Below, piece by piece: positions 1 through 64,000 of a stretch of DNA of 64,000 nucleotides (positions within the stretch are counted from its first letter, which is position 1; each line of letters begins with the position of its first letter). The position numbers and the translations under genes were made by a program. The notes beneath the pieces are model-generated. The model did no database searches, was not told where the DNA came from, and was given only the letters and a program-made list of their open reading frames with translations. The stretch is from Hoplostethus atlanticus. Its lineage: Eukaryota > Chordata > Actinopteri > Trachichthyiformes > Trachichthyidae. The stretch lies in NCBI GenBank assembly GCA_034670405.1, contig JAXDDX010000057.1:372001-436000 (forward strand), read 5' to 3'.

Positions 1-35
1 CCACAGATGTATGGCACTGGGGTAATTGAACTCAC

Positions 36-1458
36 GATTTGATGGGCGTTTTTTTCTTCTTGGCAGGTTTGTTCTGGTTGTGGTCCTCCAGTTCACCAAT
101 GTTGTCATTGTCATTTTCAATGTCATTTTCATTGGCTGGCACCTCAAAGGAGGCGGAGGCCTTAGGAGGGGAGTTGGCCATCTTATTGGAGGATTTGAAT
201 GGGTCTAAGGAGTCGTCAAACTTACTCGGGTCAAAGGTATAGACAGGCTTGGACAGTTTGGGGGAGCTGGAGATGCCTTGCTTGGAAGAGAAGGGGTTGA
301 AGTTGGGGTCTTCCCATGTGTCCATGTCAAAGTTATAAGATGCTTTGGGGATGGGGATGTCATCCTCGTTGCCATTAGGAGCTGCTACGGGGTCATTGTC
401 CAGCTGCTCCGTCTGCGCTGGTGGGGCCTTCTTCAGTCCCAGCTTTGATTTCCTCAGAGGCATCTTGGCACCGGGCTTCTTACCCAGCTTCTTGGGAGGG
501 GGAGAGGCCTGGTGTGACGCCTCACTGTTCTCCTCAGAGTAGTCAAACTCCAGCCTGACTGGCTGACGCTTGGTGACGATGGGCTGCTCTTCAGGGTCGG
601 TAACTGGCTCTTTAAGGGGAGCAGGGGAATCGTGGTGAGCCGGCTCCCCAGCAGGGACGGGGCGACTCTCTGGGGCGGTAGCGATGGGGGCACACACAGG
701 GACTTTCCGACCAAACACGGGGGAGTTGGCAATTTTACTACCTCCTGTATTGAAAGGGTCGATGGTATCAAAGTTGTCTGGGTCCCATTTGTAGGAGGCA
801 CCTGGGAGGATAGGGGAGTCGTCTTTGACTGGTGGGGACCCAGGCACAGGGATAGGGGTCTCCTCTTGGCACAGGGGTACGGCAGGGGTGAGAAGACTCT
901 CCTCTGGGCTGGTGTGATTGGTCTCTTCAGGGAGAGGAGGAGGAGTCTCCACACGCGTCTTCCTGGTCCTGCGGAGGGTTCCTCCGGGGCTGGGGGTGGC
1001 AGAGGCTCCCTCTGGTTCCTCCTGAGCCTGGAGAGGGCTGGCTGTCTGAGGCTTGGCCCTCTTCTTCACCTCAGGGGTGCTGCTGGAGGAGGCTGGGCTC
1101 TCAGGGTTGGAGTTCTGTCTGAGCAGAGGCTTCTTCTTCAGGGACCCAGCACGTACTTTCTTGGGCTTGCGGAGGGTTCCTGGAGCACTCTCAGTGCCTA
1201 CACTGAAGGGCTCAGCATGTGGACAGAAGCCTTCTGCTGTAGACCCGTCCAACAGACCAGAACTGTCTAGCTCTCCTCCCTGGAGGCTGAGAGAGCGGGT
1301 CAGAGTGCGACTTGGCGACTCTGCAGGAACAACGTCAATGTTGTATGTGCCACTGGCTGCAATGGGCTTGTCCTCATCAAAAACAATGGAGAGAGAGCGT
1401 CTGAGTCGATGAGGTGAAGTCAGTTCAATGGCAAGCTCACTGACTGTGGTGTCTGCTA
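36..1458 (-). CDS. tacc2: tacc2 exon with SDP repeats and basic tail
   Basis: This 1423-bp exon is one open frame of about 474 residues. The acceptor is ctattgcag before 1458 and the donor is GTGAGT at 35. In order it carries the VFDEDKPIA-SGTYN block, an LTRSLSLQ motif, a basic KPKKVRAGSLKKK stretch, and three SDP-type repeats: ASYKWDPDNFDTIDPF, ASYNFDMDTWEDPNFNPF and PVYTFDPSKFDDSLDPF. Between the first two repeats lie VRLEFDYSEE and a lysine-rich KKLGKKPGAKMPLRK segment. It ends in KPAKKKKTPIK, a likely nuclear localisation signal. SDP repeats are a hallmark of the family. There is no frameshift here, unlike the giant exon. The next exons, encoding the TACC domain, lie to the left of position 1. 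Confidence 0.96.
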
Positions 1459-4400
1459 CTGCAATAGAAGGAGAGACGTGGAAAAACATGGGTTTTATTC
1501 CACAATCTTTAAATGGCAACTGTAAAGCATGCATCTAAAAGTTGAGATGAGATGTGTGGCTGGGATGCAGGTGTGCGAGAATGAGATAGGCTACACAGAG
1601 AAAAAAGCTGCTGCTGTTTTTGACACATCCAATCGAATGTGCTCTGAATTATTGTAATAGCCTCAAGTCACGAAAAAAAAACCACATGAGAGATGGAGAC
1701 TGTGTCTGTTGATAAGCCTGCTGATAGCCCAGAGCCTCAGTACCGTGCAGTGGGCATACATGTCTCATCAAACAAAGGAGACCTTTTTTTTTTAGACATG
1801 TGGAGTACTACTTAACACCACTAGATGGTGCAACGAGACGTTTTTTCACCCTTTCTTGCCCCTTAAATTCTGCCATAGCTCTACGCTTAGTGTAGTGGTC
1901 ACATCAGAGCATCATATGGGAGCCGTAGCTCTCAACATGGGATCATTCTCTTACTCTACCTGTGTCGTTGGTTGTTAGCTGCTGGTTGTGAGGATCTGTA
2001 GGGGAAACAGCCTTCACTGGAGTAGTGGACTCAGGGGTCTCAAACGCTCCATCAGAGTCTGAGCTCCTGCAGCAAAAGATAAGGACAGACTAAATCAGTA
2101 TTACTGTGGATCGGATTAACATCACTCAAAGTCTGGTGACCGCTATGACTGTATATGGATCATTCAGTTGTATATATAAGCTCCTTCCTTAGGCAGTATA
2201 TCATGAAGGACACATTTCCTTATCAAGTAGTTACAGCCCATTTTTTCTAAAGATTCCTAGAGTGCAGTATTACACTGTGTGTATGATAGATGAGTAGTAC
2301 GTGCTGGTTCCTGCAGGGTGATGTGCGTGGACAATGTGCCATTTTGGTTTCACTAAAATGACATAAAAATGATTATCCATTTCCTACAGTCAAATGGAGC
2401 TACCGATGCCTGATGCCATATTATATCAATATCTTTAATCTCTACATCTGCCTGCATGCCAGCTTTACAATCCAACAAATTGACTTAATCAATATTTAGA
2501 AAACCAAAGCCCCCGTCTAGTATGTGTTGCTATATAGTCATCTAGTGGGATTTTTAGCGCTAGAAATTAGTGCTGAATCTGCAGTGAGGAGAGAGATGAC
2601 GCCCAGCGCTTGAGACACAGCATCACCCCCCCACACACCCTCCAACCCCGATACACACACACAAGACCACCTAAAGATACCACAGCTATGTGCGAAAATA
2701 GACAAACTGAATTGAGGGAAATGCTGAGCCACAAATTGAGAACTGATTACTGCATCAATTTCAGCAACTGCAACTGCACACACACACACACACACACACA
2801 TAGAAATATAACAAAGCTCATCACACACCACCGACGATCAATGTGGCGGTATGCAGCCACCAGCCTCCCATCCCGTCTCACCTCTGTCTGCCTGGCTCCC
2901 CGGCAGCCCTTGACCATGTTGTCGTGACGGGAGCCCCAGGACAGACGCCGGAGGAGCCCCAGAGCGGGATCCGAGCCCGGACTGTCCCCGTCCCCTGCCC
3001 CTCCCAGCAGTGTGTCCCAGCCCCAGCGAGCCCACTGCAGTGGAGACAGAGCCTGCCACGCACTCACTGCCATGGCTGCCGGCTGACTACACCTCTCTGC
3101 AACGCGCTGCTACTGCCTGCCACACAGGTAGACGCCCAGCCTCTCCTCGATAGCTCTCTTCCCCTGACGACGTCTAGGAGCACCGGGTCTCACCTTTCCT
3201 CTGTCTTCCCTCCCTTCCCTACCTATAGTAAAATGTTCAGTTCTCTTTGTCTCCTCTCTACAGTCTACGTCCTTTTACCCTGCTCTTCTTCTTCAGTCAT
3301 ATCAATCTGTCTCCACTGTCTCCTCCCCTGTAGGAAATGATGCTTCCCAATCCGAATGAGGAGACTGGCTGCAGAGCCCACCACCTGCATATATTCTGGT
3401 GCTCTCTCTGCCTCCCTCTCTCTCTATCCCGCTCTCCTCCTCTCTCTCTCTGCCTCTCTCTCTATCCCGCTCTCCTCCTCTCTCTCTCTCTCTGCCTCTC
3501 TCTCTATCCCGCTCTCCTCCTCTCTCCCATCCTTCCTCTCTCCACTTCCCTCCCTTCCTCCGTCTCTCTTGCTCTCCTGAACCAGTCAGCTGTGAGAGAT
3601 GTGTTACTGTGTCGGAGGCAGGCTATAGTTCATACAGTATCTAAGAGAAAAGGCAGTCAATTGCCCACCAGCAGCCTCTCTCTCACATTCTCTGTTCTTC
3701 TAGCTCCTCCATATTGTCCTCCTCTGCCCCAGATTATAATGAGGAAATCAACGCTCACTGCCTTGGTCCAAGTGTAAAGAACACACCCAGATTTTGCTCT
3801 ACAAACACAGTTCATCTTCACTGACACACTGAGACAGAGTCACAACAGAGCCAAATCTATATATATACTGTATATATGTCTTGTTCCAGCATCTATAGAG
3901 ATCATTTTAAGGTATTCTTGTCAGCACTAGTCGAACGATTTGCTTACATAGGTGTACTGTTCAGCCTTGTGCAGAGTAATGGTTTCTCCAACTCATCATT
4001 GGGCTGTATAATGAAATGAGCCCTTTATAATGAACAATGAAAAAAAAAAGCAATGCCTGGGGCAAGGTTTAGTGCTCACCTTCCAGTTGCAGCTAACTGT
4101 GTGGTTATGGTGGACCCCCACTCCCCCACTCCTTCCTGGAGAGGAAGAGGAGACAAGGACCCCCACTAAGATGAAAGTCTCTATTGATCTAGCTCATCTA
4201 TATGGCTTCTTCTCAGGTCATGGTGAAGCCATCCACTGTCCTGTGGGGGTCCTTTGTCACAGAAACATGCAAACATGGATCAACTAACAGCTGCTACCAT
4301 GAAAGACATCTGGGGGGGGGGGGGGGGTGCAATATCAGCTAGCCAGCATTATTATTACGGCCATAAGTCAATGACAAAGATTCAGAGTGACCAATGTAAG

Positions 4401-5405
4401 TGCTTCTTGAAAATGTGGGGGAGGTAAGGAGGGAGAGGGGGCCCATATCTAATAAAACCATCTGACTGTCATGGTCAATACGTCCACTACCCCTGGGGGC
4501 ATGTTACTGCAGAGGTGGAGGATCTTTTCAACCAGCAAGATGGTTGAAAAGAGCACATTTCTACTTGCATCTGCAATGTGCTCCTTGAGCTGGTATCAGC
4601 ATTTTCACTGATAACTCAAGAATTTCACAAGCTACGCAACTGCGCCACACAGGCTAAACCTGCAACATGGTAAAGAAGGATGCAGTGGTACCTGCTTCAT
4701 CAATGAATCATAGACTGACTCTGCTGATGCCTACCAATAAAAACCCTTGCAAATACCTCAATTACTTTAGATGAGATGAGTCAAGAGGGGAACTAGACCT
4801 GTAATCTCCGTGTGTCCCAGCAGGATCAGAGCTGGCTGCCTGTAGATCCATCTGGATCAGTCACTGGGAGCAGGGATCATTGTGTCAGATGGTCAGGCAG
4901 TGACACAGACAGCGCCAAGGAGCCACTTACAGGGTATACATGTAGGCCTAGACCATAGCAAGTTAGATACATGGATGTAAAACCATTCAAAAGAGCCAAA
5001 ACTAATCCATAAACCCATGAAGAAAGACTTAGCTTTCTGAAAATAGTTTTGATGAGCCGTATATTTCCAGGGTTATTTTTGAAAAGCCACAGTGAGAGAT
5101 GATCTATTTGGAGCTGCTGTTATGAGAATGGATGGAAATATCACTGACAACAAGCTGCGGGGAAGTGTGAACAACAGCGGCCACAATAGTGATTAATAGT
5201 AATTAGGGCTCATTTCATGCCCTTGCAGAGGAAATTTTTTTCATATGGCTGCAAACACAGTGTTGCTATGGTAACTGGAGGCTGTTCACACCATATGTTC
5301 CACTGTGGTGACAAAACAGAGTAGCTGGATGCACACAGACCCCAGCCAACAGACACACAGACCCCAGCCAACAGACACACAGACACACAGACACACAGAC
5401 ACACA

Positions 5406-5448
<43 letters not shown>

Positions 5449-8259
5449 CCGAAGCCTGACTAACCAACAAGGGTCCAATAACATCCATTATATGATATGG
5501 AAGACAATTAGAGGCACAAAGGAAAAGAAGCATTGTTCCTTTACTCAGACGCTTCTATTCATACCATCATGACTAATAGTAATCATCTCTAAACAGTGAT
5601 GCTCCTTGTCAGCGCTTTGGCAATAATACAAATGGCGTCTAAAAGGCATGAAATCATATGCTGTGAAGATGTGAAATGAATGAATCAGGTGAATAAACAC
5701 ATTGGATCCTCGAGTGTCTTCTGTCGTAACTCATTCATATCTTTCAGTTCGGCACATTCAGCTCTTACGCTTACCTAGTAGCAGAAAAACTAAAGAAACA
5801 TGAAATGTGTGGGTGAGCAATCAGGGTATGAGGGGGAGCGAAGTGAAACAAAGAGAGCAGCAGTTAATAGCAGCCTCTCATGACTGCCTGGAGACAGAAA
5901 CTCTGCGGTGGGAGGTAGAGATGAAATGCTGCATTCCAGACAGCCAGACATGTCTCTGCCTCCAGCCAAACCTATCCTATCTAAACAGCCGCCTTCACAG
6001 TGCTGGAGGGAGCGCCATCCCCAGCCCCGGGGGAGAGGCGGGGGATAACTGGGCTACACCTGCACATAAGCCCAACGCCACCTGTCACTCTCTAATATAC
6101 ACAGCCTCGCAAAAAAAACATGTTTCAAGTAGAAATAAATGGATGAAGAGGGGAAAGAAATGTGTAGCATGGCAAATTTTGCAGAGAATTATCAATTAAT
6201 ACATTTGATGTCACAAGGAAAGAGGGATGAGGAGACTGTGCCGTGGATCAGATGGAGGCTGTTGAGAAGGGTGCTGAATAAAGAAGTGGAGGGTTGATTG
6301 GAGGCAGGCTGCTGGCTGCTGGTCTCCTAGCAGCCGTGTGATTAGCGGGTCATTGGATTAGCTGTTGCAGCATCCCGCCATCGTCTCTTATCTGCTGAAC
6401 GCCTCTAAAAGGCTGTCTGTGTTGACGCCGACCGTGATCGAGCCGACCATTCCTCATTTCCTGCAACTCCCTTACCTCCTGGTCCTCTAACCTCTCTCTA
6501 TCTCTCCATTATATCTTCCCTTTGTGTCCCCTCAGCCGCTCTCCTCACTGCCATTCGTTCTAAGGAGGATTTGTGTGTCATATTGGCTTCCTGAAAATTG
6601 ATTTTTTTTATCTGCTGTTAGCATCCTGGACTGGTGGTGAGGGAAGATATCAAAAGCTCTGCTGCTGCTTGTCTGTCAGACAAAAAGGAAAGCACAGCAC
6701 ATAACTCTCTAGAATCAGGAATTGTCTTCCACATGACACACGTGACATTTTAGTGATGAGGGTATAGATCAGTTAACTTGGGATTTGTCCGAAAAGTAGA
6801 TCCTGTAGATCCATTTGTTGTTAATGAAGGGTAAATGTCTGGTTTCTGCTATATTCTGAAAAGTAAGAGGAAGGTAGAATTATGTAATAATACGAGGAGT
6901 TACTGTATGATGAGTGAGATATGAGGTAGAGGTGAGAGGCACTGATATGAGACCAATAGAGGGAGCTGTTGTGCTTCTTTGTTTTTTTTGCTCTTGATGA
7001 ATGAATGGCTGGATACATGCCACATAGGCACTACACTGCATGCAACCACAACCTGTCTGCATTTTACAAGATGTAACACCTGTCCTGTCACATGTACACA
7101 CACACCTACATACACACACATACACACAGAGAGAGGGAGGGAGAGAGACACATGCATGGACTTGGATCAAAGTGTTTCTCTATAGCCTCTTCAGTTTCTA
7201 GACAGATGTGATTTAGCTGGTTTAAGTAGGGGTTTGCGACAGGACGAGAACACAAAGCAGCTCTGTCTGCACTGGATTCGTCAACCTCAGGAAATGAAAA
7301 CTTATGGAGAATCACTTTCTGTACCTCTTGCTGAGAGATAAAAAAGAACCATGAAGAGATGTGTTTTCTCAAAGAGCAGATGTCTTGCAATGTCTCTCTC
7401 ATCTCCATCCAGTCTGGGAAAAAATGTAATCAATCTACAGCAAAAAGCTTGTGTCCCAAGAAATGCACTCACTCCAGATCCATGGTCAAAACAAAGAAGG
7501 CACTGAGACAAAAGCGTGTCAGACTAAGATAATCTCCATTCCCGTCTAGCCTAATCCGAGACCTTGGCCGCAAGCAGATGGCACCTTAATAAACAACAGG
7601 CTAGGGTGAGGCCTGTAAGGCAGAGCGTCAAAAAGGAAGGGGGTTGGGGGGGTATAAAATATCCCGCCATGTTGATAATGAGATCAGGAGTTATGTTCAT
7701 TTATATGACTGCAGAAAAGAGACAGGAAAGAGAGAGAGACACCTGTCCAATGAATGCACAGTGACAACACAGCCTCACTAGTCTCTTCCATTATAAAAGT
7801 CAGACTTTGTATTACAGTGCATGTGTACAATGAACAATTCCAGAGACTAACACTACCTGAAAACGTAATTAACTGTATGAATAGAGGCTATGCTGGCTAA
7901 AGGGGAAACAGGATGTGTTTTCATAGCAATTGCATTTTGTAAATATATTTGTTTTGACGTGTCTCTTTCTTTTTAACTACTGAAATGGACAATCAAGTGC
8001 AATCTCATCCCATCTTATCTCAAAAACTCCAAGGCTTCCTGATCACAGCCCTACTGTGCGCTTTCAGGTGTGCGTGACTTCGTGCTCTTGACAACTAAAG
8101 GAGTGAACAGTGTAAAAGGCCATGTTAGTAACGGTTGAAAGAGCTCTGCACTATAATAGCGCGTCTGTATAAACCCGACTACCGCGCTAGCATTGCTGAG
8201 AGCCTGCAGTTGTTCCATTATGCTATACCTCATAAATACTTCCTCATCACACGGAGATC

Positions 8260-8292
<33 letters not shown>

Positions 8293-11200
8293 ATCTCCCT
8301 CCACCCCCCTCCTCTGTGACTCCCCAGGTCCTCGTTCCCCTGTGCAGTAGTGTGTCTGCGATATAAATAAAGCACAGCAAAGTGGAACACTCTCCCCCTC
8401 TGCCTCTCTCCAACTCTCTCTCTCACCCATCTCCTCCACCCCCCCCCACTAAGCGTGTTCTATTTCAGTGCAGTCACCAGCGCGGCGTCCGCGGCCTCGT
8501 TCACACAGCTGAACATCACCCCACCAGCCTCCCAGCGGTATCTACCTATTGCTTAATTCTGGTTCCCGCCAAGCCGACCAGAAGCACCGGTAGGTTTGAT
8601 CCGTACATACTGTACCCTATTGCTCAAATCACTGCACTGATGCACAGATACAGGCGCCTTCGCACGTGCTCCGATCCCCTCGTCCTTATTTACATTACAA
8701 AAGAAAAAACAACAACAACAGTGACGACATTCTTGCTTGGTCTCAGCGCGCGGACTCACACTGGAGGATTACACCGTTTGAAAGGGCTTTGATAACCAGC
8801 CGTTGACATGAACCAGACGTGTGCATGGAGAACCAGAGCCAGACAATGAGAGCCAGACATAAATAACAACCAACGCAACAACAACAATAGCACAATCAGT
8901 AGCAGTCCTCCATCCTTCAAACCATCTCCAAGGATTTCACTAACAGCTTTCCCGCTTTTTCCTTGCTTTTGTCGTTTTCCACCCGATCACCTCCCTGAAT
9001 GCCTTCAGACCGACTGACAGGCATGGAAAAACAGGACTCACATGTGTTCTTGAGAGGGGCAGGGGGCCTGTCCGTGCTCCATGGACTCGTTGGCTCCCAT
9101 TCTCAGCTAGCTCTGACCCCCCCTCCTTTCTGGCCTGCTCCTGCTCCCCAACCCCCCGCCCCCCCCACATCAACCTGCTTCTCCCCCCCCCGGCTCCTTC
9201 TCCTCTTCCTGCGATCCGTCCGGCGAGGTAGACTGTGTCAGAGGAGGCGCGCGCTGGCTGAGCTCCGCGGTGTGAGTTATCGGGCTGCAGTGCAGTGGAT
9301 GGGAGTCCCGCTGGCATCAGGAAAGCAAAGCAGTGGATGATTCAGAAGCTCCTCAATTTATGCATAGCATCCCTGATCCCCTCATCCTCTGTGATTGTAA
9401 CTCTGAATCTCTCTATTTCTCATCTGGTGGTAGCAGGTGGAATAAAATCTCGAACAGCCGAATGCAAAGGACAAAATAATCCAAAAAAACAAAAGCAGAA
9501 TGAAAAGATAATCCCAATGTCTCTCTCTCTTGCATGTGTGTGTGTGAGGTGCCCTCTCTCTGTTTTGTTGCTGATGTCGCTGAGCTGTGTTGCTGCTCTC
9601 TCTGCCTCCTCCTCTCCCCCCCCCCCTCCTCCTCTCTCTCCTCCACTCTCTCCCCCGACACCAGCCTCCTGCGCCTTTAAAAAGACAAGCAGCTTTTTTC
9701 CAGCCTGCCACCGCGACAATGCAGGGGAGTCAAACAATAGCAGACCCAAAACCACACCGACTAAACAGGGGCTTTCTCAAATCGCTTTGTCAGTCTCCTT
9801 ATTTCTCACACTCACAGCGACCATACCTCACCTCTTCCTTTCTCTTCCTCCTGCCAGGATCCCCCTCTCTCAGCCCGATGAGTTGCATAGTGAACGTGTC
9901 ATTTTGTGCCTCCTTTTCACACAATGGAAGCTTCCAGCAGGCAGCATGGCCAACCAGAGGGATGCATGAGGTAAACAATAGACCCTGAGAAAGTATGCGT
10001 GTGTGCATGTGTGTTATTCAACTCCTGACCTATTATATTCTCCCTTTTTCAAGCCCCATCCACTAGCAATGCTATACCAGCAGGCATAAACGAATTAGGT
10101 GTCACTCCCTTTCATACACACATAACAGCACAAAATCAAATTTCAGTGTAGCTTTCTATTCCTTCAGCATCCAACTGGGAAGACAAACAAGAAAAACATT
10201 GCCAGATTTATGGATAAAACAAGTAAAAATAAAATAAATGGTATAAATAAATGGTAAATGATGACATTCAATTCAATTTCTCTTGTTTATTTTGATTCCA
10301 TAGGTGTCATCTTTTGCTGAAGAGACGAGGACAAATGCATCATGGCATATGAGCAACTCTCCTAGTCATTTCAGAAATGAGTGCTGCTTCCATGTCGACT
10401 CCCCGGGGAGCACGCTGTGATCGGTGATCTAATTTACTGGCACTCACATCAAACCTTGCATCAGACAGGAAGAGCATTAATCACTGTCTGTCTGCCCATC
10501 TCATGCCCACTCTGTCTGTCCATCTCTGTATTTTATAAACCTGTGCGTTAAGAGAGACAGAAAGTGGGTCCTGCAGGGCTGCAGGGTGGAAATAAGAGCT
10601 GGAACAGGTTCTACAAATTCCCATTGATTGTCTAGAAGCAATGGGAACCTAGACTGAGAAGGGCATCTGAAATATGAGTAGAATAAATCCATTGTACACT
10701 CATGGGAAAGTGAGGGGAATGAGGGCTCACCACAAAAGCAACCTTGGCCTGCAGCGCTTCCGATCACACAAACTTGCTGCATGCAGGTGTCAGGTGACTC
10801 TGCTTACGTGGACTAAGAGAGAGAACGCAACCTAACATCCCACATGTAAACTTGAAGTCCATTAACATGAGTTTCACCGAGAATATTGACGTGGTTCTAG
10901 TCTCCGATGGGTCTGCCGGTCAATGTTTCACAGCCCTAGGGGACAAATACAAATGCTGCCCACTCTACCACTCACAACAGGGACCCCCACGGCAGCCAAA
11001 AACATTGATTGCTACTGCCAGGCAGACCGCCATGACAGCTGGGTCAAAAATAAAATCCATGTACCCAGGAAGCATGTATGTGTGAAGTATATGTCCCTGT
11101 TGTGTTCTACTTCCAAATGAAAATGGATAGAAACACAGAGAAGACCCTGGCCTAGCACTTCAGCTTCATCCTCAGACTGAGAAAATGAAGAAATAAAAAA

Positions 11201-14200
11201 TTCAACAAACTCAGGCACTGGAAGATTAGCTATGGCTATGGCGGGTTTGTCTGAAAGATTCATGACCTTGCTCTGGGGGAATCTGGGTCGCCACGGTCCA
11301 CATACTTGTAGCCAGCAAGTGGGTTTGAATGTAATGAAGCCTACACTTTTAACCAGACTGTTTCAGGGACATAGGCTGAAGCTTAGTGAAACGTTAGTTG
11401 AAATCTTACTCAAATTTTACTTAGAGAAAAGTAACGATCTATCTATGTGCCTGTGAAATGGGTCTATATCCTTTGATTTATATCCTGTGAGTCAAAACGT
11501 CATTCATGCAGCATTTACAGCCTTCACTAAAATGTAAAATGCTATTTCCGTAGTTTTAATCAAACCCTTGTGATGACATTGCTGTGATCAAGTGGCCACT
11601 GGCGTTACCGAGGTCTACACAAACTAAGATAGAAATGCAACAGTGTGCGGTATCAAACACAAAGCAGCTCTGCACCTGACAAGAGGTGGAAGCGTTTTGG
11701 GGAATCCAGGGTTTAGATACTGTATACGACATGATGCTGGGAGGTGATCTACCCCTCTGATGCTCCTTGGTCTCCTTGCCCTAACCCCACAAACTGAACA
11801 GCTCTCTGATCAGGCAGGGGAAGAGCCCAGGGCTTTGCTTTTCATATGCCAAGAGAAAGCTTCAGTTCACCCATAAACAGTCACTCCTGGGATGGATGTC
11901 CTGAGGCTGTGTCTACAAAACATCCACTCTGAGCGTTGTAGACTTTATCCTCCTGCACTTACAGTATATATCATCTGGAAACACTGCTTCTGGCAGCACA
12001 CTATAGTCAACCGTGTATACATTAGACTAGAAAGACACCGATGATGAGAGGCATGTCTTCTCTTCCACAAAACACATGTTTCAACAAAGGAAATGATAAG
12101 AGCGAGAGCAGAAGAATCACCAGGGCACGACAACAGGAAACTTCAGAAACAAAGAAACCCACGAACCTGGTGAGAAAAAGGTAAAGGGGACAGAAATGGT
12201 TTCTCTACAAATACAGGCAGGTAAATAGCTGTTAAAACCTATAAAATACAACCCATGCTTGGTTTCAGTGTTGACACAATCAGTGCTTTGTTTCTGTCCA
12301 GTAGTGGTTGGGAGGTGTTGTTTAGTAATGGGGTTTTACATGGAATCCAGAAAGACAAGAGGACCAAGGCAATCTTCACTTTTAAATAAAATGCTGCAAG
12401 GGAGTGACTCCATGAAAAAGGAAAAAAAAAAAAAAATTGAATGGCAAAATAGAAAAATGCCAGATTAATGAAGGCATTTCATTTAAAAGGGGAAGACTGT
12501 GCTTGTGATCTATTGCTCATTCAGCTCTCAGTGCAACTGAATCCTTTAGACAAAGAAGTAACTCTGTTTTCTGATGTTTGACATTTTCATAACTTGATAT
12601 TTGGGGCCGCAGCATTGAGCAAGTGAGTAGGGCGCCTGTCTTTCAACCAGAGGACAGATTGACTATATCACTAAACTTGCAATAGACATTTCAACATTCA
12701 ACTAAAGCCGACACCTGTAGACCCTCTGTGCCTCTGCAGACACACACAGGTTAAAGCGTAGCACCCAATCACACCTAGTTACCATGTTGATCCTCCACTC
12801 CTTAGCCAATAGCTAAGTTCTCTGTTGCTGCTGCTCTCTAAACACACCATCACACACCAAATCCTTGTCAAGGGGAGACGTCAAGAAAGCCAAATAGTCA
12901 TCACAGACAGACATGTATCACTTTGCAGAAAATACTACAGACTATTTTCCATTTTCAACCTGAGTCATAGTGAGGCAGGGGAATGTTGCTGTATGTCGCC
13001 ATGTTGTGTTTGTGTATGAACCAGCTGACTGCAGCATTCAGACAGCAGAGTGCAGACACAGACTGGCAGTACACATGAATACTCTGATTAAGGGCATACA
13101 CCCCCTCTGCTGGTTGGAAGTAGCACTGCATTAGGAAACTAAATAAAGTGGCTGAGTCATTCTCTCTTATAAAGTTAATGAAATGAATCACACAGCCAAG
13201 AAGGACCGTAGCATTATCAATGGGCAAATAGGTAGTACAGTTAAATGCAATACATATACAACAATGCATCATTGTTTTCTAGGGTGGAACAATGGCTTTC
13301 TCCTGTGGCTAGGGTGCTACAAGCAGCTTTCATAGCAAGAAATCTGTCCTGCTATATCCAGTGGTTAAGGTTCTGAAATCGTGTGGGGGATAAGTGCACT
13401 ACGTAATGCTGTAATGATAAAAAGACACACGTAATCCTATCAATGAAGCAGTTATAGTTGCATTTTCCAAAACCACAGCACATACATCAGTAAATCCTAT
13501 GTGTGTTCGACGTGGATGGGAACAAGGTGGGATGCTGACTCAGCAGAGATAAATAGGTGCGCTGGATTTCAGATGTATGGACGACACATTCATGCTCTAC
13601 GTCTGTCTAAAGAAAAAAGGTGAAACCAAACAGGCACACGCCGCTAAAGCTCTGCAGAGCATTAATAAATGATGTAGTGGTGGGAATCCCATAAATTAGA
13701 GTGAGGCAGCGGCCTGGACGACAGGCTGCATGCCAGATGAAGGGTTCAGAGGATCAGGACACGGCTACTTTTCACCAGGCTGGCTAAAGGGACTACTGTC
13801 AGCAACAATTGGAGCACGGAGGCACGGAAGGAAACTCAGAAACGCAACCACAAGAAAGAAAATGGCTTTAAAACGAAATGAGAAACGAGCTCTTGCACAA
13901 GTTGAAGAAGTTACAATCAATAATCAGAGGACCAGCAGGAATGTAATGTTCCTATTTCAGCCCATTTATGTCATTTTACAGAAAAGTCATAATGATTCCT
14001 ACCCAGAAAAGAATCAGAAAATAGCCCAAGGAGATACTAACTTGTCTTCCAGCAGGTTCAGTAGGTTAGAGACCGTACCTTGTTGGGGGGTGACAGGGTG
14101 CAGAGGCAGGACAGGGCTCCTCCTCCTGGTGACCAGAAGGTGGGGCTGGGGAGGCAGGGGCTGGTGGAGGAGGATGGGGGGATGCAGGTGGGGCTGGCTG

Positions 14201-15914
14201 AGCTTCAGGAGTTTGCCTCTCTGGGGGTGTGCGAGGGGGAGTGGGGAACTCTGCCGCGTCCTGGAGGTGGGGAGGGAGGGCAGGCGGGAAGTGGTGTCCG
14301 GAGGGAGGAGGTGGGGAGGCAGGGGCAGGGTCACCTCTCTCTGCCTCTTCAGTAAGGGAGGGCCTGCAGAGGAGGGAACACGAAACATCAACAGACAGGC
14401 CGAAACAAGACAGCCAAATACGGCGATTCGGACAACACATTCCTTTTACCTCCATACAAATGAACCGCAAAGAAAACTTACCTCAGAGCAGAATAGGCTC
14501 GAGATACAGATTCACCTAAAGCTACTTGCGGCTAGACCGCCGAGCTTCAGTGAATCTCTTGAAACCGTCCTAACAAAGCCTTGCCAATTCAATTACACAC
14601 GGTTGAAAACTGAACTCCAGCAGTGGCTGCTACCCTGCAGGATGGCCCACGTTTTCCTGGTTGGGTTGACTTGCCCTCTGTGGCGTAGCAGTCTGTCTGA
14701 GGGTGCTGGGAGTCTGTCTCTGTCATCACTGGCCACCTGGTGGAGTGGATTTGGCCCCGGTCCAGACCCCTCTTATCAGGAGTAGTAGGCTTTAATCTGA
14801 CAGGCAACGCGATGGCCGCCCCATGCAGCTGTTCCCCACTTGGGGCCTGCCTCCCGCTCAGCTCTAAAAATACCCCAGCACTCCCCACTGCAGAATAGAG
14901 CCACACAATCAGAAACTACAGTTTGCATTATAGAGAAGCATCAAGTGAACCGCCCCACCCCTCCAGCCTGCACTTTCCAACAGTCCCTTCCAGCTCATTT
15001 CAGATTTAAAATGGACCTCTGTTACTCCCTCCCTCCCTCCATCTCTCTCCCTGCTGCAGTCAGAACTTAATAACACTTAATGAGGGAGTATGCTTTTCTT
15101 AAGGGCGTAGCAAGCTGCAGTTTACATCTAATAGGGCTTTGCTCATAGTATCAACTATATAGAAAAATGTGCATTGAACTCTAATTGATGCAGAAATGAA
15201 AGGTGATACACAGAGGGAAGATCCAACACCTCCATATTTCAAGCTGTGATGTAGGCCATTCCTCTCACTACATATCTTTATTCAATGGCCCAGCCCCCTT
15301 CGCAGCACAGTCCAAAGCCACACATACTGTATGTCAGCATCTGTGACTAACTTGGCACATGCCGTCTGATAATAGAAACAGCCAAGTCACAACACAGTCT
15401 GGACAAACGGTGATAAGACTCAGCACTCCCTCCAAAGATGAATCAATGGTTACGGAGCAGATAGAAAGGAGAATCGAGGAAATGGACAAGAAAGAATGGC
15501 AGACAATAAGGTTACACTGAAAGCTTTCCATCTTGGCCCCTGTGTTCAGGTATGCAGGGGCTTTGCCACCATGACCAGATGAATAAACCAAGAGTGAGTA
15601 AGGCTCTGCAGCGTCCTGGGACATGAGACACATTTTTTAAAACTTTATTTATCCAGGGAATGTTAACGGAGCACGTTCTTTTACAGTACGGCACTCCCTC
15701 GCATTCGACCGGTTTTCTACAGTTGGCTACTGAGCAGTTGGGGGTGTAATGCCTTACTCATGGGCACTTGGGCAGTAGTTGTTGCAGGAAAGGAGAGCAT
15801 TTGAAACGGGTGATCTTCCCATCACAAGCCATGTCACAAACCCGGTTCTCTAACTTCCACTTTCATGACAAAACAGTAAAAAAGTAAATTAAATAAATAT
15901 CATACGTATGCCGA

Positions 15915-15964
<50 letters not shown>

Positions 15965-18900
15965 ACACACATACACACACACTAATCTGCTGGGAGCAGC
16001 TGGAAGCAGAAGACGCCAAGCCCAGGCAGGGTGTTTAATGATAAACAGAGAGCAGTAAATAAAAGCAGCTGAAGGGAGTGGAGAAACTGGCTTTTAAAAG
16101 CTGTAAGAATGGGAGGACCGTTTCTGTACTGCAGCTAGCAGCTAGCTCATACTGTCCGCAAAAACACACACACACATACATACGTATAAACACATACATG
16201 CATGCAACTACATACACATTCATACATGCATGCACAAGAACACACACCCATAAGAACCCATTTCAGAGCTTGCAAAAAAAGACAAAGATTAATAAACTAA
16301 TTCACTTGTGTCATGTCTAGTGTAGTTAAATAAATGACAGACATTAGATAATCCAATTCATTCACCAAAGCAAAGGCCTATGAAACTACAATTGCCATAG
16401 CAACTAGTCTATTTGCAGTGCAACGTGGGCTATATCACATCCCACTTCCTCCGTCTCTAAAACTGTGGATGAGAAAAATCCCACATACCAGGTTAAACAG
16501 AGTCATAGCCATTCCTGTTCCTCTTCAAGGCCACATTGTGTTTCAGAAGTGATGATGAAAATAAATCATCTTTACAAATTTAAAAATCACTTTTCATCTC
16601 ATTCACTGAACTTTTATGCCGTAGTTCAGGGGTGTCGAACCATGTGACACGGAGGGCCGAGAGTATGCAGGTTTTCGTTGCAACCGAAAACAATACACCA
16701 GGTGATTGGCACTGGTTATCACACCCTCAACCAGAGAGGAGGGACTAATCAGTGAAATCACCTGGTGTAGTCTTTGGTTGGAGTGAAAATCTGCATACAC
16801 ATGGCCGTCCGTGGCACATGGTTCGACACCCCTGCCGTAGTTGAATGTATCACAAGTGAAATACCACGGGCCTTTATATTTCCTACTGGGGTCAAGTTCA
16901 GTTCCTATTGCCAGACATGCTCATTTATTTTGAAAGTTTGCTGGCATCAAAAATATGTTGCTACATCACCTAAAAAGTAAGCCAAGCAAATACCAAACTC
17001 TAAATCAAATACCTCAACTTGACTCTGACGTGCGAGTTGTGCGGGGGGGAGACAACCCCATCTAGAACTTCACCAAAAATCTTTACCTTACAAGATAACA
17101 ACTTAGTCTCAGACTGAGAGACACTTACAGATGCCAGGTAATCAGTATTTGTAGTGCAACTGATCATGTTCCTCACCGACAAAGTCAGACTCTCTCTACC
17201 ATCAAGTATCAGAAAGTACACAGAAGCAGGGGAGGGTGTGTGTGTGCGTGGAGAGGGCCAAAGCGAAACATGCTCTAACCTGTCGCATTTTCCACAAGAC
17301 ACCACGTCTCATTCCACAACTTCTCTCCTTCCTTTCCTCCTTCCCTCCCCTTCATCTGTCTATTTGTCTCTCCCTCCCTCCCATCTGGTGAGGTCAGCAG
17401 AGGCACAATGTAATTAGCAGTAGTTACCTACGGGACATCTGCTGCGGGCACCCTGGTAGGACTTAAAACACAGACACACACACACAGACAGAGAGCAGCC
17501 CGATGGCAGTCATCAACTCACCCAGCACTCAGCCACGGAGGAATCCATCAGACAACTTCACTAACTAAGTGATGGAAATGCCTTCTCTTTAGCTCCCGCT
17601 GCACTCCAAATGCCAGAGCCACTAAACTGTACCTCCCTGTCCTTCTCTGTGACTCTGACTGACTCCCTCATGCACACTCACACAGCAGCACATGCTCAAG
17701 TGCTTCTCTGAACTCTGGCTTTTGTTACACTCTGTCTGGCCTGCGCAAATGACTTCAGTGGGGCTGAGCGCCTGCCCAAATTCCTCCCGCTCCGGGCTTC
17801 ACGGCTTCAGTTCACACAGCCAAACAGACTGAGCAAGACTGACAGCTAGGACAGCCTCTGGAGGGCGGGGTAAAAAACACATATGCCCCCCCACCCCCAC
17901 CCAACACACACACACACACACACACATCCTTGACCATGCAATCTCTCCCTCTCTCTCCCTCTCTCGGACACATGTACGGGATGGTAACACAATCTATCAA
18001 AGGACCCTATAGTAGAAATGTCTGTCTCACTCCTCCTCGCTTGTCTCCAACAGGACTGATAGGACAAGTGGTGTGACTGACAGGCAGCAAGTGCTGCTGT
18101 GGCATGCGGGATGGCTCCTGGGCATGCAGCAGACAGCAGGAGAGAGTGTGGTGAGAGAGAGAGTGACAAAAAGATAGATGACGGAGATGAACAGAAGGAC
18201 ATGAGAGAAGACAAAACAGCTAAGAGCAAAGAAATCAACGCTAATGATTTACATTTAATGACATAGATAACACGTGTATTGTGCCGTACATTAGCCGTAC
18301 ATTCATAACACACCCATAGATGTACACTGAACATCACGCGTTTACAAAGGAATGACATACATGGAAAGTTAGTCTAGCCAGAGCTGTTAAAAGTGCTTAA
18401 ACTAATAGTGAATGCCCATATGGAAACACACCGAGGTCAAGCTGAACGGCACACAGGTTTACTGTGTGTATTTAACTTAGTCAGGAGTTTTAACAACATA
18501 ACGGGTTCACTGCAATGACATCAACCAGTAAAAATCTGGAGGCTCCTAAACCCAATGCTCTTTCTTATTTGACCAATCAGACACTGACTTTTAAACCACT
18601 GCAGACAGTAACAACCTACCAGACCCCCTCGAGGTGTCTCAAAGCCAAACAAAGCCACCAAAGTGACTCTCCAACCGTGTGGAAATCCATTTGGAAAATG
18701 TGTATGAGATTCCCCCATTGCAGAGATAAGTTAACACCAATATATTTCCTCCGATAGATTGAAAGTACGAAAAAGTCAGCTCTAAAAAGTCAACATATAC
18801 AAATAATTCTGATTGTATTTCAAGCTTGAAAAACCAGCCAACCAAAAAAATGAGCAATCTTCCAACAGCCCTGTTCTTCATCTTGACCAGCTAAAATCCT

Positions 18901-20024
18901 TCGGGATTACAAGAACACAGTCTGACTGAATTTATACTTTCTGAAAGAGCACAGCCCCTTGCAGCCATTACTCTTGTGTTCTCCAGGGTATGCTGGCACT
19001 GTTAAAGTAGACTTTAATGACATAATATTGGCTAAATGACACTGACAATGACAAATGATCTGTGATATACACTAAACAGCAAAAGCATTGGAACCATGAG
19101 GTGAAGGTGGTCTTGTTTGTGTTGCCATTGTTTCAACACTGTTCAGGTGCTCATGAAAACACACACATTTGCCTAATATTCATTTTTTTATGTTAAATCC
19201 ATATTATACTATAGATCATTTAATAGTTGTTAAGTCTGATAAGTACTTATGGTAGTTGACTATGTATCAGTTATATAGTAGGTTGACAAAGACACTCACC
19301 CGCTGTCCTGCGGTTCCTCAACAGGATCCTGGACTGTGTCTTTCTCTGGAGTTTCCCCAACTGGCTCCTTTAATGGTTCTTCTGGTGGTACACTGATTGG
19401 CTCCTTCACTGGTTCAGGGAGCTCTACTGCCTTCTTCGTTGGTTCCTGGAGCTCTACTGCCTTCTTCGTTGGTTCAGGGAGCTCTACTGGCTCCTTCCAT
19501 GCTTCTGAGGACTCTGCTGGCTTCTTTGTTGGTTCTGGGAGATTTACTGGCTTCTCTGTTGGTTCTGCGAGCTCTACTGTCTTCTTCGTTGGTTCTGAGA
19601 GCTCTAATGGCTTCTCTGTTGGTTCTGCGAGCTCTACTGTCTTCTTCGTTGGTTCTGGGAGCTCCACTGGCTCCTTTAATGGCTTTTGGGAGCTCTACAG
19701 TCTTCTCTGTTGGTTCTGGGAGCTCTACTGGCTTCTCTGTTGGTTCTGGGAGCTCTACTGGTTTCTCTGTTGGTTCTGGGAGCTGTATTTGCTCGTTCAC
19801 AGGTTCTACACGTGGGATCTCTGTTGTGTTTTCTGCTGCCTGCTCCAATGGTGGGTTCTCCTCCTGGCTGAGAGGAGCAGCTACCTCCTCGGTCGGAGTA
19901 AGAAACTCCTGTTGAGGGGAATCAAGAGATGGGAGGGGCCTGGAAAAACAATACAAGAGAGGGGGTTGGGGCATTTGTTGTTTAGTTTACAGAAGTTACA
20001 CAAGGAATGAGTGACAAATGACAA

Positions 20025-20064
<40 letters not shown>

Positions 20065-23000
20065 GCGTGTGCGTGTGCGTGTGCGTGTGTGTGTGTGTGT
20101 GTGTTATTGTTTCCATTGCACTGTGAACAGCTGTGTGTTTGGAGTGAGAAAAGGTTCATTCTTGCCCTGAAGAACAGAGCTGATGTCACAGCTGATGTCA
20201 TCCTTTGGCTGCGTTACTCCCATTAGGATTCAACAGGCAGAGTCATCTGACCCTGGCTCCAGTCACTACAAAGTCCAGCTCTGTGTTTACTCCCTCATTC
20301 ATATTCACTGTCATGCTGCTCTCTCTAATATCACTTATAACAACTCCTGAACATGGTTTTATTAGAATAACAAAAACACTCTGCAAAAACCAATGAATCC
20401 AAAGTTACTGATAAATAATTAGGCACAGATGTGGAAATATTTATATAACAAAAGTGATCGTCAATCTAATTCATAATATGTCAGTCTTGGTTCTATTGTG
20501 GCTGATACCATTTTCATTGTTGAAACCTCCATATAGGCGAGCACTATTGCACTAGGAATTAAGAGAAAAACCCAAAGCAGAATGTGCCTTATGTCCTGTG
20601 GTGCATGTGAATAGACAATGTATGACAGCATGCTAACAAAGAATCTACTTTGTGTAACACACTAGGGGGAAGAGCTCTGATGTCCTAAACTGACCTTTTC
20701 ATAATCCAGGCACATACAGAGACATGGCATTAACCATCAACATGCTCCTCTTACCCATGAGGGCTTGTGTGTTTGTAGAATATTACCACTACTGTTGGGA
20801 TCAAGCCCCCACCCCCCCACACCCCAATGAAAACCACTCTCCGCATTTCAACACACTCTTATGGTTACCTTGAAGATGCAAGTGTATCAGAGGTGTCCAC
20901 TGTGTTCTCTGGTTCAGCTTGAGAGAGGAAAGCAGCTTCTCGCAGAGCTTTAATCCAATCTACCTCCGGTTCTTGTGGTGTTTGACTCGTTGACGTACTG
21001 ACAGTAATACCTGTAATCACAGATACTTGTTCGATAGGAAAGATGGGGGCGAGGGCCTTTTCAACTGATTTCCCTGCTGGGGGGTCACACTGGGGAGCGT
21101 CAACGAGCAGGGTCACCGCAATATCCTCTGGGGCCTTCGACACAACTGAAGGACTTGCAATTACATGGCGATCTGTTAGTGATTCTGTGACAGTCCCGTC
21201 ACTCACAGACACTTGGTTGGTAGGAGTTGCTGTGTCAGGGGTTTTCTCCTCTGGGTTCTCCAACTGGGAGGGATCTGCAAGAGGGGTCACCACAATATCT
21301 TCCGGGGACCCTGACAGAGCAACTGGTGGAATTGCGATAACGTCATGAGTTATAACTTCATCTGTTTATTATTGTCATTAGCTGTTGTCTCCTCACCGAC
21401 AGTGTGACAAACAGAGGTTTCAGTCCCACTTCCACGGGGGTCTGAAACTTGAATTGATCCCGTTCCCCTGACTTCAGCGTTCTCCGTTAGATTTATGAGC
21501 CCCTGTTTTTCCTCTGCCTCATTGTTCATCGCCCTCATCTGATTCTGTCCGCTGCCCTGGCTGCTCTGTTTCTTTTCATCCAAGGCTGCTTTATCTTCCT
21601 TTGTGGCCTCCTCTACATCGGGGCCTTTTATGGGTGTTTGTACTACTGTGCTGCTTTGTGTGGCTGCAGTTTTATTGGTGCTCTGTAGCTCAAGAGACTC
21701 ACACACTGCGCCCTGAATTTCACAAATGTTGCTTTTTCGCAATCGCTGCAGAATTGAACTCCGTTTCCACAGTTTCTGGTTGTCCCACAGAGTCAGCCCA
21801 ACTGCTGGATATGTTTGTATGAATGTCTTTGGCCTGGTTTGTCCCAGGTTCATCCTCTGTGTGGATGTCATGCATATCTGTGCTGACCTGTGATGAAACA
21901 GACGATCCCGAAGGTGAAGTCTCATGTTTGTGTGATGTAGGAATCAACAGGAGCAGCAGTGTTCTCCGAGGCCTCAGGTTTTCCACGTTGGTCTTGACAG
22001 GCAGCTGACAGAACGCTTTTCCCCTGACCCATATCACCCACATCACTCACTATCTCAGCGTTTGACATGAAATCTGGATCTGACTTAGCTACTCCTAAAC
22101 CAGCGCTTTGATTCTCATACACTTCCTGTCTTTTCTCGCCTCTATGAAGCATGTCTGTGTCAGCTAAGGTATCTCTCTCAGCTCTTACAGTCTCATTTAA
22201 ACCACTGGCAAGGTGAGTAGGCAGATAAACCCCTGGTACAGTCCTTGCTCCCTCACTTTTCTCTAGACCTATCGCTCGATCACTGACGCCGGCTGTCATC
22301 GCCTGTCAACTCATCTCGGCTTCTCGACTGACACAAACTCCCAATCGTGTCATCTCCTCCCGTTACCCCCGGAAACAGCGCCGGGCTCTGTCTGATTTGA
22401 CTGTCAGGCCCTTCTCCCCCCTCACGCCACTCCACACAACCACCTGACAATTCCTCCGTGGCATGGTGCTGCTGTTGCTCTTGTTGCTGAGCAAAACGAT
22501 TTGGAGCTGGTGTGGACTGTGATTGGTTAGGTGCCGCACTCCAATCTGGTGCTGTGTCCCTGTCAGTCCCTGTTGCTGGAGGAGTTTGGTGCAGACTCGG
22601 GTCTAAAAGAGGCTGAGCTTCGCTACCAGACTCTACCTCACCACCTAGCGTGTCCTCAGATAACCCGGCAGGTCTGCAGCTGTCAGGAGTCTCCCTTTTA
22701 GATCCAATGGTACTTTTCTTCTCTCCCTCCTCCTTTATATCTACTATTGGTGATTCAGTCTTTTGTACTATCTGTTCATGCCGTGGTTGCAGGTTTCCAA
22801 TTTCCCCTCCGCCCTCCTTATCTGGCACTTTATCCTGTTGTGGTACTGGGTCTGTCTCTCCTGTCTCCTCGCTTTCCTCTGTTTTCTCTCGTTTATTCAT
22901 TGTTTGTTTCTCTCGTGTCATTTCATCACGAGTCTCACTGGGAGGCAGGTCAGAGCTGAATGCTGGGCTGACATTTATGAGGTTATCCTTAATGGATGCA

Positions 23001-26000
23001 TCACAACTAACAGGTTTAATGCCGATGGGCTCCAACCCAGACTCCAGTTCAATGTTAGATAGCAAAGGTACATTTTCAGACCCACCCATTGTCAGTACTG
23101 TATCAAGAGGCTGAGATGGGGGAAGTTCTCGTTCTTCTGTCTCACTCTGTGGAGATGTGATTTTCACGTCAGGTTTAATATCTAGACTAACAGTCACAGA
23201 ATTCACAGGTTCAGCGATGTGCTCTTTTTGATCGTCCATTATCTTATCACTCTCATTCACATCATCGGTGACATCATGACCCTGTGCTGAAGACATTTGT
23301 CTAGTTTCCCTCCTCTCATCATCCTCCAGCTCCCTAATGTATGTGATGCTGTCACTGCCAGCACTGTGGCTTTCTGTCTGTTCAGGAAGGAAGATGTCAC
23401 AGTCGTTAATGAACTCTAAGTGACTCAGCATTGGGCCAGGAGGCCTCAGCACCACTGTGTTACTGAGTTTATTGGCACATTGCTTGCTATGGTCAGAGGT
23501 TGTCACTTCTGAAATCGTTAATTCATCCTTTGCCAGAACAGCAGAGTCCATCGTGCACACAAACCCCTCTGTAGCTTGTGTGGGACCCGTGATAACTAGG
23601 CCATGAGGAGTTGATTGATCTAATTGCTGTGAAGGCTGATCACTGGAGTCATTCAGCTTTGTCTGCATAGAGGCTGTGCTGGTCAGAGTCATGCTTTTTA
23701 AACTAGAGTCGACCTCAGTAGAGAGCCGCCCTACAGGCAACACAATGGGGACATCGCTAAAGGGCTTGCAGGTAAGATTATTATCAACACACGACATGGA
23801 AGGTAAGGAGAGAGAATGTTGGTTACCATCTTTTTCCTCGACAATGACAGGCTCCACAACGGCATCACTTATCAGAGGTGACTCCTGAGGTTTGTAAGTC
23901 TTGACTAATCCTTTAGCATCTCCATTAGGCTTGTCTGCCTCTATCCCATCTGACAAACATGTTTTTGCAGCATCCTCTTCTGTTCCCACCTCTCCTTGCT
24001 TCGTCACCCTTGCTGATACCTCCTCAGCTTCCTCGGTTATCAGCCTCAGAGAGGGCACTCCCTTCACACTGAGCGGTGTTTAAAAGGTCCAAACATTTTT
24101 TATAATCAGGCTGTTTCTTCTCTGTAGTACATGGAAGTGGTTGCTTCAACCAGGCCTCATTCTCTGATTGTACATCCACAGTGTTTACCTTTGAGATGTC
24201 TTCAGATGTCTTGGTCTCTTCTTTCTTCAAATGTGCCCCGTCCAACTCGACATCTTTCTGTAGCTTTGGCAAGTCAGTTGAACTCTGTATTGCTGGCTCA
24301 TCCTTGGTAGGAGCTGCCTGCAGGGGGGGTTCTGGCTTCTTCAAACTAAGGAACTCCTGGAAGATGAAGCTGGCCTCCACAACAGGATGGTGCAAATTCT
24401 CGTGTACAGTTAATGGAGGCAAAGAGGCACAGTCCATAGCCGGCGCTGAGGTGTTCCTGAGACCCACAGAGGAACTGTCCTCTTGTTTCACAGTGTCATT
24501 AAAGTGAACTCTCTTGTTGCCTCCACTGTTGTCACATACAGACACACCTACTTTAGACATAGTATTGCTAATACTACTGCTCTGGGTCTGGATTTGCCCG
24601 AGGGTCTCAGCTTCACTCTCGGCTGTCCTGGTTTCTGTAGTGCTACTTTCAAGTTGGACCTGTTGATTGTTGCTCACCACGTTGTCTGGGCTCTGTTGTG
24701 CAGTCAAAGGCTGAGGTGAGATTGAAGACAGACAGCCACCGCTGTAGTTTCTCTCTCTGTCTGTGATGGAGGATTCTTCACAAGTGGGTCCTGAGGATAG
24801 TGTTTCCTCTGAAATCAGACTTTTTTTGAGATCAGCCCTTGGCCCTCCCTCTGTACTGCTGGAGCTCTGTTCCAAATGAGTGGCGAAATGTGAAATTGCT
24901 GTTCTGTGCTGCTCCTGGCGGGGCTGTGGGAGACAGTCCTGTTCAGTGCAGATGCTCTCAGTGATGGTAGCAATCGGCTCACTCCAGCTCTGTGACTTCA
25001 GTTGTGACTCGGCAGCATCAGGGGGCGGACACGTCTCAGTCTCAGCTGATGACACCCCACTAGCGGAGCCTTCTGGCTGGCTGAGTGAACTGTGCTCTCT
25101 AGCCAGCTCTCCTCGCTCTCCCACCTCCTCTCCTGCCCCTCCCTCTCCCACTCGCTCCAATCCCACAGCACTGTGTTCCTGGCAGTCAGGTCCAGTCAGT
25201 AGCCCTAGGGGAGAAGTATTGATATAAGCTTCTATCCGGACTGTCTCCTTTTCTCCCTCTTCCTCCCTGGCAGGAGAGAGTGCCTCTGTGTCTGTGGCGC
25301 TAATGGTCGGCTCTGTCAGTCCCTTCATTTCAGTCACAACCGAGTTGTGTGGCATTTTGCTGCTGCGGCTCTTCTCAGATGCAGCCTGTCTCTCCTTGGC
25401 CGAGAAGGCAAGTGAGCATTTTTCCTGCAAACAGATTAATGAGAGCTGAGGGAGGCTGTCCAGGAGCCCCTTTCTCTCCCCTCCTGCAGGGCTCAGGCAC
25501 TTTTCTATTCCTCCCAGATCTCTGCCTCCTATTGCTTCCTCGCTTTCTGTGAGTGCTACAGTAGCTACTCTCACCAGTGAATCACGCCTCTCGTTTTCTC
25601 CCTCTCCCTCACATTCTATCAATTCTGGCATCGTGGGTGTTGTCAATAGCAACGCAGCGGGCCACTACTGAAGCCTCTTCAAGGGCGCTCTCCACCCTCC
25701 TCTCTCCTACACAAGTTGGGCTCTGGGAGAGTGGGCTCCGGTGGCCCAGTGTGTCTATCCCTGCTTCTGAGGCAACTACAGCCTCCTGTGTTCCTGCGTC
25801 TGATGTCTTATCAGTAGTAGTAGTAGTACCTGAAGCAGGGCTGGGATGGACTGGATTGATAACTGTGGTTTGGACATATGTCACGGGTGTATTTCCCTCA
25901 GTGTCGACTCCTCTGGTTGCATGTTGCTTCCGGTGTGGGGTTTCGTCTGAGCTGTGATTCATGCTGCAGGGGGCATCTGTACGGCTGCGGTTATCTGGCT

Positions 26001-29000
26001 GCCGGGCCCCCTGTGAAAGAGCCTGGCTGGAGGCAGGTGAACAGGCCAAGTCTGTAAGATGATCCGGCCTGCTATGAGTGGGTGATAGTGGGGGGCTGGA
26101 GCAGGGCTCTCCCCTGGGACTCAGCTGTTCCTTGTAATCCAAACCATCATGGGGCTGTTCTTTACATACCACCGTCTGGGTGTCTGCCTGTGACACTGAC
26201 TTGGTTTCCTCTGAATCTGTGTTAGCGTCAACGTGTTTGCCTGCATTTGAAATTGACAGAGCCTCTGTATCATTGTGAGGTTGTATCACTGCCTTTGCCT
26301 CCTCCCCCGTCTCTGCACTCTTCTCTATCTTTTTCTTTTTCTTGTGCCTCTTTTTTTCTCGTGTCTTTGCCTCTTTATCTTGCTCAGCCCGTCTGTCACT
26401 CGGTGAATTCATCTCTGTGTCTGGCTTTGACCCCTGATCCTGCTCCGTCGGCTTGCCTGCTTGTGTCTGTGTTTCTGACTCTGACACTCCATGTTTGTTT
26501 CTTAGATGAGGCGTACTGCTCTCTAACGTTCCATAAACCGAATCATCTTTTTTTCCATTTCCCTCTAGACAAATACTGGACAGTGACTCTTTCTTTAAAT
26601 TAACATCACTTTGTTTTTCTTTCTTAATGTCTGCCAACTCTGTTAAAGCATCCTCGGTGGCTTTCATCTCAGTCACTTCACAATCCACAGTGCCATTGTC
26701 CTCTCTCACATCCTCCCTCTGCTCAGTGAATACAGGATCTTTCGGGGTTTCCTTAAATGAATCCATATTTGTTGCTGCCTCTGATTGTGCGTGGGTGTGT
26801 GTTTGCTTCTGCTCCACTATCTCTGTTTCTTTTAGTGGCTTAATCTCTGGACAATTATCCTGACTCAGTCTTGTGTTTTGTGTGTATTCTTTACTCTCCC
26901 CAGCACCATTCTGAATACCTAGTATGTAATTCCTGAAACTAAACACAGCTGTATCCTTCTGACTGTTTGTCGCCTCACTGTTTCCATGTGTACTCTTGTT
27001 ACCATGGCCCCCGTCGCTATGTCCTGGCTGCACTACGATTGGAGGCAGCACCGATGACTCATTGGACTTATTAACCAGCCCTTTTCCAGTTTTCTTCTCT
27101 GCCCCGGTAGCCGTCTCAGGCATGGGGTTGAGGGGGTCAGTAGGGTGACGTATGCCCAGTGAGGCCATTTGCTCTTCGCATTCCTTGAAGGCCTCTTGGA
27201 GCTCCTGGTCTATGAGCATGGATGGGGAAAAGCTCAGGGGCGGGACACCCAGGAAAGGCGTGGCAGTGGGCTGAGGTGGAGCTGGGTCCCCATCATGATG
27301 CCTGAGACCAGGGTAGGGTGACATAGTTAGTCGGGACCGGCCAGCAGACAGCTGTTCATTCCACGATGCGCCAGAGCACTGCTATTGGCAGGGCAGATCC
27401 AACTCATGCTGCACTCCACAATATGCCCACTGCAATGTGTACACAGCACACAACCTATTCCAAGATGCACATTCCTCATCACAAGAATGAATGCCAGCTG
27501 TCTCCAAACATATGGTAGTTTATTAATGTGGCTGTCCATTCACACACACCAAAACACATGGTTTAGTTAGGCATAAAACTAGGTAGCATTTATGTGATAA
27601 CACTGCAACACTCCTGGACATTTATCGGGTACTTTCAACAGCTAGCCTTCCAACAACATCATTTTGGAGCAATTGCTTGATCTTCAAATTGTACTTTAAG
27701 GGTTAATTACACAAGGGGTAGTTTCAGCCAAGCCCTCTGATTAAAGACACGTTGCAACGGTGCTGATATTCCCGTAACACACAGCTAGCCATGCTTTATT
27801 AGTTGCCATGCAAACTCTTGTGGTAACCAGGGAGGTAGCTAGTGATCTTTCTCTCTTTTCCCTGTTTCTGTTATGTACAGTACACTACCAAGAACCCTTT
27901 TGTTTCATCATTTATCAAAAACTAATACAAGAATTTAGTCAAATGATATTTCTCCAAACAAGATTACACAATTTGAACAATAAATGTATTAATAATTTAA
28001 AATATTTTTAAAGCACTAGCAGTAGCAACAATAACGTATAGAGGATCATATTAATCTAGTCAATATCTGGTATTGATGAAATATAAGGTGTGACAACCTT
28101 TAAGAGAACCTTACCAAATGGTGTATGAACAAGATATTCAGATATATTTCAATTTCATACGAGCATTTCTCAAAGATCTAAAAATGTAGATGTGTATCAG
28201 AAGTAACAACTGAGTGTTTTTGATAAATTATGAAAACAAACAGTTCTTGATAGTGGACTCAGACTTTTGGACCCCACTGAATGTATACTGCTAAGGAGAA
28301 AACATTTCATGGAATACACATACAATGCAAGTATTGTATTAAAATCCATAATACCCTTAAGGGCATTCTTTACTGGGATTATGAGTATCATGAGTATCAC
28401 AGCAAAAACACACTTTCAGGTACTATTGCAATAACACTTCATTGTTATAGAAGAGATAGTAATAATCCTTAAGCCTTGCTCAAACTGTAACTGTAAGGAG
28501 CTACATTAACTAAAGTCATGACATAAGAGCCTTATTACAAGGGAAAAGAGTCACTAATCATTTATGTCACCAGAGATCAACACATGCTCATATTTGCAAC
28601 TAAAAACAATGAGCATGATTCATGGGCAATTATTTGCTCATGAATCATACATCAAAGGTGACATGGCATTGCAACACACACCCTAAAGTGCATAGCTGAT
28701 TTCATTTGTGTAAGAGAGTGAGTGGAAATTATGTCAGTTAGCTAGCTGACAGCTTTGTGCCATTCAGCCGATAAGTGCTGAGTCACTAGGAGGCCATTGG
28801 TTAATGGTACAGTCCAATAGAGTAAGTCCCAATGAGCCACTATAGCCACCATTATTATTTACTTAAAACCAGATGGAAAAACCTGCACTCATATTCAGTC
28901 ATTTTATCAGCTTGTATCTTTAAATAATCTGTCTTGCACAGGATAAAGTCCACATGTGTTCATGTAATACATGCAATCATTAGCTCAAAAGTCATTGCTC

Positions 29001-30690
29001 ATATCTAACCAAATGGAAACCCTCACTAAACTGCACTGTGATTGGTTAATAAACATCTTGAATGGTAGCCCCAGACAGACTCTGTCATTTCCTTGACAAC
29101 ACAACCTCTGCCCTGACAACAAGCCGCCCACTCACCTGTTAGCCTGCCCACTCTAGCCTAACCTTGTACCTAATCCAGTTGGCACTCCCTATTACAGGTT
29201 TGAGCAGCAAATCTGACTCAACTAAAGGCATGCATCTGGTTTGGGGTTGTATAACAAGCTGCTGCCTGCCGTACAGGCCCAAGTTGGCATGCAGCAGGCA
29301 CTCCCTGCAGTTTGGCATTTTAAGGCTCTCTATGCCTTGTTAGAGCACTGTAGTGTTTGGTGGCTGGAAACTAAGTATGCTCTACACTCTCTTTTTGTCC
29401 TTTCTCCAGTAGATATTTCGTTACCTTTATCTATCCAGGTGAGGTTTGCTGAGCATGCGTGCTCATTTTATCAATGCCCTGTTTCAAATTCATACGTTAC
29501 ACATATTCACACCAAGTGATAGGAATGGTCAGTGTTATATTACCGCAGTGCTTCAAGATGAGTCAGGTTATTAGAAGCACATTCAGTGCTTAGTGACATA
29601 CTAGTACTAGCACTCAAAAAGCAGCAAGGGATGCCAGGCAGAACAGACCTCTGCAGATAATTCACCCAAACATAAAAACAACAACAAACACACACAGAGT
29701 CATCCATCACACTAGAGGATGAACGAAGGTTAGCAGCATTCTGTGATTCTGTCTTTTGTTTTCCACTCCATGCTCCATGGGCTTTGCTCTATATCATCCT
29801 GTCTACCACTGCTTACCACCATCACACAGCAGACCCACCCCGCCCCCCACCCCTCTCTCTCTGTCATGCCTGTCATGCTGAGGCAGTGTGGTACCTTTTG
29901 TCTAGAACCACCAGTGGTTGACTGACTTCCATGTGATGCTGCAGGCCAGCCACCAGGGGGGTCACCTGCTCACATTTCCTCTCACCTGAGCTAGCCTGTG
30001 TGCTGCTAACAGACACATACACACACGCACACACAAGTGTACACACCCACACACACACAAACACACACAGCCTCCAATCAATATCAATTCAACAATCACC
30101 TTGACTGGAAAATCAGTACAGATTTTACACTATGGATCAACTAAAACTAAATATCTTTTTTACCACGGCTCAAGACTCCACATTTTACTGCTGAATAGTC
30201 ATTTGACTCTAAAACGGACATATTGCAGCTCATGACTAGTTAGTCTAGACCAGTAGTCCTCAAATCTGGACCTCTGTGCCCAGAGTACTGCTGGTTTTCT
30301 ATTCTGCCAGGTAGTTTCCATTCTAGCTGTCTAATCAGGGATTGATTAAGACCTGGGATGCCAGGTGAATGCAACTAACTTCCTGGTAGGAGAGAAAACC
30401 AGCAGCACTCTGGACCCCGAGGCCCGGATTTGAGGAACTCTGGTCTAGACTAACTAGTGACAAGTGGATCTAAAATTAAGTGATGCCGATTTGGTCCACA
30501 ATTAGCATTGATTGCGTTGGCAGTAAAGGCAACACATCACTGAGTGAATTTTGAGCAACACCTCCCTGGTGTGGTTTGTTGTATAGCTTACATATAAGTC
30601 CTTGAGAACAATAAGAGAATACTGAAGGATGATGTTTGATGACTTCCCCACCTACAATGTAGACAGTCTTGTAATGTTGTATGAAGTGTG

Positions 30691-30726
<36 letters not shown>

Positions 30727-33700
30727 TACGCCCCCACATGCATGTATAACCCCCTCCAAAAGAAGAGGCCTACCCCAGTGAGGACTCCCAGATGTTGAGC
30801 TCACTGCTGAAATCTAGACTGGGCAGCAGGTCATGGGGGAACTCTAGCTCATCCTTGTCCTCCTGGTCTCCGGCTCCTCCTCCGCTCTCCTCCACTCCGG
30901 TGATGACTGGGACGTCTGGGAGCAGCGGCCGAGACAGCTGGGCAGCAGAGGGTTCGGTCAGCACCGCTCCATCGTCCTTCCGGGTCAAACTCTCAGCGTG
31001 ATCTTCAGCCTGTAGGAGCAGTGAGATTGAGGAGTGTGAGGATGCTGCGTAGATTTAGTGCTCAACGTCTAAGACAACTCAACTCAACTCAAACAAACAA
31101 CTCCACCCAGGCATTAAACTATTAAGTAAAGTGCTATTTGTATAGTAAACACACAACCCACTATTAATGCCAGTTCAGAGTCAGTCATTCCTCTCATGTC
31201 ACTCAGCTAGCTTTGATTACACTGCTACTGAGATCAAAGAACATTCCAGCAATACAGCCTACAATTTATGGTGTCACGTTCATGGCTTGGTGTTGATCTG
31301 ATCTGATAATCATACAACTTGTACTGTGAGACAAAAAGTTATAATAAGTCATCAGATTTGTTTGTGTTTCTCTTTGTCTCTATATTTAGTATAAAAGGCA
31401 AAATGGAGTTGAGCGCATGGCCATTGCTGTATGGTGTTTTCCATCTAAAAACATTGACTGGTTAGCTGGAGGCATAATGCAAATCTCAAGGATGTGTGGT
31501 GTTTCAGAGCATTAGAGAAAGAACTGTCACTAGATTAGTGAGACAAGTCAGACCAGTTGGACCATGACAAGTAGAATTAGACGTGGGTTTTAATTATTTT
31601 CTATATTGAGGAGTAGATTGTTGGGCCCGTTTTCAGGATTCATTTAATTTATTTTTCCTTCTTCCTCAAGTAAATAATTAAATACATTATACAGTGATAA
31701 TTCACACGCGCGCTCTGGGGCATATCTTTGTAAAGTTTGTCCATGTTCTTTTTGTAACCCTTGTTTTTTTCTACATTCATGTCCCTTTTACAAACCTATT
31801 TAGCAAAAGTGGCTTCTAAATAAATGTGAGTTTACCTGACGTGACTGTAATCACACAGATAGACAAGATTAGATGAGACAGAAAAGCGGTGCTATTATTT
31901 TAGATTGTCGAAGTCAAGTGTTGCTGTTTCCTTCTGTTTCACTGACTGACAGACAGAGGGAGTGATCCAACCACAGCCACACACCACAACACATGGCTGC
32001 GGCATCACGTTGCAGCAGCATTACCTCCACAACAGGGAACACTTGACTGTGAAGCCACCGTACGAGGGGATTTCCCCTGACACAGCCCCTCCATTTGGAG
32101 AGAGGGTTCTCACGCATGCTGCTCTCAGACATAAACTGTGGTGTGCAGGTGCAGGTGCACACGCGCACACACACACACACACACACACACAAGTGACACT
32201 ACAACATAGCGTATTGTGCATGAAAAAGGCAGAGAACTACTTTCACCTAATTCAGCGGTGTAGTTACTGGATGTGGACATTGGAGACGGGTTAACAAGTG
32301 GAGCTGTGTGTGAGGAGGCTTTGAGTCACCGGCATCACCTGTGCTCCCACTACAAAGAACCTCCTTTGTGTGACACATTCAGCACAAACCGAGGATCTCT
32401 TTACTTTCTCACCCACATGAATGATGCTTACAAGCAAACTAACAAAAACAGCTCAAACGTTCCATACTGTAGTTAAAAACCTGCTGCCCCTGTATGTATG
32501 TTTTTTAATTCATGAATCTAGATTAGTCTTAGACTAGTCCTGCCATGATTAACAATCCTCTTTTCCTGGAAACATGTAAAGAGTATTCATTCTTTCACAT
32601 CCATACTGTCATGCATGCAGAGGTGTACGGTTTCATCATTGGAGATGATAGCCGTGCATTCACGGTTTCCTGCTTCCTGCTTAAGCTTTCAACCGGTCCT
32701 CAAGCCCAGCTAAGCTCTGGCTACTATCAGCTGACATCACAGTGCACACAACTCTGCTTTACATGCCTAACAAGTAGTGTAAGAAATTGAAATGGAAGTT
32801 GGATATGGCTTCAAATAAGCTCAAAAGAGCCAAGACAGAATGACAAAGAATGAGTCCAGGTGGCAAAGCATGCCCCAAGTTTATGGCTAGCATTCAGCCA
32901 TAATAATGGCCCTTTAAAAGGTCATTAGTTGGGTCATTGTACTACCGTTTGGAAGCTCAGTGAGGTGGAAAAACAGTGCCCCTGTTTCACTCTGTGTGAC
33001 CCCCACACAGAAAGCACTGCCTGTTATCAATTAACCAACATGAACAACACAAAAGCAAGCAGGCTGAGTTTGCCTGGAGACCGGTTCCAAAACCAACACT
33101 TGCTGTTGATTCACTGTGCAGCCGGTGCCCATGTGGCCAACATCAACTTTAATACTTTAAACATGGCTATTCTAAACATAGACATGACCGTGCTGAAGCA
33201 GGACCGGGGTCTGACGTGGTCACTGAAATTCACCAGCATAAACATTAAAGCAATAGATACAGTCTTTCTGTCTTTCTATCCTATGTTCACACTGTTTTAA
33301 TACTCTCTCACACACACACACACCACCCTTCAAGTTTCATTAAACCATCTCTGTGGTGTTGGGACTTACCCAGCACTGTGCTCCACTGTGCTGAAGGTGA
33401 CTCTAGTGTGCAGTGCAGCTCCTCTGTTACCCTTCTACCTTGCTCACTGCACAGGCAGCCTCTGCAGGGCTCTGGATTTAGACGGGGGGGGGGGGCAGAC
33501 GACGACACAAGCATGCACTCTCCTACTGACTCAGCTAACTTCCTCCTCTCTCTCCTCTCCTCTCCAGTCCTGTCCTCTGTTGTTACCGCTCCCCTGTTAA
33601 ATTTCCATGAGCCTCCTCAGGCTGCTGTGCTGTGTGCAGGGCAAGGTGGAGCCAGTGCATGTACAGCCTAGAAGAAACACTACACTGTCAGACACTAACA

Positions 33701-34592
33701 CACACACACACACAGTGCTGCTGACACTGACTGACTAGCTGACTGGGCCGGCTATAGGGAAGTGCTGAGAATACTCCACCCCTTCTACCGTAAACTCTTT
33801 CCACTCAACCCTTTCTGTCCCCTCCTACTTTCCCTCCTTCCCCTCCCCTTTCTTCCTTCCCTCTCTACCTCTGCTCCCTCCTCCTCTCCCTTGTCTTGCT
33901 GTGTCGTCTTGCTCGCCGGATTGAGGGTGACAGTCTGACTGACGGTCCCTCTGCAGGTGAATGCTGGGAATTAGGCCAAGGGTCGCCCCTGCAGTGCCCC
34001 CCCCACCTAGGAGAGGATCGGGTTACACTCCAAGAAGCTGTGCACACACACACACAAACACACCATCCCCTGCATTAGCTCTTTGCCCATCCCGCTGTGA
34101 CCTCTGCAACACTGCTAATGTGAGCCATCATCACCAGTACACATCGATATGACAGCCGCCCCTTGTTCCTCATCGCCCAATTAGCACATCCCAGCCAGTC
34201 TTCCACTTGCCCGGCTATCAGACAACAAGCATAAGCATCTATACGATCACACTCACACTCATTTCATTCTTCTTCCTTTAAATCACTGGATGTCTTCAAG
34301 CCGTGTTTAGTTTGGGCATGCTTTTCAGTTTTAAAAGCAAATCAGGCTGCTCCTGGAAGTCCACACACAAATCAAGTTACACCAAGCAGATTGACTTAGA
34401 TGCACCTGAACACACTGAACAAATATATGTTTCATCTAGCTGGGACTTTGATTAGCTGAATCATAATAGAAAACTTGTCCCCCAGCTTGCGACAGCAGGA
34501 ACATGCCTTTTTTTAATGTTAAAGTTTCATGTTTTGGCATTAAAAGGCACTCAAAATCACTTACCCGCTGTCAAACACAAGCTAATATTCAT

Positions 34593-34641
<49 letters not shown>

Positions 34642-35527
34642 GTACCTTCAGAGAGTCATTCTGATATTCCTGAGGTGGAAACAGAACAACATGTTCTGGA
34701 GCGCCCTCTTCTGGCTGGAACAGGGAATGGCAGAGCTCTAAAATATATCACAACTGCTGTGAAAGAGATCTTTAAGGGGCAAAACCTATATGGCAACATG
34801 AAGCATGCACTAGCACACTCAAGACAAAGCACAGTTGTTTTTGAAGCAAAACTAAGAATGTTAAACTCCTTAAATCTGCGATGGGACCCCATGAGGTCCA
34901 GTGTGCAGGGTCTGCAGACTCTATAGATTATGAGAAGAAAAAATGTTTATGTTAATCCTATTAAGATAATCCTGAATTTCAGTACTCAAGTCACATGAAG
35001 AAATGAGTTTCTATGGCAACTTCTAGTTCATTGCAACTGCAGCACTACATGCATAGTGGAGGCATACATAATGGCCCCTGCAAAATAAGCAAAGCTGGCA
35101 AACCAGTATAGAAATGGTGGCTTTCATAAACTCCAGCAAGGAGGTGCAGCAGTTCACCTGGTCATGGTTAACATCTCTGAAAGCCATGGCATAGCATCTG
35201 CACAACATTTCCCTCAGCGGTTGTTTTACTTCAGTGAACCCCTGAATACCCCGCGGCTTGTTATCTATTAATATCTATTAGACAGACACAATCTCTGTTA
35301 AGCGAGGGAATGAACACAAAGTGCACCGCTACACAGACATCCCATAAAAATGATCCCTGAAGCCTAAAGTCCAGTTAGTAATCGTGCGAGGAAGCGTTAG
35401 TTATGTTAGTCCTCGGAGCATGAAGGACTTCAAGGTATGTAGGGGCCAGCAAGTAGCAATCCAAGCCATCCCATGCCAGAGAGGTCGCCCTTACCGGTGC
35501 CTCAGGAGTGCTGTTCACGTTCCCCAT
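36..35527 (-). CDS. tacc2: tacc2, transforming acidic coiled-coil protein 2 (3' end outside window)
   Basis: TACC proteins are centrosome and spindle adaptors that work with ch-TOG (XMAP215) and Aurora A; the TACC coiled coil at the C-terminus does most of this and is not in the window. Seven long-isoform coding exons, 5' to 3' on the minus strand: 35527-35495, 31009-30774, 27301-20869, 19939-19300, 14363-14079, 2066-1960, 1458-36. Every junction has GT/AG signals and matching phase (0,2,2,2,2,1). Identification rests on the MGN-NST N-terminus, the SSDSDGAFETPESTTPVK block, the VFDEDKPIA-SGTYN block, three SDP-type repeats and the KPAKKKKTP tail. A giant exon is also typical of TACC2 (human protein about 2,950 residues). 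Two extra first exons (9042-9100, 2882-3073) probably start short isoforms. The giant exon and the exon after it have seven single-base frameshifts (see findings). Family identity is certain; extra exons could have been missed. Confidence 0.95.
1960..2066 (-). CDS. tacc2: tacc2 short conserved exon (SSDSDGAFETPE)
   Basis: This 107-bp exon has acceptor ttttgctgcag before 2066 and donor GTAGAG at 1959, with phases 2 in and 1 out. It encodes SSDSDGAFETPESTTPVK followed by a Ser/Thr-rich stretch. The block is shared by TACC1 and TACC2 and marks the point where long and short isoforms converge. The phase-2 acceptor fits the proline-rich exon at 14079-14363, the exon at 19300-19939 and the alternative first exon at 9042-9100. 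Confidence 0.93.
2777..2800. repeat. (CA)12 microsatellite
   Basis: Uninterrupted CA dinucleotides in a tacc2 intron. Confidence 0.95.
2882..3073 (-). CDS. tacc2: candidate alternative first exon of tacc2, TACC1-like N-terminus
   Basis: An ATG at 3073 opens 64 codons ending at a good donor (ACAGAG|GTGAGA at 2882/2881). The N-terminus MAVSAWQALSPLQWARWGW closely resembles my recollection of the start of human TACC1 (MAFSPWQILSPVQWAKWTW), so this looks like a first exon shared by TACC paralogues since the vertebrate genome duplications. An acidic Gly-rich stretch follows, as in TACC1. The problem is phase: the donor is in phase 0 as written, while the exon at 1960-2066 needs phase 2. One surplus base here (the error type seen elsewhere in this locus), a different donor, or an unseen linking exon would resolve it. 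The homology is convincing; its use is inferred. Confidence 0.6.
3410..3540. repeat. CT-rich tandem repeat
   Basis: About three copies of a 36-40 bp pyrimidine unit containing ctctatcccgctctcctcct, expanded by CT dinucleotides. Confidence 0.85.
5351..5448. repeat. compound AGACAC / (CA)n repeat
   Basis: A short duplication (accccagccaacagacacac, twice) runs into several acagac units and then about 20 pure CA repeats. Confidence 0.92.
8261..8290. repeat. (CA)15 microsatellite
   Basis: A pure CA run in the intron, about 750 bp downstream (in gene direction) of the alternative first exon at 9042-9100. Confidence 0.95.
9042..9100 (-). CDS. tacc2: candidate alternative first exon of tacc2, short isoform (MGANES...)
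   Basis: An ATG at 9100 opens 19 codons plus two bases: MGANESMEHG then QAPCPSQEH and AT, followed by the consensus donor GTGAGT at 9041. The phase is exactly right for the acceptor at 2066, giving ...EHM-SSDSDGAFETPE. This parallels the human short isoform as I recall it: MGGSQ..., a peptide of just over 20 residues ending in Met directly before SSDSEEAFETPE. Gly2 makes it an N-myristoylation candidate, like the long-isoform start. Length, phase, junction residue and position inside the gene all agree, although sequence identity over so short a peptide is weak. Transcript evidence was not available. Confidence 0.68.
9101..9760 (-). promoter_or_regulatory. probable internal promoter region of tacc2
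   Basis: This DNA lies just upstream of the alternative first exon at 9042-9100. It has a local cluster of CpG and GC-rich sequence (for example gaggcgcgcgctggctgagctccgcgg near 9243), long C runs near 9165 and 9186, and polypyrimidine tracts. No TATA box could be assigned. The call is inferred from position and base composition. Confidence 0.35.
9761..14078. other. tacc2 intronic DNA, nothing recognised
   Basis: I see no exon, RNA gene or intact mobile element here. There are short A-rich runs (near 12422) and AT-rich unique-looking sequence. Confidence 0.5.
14079..14363 (-). CDS. tacc2: tacc2 proline-rich cassette exon
   Basis: This 285-bp exon has acceptor cctctgcag before 14363 and donor AACAAG|GTACGG, with phase 2 at both ends, so it could be skipped without changing the frame. 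It encodes PSLTEEAERGDPAPAS and then about 75 residues rich in Pro and Ala (PPPPAPASPAPPSG), ending PPT-R. It joins in frame to the exon at 19300 upstream and the exon at 2066 downstream. Human TACC2 has a proline-rich run in the same neighbourhood. The long plus-strand frame over this exon is only its shadow. Confidence 0.85.
15640..15865. repeat. probable old interspersed repeat fragment
   Basis: The stretch around aactttatttatccagggaa and the later gggggtgtaatgccttactc...gggcac resembles a repeat common in fish genomes (a 'gccttgctcaagggcac' type SINE/LINE tail). The family was recognised from memory only, and the ends are not defined. Confidence 0.35.
15915..15982. repeat. (CA)n microsatellite with CATA interruptions
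   Basis: About 34 CA units with two ATA-type interruptions at 15959 and 15971. Confidence 0.95.
16627..16834. mobile_element. 208-bp hAT-type MITE with 8-bp target duplication
   Basis: The ends are inverted repeats: left CAGGGGTGTCGAACCATGTG, right reading CAGGGGTGTCGAACCATGTG on the minus strand. The element is flanked on both sides by the identical octamer CCGTAGTT (16619-16626 and 16835-16842). An 8-bp duplication and CAGGGGTGTC termini are typical of non-autonomous hAT elements. The interior also folds back on itself, and there is no coding capacity. Confidence 0.92.
19300..19939 (-). CDS. tacc2: tacc2 exon with coding minisatellite (VELPEPTEK repeats)
   Basis: This 640-bp exon has acceptor tttttccag before 19939 and donor GTGAGT at 19299, with phase 2 at both ends. 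After an acidic start (LTPTEEVAAPLSQEENPP) it holds roughly a dozen copies of a 10-residue unit of the type PVELPEPTEK, encoded by a 30-bp tandem repeat between about 19400 and 19795. The frame breaks once at a run of four T (19684-19687; AAAA on the coding strand). With three bases instead of four the repeat frame runs through, and the exon length (640 = 639 + 1) shows the same surplus base. Either this is a real frameshift that truncates the long isoform or it is a homopolymer error. There is nothing similar in other exons. Confidence 0.88.
20026..20104. repeat. (GT)n / (GTGTGC)n microsatellite
   Basis: GT repeats with a central block of GTGTGC variants, in the short intron between two tacc2 exons. 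Confidence 0.95.
20869..27301 (-). CDS. tacc2: tacc2 giant exon (6.4 kb) with six single-base frameshifts
   Basis: The acceptor ctggtctcag precedes 27301 and the donor is TCAAG|GTAACC at 20869, with phase 2 at both ends. It encodes about 2,140 low-complexity, acidic, Ser/Thr/Glu-rich residues with no known domain, as in the giant exon of mammalian TACC2. The N-terminal piece includes FSPSMLIDQELQEAFKECEE. A lysine block (KKRHKKKKKIEKS) near 26340 is a possible nuclear signal. The reading frame shifts at about 25636, 24061, 22290, 21940, 21735 and 21366. Five shifts look like one surplus base and one like a missing base, all in short same-base runs. I found no in-frame nonsense codon between them. 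The net surplus (+4) agrees with the phase discrepancy between acceptor and donor, which supports treating this as a single exon. Confidence 0.88.
30251..30442. mobile_element. 192-bp hAT-type MITE with 8-bp target duplication
   Basis: The left end CAGTAGTCCTCAAATCTGGA matches the inverted right end (CAGAGTTCCTCAAATCCGGG on the minus strand) with few differences. Both sides carry the octamer GTCTAGAC (30243-30250 and 30443-30450), which is itself a palindrome. Size, TIR type and 8-bp duplication point to a non-autonomous hAT element. Confidence 0.88.
30694..30725. repeat. (GT)16 microsatellite
   Basis: A pure GT run about 50 bp from the 3' end of the exon at 30774-31009. Confidence 0.95.
30774..31009 (-). 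CDS. tacc2: tacc2 second coding exon of the long isoform
   Basis: This 236-bp exon has acceptor gctcctacag before 31009 and donor CTGGG|GTAGGC, with phase 0 in and 2 out. It encodes AEDHAESLTRKDDG at the start, an acidic middle (EESGGGAGDQEDKDELEF) and a C-terminal part DFSSELNIWESSLG. Phase fits both the MGNVNSTPEAP exon and the giant exon. I did not recognise a motif; assignment rests on splice phases and position. Confidence 0.8.
32166..32191. repeat. (CA)13 microsatellite
   Basis: A pure CA run in a tacc2 intron. Confidence 0.93.
34594..34638. repeat. (CA)22 microsatellite
   Basis: A pure CA run in a tacc2 intron. Confidence 0.95.
34700..34714 (-). promoter_or_regulatory. CTCF-like core motif
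   Basis: The minus strand reads CCAGAAGAGGGCGCT, a close match to the vertebrate CTCF core (CCASYAGRKGGCRS), in tacc2 intron 1. Motif match only. Confidence 0.4.
35495..35527 (-). CDS. tacc2: tacc2 first coding exon (long isoform start)
   Basis: The ATG at 35527 encodes MGNVNSTPEAP and is followed by the consensus donor CCG|GTAAGG at 35494, phase 0. Human TACC2 long isoform begins MGNENSTSD, so the match fixes both the gene and the start. Gly2 suggests N-myristoylation. The promoter and any 5' UTR exon lie at higher coordinates. Confidence 0.92.
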
Positions 35528-36020
35528 GGCTCAGTGGGCTGCGGGGCGACAGTGCCCAAACCAAAAGCCTCTCACATCAGCTGGCTGAAAGACACTAGCA
35601 GAGTATCAGCATACAGCAGCACCCAGGCACAGTAGAGACACGGAGTGTGTTGGGGAGCTGTGGTCCCTCGGTAGGCACAGAGTCCTACTGCACAGGATTA
35701 AAGGTCTTTGGCATGAGGCCAGAGTGAGAGGGAGAGTTCGGCATGGGTGTGTGTGGGTGTGTGTGGGTGTTGTTTTTGAGATTAGGAACATGTAATGCAA
35801 TACCTCTCTCTCTTAGACCAAAGTGCAGGCTTTCCCTCTCCTGGTGTGGGCTTAAAGAAGAGGAACAATTTAACACAAGAGAAATCAATGTAACATCTTT
35901 AATCATAGAATAGCTAGCATGTGATTATAGCCCCATTTTTACATAGTGGTGTACTTTATAGATACCTTTACAGCGGTGCGTTAGATCATCTGACCGGTAA
36001 ACTCAGCACTCATGAGCTGA

Positions 36021-36034
36021 CCAGCAGGTGGTCG
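36021..36034 (+). promoter_or_regulatory. CTCF-like core motif
   Basis: CCAGCAGGTGGTCG fits the CTCF core with T for C at the twelfth base. It lies about 500 bp upstream of the tacc2 long-isoform start. Motif match only. Confidence 0.3.
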
Positions 36035-37144
36035 TCACCTGACTTCCTCTGGTCTGAATGACCTCAACCAAGTGGCATCACCTCCCTTATTTTCAAAATG
36101 GGATCATCGCACTCCAAACTCCAACTACACACGCGCACTACTGACTGACGACTGACTGCGGCAGACTGACACAGTGACTGAGGCTGAGTAATCGTCTTGT
36201 GGTCGATAACAGATTGTGGTGTCTGTGGGCTTCCAGCCGTGTCAGTCTGTTAACTAACAGCAGTTAGGGCTCAGGCTGCTATCAAAATCATCCACAAGCT
36301 CCTCTAATCCTCGCTACACCATCCTCTGACCACACTACAGCTTTTTCAGTAACCCCATGAAAGGTTAATATGTTGACATAAGATGTTTACGTTTAAGGTT
36401 TACATGGTCATTTATTGATAATCCATAAACCCATTCCAAACCCTTAATACAATTTCAGAAATCCAAGTTTTCAATGTGGCAAAGACCATGTGACATCTGA
36501 CTTTTTGAAGATAGTTGGTCTTCATTGGACAGCAGCAATACAGCTATTAAATGGCAATGGATTATCTGAAATAACGACTACAGACAAATAAAAAACAAGA
36601 TCTAGAGGTGTGTATGCCGTGTTTGTATGTTCCAATTGAATCCCCTGTGATAATCACCTTGTCTAAGTCTCCCATATTGGTATAGCTGACCAGTAAACAC
36701 TTCCCTGGCAGAGCGGCTGCTGGTGCGCTCCTCATGTGACCACAGGGACCGTACGGTGCGTTTAGTCAGAAAGCACTGACCTGAATATGAAAGACTTTAT
36801 AAATAGCATGCTGCCCTGTCCTCTGCTGTCAGACGTTATTCCAGTCCTCTGCTCTGCACAATTCATGAAATGGAAAGTCATGAAAACGTCAACTTCAAAG
36901 TAAATACATATTCCAGTTGCTGCATGTGAATCGTCACTTCAGTGATTTGCAGAATGATTTGTTTTTGTCCTGCAACACTGAGGGGATGAAGATGATATTC
37001 CCGATGACTTTGCTACGAGAAAGTAATATTTCCGTATTCTCACCCCTTACATTTTCATCCTCACATATTCTGTAGAGGAGCAACTCTCCTGCCATGCCTG
37101 CCTCTATGCTATTTGTGTGAATGGGGTGTAATTTCAACCTCTAT

Positions 37145-37145
<1 letters not shown>

Positions 37146-37191
<46 letters not shown>

Positions 37192-37192
37192 G
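37146..37192. repeat. (GT)n microsatellite
   Basis: About 23 GT units with a final GTGCGTGTGCG variation. Confidence 0.95.
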
Positions 37193-38078
37193 CGGGTGGT
37201 CGTCGCATGCACTTTAACGTGTTTATTTCAGGGTGTTTTGGCAGCACAGAAAGCAACTGAGGGAAATCACATGATTAAAGAACGTTGCCAGGTCCCTTGT
37301 CACCTCAACGCTGGCCTGCCTGTCATCACTCGACACCTGACCTCAACACCCGGCCACCTCTTAAGCTCTCTTGGATCTGGATGTGCACCGTATGCCTTTA
37401 CTCATACAGTATGTTTGAGGTTAGTGCCTCCTGCCCTGTATCTGACCCCGGCACAGTGCTGCCAGTAACCCCCAATCAACATGAGGGCCTTGCACTGATT
37501 TCAATTCCTGTCTCCTGTCTGTGTTTGTAAATCACATGAGATCAAACCCAAGCACCAAACAAAACGATGTTCCTCATAGTTATGCTACTCTTGGAAGTGT
37601 TCAGCAAGGTGAACATCGAGGGTCTGCTTGTTTAAACCGTGTCCCTCCACCTGGCCACTGCAGTTATGGATATTAAACGTTGATAAAAGCATAAGGCACT
37701 GCATTAACAATCGTACCTCCCAGGATATTCTCCTCCATATCCGTACTAAACAAACAACACAGTTCATAAACTACTCACCACTACAAACAAGAGACGGTCT
37801 AGTTCCACCCACAAGGTTTTGACAGCTCCCGCTCCCGTCTGTGTTTACTGTTAGACTCAAGGCCAGTGTTTGTATCTCTCCTCTCTTCTGAGGAGCCCTC
37901 GGTGCCTCTGTTGCTATATTTGCACAGCTTGCCGAGTGGGCCGGGACGGAGGGCAAGAAAAGGGGGTGATAGGTGGTGAGGTGGACACAGGACGGAGGAG
38001 AGAGAGAGAGGTATAGGGAGAGGGGCTGAGGGGAGGGAGGAGACTGAACTGGAGCTGTGGAAGCCATGTCTGCTGGGT

Positions 38079-38080
<2 letters not shown>

Positions 38081-38139
<59 letters not shown>

Positions 38140-38148
38140 GGGGGGGGG
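38081..38148. repeat. (GT)28 plus G12 run
   Basis: Pure GT repeats pass directly into a run of twelve G. Confidence 0.95.
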
Positions 38149-39326
38149 TCTTGCCCTGACTGACTTGGGACGCCTGGCTGTCAGCTGGACGGGACACTAC
38201 TTCTAAGGCAACACTGTAAACAAACAAACAGATGGACAGGAGGACGGTGTGTCAGCTGTTAAGCCGTCAGCAACTTTCTGTAGGTGATGATGTAACAGAC
38301 TGCTTTAAGCCCCGCCCACCATCCCTGTACTCCTCTCTCTGTGCCTTCCTTCTTTCCTAGTTGTGATTTGTACCTCCCCTTCTGATTCCACTTACATAGA
38401 CATTAAACAAAAAACAACAAGTGGTTCCAGGCATTTGCAAGAAGCAATGGGAATAGGGAGAGACACCCAACAACAGGAAAGGCTGATTAAATCCCTGCAT
38501 CTTATCATGTCCACACACAAGCAAACACTATAGTGAAAACCCAGAATCCGTCGTAACAAAGCCACCAATGGCAAATATAACAGTCATACTATCAGTAAAA
38601 GAGAGCACTTATTTATTTAGCGTACAGGCTGTTTGAAATCCTGACTACTTTTGGTTCTCTTTGATCTGCCTTCATCACAAGACGTCTTCAGCAGGGTGCC
38701 ACGTCTGTGGAAACTGCAGGCTTATTATCATCTCTATAAATACCACTGATTGAGTCAGCCCTGTGTCTGACAGACATCCCAGCATCTGCATCCTCTCATT
38801 CTGCCAAGCAACAATTCCACTCCATCTACTCTCTAGGATTTCTATCAGCCTGTCTCCCTTTTCCTCCCATCCTTCCTCTTACTGTTACTCTGCTTTCCCC
38901 ATCTCCATCACCCTCCCGCTCTTATTCCCCCCTCACTACTCTCCATCTCTACAGCTCTGTTTCCCTGCTGACGTCGCCCCTCCTCCAACACTGTAGTACA
39001 CCTACTCTCTCTCTCTGCCTTTGCCTGAGTATAGACGCTCGACCAGTAAAATAAATTGATTCCATCTCTTCTGCCTCTGAGCCTCCTCTGTCAGTGACAT
39101 GCATCGATGCTGCCGTTCAGACAGCTTGTGTTCAGCATGCTCTCCTTCCTCCTGTTACCTGGCTGCGTGCAATTCCAATGCAGCTCCCCATCTTGTATTC
39201 CATGTCCTCCTCAGGCGAAGTGACTCTGACGCTACACGGTTGGCAGAATACCTTTCTGCAGAACAGCATTGTTACCGGCCAGTCACAGCATCACAAAGGC
39301 AAGCAGGTCTTGGCTGGAGCTACGGA

Positions 39327-39395
39327 GTGAGTGTGTGCATGTCTCTATGTCTCTGTGAGTGTGTGCATGTCTCTATGTCTCTGTGAGTGTGTGCG
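39327..39395. repeat. 28-bp tandem repeat
   Basis: The unit gtgagtgtgtgcatgtctct plus atgtctct is present twice, followed by a partial third copy. Confidence 0.88.
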
Positions 39396-39597
39396 TGAGT
39401 GACTAATAAATGCTCTCCACTGCATTGCCCTGGGTGCGCCTGTGACATATATATTCAAGCCGTTGTTATATAAGATCTACATTTCATAAAGAATCATAAA
39501 ACTGATCAGATGAATGTGAAAGGAGAGCTACTCTCTCCACCCTCATATGCAGCTTAGCCTCACATCGCTGCACGGTTGAGCAGGCTATAGCCGTAGT

Positions 39598-39641
39598 AGC
39601 AGTTTTTCCCTCCTCCCTGAGGAGAGGAGGGAAAAACTGCT
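39598..39641. repeat. perfect 18-bp inverted repeat (hairpin)
   Basis: Arms 39598-39615 (AGCAGTTTTTCCCTCCTC) and 39624-39641 are exact complements around an 8-base loop. Confidence 0.9.
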
Positions 39642-39705
39642 CACAGAGAGGGAGAGGGAGAGAGCGGGAGCGAGGGGAGACAGTGTGAGGAGAGCCTGTC
39701 CCTTT

Positions 39706-39752
39706 AACAGACCCAGGGAACATCTAGGCCCTAGATGGTCCCTGGGTCTGTT
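39706..39752. repeat. 22-bp inverted repeat (hairpin), one mismatch
   Basis: Arms 39706-39727 and 39731-39752 (core AACAGACCCAGGGA...CATCTAG) pair at 21 of 22 positions around a 3-base loop. It lies 64 bp from the previous hairpin. Confidence 0.9.
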
Positions 39753-40839
39753 GATGGTGATGAGGATTGTGACGAAGCAAGAGCACTGGTCCAACAAAAT
39801 ATGAACCTAGTGAAAAAGTGTCTCGATGACAAAGACTGATTCATGTTCCCATAACCTGTTTATTGCTACAGCTCAGAAAAACAACCAAACAAATTAGGTT
39901 ACTCTTCTGTTTTCCCTCTATATTTGAGCAATAGCAGTTAAAACCGGATCATATTGTTATAGTTCCCTATGTACCACTCGGTTTATGTAATAGTAACTGT
40001 TGAAAAAGACAGCTTATAGCTACGGCAGAGGCAGAAGGACAAATAAAAAAAGACAAACATACATGACAACCTGAGGCCATTGCTCGACGCACGGACCCAC
40101 TTTTTAATTCATTCACAAGTCGACCATATTATTAGAACTGCAGCAGGATCTTATAGTCTATGATGCACTTTGGCACAACTATTGAATTCTCCTGACTAGG
40201 CTCAAAGTATCGACCAGTGCTGCAGGAGCTGCACTGAGCTGGTGCTGATGACGGGGATAACGGGGCTCCAGTGATTCCCCTACATTAGCACAAACAAGCC
40301 CAGTGTTTAGAAATGGTACATTTACTGCTGCAACCTGTATTAGAAACAAAAAGGGAGTGGATGTGGAATCAAATCCCAAAATCACCCCAACTCACTAATG
40401 CTACAAACAGCTATAGAAGAAATGCCTCTCTTTCCATTATATGGGATTAGATGAACACCAGTAGTGCAGTTTTTGCAATATCGGTTTGTTTCTTTCTGGG
40501 AGCAGCAGGTCACCTCGCTGACCAGCTAAGCCAGGTCTTAACTAAGTAACTACTCCAAACAGCATGCATTCTTCTTCCATGAACCAAATATCGTACATTT
40601 CAATGTTGTCTAGGAAGCTACAGCAGAATTCTGTTTATATTGACATCTTACCAGTGGCGGCTGGCCAATAGAGGGCGCTAGGGCGCCGCCCCACCGCTCC
40701 CCACATCCTAGACTTCATTGAATAACTTTAAAAATTACTTTGAATTATTTATTTATTTTAAATGAGCGAGGTAAATATTATATAGTTAGTGAGTAAAATG
40801 TATAATCTGCAATAAAATTTAGATTAAAATTGTTCTACG

Positions 40840-41507
40840 TTGTCTAAAGTTACTGCTAGGCCACGTATTTCCGGCCTGGGGCGCAAGAATCTTTGCCGAT
40901 ATAAATTGTACATGCGCAGTTCGCGCCTCTCAATACAAGAGATAGGAGCTTGCATTTATCTGAATGCTGCCGATTTACACACCACCAACCACTGGTTGGC
41001 AGCAGAGAGCGAGTGGCTCGAGTGGACATCTGACATAAAATGCGCCAGAATGAGACAATATACTCGGTCGTTTTCAAGGAGCTGGTTTAGTAGGAAGGCT
41101 TGGCTAACTGTATGTAGTGACACCAATGCTTTATTTTGCTTTCCCTGCACCCTTTTTCAAACGACAGGTCTCAGACCCAGCATGGATTCAGACAGGTTTG
41201 AATGATTTAAACCACATATCAGAAAAAACAAAAGCAAATGTTTGGGAAAGTAAACATAGCTGCTCAGCTTGATGAAGGCTACAGGATAGGGATCTGTAAG
41301 CATAATGAAGAGGTTGACAAAAACAGGCACATCCTGTCTAAAATAATAAACTGTGTCAAGTTCTGTGGTGCCATAGAGTCATTGAGAAAAATGTATGTAC
41401 AAAAAGTTGAATCCACAAGGTGGCAAAGTCATATGGCTTTGAGCCAGTTCACTCAGCTTTTTGATACGACGGCACTGGGTATTTCAAATGTTATTTTCTA
41501 TTAGGTC
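40840..41507 (+). pseudogene. hAT transposase remnant (TTF zinc finger and start of catalytic region)
   Basis: An open frame to 41205 encodes DLHTTNHWLAAESEW... and the zinc-finger-like part WFSRKAWLTVCSDTNALFCF with PC following, typical of the N-terminal TTF-type finger of hAT transposases. A second frame (41238-41507) contains AAQLDEGYRIGICKHNEEVD and KNRHILSKIINCVKFCGA, a stretch conserved in ZMYM-like hAT transposases. It then jumps to VESTRWQSHM, which resembles a part located far downstream in full-length proteins. This points to a large internal deletion of the catalytic core, so no active transposase can be made. Confidence 0.85.
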
Positions 41508-42349
41508 TACTGTGTTCATAATTTTCTGCCATTGTCTCAGGGTTTTGTGTTGTCAGATTTCTTTTGCACTTATCGAGGCACTTTTTGCTTACTTTAGTCT
41601 TTCACCATTACATATTGTAGTATAAAAGATAATTATTATAAAGAATTTGCACTAAATGAAGTACCTTAACTTACCTTAAGCACGTTTCATTACAACAAAT
41701 GTTGTAATTTTAAGTGTATGATGCAATGTGAATATAAACATTTTTAATCTCTTTAATTTTACTTCTGACTGAAATTTGGATTGCAGAATTGTGATTGTGA
41801 ACCCTGGAAAATTCAGCCTCTCCGACCAGACCCATGTTGTATGTATGCACTATAACTAGTCTGTTCTGTTGTCTATGTTGTCTCTTATGTTTGGAGTATG
41901 AGACTGTGTGACTCCAAGGAAGGTCAAGCATAATGGCAGCAGCCTGGGGGGCTTTGGATGGGCAGTGTGTGATCACCTTTTACAGACAAAAAGAGATTCT
42001 TAATGCTCATGGATGAGCAGTCATGGACATGGTGGTGAGTTCTACAGAAAATAAAGCAGCTAGTATTGTTAGTTTCTTATTTGTTGATATTTGCTTCCCT
42101 CATTTTCTATTAGGGATTATTTTTATCTATTAGTATTTTTATTTATTCATTAGTGACCATGTGACTGGGTGTGATGAAATGTGTGCCGAGAGCTCAGATT
42201 GGCTGTGACATAATGACGTTCTGAGAGACACAGTGGGCACCAGATGAAACTTGTGGGTCAGACTTCACTCTACCAACCTGAAAGAAACAGTGATTTCATT
42301 GTCTTAGTTAGCAAACCGTTACAATTTCATTCATTTAACAAAAGCAATT

Positions 42350-43639
42350 ATGGAGGAGAATTTCTGTCCAGGTAAGACAAATCTACTTGTATTTTTCTTT
42401 TTTAAACAGATCTACTATCCTAAAACATTCTTGCCAGCCAGTTCCTTTACTGTCTGGTTAATTGTCTCTGTGTGATAAAAGATGAAGCTAAATGTTTTAG
42501 AGCTGAAACTCTCTGTCAGCCTATGTTTTTGCTAACATGCTGACATACCTTGTCTCACTTCTTTCAGCGTGGATGGATCAAGTCATTCGCCTCAACGCCC
42601 TCAAAGGTGATGATGACGAATTCATGGCTTACATCCCAGCCAACAACCATGGGGAGAGATGATATTCTTACGCTCCAGCCTCTATCTCTGGATACGCTGT
42701 TGAGCTCAACTCTGCCCTGTCTCCATTTGCTCAGCCCACCTCAGCTGAAGACCTTTGGGAGGGACGATACGCTTATGCTCCAGCCTCTATCTCTGAATAC
42801 GCTGTTGAGCTCAACTGTGCCCTGTCCCCATTTTCTCAGCCGACCGTAGGCTCCAGATCTACCTGTGGACTTGAGAGTCTCCACTTCTGGGAACCAGTAG
42901 TCAGCTCAGAGGAAGACGTACCTCTCGTAGCTAAGGACGAGACTTCAGGAAATGCTGAACCATACAGCCATCCAGCCAAGGACGCCGAGAGTCCATCCAA
43001 CCTGCTCAGAAATGCTGAGGCTTCATTCAGCATGGCGCAAACCAGTGAGACCATAGAGCTCATTGGGAGGCTGCTGCAGCAATCCTTCATTGGTGACCTA
43101 GAAGACCACGTGTATGAATACTGCAAGAATGTACTTGGTGAAAAGTACTTCTATGCTCCTTCATCTGATGTATCTGGATTTGTGGTTGACTGCTCTTCAC
43201 CCTGTGGGCCGTATATAAACCAGCTTGATACATGGGAGCCAGTCGTCACAGCAGATTCTGACTCAATGCAGTTCCTCTCAGACTTGGAAAAAGAGGAAGA
43301 GGGCCAAGACCATGTGGTCCTCAAGGAAGACAGTCATGTTTTCTGCCAGTGATCCAATTGATGAAAGTGCCACAAGTGTCTATGAAGATGCAAATCGTGA
43401 GTGTGATGAGAAAAACAACGTCACTACTTTGCTCTGTGCTGGGCCTGACAGCAGTATCACTGCACAGGAGGAGGGAGACTTGGTCCAAGGGCTCGACCCT
43501 GCAGGACTTGACTGCTCCAACGTTGAGATCACCGCTTCAAAACCAAAGAAAGAGGAAGAATTCTGGCTGCTTCTCTTGGCTCTTCCGTCTCTTCAGGCGA
43601 AAGAAGAACAGCAAATCCTCTAATGCAACTCGTACTTGA
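42350..43639 (+). pseudogene. unrecognised two-exon gene carried inside the hAT element, decayed
   Basis: Exon 1 (42350-42371) encodes MEENFCP plus one base, followed by donor GTAAGA. The intron ends with acceptor ttctttcag at 42567, and exon 2 starts with CG, giving MEENFCPAWMDQVIRLNA in frame. Exon 2 runs to a TGA at 43637-43639 with three lesions. A TGA at 42660 corresponds to CGA in the homologous internal repeat (a CpG-type C-to-T change). Two frame changes, near 43338 and 43560, each act like one surplus T. The predicted product is acidic with three related blocks (YSYAPASIS, YAYAPASIS, YFYAPSSDV) and a basic end (GCFSWLFRLFRRKKN). A poly(A) signal AATAAA is at 43665. I do not recognise the family. 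It does not resemble transposase and, having an intron, is not a retrocopy. Confidence 0.75.
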
Positions 43640-44349
43640 ATCATTATGCTTATTGTCATGTTCAAATAAATGTATTTAAACTAAATACATTTAAACTAAA
43701 TACATTGTGGATTCTATCTGTACAAGTGTATTTGTATAAACCAAGGGATCTACTATTCTTTGTTTTAATGTCATTTTTTGTCATTTTGGAACAAAACTCA
43801 ATATTGCCTACAGAAATAGAGTCTTGTTTTGGGGCTGATCCATTGGCTACCAAAGCAGAGAAGCTTCCACTGCAGACCTTTTCAAAAACAAGGAGGCATC
43901 TGCAAGATGATGAGAATGCATTTTCATCAGCAGCCCACACCTGATTCCTTGTCATGTTACTTTACAGTTAAATGTTTTACAGCTCAGCAAATACAAATAA
44001 AGGCCTTTTCATTTATAAATACATTGATGATACCTTAGTACATGTTTGCTTGATTTTTGGTATAGCCCCCCCTGGAGAAAAATGCACCAGCCGCCATTGC
44101 ATCTTACAGAAAAGGATTGATGACATGTGTCTCACAAGCGTTTGAGGGCTTTAAATAAATGAAAACAGAACCATCTTGTTGTCTTTCTTTTAATTATTCA
44201 AACTTTTTAAAAACAGTAAAAATACATTTTAAAACTAAATGTTCAAGTGGCTAAGCACATCAAGAGTCACAACCTCAAGTCATCATCATGTTGTGTGTGC
44301 ACTCAAACCTAGAACATGGTCTTTTAGAAGTTGTACATGTTCTTTCTCT

Positions 44350-44355
44350 TTATTT
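44350..44355 (-). terminator. nsmce4a poly(A) signal
   Basis: AATAAA on the minus strand, 57 bases past the nsmce4a stop codon, implying a short 3' UTR that ends before the transposon. Confidence 0.55.
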
Positions 44356-44411
44356 TTTAATCATTAAAAAAAAAAATAAAAAAACAGACAAAAAGGGGTA
44401 TGATGCATCAC

Positions 44412-47400
44412 TCATGCTGTGTCATTTGGGGGCGTAATCAGGGGCTGTCTGATGTCCAAGGCATCTATAAGCTCCTGGGAGAGAAAGTATAACAATACAT
44501 TGTTAACAATGAATATTAGACATTTCTGTGTGAGTGTTACAGTGTTTTGTAATTGACTTTTTATAGCAGCTTATCTGAAAAATAAAGATGTTTATATTTT
44601 TTCTTAATTTGAGGAATTCATTTTCATGTGAAGAGAGAAGAAAGGAATTACCGAAAGCATAGTCATGGCAGTGAGTTGACATTTCCTTGTTACATTTCTA
44701 ATTATTGGCAAACATATATTGATAATAAAATCTACTTACTTTCAATTATTCTTTCATTCTAGGAGAGTACACTTCAAAACTAAAGTGTACTCTCCTAGAA
44801 TGAAAGAAAAATTGCAAGTACATATCAACAACAGTAGTGTAATAAACAATTAATTTGAACCTCAAAAATCACAAAACGATGCCCTCAAGAGTCAACCTGA
44901 CCAACCTACCAACCTGTACTTGCTATCATTCAGACAGTAGTCACATTGTCAAGAGCTCTCTACCGACTGGTGGCAAATTCAAATCAGCAGTCTCTTCTCA
45001 GCCAATGAAATTAGCAATTTTGGGGATAGTTTGTGTTCACACTGGACCCTCTAAGACCAGAATAACATGGATTCTGACATTGAGTGGTATTTCCCTTTAA
45101 GTAATTGATTTTAGTTTGTAAGTTTTCTGTGTTCAGACTCAGAGTTCCTCACCTTCCAGCTCTTGGGGCTAATGGAGATGATGCACTGTTTGCGGCTAGA
45201 CAATCCTCCAGCATCCACCTCCCCCTCCTCCACAGGAGCTGAAACACAGGAACACATGTTATTAAACTATTTTGGCAACATGATTTAGGTAAAGACTGCC
45301 TGTCATTCCTTGCCTAGAATAATATGTCAAAACAAATGTTATGTCCTCTTACCTATACAGGGCAGCTTGGCCTTATCCAGATACATCCTTGCCAAGCCAT
45401 CCTGCAAGACAAAAATGCATTACATGTGTGTTTATGTGTTGGTGGGCATGAAAATGATGTAAATAGGAGTTTCTGTAGTGGCACCAAACAGGAGTTTTTC
45501 AACCACGAACAACAAAACTCCACAACAGTTTCAGATACCTGACGAATCTACAGTATTGCAGTGGAGAAACTTTATTTCAGTACTTATCTGGAGCTGTTGA
45601 AGGTGACTCAAACACAGGAAACTCACCCTGATTAGAAAAGATGTGTGGAAAATGTTCTCTACTGTCCGGGAGAATGAGTTGGGGTCAATGACAAACTCGT
45701 AATAGGATATTGGTAATGTTGCTGCAATAGAAACAGTGAGAGTTAGTGATTATCAATCGTCTTCCTTGAAATATTGTTGACATCCTCATTGCTGGTTTAA
45801 ACTCACGGTCATCTTCAAAGTAGCCCTTAAGGTGTCCCAGTATTCTCTCCACCTCCTTCTCAGTCGCCTCTTGGTGGGATTCGTCCATTTTCTTCAACTG
45901 AAAGACAACATTAACAATTTGGGACAGCAACAACGTCTCGGTTTTGGACACAACTATCTTAACTCTCTGAACACATTACTCAAATTCATGACAACTCGTA
46001 CCAGTGCACTTGGATATCAATATGAGGAGCTTCTACAGAAAAATGCATAGAGGCTGGCAGGTCTGGTTACAGGCTGTGAGGTTGTACAGTCACATGCATG
46101 TAGACAACTGGAGCCATGTATGTATGATTTATCTACCTGAGTGGGCATGATCCTTTTGGCCTCCTTGCTGGGTGCCTTCCTTTGCCGCTCGACCCGTTGC
46201 TTTGGAGGAGGGGGCTCTGCATGGAACGACCCCATCCTGATGAACATAAATGCGGTAATGAAAAAGAGATTAACAGGACAACACAGCTGCACAGAGAACA
46301 CATGCAACCACCGCTAACGACCACAAATAATCAAGATAATATTAACCATGATCACCAATTTCTGCTAAATTTAAAAAATGTCTTGAGGGCTCCTTGTAGT
46401 AATTACTGTGCCTTTCCAATCAAAACCAGTTTAAGTGGGTGAATGTATTGGTGCTCTAATCATGTGCTGTCAACTTGCCCTACTTTAGACACAGTAGCAG
46501 ATGAGGAGTTGAGCCACTCACATGTAGTGGAAGGAGGACGCTGACTTGAAACAGCACTGTGCTCTTTTGGCCACTCTATGCCAGGCATCATGGGGCAGGT
46601 AGCCATTAATTGCAGCTCCATTCTGCTGTTCCTCCTCCCCATCTTCTAGTCGGTTCAGCCCCATGAAGGATAGCTGTCAAACAAACGATGACAAAATTAC
46701 TTTGAGAGGAGTACTGGCTTGATACTTGCATTGGAAACAAATGATTTGGCCGCCCTTATTGAGATAACATAGATTCACCCTATTTGCCCAAATTAAATTC
46801 TAGTATTGTACTCTGCTCACAGGAAGTGACAAATCAAATTTTAAGAGTGAAATATAAACTGTCTCCTAAACAGCGGTGAGTGATGCTCCGTCCAGAGAAA
46901 GCTGGACTGGACTGTTGTCTCTCTCATCCCTTTGGTATAAAGCATCACAGACCGGCGCGCTGTGTGCAGTTTACTGATGTCACATTATAGGATTTCTGGG
47001 TGATGAAGTTCAAATTTTTCCATTTGTAGTGCAGCTTTAATGTGACATTTAAGGAAATGTCGAACCCCTGGAGCCCTTGTTTTAATTACATGTATAACTG
47101 GGACCTTCGTTACAGGACGGTCTCCCTCACCTACTAGTAGTGTTTGTGCAACCTGTGTCTCTAAGTGATCAGCCTTCACTGCAACATTTCAACTCAGACT
47201 CACAAGATGCTCAGCAAACGCCGAGGGGTCGAAAGTGGTGCCCTCCGAGAACAGTTGGCTGGCCTTCTCCTTACCCAGGTCTGTGGCCACAACAAGGAGC
47301 TGGGCATCCAGTGCCGCCTCCCTCGCCTGACGTACTGGCAGGGAGCACATCAGCATTAGCAGCAGAACTACCAACTATCTACTAACTAACTACTAGTATC

Positions 47401-47814
47401 AGCATTACACATACCATCTTTGAACAGCTTGTTTGCCTCATCCAAAAGCTCGGTGAGTTTGTTATTGGAGGGACTCAGCATATCCTCTCTGTTCTCTGGA
47501 AAAAGACACAACGGGCGATAAGTCAGAACAGGGTTGAAAAACAAAACAAACAAAAATCAACAAATCAAAGTGATCTAACACGACACACATTGCCCTCTTT
47601 ACTCACGTTGCACTGAGTTGATCAGGTCTCTGTACTTGCTCCGTATTTCTCTCCTCCGGGCCGGGTTGTCGTCCTCCTCCATGTCAGCTGGGCCGAGGGT
47701 GCTGCCAGCGTCCTCCCGGTCAGAAGGCTCCCCTCGTTGGTCTGCTCTTTTGCGGCCAGCAGTACCATTCTGCTGGGCTGTTCCCTCATCACCTCCGCCT
47801 CTGGCTCTCTTCAT
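44412..47814 (-). CDS. nsmce4a: nsmce4a, NSE4 kleisin subunit of the SMC5/6 complex
   Basis: NSE4 is the kleisin that bridges the SMC5 and SMC6 heads and binds NSE1/NSE3; the complex acts in DNA repair and chromosome maintenance in the nucleus. The ten exons are 47814-47607, 47495-47415, 47334-47204, 46673-46522, 46236-46137, 45897-45807, 45721-45627, 45401-45353, 45238-45153 and 44474-44412, all with GT/AG and matching phase, giving 351 residues (human about 385). Conserved blocks: [78 protein letters not shown] and the C-terminal [20 protein letters not shown]. The ATG at 47814 (MKRARGGG) is the first in frame; upstream in-frame sequence has no ATG. The gene appears intact. Confidence 0.96.
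44737..44820. repeat. 38-bp inverted repeat hairpin in the last nsmce4a intron
   Basis: Arms 44737-44774 and 44783-44820 pair at 36 of 38 positions around an 8-base loop (core CTTTCATTCTAGGAGAGTAC). There are no recognisable target duplications. Confidence 0.92.
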
Positions 47815-47958
47815 CTCTGGTCTGCTGTTTTCATGTTGCGGAAGAGGAGTGAGAGGGGGGAGGGGGGCAATGTTAGTGTTAGACGCAGCAGGTTCAGTAT
47901 CAACAAAGCGTGCTTGTTGTTTGCTTGTTGTTGTTGTTGTGCTTAGTTTGGCCCCCGG

Positions 47959-48050
47959 TACGGGACCCTTTGGGACTCTTTCGTCGTATCGGTATCGGTT
48001 TGGGTGAGGCAAGGACGAAAGAGTCCCAAAGAGTCCCAAAGGATCCCGTA
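47959..48050. repeat. imperfect palindrome in the nsmce4a 5' UTR/promoter
   Basis: Left arm 47959-47985 (TACGGGACCCTTTGGGACTC...) pairs with right arm 48014-48050, which carries one extra copy of the 10-bp unit GAGTCCCAAA. It lies 145-236 bp upstream of the nsmce4a ATG. Confidence 0.85.
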
Positions 48051-50126
48051 TCAGGGCTATAGTAAGTTAAGTACCTACCTGTCGACCCCGGTTCGTGTAG
48101 AAAGATGAGAAAGAGACAACGGTAAGACTCTGGACTGGCACGCTGTTTAGTTTGCTGTGGGAAATCTTCCGCGTTTCACATCCGCGTTGCTAAAGGTTGG
48201 CCAAAGATATTTAAACAAGACAGGATTGACATTCGTTTAATCTAGTCCGCACTTGCACTAGTGGAAGCGCATTTCGTGTACAAAAAGCGACCCCCAGATA
48301 AAGTAAAAATGTATTACCATATGTTGTTACTATAACAGTTGATTATATCTGACATGGCGTGAAGAGCAACTCCCAGAAAAAAATAACTGACATTTGCTTG
48401 TATGTGTGTAACGAGTCCTAGTGCAAAGCGGCGTTGCTTCCTGTTTACATTAAGACACTTCCGATGCGCAATGTTCTGCAAAATATGCTCCGATAGCGAA
48501 ATCAAATAAGCCTGTCGAAAAGTTATAAAAGTAATAAATAAATCAGACAGCCCAGTCGACTTTCAGGCAAAAGAAGAGGCAGCCTAAACTGCGTAGCGCT
48601 GTTTTGAGCAAAGACGGAAGTAGGGATGATTTTACCCTCTCGTGTCAATATGTTCATCTCTGAGGCAGCGAGCGCGCTAATCAGTTGGCTAATGCTATTG
48701 TTAGCTGTTGTGGTTTTTCTTGAGCTAAATTAAATGTTTCGTATCTTTGGCTGTTTCTGGCTTGTCTGACGCGCCAGAAACAGGGAAGTGAAAGTCTTTT
48801 GAAGGCATTGATAATGTGGAATATAATGTGATATTTAGAGGAATAGGCTGCATAGAAAATTAAATCCAAAGGAGAAACTGTTTCACTTTGTTTCACAATG
48901 TATCAATTTGCATCCCATGATCATCCCAGTTTTGATGCTACTCTTGCATAGTCATTGACACCCTGATAGACTTTCATGTAATATGTTATCCAAGAACGAC
49001 ACTGAAAATCGATTCTGCGCCCTATAAATTTACCTACATGACACTTGATGTCTGATTTGGAAAGTCCCCATTGTAGGAATTCAGAATTTCTATATTTCTT
49101 TTTTTTATATATATATTTCATATAAAGGTGTGTAATCAGGGGTTTTTAATACTCAAATATAGATATTGTTTAAGCGGGTATTATTTGATAATATTTTGTT
49201 CCTTGACCTGTTCTATAGTCTGCTTCATATATTTGGAGACCAATTAGACTTTATAGTGTTCCGATTTCTCCACGTATTTGAAATATAAATAAATCTGTAA
49301 TAAATGTCTTCAAACTACACGGCTTTTAAAATCCTCACAGACTGAAAACGGGGAGCAACCCCAGCTCACTTTTAAGTGCAAGATGCGTGATTTGGCATTA
49401 TTTCAGTGATTTGAAATCAGTTGAAAATCCTCCCGTGAAACAAATGGTGAATAATAAAGAGTTTTATTAAGTCTCGTCCTGTGAGTGTTCAACACCAACA
49501 ACCCAGTGACAGACTTCAGCCGCTAGGTGGCGACAAAATTGAAATTTGGTCATCCCGGTTTTAACATATCACTAGGTGGCGTGCTAACAGTCAGGAATAA
49601 TCTGGCAGGATAGCGCCGCTCTTTATTTCAGTGTCGTTGTTTTTTTGTCATGGTAACCATTTTTGTCATAGTAACCATGCAGGCTACTTGGGAATAAATC
49701 TACATTTAAGAGTGCAAGTAACATGTTCATGTTCACATTTGTTTGGGTTTTTTCCCCCCCAAATGTTTTACAAACCGAAGCCAAAATTCTACTCTGTGGG
49801 ACCTGCCAACATTTTCTTATCTTTTGATTAACCATATCTTTTCTCACATTTGAAATAATTTGATTTACTTAAAAGTTTCTAGGGATGCATGAATGGGATT
49901 TTCTTTTACGACATGTTTGTGACAGTTTGTCCAGCCCAGGGCGACGCAAAGGGCATCGCTTTGATGGACTGACGTAGCTAATCCCTTCATGACGAAATGA
50001 ACCTCGCCGTGTTGCAAAGGTGAGCGGATGCGTTTCTCGCCATCTAGCATGAGTACATGAATCTGAACACAGACATCAAACGTACGCGACGAACATTTAA
50101 CGAGGCAACTGTGTGACTACTTTGCC
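48051..50126. other. intergenic region between divergent nsmce4a and ccdc177
   Basis: This should contain both promoters. No TATA box was assigned. Two CTCF-like motifs lie at 49520-49533 and 49569-49582. The remainder is AT-rich with no gene seen. Confidence 0.5.
49520..49582 (+). promoter_or_regulatory. pair of CTCF-like motifs
   Basis: CCGCTAGGTGGCGA (49520-49533) and TCACTAGGTGGCGT (49569-49582) have the same orientation with 49-bp spacing and fit the CTCF core well. They lie between two divergent genes, where insulators are common. Motif match only. Confidence 0.4.
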
Positions 50127-51854
50127 ATGGGGGAAATCAGGTCGGCTTCTCCTGTGCCTCAGCTAGATCTGAACAACTTTGACGCGCCGGAGGCGGAGGG
50201 GAGGCACTATGTGTTAACGAGCCCCCGCTCGCTGGAGTCCTGTGCAAGACTGGGTGTCAAACCTGTTGAACTTCTGATTAAATCACTAAACGAGTTCATT
50301 GCTGAACGCCACGACGCGCCGTTTCAGGCGGTGACAGTTATGCACGAATCCTACGAAAAGGAGCGAGGGAGGCTTTTGAGAATGTGCCGAGAGGAGAGGG
50401 AAAGGATTATCAAGGACTCCGGGGACAGGAGGTCCGGCAGTAATAAACTTTCAGCCCTAGAAACGGTGTTTGAACTTGCTAGTCGGAGCTCCGACTCTAA
50501 ATCGAGGGACGACTATGCTGTCCCTCAGAGAACGGGGTCCAGCCCTTACGTGGATCAGTGCTTCAAAAGGAAATCTGTGAGCAGGTCCTGCTGTTCTGCT
50601 GGAAACAGAGGACCAGGCAAGAGCACGTGCAGCTTCAGCCTAGGAGACCTCAGGCACTCCCCAGCTACTGAGATGCAGGTGGAGAGGCTCACCCAGGCCA
50701 TCAAGAGGGAGATGAGTGTCACAGTATCAGAGAGAGACTGTAAGATAGCAGCGCTCATGCTGGTCAAGCACCAAGAAGAGCAGGCCCGCCTGAAGCTCTG
50801 TCAGGAGGAGGAGCAGGAGCGGCAGGAGGCGCGCAGGCAGGAGGAGGCCCAGCTGGCTCAGACAGAGAAAAAGAGGAGAAAGAAGCTGAAGAAGAACATG
50901 CAGCGCTGGCATGATGAGCTGGAGGCCCGCAGGAGGCTGAGGGAGCAGCAGGAGAAAGAGCTAGCAGAACTACGGGAGCAGGAGGTGCTACTGCAAGAAG
51001 ATCGCTGGAAGAGGTTGACAGAGGAGCTGGAGGCACAACGCAGAGAAAAGATAGTGGCTGCTCATAAAGAGGCAGAGCTGCGCAAACACTACCAGGAGAG
51101 GTTGCTTAGAGACAAGGAGGAGATGGAGAAAATGGAGAGAGAGAGGGAGAGACAGGTTGCACTGGAGAAGGAGCAGAAGGCCAGGAGGAGCAAAGTGTCA
51201 CAGGAGAGACGAGAGAGGAAGAAGCTGCAGCAGGAAAACGGTAGGGAGCTGCTACGGCACATCCTCCTGAAACAACAGGTAGAGCAGCAGGCGGACGAAG
51301 AGGAGGCGCTGATGAAGAGCGCCCTGGAGCAGAAGCTGCACCACACCTGGGAGAAACAGGCCCAGGCTGCGGAGGCACGGCTGAGGGAGCTGCAGGAGCG
51401 GGCAGCCCGGGAGGAGGAGCAAATCCAGAGAGCACAGCTGAGGGCCAAGCTGCAGAGCCACCAACAGCTCCAAAACAAGCAGCTGCTAGTCCAACTGAGC
51501 CAGCATCGCATGGAGAGAGCTGCCCAGCACACCTCCGCCCAGCACAGGAGCAGAGCTCAGCGAGCCCGTCAGCACAACCAGGACCGGCAGCTCTGCCACC
51601 AGAAGTTAAGAGACAGGGTGCAGAGGGAGGAGGAGGCGCAGAGGGTAGTCAGAGAAAGCTACATCACATTGAAGGAGTGCACGAGGGAGAGGCTGCAGAG
51701 ACAGCAAGAGCAGATACTGGAGGAGGCGCACAGCGTGGCCCGGGCTTCCTTCCTCCTGAGGGAGAGCGTGAGACAGCACACCCAACGTCGCACCTTTGAC
51801 CAGATGGCTCTGGAGGCTCAGCTTGTTGCCTCCATGGGCCGCATTAAACTCTGA
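50127..51854 (+). CDS. ccdc177: ccdc177, coiled-coil domain-containing protein 177
   Basis: A single uninterrupted exon of 575 codons, starting at an ATG in good context (gccATGG). Blocks matching vertebrate CCDC177: LDLNNFDAPEAEGRHYVLTS and PRSLESCARLGVKPVELL near residues 14-50, SFSLGDLRHSPATEMQVERL near 170, RDCKIAALMLVKHQEEQ near 205, and a C-terminal RASFLLRESVRQHTQRRTFD near 540. Residues 215-530 are an almost continuous Glu/Arg/Gln-rich coiled coil. The human protein is longer (about 700 residues), the difference lying in low-complexity parts. Its function is unknown. Several long minus-strand frames over this exon are shadows. No frameshift is present despite 1.7 kb of coding length. 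Confidence 0.95.
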   Translation: MGEIRSASPVPQLDLNNFDAPEAEGRHYVLTSPRSLESCARLGVKPVELLIKSLNEFIAERHDAPFQAVTVMHESYEKERGRLLRMCREERERIIKDSGDRRSGSNKLSALETVFELASRSSDSKSRDDYAVPQRTGSSPYVDQCFKRKSVSRSCCSAGNRGPGKSTCSFSLGDLRHSPATEMQVERLTQAIKREMSVTVSERDCKIAALMLVKHQEEQARLKLCQEEEQERQEARRQEEAQLAQTEKKRRKKLKKNMQRWHDELEARRRLREQQEKELAELREQEVLLQEDRWKRLTEELEAQRREKIVAAHKEAELRKHYQERLLRDKEEMEKMERERERQVALEKEQKARRSKVSQERRERKKLQQENGRELLRHILLKQQVEQQADEEEALMKSALEQKLHHTWEKQAQAAEARLRELQERAAREEEQIQRAQLRAKLQSHQQLQNKQLLVQLSQHRMERAAQHTSAQHRSRAQRARQHNQDRQLCHQKLRDRVQREEEAQRVVRESYITLKECTRERLQRQQEQILEEAHSVARASFLLRESVRQHTQRRTFDQMALEAQLVASMGRIKL

Positions 51855-53462
51855 CACAAATCCAGACTGCCTTCAGGAGGACTGCCCACATCGGCTTATC
51901 TGCTACATACAGAAAGAGTTTGGCGTCACAACAGTTCATAATAGAATGTTTTCTTTCCTGCGATACTGAGTTAGCGTCAGTATCTTGCCATACCAGCATG
52001 TCTCACTAGAGGCTTTGTATTTCAAAGTAGAGCAAAATGAAGCCGGGCAGAGTAATAATACTGAGTAAATGATTAAATGAAAGCAGAATTATTATTATTG
52101 TGGAACAACAATTACCTCGAGTAGAGTGAAGTCTTTGATTCTGGGACAAAATATAATCACTATAAATACAAGTGTTACTTCTGTGGTACCTGACTGAAAT
52201 GTGTCATTTCTCTCACATAATGAGGCTTAAACGAGTGCAGTGTTGAATTTAGCCATCAGTGGTGTGATTGAATTAAGTGCTGCTGATATGCTGCAGACAA
52301 TATGTGAATGTGTAGCAGATATTTTTTATTAGTTAAATTGTTTTGATAAACAAAATGTCTTTTAAATATTAGCAATGTTTTGTAAATTCCAGTTAATTTT
52401 GTAGAGATATATATATATATATAGTTGTAACCTTTAGTTTCTGTACCTGGCATTGTTCTACTCAGCACAGCCATGCCCAGCTCTCCAGAATGTGAGGACA
52501 GTTTTGAAAGTGATGTTGGAAAGGATGCCATTAAAAAAAACAAATTAATATGAGATGGTTTATCTGTCCTTTTTATAAATGTTTTTTTTAGAACAAGTAG
52601 ACATGTTTTATTACATGCAAAACACAGTACATACTGAAGAATGGACTGCAAGAGAAACAGTAATCAGGTACGAATGAGGTCGCGGGCCTCAATTCATTGA
52701 AACGTCTATGATTGGATGTACCCACTTGATAACCTACTCTCACCCACCTCTAACCTGCAAGTGTGGTATCTGCCTATGTGCTTACCCTAAGATACAACAA
52801 AATAGTTAAGACAGATCCTGTGTATTGGTAGATTTGTACTTCATGTGTTGCAGATTTAGTATGGAGGAACTATGCATATGTCCAGTAGGCTTTTTTTCCA
52901 GCTGTAAATACAAAGGAACTAACAAGGAAGGGCTTTGAAAACATGAGATCTGATCTTGGCAGAGACATATTTTATCTGATTATTCTGTTGTTCCTCTGTA
53001 AATCTATCCAGTATTTTAAGATGGGATTTGGCAACTGAAAATGCCCCCAATTTTTCAGTACCTTTTATTAGACATGAAAAAGGTAATGGAGCAAGCTTAT
53101 TGAATGAGTTTGGCAACAAATTAAGCCCTTTTGGTCTTAGAGTCGTAACTCAATCCACTGATGACAACAATAGTCAGCTATCAGATTCTTCATAACCCAT
53201 TTAGAAAGGGTTTTTTTAACATCACAATAGTTTGACTCTAAGGGAAATTCCACTGAAATCTGATCACACCAAATAAAAAAAGCGGACCCACAAGTAAAAG
53301 TCTTACCAGGTACATGTTCCCTGGCATGGAATAGTGTACACACAAACTTTGTACTTCGCCCACTTGTTTTGTCATAGTTTACATTGTACAGTGTATGCTG
53401 GGTACTGTGTTCATAGTTTGCTTATTAGGCTTATTATCATCGTGCCCTACCCTAGCGTATCC
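51855..53462. other. 3' flanks of convergent ccdc177 and slc39a9
   Basis: Contains the 3' UTRs of both genes. A minus-strand AATAAA (53064-53069) is a plausible slc39a9 poly(A) signal about 400 bp past its stop. No clear signal was found for ccdc177. A short (AT)n run lies near 52408. No other gene was seen. Confidence 0.5.
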
Positions 53463-55480
53463 TTAGTCGTCATGCAACCCTAGAGCCAATAGCACAGGGA
53501 GCCCTAGCCCCAGGAGAAGAGTAAGGCTCTCCAGGACCCCAAGGTGTCCATGCGGGTTGGCCCCAGCTCCAGTGAGGTGGTGGAGGTGAGCGGCCTGCTG
53601 CTGGCCCTTGCTCTTGATCTCAGGGAGAATGTGCACTGTGGCCACGTAGAGAAAAGTCCCAGCTGAGAAGAGCATTCCCACACCGGTAGCGAGGATTCGG
53701 TTCTGGGATGAGCCGCCAGACTGCAGAGAAACACAAAGACACACATCAAATAACAGGGCGCCATCTGAAACTAAAGCCTCACACTGATGTAATGGGTCCT
53801 TTTGTTTCTGCTATCACAAGGCGATTGATCTGTGCTTCTCACCGCATGAAATATGAAGTAAGTGCAGATGGCAAATACAGGCGCCGCAGCTGAGAAGGCC
53901 AGTAAATGTCCGTATATGTGCTTCGTCTGTACGCCCGCGTGCATCAAAAAGGAGACCAAACCAAAAGCTGCAGGAGCCTAGGAGATAAGAAAGTGGGATA
54001 GGATTTGTTTCTAAGTGCTATTACATCTGGTTTGTGATTGGTGCCACTGTGGTGTTCTCAGAGGACGCTCACCTTGTGCAGAATCACAGCAAAAAACACT
54101 ATGACTTGCACTGACACTTCAGCAGTAGTCATAGCTGCACCCAGAGCAAATCCATCCGCTACATGCAGAACAAATATCTCGTTACTGGTCACAGTAATCT
54201 ATCTCATGCTGTACACCGAATATAATGGAGTCTTTTGAAGCATGGAAAACCAAAGAGTGAAGCAATCACATGCTGAGTCACATGAGGATGTTCACAACTC
54301 CTGTGCTATGTTGGGAATTTTCCAAGTGATTAAGTGCTACTACTAACAAATGAAATTTCCTGGAATTGTGCCAATCTAACATCTTGTGTACCTTGGGCAA
54401 ACTATAAAATATAAATGCAAACATTTCTTTCATATGCCCATCATAGTCTGTGGGAATGCAAGTGTGGTGCTGTGTAATACCTGCAGCATGAATGACTAGC
54501 CCCAAAGTGGCTGTGAAGCCGGTGCTGTTAAGAAAACCAGTCTGTCGGTCTGGAATGAGACATTGCAGACATTGTGGTGATCTGATAATAAGACTGATAC
54601 ATGAGTAGACGCTCTGCGAATGAGATGTTGAGAGGTTTGATAAATAACTTGCCACGCATGGAACAGAAACTACCAATCTGATCCACCACAAACATGAAGA
54701 TGAACCCGACAGTTAAGGCCAACCCAATGAAGAAACGAGGTGGAATGCCTCTCTCCAGGGTCTCCTTTGCCTCACTGGCATTCGGAGCGATGGGGCAGGA
54801 CGAGTCTGCAGAGAGGAGATGGAGCAAAGAAGGAACTTGTAAACACAGCGACATCAAAGGCATGTGCATTTAGGAGCATGAATTAGATCACCAAGAGGCC
54901 TTCAAAGCCCTTTTCATCTTCAGGACAAGGGCAACTCTGGTGGGTTTAAACTGGTGGCTGCTCCAACTCAACACCCATGGCAGCAGTTTAGACATACAGA
55001 TGAACAGAGATTGTAAACGGTTATAATTCTTCCATTCACATGTTTCCTCACTTCTCCAGGACTCCTCCATTAACTCCACTCCCTCGGGGATGATGATAGC
55101 CAGCGCTGTCCCACACAGGAGTCCCGCTCCCAGGATGGTGACAAACTGGAGTTTTTTCTAAAGAGTCAAAATACAGTCTTTTACAGCTCGGCTAACAACT
55201 CATTTCTTTGATGGATGAATCCTCCAGACACAACAGCAGCTTGAGTGAGGTAACACATTTCCACGCCAAATAAATAGAAAATGTTTCTCCTCACGAAACG
55301 GAATGTTTTTCTAGTATTAGTTTGTTTTTTTATGAGATGTCGTTACTAGTGTATGAGGAAGCAGGAAACAAACCGTTCACGTACCTCAGAAAGTCTGACC
55401 AAGAGCGGAATGCATCCCAGGAAGAAACATCCTACAAACATCGCAACTGACAGGCAAGTAATAGCTATTGCCCCGTCCAT
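53463..55480 (-). CDS. slc39a9: slc39a9-like zinc transporter (ZIP9 subfamily), divergent loop
   Basis: ZIP9 moves zinc into the cytosol from the Golgi or cell surface and has also been reported as a membrane androgen receptor. The seven exons are 55480-55385, 55157-55052, 54805-54674, 54549-54481, 54158-54073, 53977-53843 and 53720-53463, all with GT/AG and matching phase, giving 293 residues (human 307). Family blocks: [38 protein letters not shown] (metal-site His and Asp of TM4 kept), [18 protein letters not shown] (metal-site His of TM5 kept) and [20 protein letters not shown]. The His-rich cytoplasmic loop of typical ZIP9 (HEHEHSHDH) is absent and replaced by [21 protein letters not shown] late HLHHL...HGH cluster remains near the C-terminus. 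It may be a diverged paralogue rather than the main slc39a9. Confidence 0.9.
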
Positions 55481-58400
55481 GGCGAATTGGTTCTTCTGTT
55501 TACAAGTTTGAATTGAGACCGGCGCACTTCGCGTTAGACCCCCGCGAGAAACACGCAGCCCGTCCACATGATACCGTTACAGTTCATTTGCCGGATTACA
55601 AGGCAGGCGATAGATCATGTTGCCTTTCATTTTTTTCCACGTCGCACCTGTCTCTCTCCCCTTTTGTACGCCAGACACCCCAAGCAGCACCCAGTGTTGG
55701 ACAGTGAGAACTGCAGGGACCCAACAGCGCCCCGCCCCCGCCCCGCCCCAACATCTTGTCCTCTGCTTCAGTGATTTCCAAACTGGGGTCCGGGGTCCCA
55801 CAGGAAGCCTGGAGGTGTCAAAGGGTCCCCCCAGAAAAATGTAGAACTGTTTGATTTCACTTTTGGGTTTATTGATTTGGAGGTTAGGACAGTGCAGAGA
55901 ATGATTTAGAGAAGTCTGTTCTGACCAGAGGTTTCACATATACACAGTTGTCCAGTTCTATAGCAAGACATTTGCAGCTAAGGTGTATGTATCGAAGAGA
56001 AGGATATGGACTCACACTGTCAGCAGACTTGATTAAATACAGATTTATTGTTCAAAGACCTGGGGGAAAGGTACAGACAAATCTATTGTACAGACAGCCC
56101 TTTGGGAGGAATGAGAAGATGAGACACTGTCAAATGATAGAGTTGGTATCTGCCATTGTTAATCCTACTATCTAGCAAAGGCAGAGAACTACAACGGCAA
56201 AGCAAACAAAACACATTAAAATTGTGTACTCTTTTGGGAAGCGAAGACATACTACCCCTGCTGAATTTATTGTACAAGTAAGTTGAGAACTTTCGTTAGA
56301 CAGCACGTCACTAACTAAAAAAAAGACCTATTTGTTCCCAGTCACACTGACTATACAGATCTTATGAAGACAATCTAAGTGAAAAAAAAATGGTTTATCA
56401 CAAGGATGAAATAATATAATATCAGACTTGTAACAAATGGAAATAAAGTGTATCCGAAATCATTATCCCCATTAGACTGACAAATGTAGATTTATGATGA
56501 AACACCATGACTTATGACTAGACACACAATTTTCAATTCCCAGTGAACGATTTCATCTTTCTTTTCAAGTCGGGGCCATGAACCTACATTCTGTGTTTTA
56601 GGTAGCAAAAAAACAGCAATTGTTAGAAATCATAAATTTATGTTAAGTATCCCCCTCAGAGCAGGACCACACGTCATTTTGACGAACATTCAAAGATTTC
56701 AAGACATCTCGGAGGTATAAAAATGAAGAGGTATAAAAATAAAATCACCTTGTCATGACTAGAAGAGCACCAGAGTCAATGGTGTCAATTATTTTGATAG
56801 TACCATAATAAAGTCTTCAACAAAGATTATCTACCCATGGACAAATTATGGCAACAGTTCAGGATCACCATGTCTTCATCATACCTACAGGGATACGCCC
56901 TTCTGTCAATCATATGAGTGAAAGTAAAATTAGTGCACATTTCCCACATTGGTTCTGAGCAGCTAGATAACTCTTTCACATTATGGTCAAATCGCAAATG
57001 GTCCATAGTGACAGACACTAGTGATATACCTGGTCTGCCTTCCCAACAATACCATCTATGGGGTTTAATGGGGCATATTCATATTTGCATTTTGACCAAA
57101 AATGATTAAAAAAAAAAAAAAGAAACAAAAAAAAACAGAAACAAACCTTAGGAAGCTTGATAAATCCTGAGTCAGTTCACAATTGCGCAGGCACTACATT
57201 GCACTAAGAGATTTGTTATTTGGTGTATGCATGTATATGTATTTGTCTGGGCTATTGCATGAGTCTTCTAGAAAAGCTGCTCGGTAACACTACCCGAATT
57301 AGTGATAAGAACTTTCTTAGAGACCACGTTTCAATATGTGTGGGGTCTATACTTAAACAGCGTATGTACTGTGTACAGTATCTAAGTGAAAATATTACAC
57401 AATGCTCCGGCGCGGGCCTTACAAAGCTGGTCAGTGGCTCTCCAAATGGAAGGTAGACTTGGGAAAAACACTTTATTACTCAATAAATGTACAGGACTAA
57501 ATCACATTCATAGTATATAAAGTAAAGCTATGGTTCAACAATGAGTAAGATGAAAAATGCATCAGCACCTAATCCACTGGTCTAACTGCAAGACTCACGT
57601 TTGTGCAGCCTGGCCTACGATTTGATATGTTGTCACCAAAACTGTGCAATTGTTTGAGTAATGGCAACTGGAAAATTGTAACAATGCTCAACGATCATTG
57701 GATGCTACAATACGCTACCTACAAGAGGTGAGGTGCCCTCTATATAAGAGTCATGTTAACATTGGAGAGAACTAGACAAAAACGGCGCAGTGACAGGATG
57801 TAGAATACCTCATTTTTAAAACTATCTGTAGCCACCTAAATTGAAAGCTAATTTCAAAGTTGTTAGTGCTCTCTACCTGTCCCCGAATAACTTTCTGTTC
57901 ATCCACAACGGAGACACGTCACCCAACAAGCCATGAAAACCTTAGACAGAGATGTAAACATCTGGACAGCGTTATATAGGAGAACAATGACTGGAGAGAT
58001 ACTGAGAAACTGTCTCAATGAGTATCAGCTGAAACCAGGCCCAGCGGGCCCAGGAGACATTTATCTGCATCTACTGCGCCACCTAGAGGACTGGGAGGCT
58101 TTGGGTTCCCTGTCCATGACCTCCTTTGGGGACAGTGCAGGGATTTCTCCCCTTGGGGGCCCTGCCAGGAGGAGCAGTCCAACAGCAGTCCCAACAAAAG
58201 CTTAGATGGAACTGAACACAAAAAAAGATCATTATCAAGGTACAGAGTGCCAAGATGCGAACTATCTTCATCCACAGTTTAGGGATGCATCAAGCTTTCT
58301 CAGTAGAGGTTAAAATTCCATGCCTAAAAATAAATACAGTTTCAAATAAGGCTATTTTACAAATCCAGAGTTTTGTAGCTGTACAGTGTCAAAGTACCCA

Positions 58401-59125
58401 AAGCATGAGTGTTAGTAGCAGTGTTTTTTTTTTTTGTAAGCCTTACACAGGGTTAGAAGAACCGTTCAGAGACCATCAAAGCTGCAGAGATCACACTAAC
58501 TGTTTGTATGGACAACTGCTCTCCTACTCTCCTCTTTCTCATAAGCTGCTTACTCAGCTGCAGCATCTAGTGCAGACAATTAGGGATACTGGCAATGGAT
58601 TAAGGGGAAACCCCCCCACCTTCTAAACTTGAAGGCATGCCATACTACCATACTAAAACTCGAGCTTATAGGAGGGGAGAAACACTTGCCACAGCACCCC
58701 ACCAGCGTAGGGCACAGACAGGTCATCTCTTTCAAGTGCAACGTCAAGGAAATATAGACAGAAAAATCAGTCTCCTTACATTACAAGGCAAAAAAGAAAA
58801 TAACTTCTTCATTTGTGCATCAGTGTCTTCCTGCGCGGGTCCCTGTGCAGTGTTTTGGGGTGTGCCTAGGCTATATCAGGAGCAGAAGGATGTTGCTGTC
58901 CTTGTCGCCAGAGTAGATTCCCTCTGAAGTTACATAGAAGCTGTTGATGTAGTGAGTCCCAGTCAAGGAAATGCAAGAGTCCTTTATCAACTCTCATTAT
59001 AGTCCTATGTTAGTGTTGAGTTCCTCGATAGAGGTTAGAGATGCTTTATAGAACTGCTGGTTCAGTTCCTAGTTTAATTCACATATTCAGTGCACTCCTT
59101 AATTATTTTTCTGTTCCTGGCAGCA
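55481..59125. other. slc39a9 promoter side and tmem63b 3' UTR/downstream DNA
   Basis: The slc39a9 promoter should lie just above 55480. Minus-strand AATAAA sites at 56043-56048 and 57473-57478 could end a long tmem63b 3' UTR. The stretch 55770-55830 (gtgatttccaaactggggtc) resembles one end of a hAT-type repeat, but no partner end was found. An A-rich run lies at 57107-57137. No coding sequence is supported. Confidence 0.4.
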
Positions 59126-62100
59126 TCAGTGCCGCACTTCATTATCAATGAGGCTGTCCTCACCGGACTGGAAGTCCTCATTCAGGCCATTTCCAACATT
59201 GATTATTTCCTCGTCCTGCGAGGAACCGTGGCCATCTTCCTCGCCACTGCCTGAACCAACATCTGAATTTGGGTCTTGTAGTACCTGAGCAATGTACTGT
59301 ATCTGCTGAAAGAGATGAAGGAAGAAACGGAAAACAAATAGCATGTAAAAGTTTGATATACATATATATTCATTATATATTGCTACCAAATGTGCCAGTG
59401 CAAGTATAAATACAAATGTTTTATAATGAGGTCATGAATTAAACACTTTCAGATACTTACTGCTGACTTGTTGGTGGGGGAGGTGCGCACTGGACGCCCA
59501 TTCTCCAACCCATCCACATCCTGGGTGTCAATCTGGGACAGAGAACACAGTTGCCATGAGCAGCTGAATGTACAATTGGTCAGAAATAGACATTGTGAAT
59601 TTAGAAAACATTAATTTTCCCCAAAAAAATAAGGCTGACTAGTGAGTTACCTTGTAGTTGTGAGCGCTGAGATATTTAAAATGTCCAAAGCAGACGTGAG
59701 AGAGGCAGATGATGATTGTGATGATCAAAACTACAAATGTGAATATGGATGTTGCAGCTGAGAAACCTGGGGGAGAAAATAGTGGGGCAATTAGTGAACA
59801 GATACTTTGTACTTTATCATACGTAACAGAGAGGGGTACATGTTAGGACACATATTGGCTGTAGGTGGAGCCCTCTTCTTACCAGTGCGAAGAGTGGAGA
59901 AGAAAAGCAGCCAAAAGAGACAGAGAATTGGAGCAGCCACCACTTGGTTGACAGCCCCAGAATGGATCTTCTTGTCTAGTTTGGAAGGCAGGTAGGCGTA
60001 GTACATGTTGTATCTGTCCGCTAGGTGCTTCAGTAGCATGTACATCAGTCCTGGACAGGGGAAGGGGACAAGACACTCAGCCCATCTAATCCTATTAGGC
60101 TTGTTGATAAGCGAGAACAGAACCACTATGTGCTCCCTGCCCTCTGTGTGCTATTCCTTTAGCCATTTAAACAGCACACCATTACCATGTAAAGCCGTAG
60201 GGGCCAGCAGATCTAAATTTCATATGGTAGTAAATAGCGGAGCTTACCAAAAGGGACGATGATTGGGCAGGTGATGCTGTAGGTCATGACCACAGTGAAG
60301 ACACACATCATCCAGGCATAGGCCGCCCCGAACTGGAACTCATAGGCTTGGTGCTGTAGAGACACAATTTAATGAGATAGTAAATAAAATCCTAATTGAA
60401 ACAGCCTCATTTTGGTTGTTCTGTTGTGATGCCATTCATCGTGGTCTATGTGTTAAATGTACACAAAGTACTGATCTAAAATGACTAGTGAAGTATGAAC
60501 TTCACTATGACTTAAAAGACAGTGATGGCACAGGTACTACTTTTTCAGTCGATGAAACCAAACAGTCTTATTCTAATACACTTAATGTGGATCCAGGACT
60601 GATTTTAAGTTCAGCAGGGGAGGGGGACATACTAACCCTCTTGACGTTCCTACGTTCAGCAGCAGAGCGGGCTAGACAAAGTCGGATCATGTACATGAGC
60701 AGACCAGGGATCCGCAGCAGGTCCATGGCGTTACCAATGAATGCAGAAGCAATGACATAGTTCACGAAGAAGGCCCCGTTGTCAGGAAGGAACACACACC
60801 TGCAGAGCAGAGGAAAACAACATCATGACTGAAGACTGAAGTCCGGACCTGTATACATGAAGTTTCAAAAGGTTTTGTACACATGATTTGAAGACCTATA
60901 AGCATTAAGTTACACTTAAATTGAAATACTTCTCATGAGTATTACAACCTTATGCATATAGTTCTTGGTTTATTCATTTATTTGAAACTGCTTGGAGTAC
61001 CAGAACGGTGGGATTGTTACATCGGACATTTCAATGAGAGCCAGAAAATGTCAACATTGTCAGCTAACTGATTCAACATTGTCCAAATAACTGACATTTA
61101 TGACCCTTTGGACATTTTACTGATACACGTAACATACCTTAATTTCTCTGGAGCTTAACATAAATGAACAGCTAGAAATAAGAAAATCACCACCACCAAA
61201 AAGAGAAAAGAAACAACATATAGGGCTAATTAGTCTTTCTAATATAAAGCATCCAAAGAACCACTGGAAGTGAAAGTATTTCTATTAATTAGATTGTGAC
61301 ATTGTGCATGTGTGTGTAAAATAATTATCGTCAGCAAAGTCTACAAACAATTTAAATCATGGCGTTTGACAGCTCAAAACAGGTTTGACTGCATGAACAC
61401 TTCCGCTGTTTTGAGCCGCCAAATTGGTCCAATGAATATTCTCACACCATGTGAAAGCAGCATAAGCTACAGCCACAGGGTGGAGTGCGACATGGAGGAG
61501 GAAAAAAGGAAGAAGCAAAAGAAAAAGTAATAAATCCTAATAGAGAAATCCAATATTCCCAACTTTGACTGTCAGTTTCCCCGACAACACGTTACTGTTG
61601 TAGGTGTGCCTGAGGATAATTGATAACTAGAAGATTAAGGTCCAGAACATGGCCACCACAAAAACTCAAAGATGGTGATACTCAAGAGAGGTATTTAAAA
61701 GCCAAAGTATAACTTCATGTTAAACACTCAACACACAATTTCTAGATTTCTATGAAAAATAATTGCAAACTCAGGACATAGGACTCTGCTTTGAGTGGTG
61801 CAGACTTACTCAAATCTCAGTGAAACACCTTCCAGGAAACTTTTGTCAAAAAGCCAGCGGAAGAAAACATCCAAACTGCAAAGAAAGAAAACCATTATTT
61901 GAATTGAAGTAAGGGAAGACTTAACATGCAGACTGACAACATACACAAAACAACTGATACTCTTACATGTCATCGTATTACAGAGCTGTACACAAAGACA
62001 TGCTGTACCTGCTGAGTCCCAGGGAGGGCAGCAACAGAACCATGAAGATTAAGAAAGTGTAGCATTTATGCATTGTAGTCCTGTTCTCTCCTGACCTGTA

Positions 62101-63435
62101 GGACCAAAAGAAATGTTTTAAAATGTGGAACAAAAGACACACAGATGGAAAAACAGCATACCGAATGCTGGTGGGGGACATACCGGGTCCAATGGGCCTC
62201 GAAGAAGGCAGAGTAGTACACAATGGTGGGGAGCAGGGCAGAGAAGGCCCACAGCAGGAGGGTGGGAAAGAACTGGGTGATGATTGGATTCTGGAGGACA
62301 GAGCACAGAGAGGTTTAAGAGATGGACATGCTGTGTCCACAGATAGTCGAGAAGTGAAGTCCCCTAACTCAGGAGCTAAACCCCTAATGGCCTAGGATCA
62401 AATCCAGCCAGAGCTTACTCCACTCCGTCTCCCCTCGTCTGCCTGCCTTGCTAGTCTTCCACCATCCCAACCAATAAAAACGCTAAAAGTGCTCTGACTG
62501 CCCACGGTCCTTGATGACGGATATATTAAAAAAGGTAAAAGGAAAGCACTCACATTTAGGTACTCCACAGGTTTGGTAACATTGAACTTGTCCATGGTGG
62601 AGATGATGATGGCTGGGGTGGTGAGGAAGAAGAGGAGGAGGAAGAGGACACAGTTGATGATGAAGCAGCGGAGCCACCAGGAGACTCCTCCCACGGACAG
62701 ATGCTCCCTGTGGGAACAAGGTCGTGCAGCGGTTAGATTGACACTGAGCGATGACCCGTGGTTATGGACACAGCTTGCCAGTAAACTGATACTGAAGAGC
62801 ACACATTGGTTCAGCATCTGGAGAACGTCCCTTCAAAGAGGGATGAAATCGAATTATTCTTCAGCCTGATGATGAAGACCATTAAAAATCAACCAGTCCA
62901 TGTTTGTAGAGTTCCATCAGTCGCATTACAAAATGTAAAAAATCCTTGATCTATCTAAACTCTCAGATTGGAGTGGTTATTATCTATAACTACTGTAACC
63001 TTTCAGTCAGCAGTTTGTGGTCAGAATGTGTGTGTCAATGTATCCTTACCAGTAGACGTTTTGTGGATCGGGGGCGTAGCTCACAGTCCAGCTGTGAGTG
63101 TGGAGGCTAGCGCTGAATGAAGAGGACTTAGGCTCCCGACGACACTGACAGCCCTGACACTTGCAAGCGTTATAGTCCTTGAGGATTCTGAGAGGGGACA
63201 TCCAGAAGTTACAGTGGGTCAAGGAGCCAGAGAATATGTCAGGTCAAAAACAACCTCACACATATACATCCCAAGACTTTACCTGACACAAATACACTTA
63301 CATAGCAGTCATGGCCTCGTTCTGGAAGGTGGCAAAGGCCATTCCTAAGGGTTTTCTGTTGACCTTCTCTCTCTCCTTCCTATATTCCTCCTTCAGTTTA
63401 GCCTCCAGATTGGTATAGTAGCTCACTGCCTCTTC
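59126..63435 (-). CDS. tmem63b: tmem63b, CSC1/OSCA-like mechanosensitive cation channel (C-terminal 496 residues)
   Basis: TMEM63 proteins are osmo- and mechanosensitive cation channels of the OSCA/TMEM63 family in plasma and lysosomal membranes. Twelve exons are present: 63435-63302, 63187-63050, 62707-62554, 62290-62184, 62095-62009, 61875-61810, 60799-60637, 60353-60248, 60050-59883, 59766-59651, 59532-59461 and 59305-59126. All have consistent splice sites and phases. The frame is open upstream in phase 0 at 63435, so the 5' exons (about 40% of the roughly 800-residue protein) lie past the window. Blocks nearly identical to TMEM63[92 protein letters not shown] and an acidic tail ending [16 protein letters not shown]. 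The hydrophobic segments fit the pore-forming TM region. It appears intact. Confidence 0.95.
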
Positions 63436-64000
63436 CTGTGGGGGGACATGAGATTGTAGTCATTTCTTTTTAAAGTTTGATTTGAACCGCTATTAGTTCA
63501 ACACCACAGTGACGGTGGGTCTCCATGAGGTTCAATCATGAGGTGAATTACATAATTAGTTCTTAGTATATGGGTAGAAACATCAAAGTCAAACTGTAAC
63601 CTTTCTTCTAGATGTAATAATTGTGTAAATAGCACTACAGTCCTTTTGAATGAGATCAAAAACCATGATCAGCTTGGGTACATTTCATTTATGTAATGCG
63701 TGGCTTAAGACCTTGTATTAAAAGTATTATTTGGGAAGTGTGCAGGATTACTTAAAACCAGAGACTAAACAACTTGATATGAAAGAGTCAGTGTTACATA
63801 GTGTCAGTACAGCCATAACAATACCCCTGCCCATCTACATTCCTTACTAAATTGTGCATGATCAGAGGTGTTCACCATCAAAAAGTATGAGTTAGAATTA
63901 TGAATTGTGTGAGTATTGCCATATCATGCTGGTTTGGCAACATTGATAACAGAGGGAAAACAACGTGTTATGATGTGAAATGTCAGCAGGCTAAGGATTC
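63436..64000. other. tmem63b intron, no exon seen
   Basis: The remaining 565 bases continue the intron upstream of the exon at 63302-63435; nothing else is recognised. Confidence 0.5.

Follow-up and report, generated by a model that had tools for sequence, protein, structure and literature searches.

The window, a 64,000-nucleotide stretch of the Hoplostethus atlanticus genome, contains at 40652–44099 a non-autonomous hAT element with a decayed transposase in its left part and an unrelated two-exon gene at 42350–43639 (all features are on the forward strand). Perfect 8-bp target-site duplications, CATCTTAC, can be read directly on both sides, at 40644–40651 and 44100–44107. The 5' terminal inverted repeat (TIR), CAGTGGCGGCTGG (40652–40664), pairs at 12 of 13 positions with the other end, CCAGCCGCCATTG (44087–44099). 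hAT ends usually start with a CAGTG-like motif, and these short TIRs have such a start. The element is not a Helitron, as Helitrons have neither TIRs nor target duplications. Thus, the exact duplications and matching terminal repeats reported by a first-pass annotation are both real. The 5' arm (40652–41703) stops at the limit seen in two gene-less elements (L002 and L008, discussed below), and the 3' arm (43980–44099) terminates in CCAGCCGCCATTG. Between the arms is the gene block (41704–43979), which we interpret as captured DNA, including the junction bases, and which is missing from L002 and L008.

The left part of the element holds frameshifted remnants of a transposase. These lie at approximately 41044–41399, in several frames, and correspond to the N-terminal part of a ZMYM1-like hAT transposase. 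The remnant itself has no match in Pfam. It is 78% identical over 126 amino acids to a locus on C137, where the frame runs on into PF14291/DUF4371 (E = 4.1e-16, 60 bits), a domain that we take to be the mark of ZMYM1-like hAT transposases. So, the earlier identification of transposase remnants holds by way of C137, and a related transposase frame is present in the same genome.

The gene begins with a short exon 1 (42350–42371, MEENFCP..), directly followed by a GT donor (from 42372). The intron (42372–42567) ends in an AG acceptor and varies in length among copies, and exon 2 (42568–43639) extends to the native stop. Within exon 2 are two tandem 105-bp (35-amino-acid) repeats (42632–42841) that are 84% alike; other copies have one to three units. 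An AATAAA polyadenylation-type signal follows at 43665–43670. Among 40 sampled copies (the window copy included), the ATG is retained in 37, the donor in 36, and the acceptor in 39, and AATAAA is present in 31 of the 34 copies with a locatable C-terminus. Both the direct read and this retention bear out the split gene with donor, acceptor, and poly(A) signal that had been described from the window alone. The window copy is a pseudogene, a point missed by the first-pass annotation: exon 2 is broken by a stop at 42660–42662 and then by frameshifts. A full frame of 330–400 amino acids with start and splice sites is found in 13 of the 40 sampled copies (a sample biased towards complete copies, because it consists of the top scorers among 117 DNA candidates).

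The encoded protein resembles the CLAMP family (PF14769) weakly at best. The window piece scores 17.1 bits and the protein of copy L012 scores 15.4 bits against a cut-off of 22.7, and among about 40 genomic rows for the cargo gene a single one reaches 23.6 bits. The Pfam search of the cargo protein gave nothing beyond this weak match, and neither the window piece nor the L012 protein has a match in the PDB. A recent copy of a host CLAMP-type gene can be rejected: the host gene on C47 matches the profile in three separated pieces and with a far higher score (57.4 bits), whereas the cargo match lies within one exon. C164 may carry a second host CLAMP-type gene; weak matches on C10 and C64, when read by eye, showed no convincing CLAMP sequence. 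A viral origin was also rejected, as tblastn across viral contigs gave no relative.

Elements of the same kind without the gene show where the block begins and ends. We read three separate ones, of which L002 and L003 have perfect target duplications and L008 has a duplication with 3 mismatches. In L002 and L008, the 5' arm reaches the same point as in the window element and is followed by CATT and then by the 3' arm, so that the joint reads ..AAATGTT (AAATATT in L008) CATT CAGCTCAGC... The same AAATGTT CATT leads into the block in 13 of the 40 gene copies (with one base changed in L016). At the right junction, AAATGTT (43970–43976) repeats the last 7 bases of the 5' arm (41697–41703). A simple deletion as the source of the gene-less elements is disfavored, because a deletion from one AAATGTT repeat to the other would not account for CATT at the junction. 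Two findings that might have told against a captured gene did not materialize. No TIR of the block's own was recognized, only AAATGTT at both junctions, and the gene-less copies, rather than having ordinary transposase there, are empty, their arms being joined via CATT. A search with the block's left part gave 40 best places (scored from 79 candidates), 38 of which lie within 3.5 kb of a place that encodes the gene; the other two and locus L006 are block sequence with no such place nearby.

Both the gene and the element are present in many copies. The gene is encoded at no fewer than 94 genomic places, six of them diverged outliers (a lower bound from 158 matches, with scores for 114 of 223 candidates). 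For the 27-bp 5' end, there are 602 genomic sites with up to 3 mismatches, versus none for the reversed control. Many CAGTGGCGGCTGG-ended elements in this genome share the gene, as the first-pass annotation had anticipated: among the matches listed, the gene lies inside 13 of 100 exact 5' ends, and it lies inside 38 of the 40 best 3' ends (the 3'-end query took in 27 bases of the gene block, which favors gene-bearing copies). We read the window and 18 further long loci of about 8 kb each, and in 11 of these 19 both hAT ends surround the gene. Eight of these 11 complete gene-bearing elements have perfect 8-bp duplications, all different and all directly adjoining the hAT 3' end, and the other three have duplications with 2 mismatches. 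Therefore, the gene and the element moved together repeatedly, and the suggestion that a hAT took up a gene and could have spread it is supported. Mean pairwise divergence among the copies is 2.5–4.2%, depending on the region. The composite has spread recently.

Some gene copies lack hAT arms altogether. A tandem array on C451 (L057) matches the block up to 43969, 10 bases short of the hAT 3' arm, and then continues into a flank that is common to nine sampled gene copies. That array copies without arms share the gene's 3' flank past the hAT junction supports capture. On the left side, homology to L057 begins near 42047 (weakly at 41976), so 41704–42046 is not confirmed as native flank. L057 is partial and frameshifted and has no match to exon 1 or to 42631–42974. 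The native flank takes the place of the hAT 3' arm in nine of the 40 sampled gene copies, and the gene tree intersperses them among the remaining copies, which points to a history less simple than a single clean event. (We looked for a clean split between the two right-end classes in this weakly resolved tree and did not find one.) A tandem pair on C25 (L013 and L022) has full frames and no recognizable arms, but it groups with element copies in the poorly resolved tree and may consist of truncated element copies. The first-pass annotation had looked to a parent gene outside any TIR pair for support, and relatives outside any TIR pair do exist, as in the C451 array. No secure host parent was found among them: the array copies are partial and broken, and the C25 pair groups with element copies.

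Evidence for selection on the reading frame is weak. Across exon 2 of the 40 copies, we counted 88 synonymous, 188 missense, and 5 nonsense distinct changes, as compared to 96.8, 275.4, and 16.7 expected from the non-coding spectrum (pN/pS of 0.68). A codon model, with stops and gapped codons masked, gave omega = 0.83, and a fit with omega fixed at 1 is worse by 1.56 log units, which is not significant. Strong purifying selection was thus not established in exon 2 of these copies. Between element and array copies, dN/dS was 0.63–0.87. Frame-breaking indels that are shared among copies number 2 in exon 2 versus 26 in the compared non-coding parts (shared versus private, exon versus non-coding: P = 0.057, Fisher exact test). 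A tentative idea, which we consider rather doubtful, is that the frame is kept in source copies because the gene is useful, in the germ line for instance, to the element or to its host, with the hAT as the dispersal vehicle of a working multicopy gene family.

We propose that the composite is a multicopy Pack-hAT and that a related hAT transposase of the ZMYM1-like type mobilizes it in trans, and we consider this likely. As in other Pack-TIR elements, sequence that is not from a transposon lies between parts of a TIR element and has moved with target duplications. The starting point would be the 1.1-kb gene-less form, a non-autonomous hAT of which only the 5' arm, with its decayed transposase, and a short 3' arm were left by then. 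This form would have gained about 2.3 kb of non-hAT DNA, with the two-exon gene complete and its 3' end signal included, perhaps by template switching at short matches (CATT, AAATGTT). We infer that the direction was capture into the gene-less hAT and not the reverse. As both hAT ends are kept, a transposase supplied in trans could mobilize the composite; a ZMYM1-like enzyme, presumably from a C137-type element, would cut and paste it and leave 8-bp target duplications. In this way the composite, gene included, would have reached a copy number in the tens or more. Expression of any gene copy is likewise presumed.

Alternatively, the block could be a transposable unit of its own that inserted into the hAT and was carried along. 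AAATGTT on both sides of the block does resemble a short target duplication. Also, a right end about 240 bp past the junction, ..GAACCATGATTTAGGATCA (a few bases vary among copies), is common to eight sampled gene copies, two of which form a tandem pair; beyond it the sequences are unrelated, and 13 further or overlapping genomic places next to the gene stop there as well. With the right end tried at 35 offsets, a duplication matching at 7 of 8 bases pairs it with the flank beside the hAT 5' end in two of three tested copies (L018 and L026), but the third (L053) has 3 mismatches. However, where the left end can be read in this class (three copies), it is the hAT 5' end. Of the 40 best places for the block's left part, 38 adjoin the gene, and the block has no recognized TIR, so we think that a nested element is unlikely. 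That the gene is a normal, ancestral accessory of this hAT family, with gene-less copies arising by deletion, is improbable. It would fit the presence of the gene at many elements, the full frames, and the scarcity of shared frame-breaking indels in exon 2; against it are the small share of listed exact 5' ends that contain the gene, gene-less arms that join at the block boundaries and retain CATT, and array copies that hold gene parts and flank without hAT arms. Finally, tandem copies do exist (the C25 pair, a C201 series, and the C451 array), as would be expected of an ordinary host multigene family lying among hAT copies or of an assembly artifact. For window-type copies, this is refuted by the perfect duplications, different in each of eight cases, at the hAT ends around the gene, and the junctions are common to many contigs; we give this explanation almost no weight.

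In plants, there is ample documentation that cut-and-paste transposons capture coding DNA. To our knowledge, captured genes that are spread by transposons are known from plants and fungi and have rarely been described in vertebrates. Our search of the open-access literature (titles and the starts of abstracts) found analogues of the window element but not the element itself. A survey of 100 animal genomes reports 370 Pack-TIRs, only four of them multicopy, with Pack-hAT-N8_XT of the western clawed frog and Ssk-FB4 of Drosophila as examples (PMC8277862). These resemble the window element in being non-autonomous TIR elements with non-transposon sequence, distinct target duplications, and short junction matches. 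The frog hAT, as described there, carries 291 bp of a 5' UTR and lies at three places, whereas here a whole two-exon gene is found at tens of places; also, that survey demanded an identified parent, which the window-type element lacks. In the fungus Pseudocercospora fijiensis, a hAT is reported to have captured histone H3 and amplified it to high copy number, likewise with 8-bp duplications (PMC6710886). The full-length fungal elements are given as about 9.5 kb long, a hAT domain being present in many of them, and the captured copies as inactivated by RIP, in contrast to the full frames retained here. The texim genes of fish are also described as tied to, and probably spread by, a DNA transposon (PMC4021074), but that transposon is a Helitron, and the gene is that of an SGNH hydrolase, with few copies in platyfish. 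The Pack-TYPE elements of plants are similarly described as non-autonomous elements that capture and shuffle coding DNA (PMC8903248), the difference being the host.

Here, a vertebrate hAT has taken a whole gene, intron included, to tens of sites, and about a third of the sampled copies have a full frame. This system allows the capture junctions, the amplification, and the fate of the cargo gene to be compared copy by copy. It would also make it possible to test whether such a gene rides along neutrally, serves the transposon as a tool, or founds a new gene family of the host.

The element at 40652-44099 is bordered on both sides by the same 8 bp, CATCTTAC (40644-40651 and 44100-44107), and its TIRs pair at 12 of 13 positions, which agrees with the first-pass annotation's claim of exact duplications and matching terminal repeats. 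The 27-bp 5' end occurs at 602 sites with up to 3 mismatches in the genome that we searched (633 Mb, 1161 contigs), while the reversed control gave 0. The transposase remnants and the split gene that were also claimed can be read directly. The transposase is a frameshifted N-terminal remnant only. The gene (exons 42350-42371 and 42568-43639) has its ATG at 42350, a GT donor at 42372, an AG acceptor ending at 42567, its native stop codon at 43637-43639, and AATAAA at 43665. The reading frame of this copy is interrupted by a stop at 42660-42662 and by frameshifts further on. (Exon 2 also includes an in-frame 105-bp, or 35-aa, tandem repeat at 42632-42841, with 1 to 3 units depending on the copy.)

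The gene and the hAT travel together. Searched as DNA, exon 2 has at least 43 matches in the genome, mostly at 94-98% identity (best 40 of 117 candidates scored), and a protein search gave at least 158 (114 of 223 candidates scored). Merging rows among the protein matches listed leaves at least 94 gene places, six of which are diverged outliers (two on contig C451, plus C388, C569, C1092, and C77). Among 19 long loci that we examined for ends (18 fetched at ~8 kb, and the window), 11 have the gene enclosed by both hAT ends. Eight of these 11 complete elements have perfect 8-bp duplications, no two alike (CATCTTAC, CCGTGGCA, CATTTAGG, AGGCCAAC, AACAGGAA, CTACTTAT, CTTGTAGG, and GAGACAGC); the search tolerated shifts of up to 3 bases, and all eight directly adjoin the 3' end. 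The other three (L040, L047, and L051) have duplications with two mismatches. Comparing element ends with the gene, as had been suggested, bears this out: the gene lies upstream at 38 of the 40 best-matching 3' ends (the query included 27 bases of the gene block, biasing it toward gene-bearing copies), inside 13 of 100 exact 5' ends among the matches listed, and inside 14 of the 40 best 5' ends. Gene places look clustered on C5 (eight, four of them within 7.28-7.72 Mb) and apparently on C201, which has several, including a run of them at 312-318 kb.

Ordinary transposase sequence at the gene's positions in other copies would have spoken against capture, but at the place of the block (41704-43979) gene-less L002 and L008 run from the 5' arm, ending at 41703 (..AAATGTT; AAATATT in L008), via CATT directly into the 3' arm from 43980 (CAGCTCAGC..). 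Gene-less L003 has a shorter 5' arm and an identical 3' arm start, preceded by CATT. These three elements are 1.11-1.13 kb long, with perfect duplications in L002 and L003 and three mismatches in L008. Of 40 gene copies, 13 read ..AAATGTT CATT, then CATTATACAAG.. and the block at the left junction (one base is altered in L016), and 15, including the window, read ..AAATGTT, then GTAA.TTTAA... L044 has its own variant, and 11 are unreadable (10 without a match, and L041, whose match is a neighbouring gene-less element); L004 and L030 in this list are one element. The right junction of 27 of the 40 reads ..TTTACAGTT or near-identical sequence, then AAATGTT TTA, leading into the 3' arm (to 44099); 9 have another flank and 4 are other or unreadable. 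These left and right reads place the block at a single position inside the gene-less hAT, flanked by AAATGTT at each end. Used as a query of its own, the left part of the block (40 of 79 candidates scored) has a gene place within 3.5 kb at 38 of its 40 best places; the exceptions were C45:2104228 and C60:1754269. The hAT element L006 (C57:2275448-2278597) contains the block's left part and has no gene place nearby.

In nine sampled gene copies (L013, L018, L022, L025, L026, L041, L043, L053, and L054), which make up a second structural class, the hAT 3' arm is replaced by a flank like that of L057, a member of a tandem array on C451 (unit 4117 bp). The junction is deleted in three of the nine. 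The flank runs ~240 bp to a common right end (..GAACCATGATTTAGGATCA) in eight of nine (L041 in part only), with few-base differences between copies. Searching the genome with it (best 40 of 51 candidates scored), we found at least 14 rows that stop at this right end, 13 of them adjoining a gene place (the exception is C201:334917), and the first 109 bp also on array-family contigs. On these grounds we take it as native to the gene and as truncated, in window-type elements, where the hAT 3' arm joins. Three members of the class, L018, L026, and L053, have the hAT 5' end at their start; 7-of-8 flanking duplications occur in two of these and not in the third. L041 has a gene-less hAT copy (oriented 5873-6832) immediately within or next to its native flank.

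As for a parent gene outside any TIR pair, relatives without hAT arms exist, but none is a clear parent. L057 matches 42047-42117, 42434-42630, 42975-43690 (84.6%), and 43798-43969, with no match to exon 1, 42631-42974, or either arm; its exon 2 is frameshifted, and its homology to the block stops at 43969, after CTTTACAGTT, and continues as TACAACAAAACAAC... L013 and L022 (C25:273787-277795) are a tandem pair 2917 bp apart, each retaining a full frame and the native flank and lacking any recognisable hAT arm within the 4.1 kb read of each. The pair is either a parent-like locus or truncated copies, and the weakly resolved gene tree places both among element copies. Diverged gene or flank pieces also occur on C388, C569, C1092, C650, C652, C369, C408, and C402.

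A C137-type element may have supplied transposase in trans. C137:595967-596344 is 78% identical to the remnant, with an open frame of 360 aa, and is among the longer-frame relatives (best 150 of 1772 candidates scored); its continuation (130 residues read) matches PF14291.

In a 40-copy sample (window copy included) that favours complete copies, 13 retain the ATG, both splice sites, and a 330-400 aa frame to the native C-terminus. Small indels per kb per copy are 1.0 in exon 2 versus 4.1-6.2 in the intron, flanks, and 5' part, uncorrected for the differing base composition of all these parts. Frame-breaking indels common to at least two copies number 2 in exon 2 versus 26 in the compared non-coding parts, and private ones 21 versus 60 (shared versus private, Fisher p = 0.057). 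Exon 2 substitutions give pN/pS 0.68, the codon-model omega is 0.83 (not distinguishable from 1), dN/dS between array and element copies is 0.63-0.87, and mean pairwise divergence is 2.5-4.2% by region. These indel, substitution, and divergence figures fit a history of weak constraint and a recent burst.

We found no match for the gene product in PDB and no relative of the gene in viral contigs. The sole profile match is CLAMP (PF14769), below the cut-off in the proteins scanned and slightly above it in one of ~40 genomic rows; on C47 the host has a clear CLAMP-type gene of its own, at 57.4 bits. We take CCDC189 and CABCOCO1 to be members of PF14769. One report puts their site of action in sperm flagella (PMC10437088). 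Given the CLAMP-type match and that role, a germ-line link may be held as a lead only.

A search of the open-access literature found no account of this gene-carrying hAT. A survey of 100 animal genomes lists 370 Pack-TIRs, 208 with hAT and four multicopy, and its frog hAT example carries 291 bp of a 5' UTR (PMC8277862); a hAT of Pseudocercospora fijiensis bears histone H3 in hundreds of RIP-inactivated copies (PMC6710886); and Helitrons are associated with fish texim genes (PMC4021074). The window hAT works like these Pack-TIRs, the histone H3 hAT, and the texim/Helitron genes, and is set apart from them by its vertebrate-type hAT setting, its complete intron-containing gene, and its at least tens of copies.
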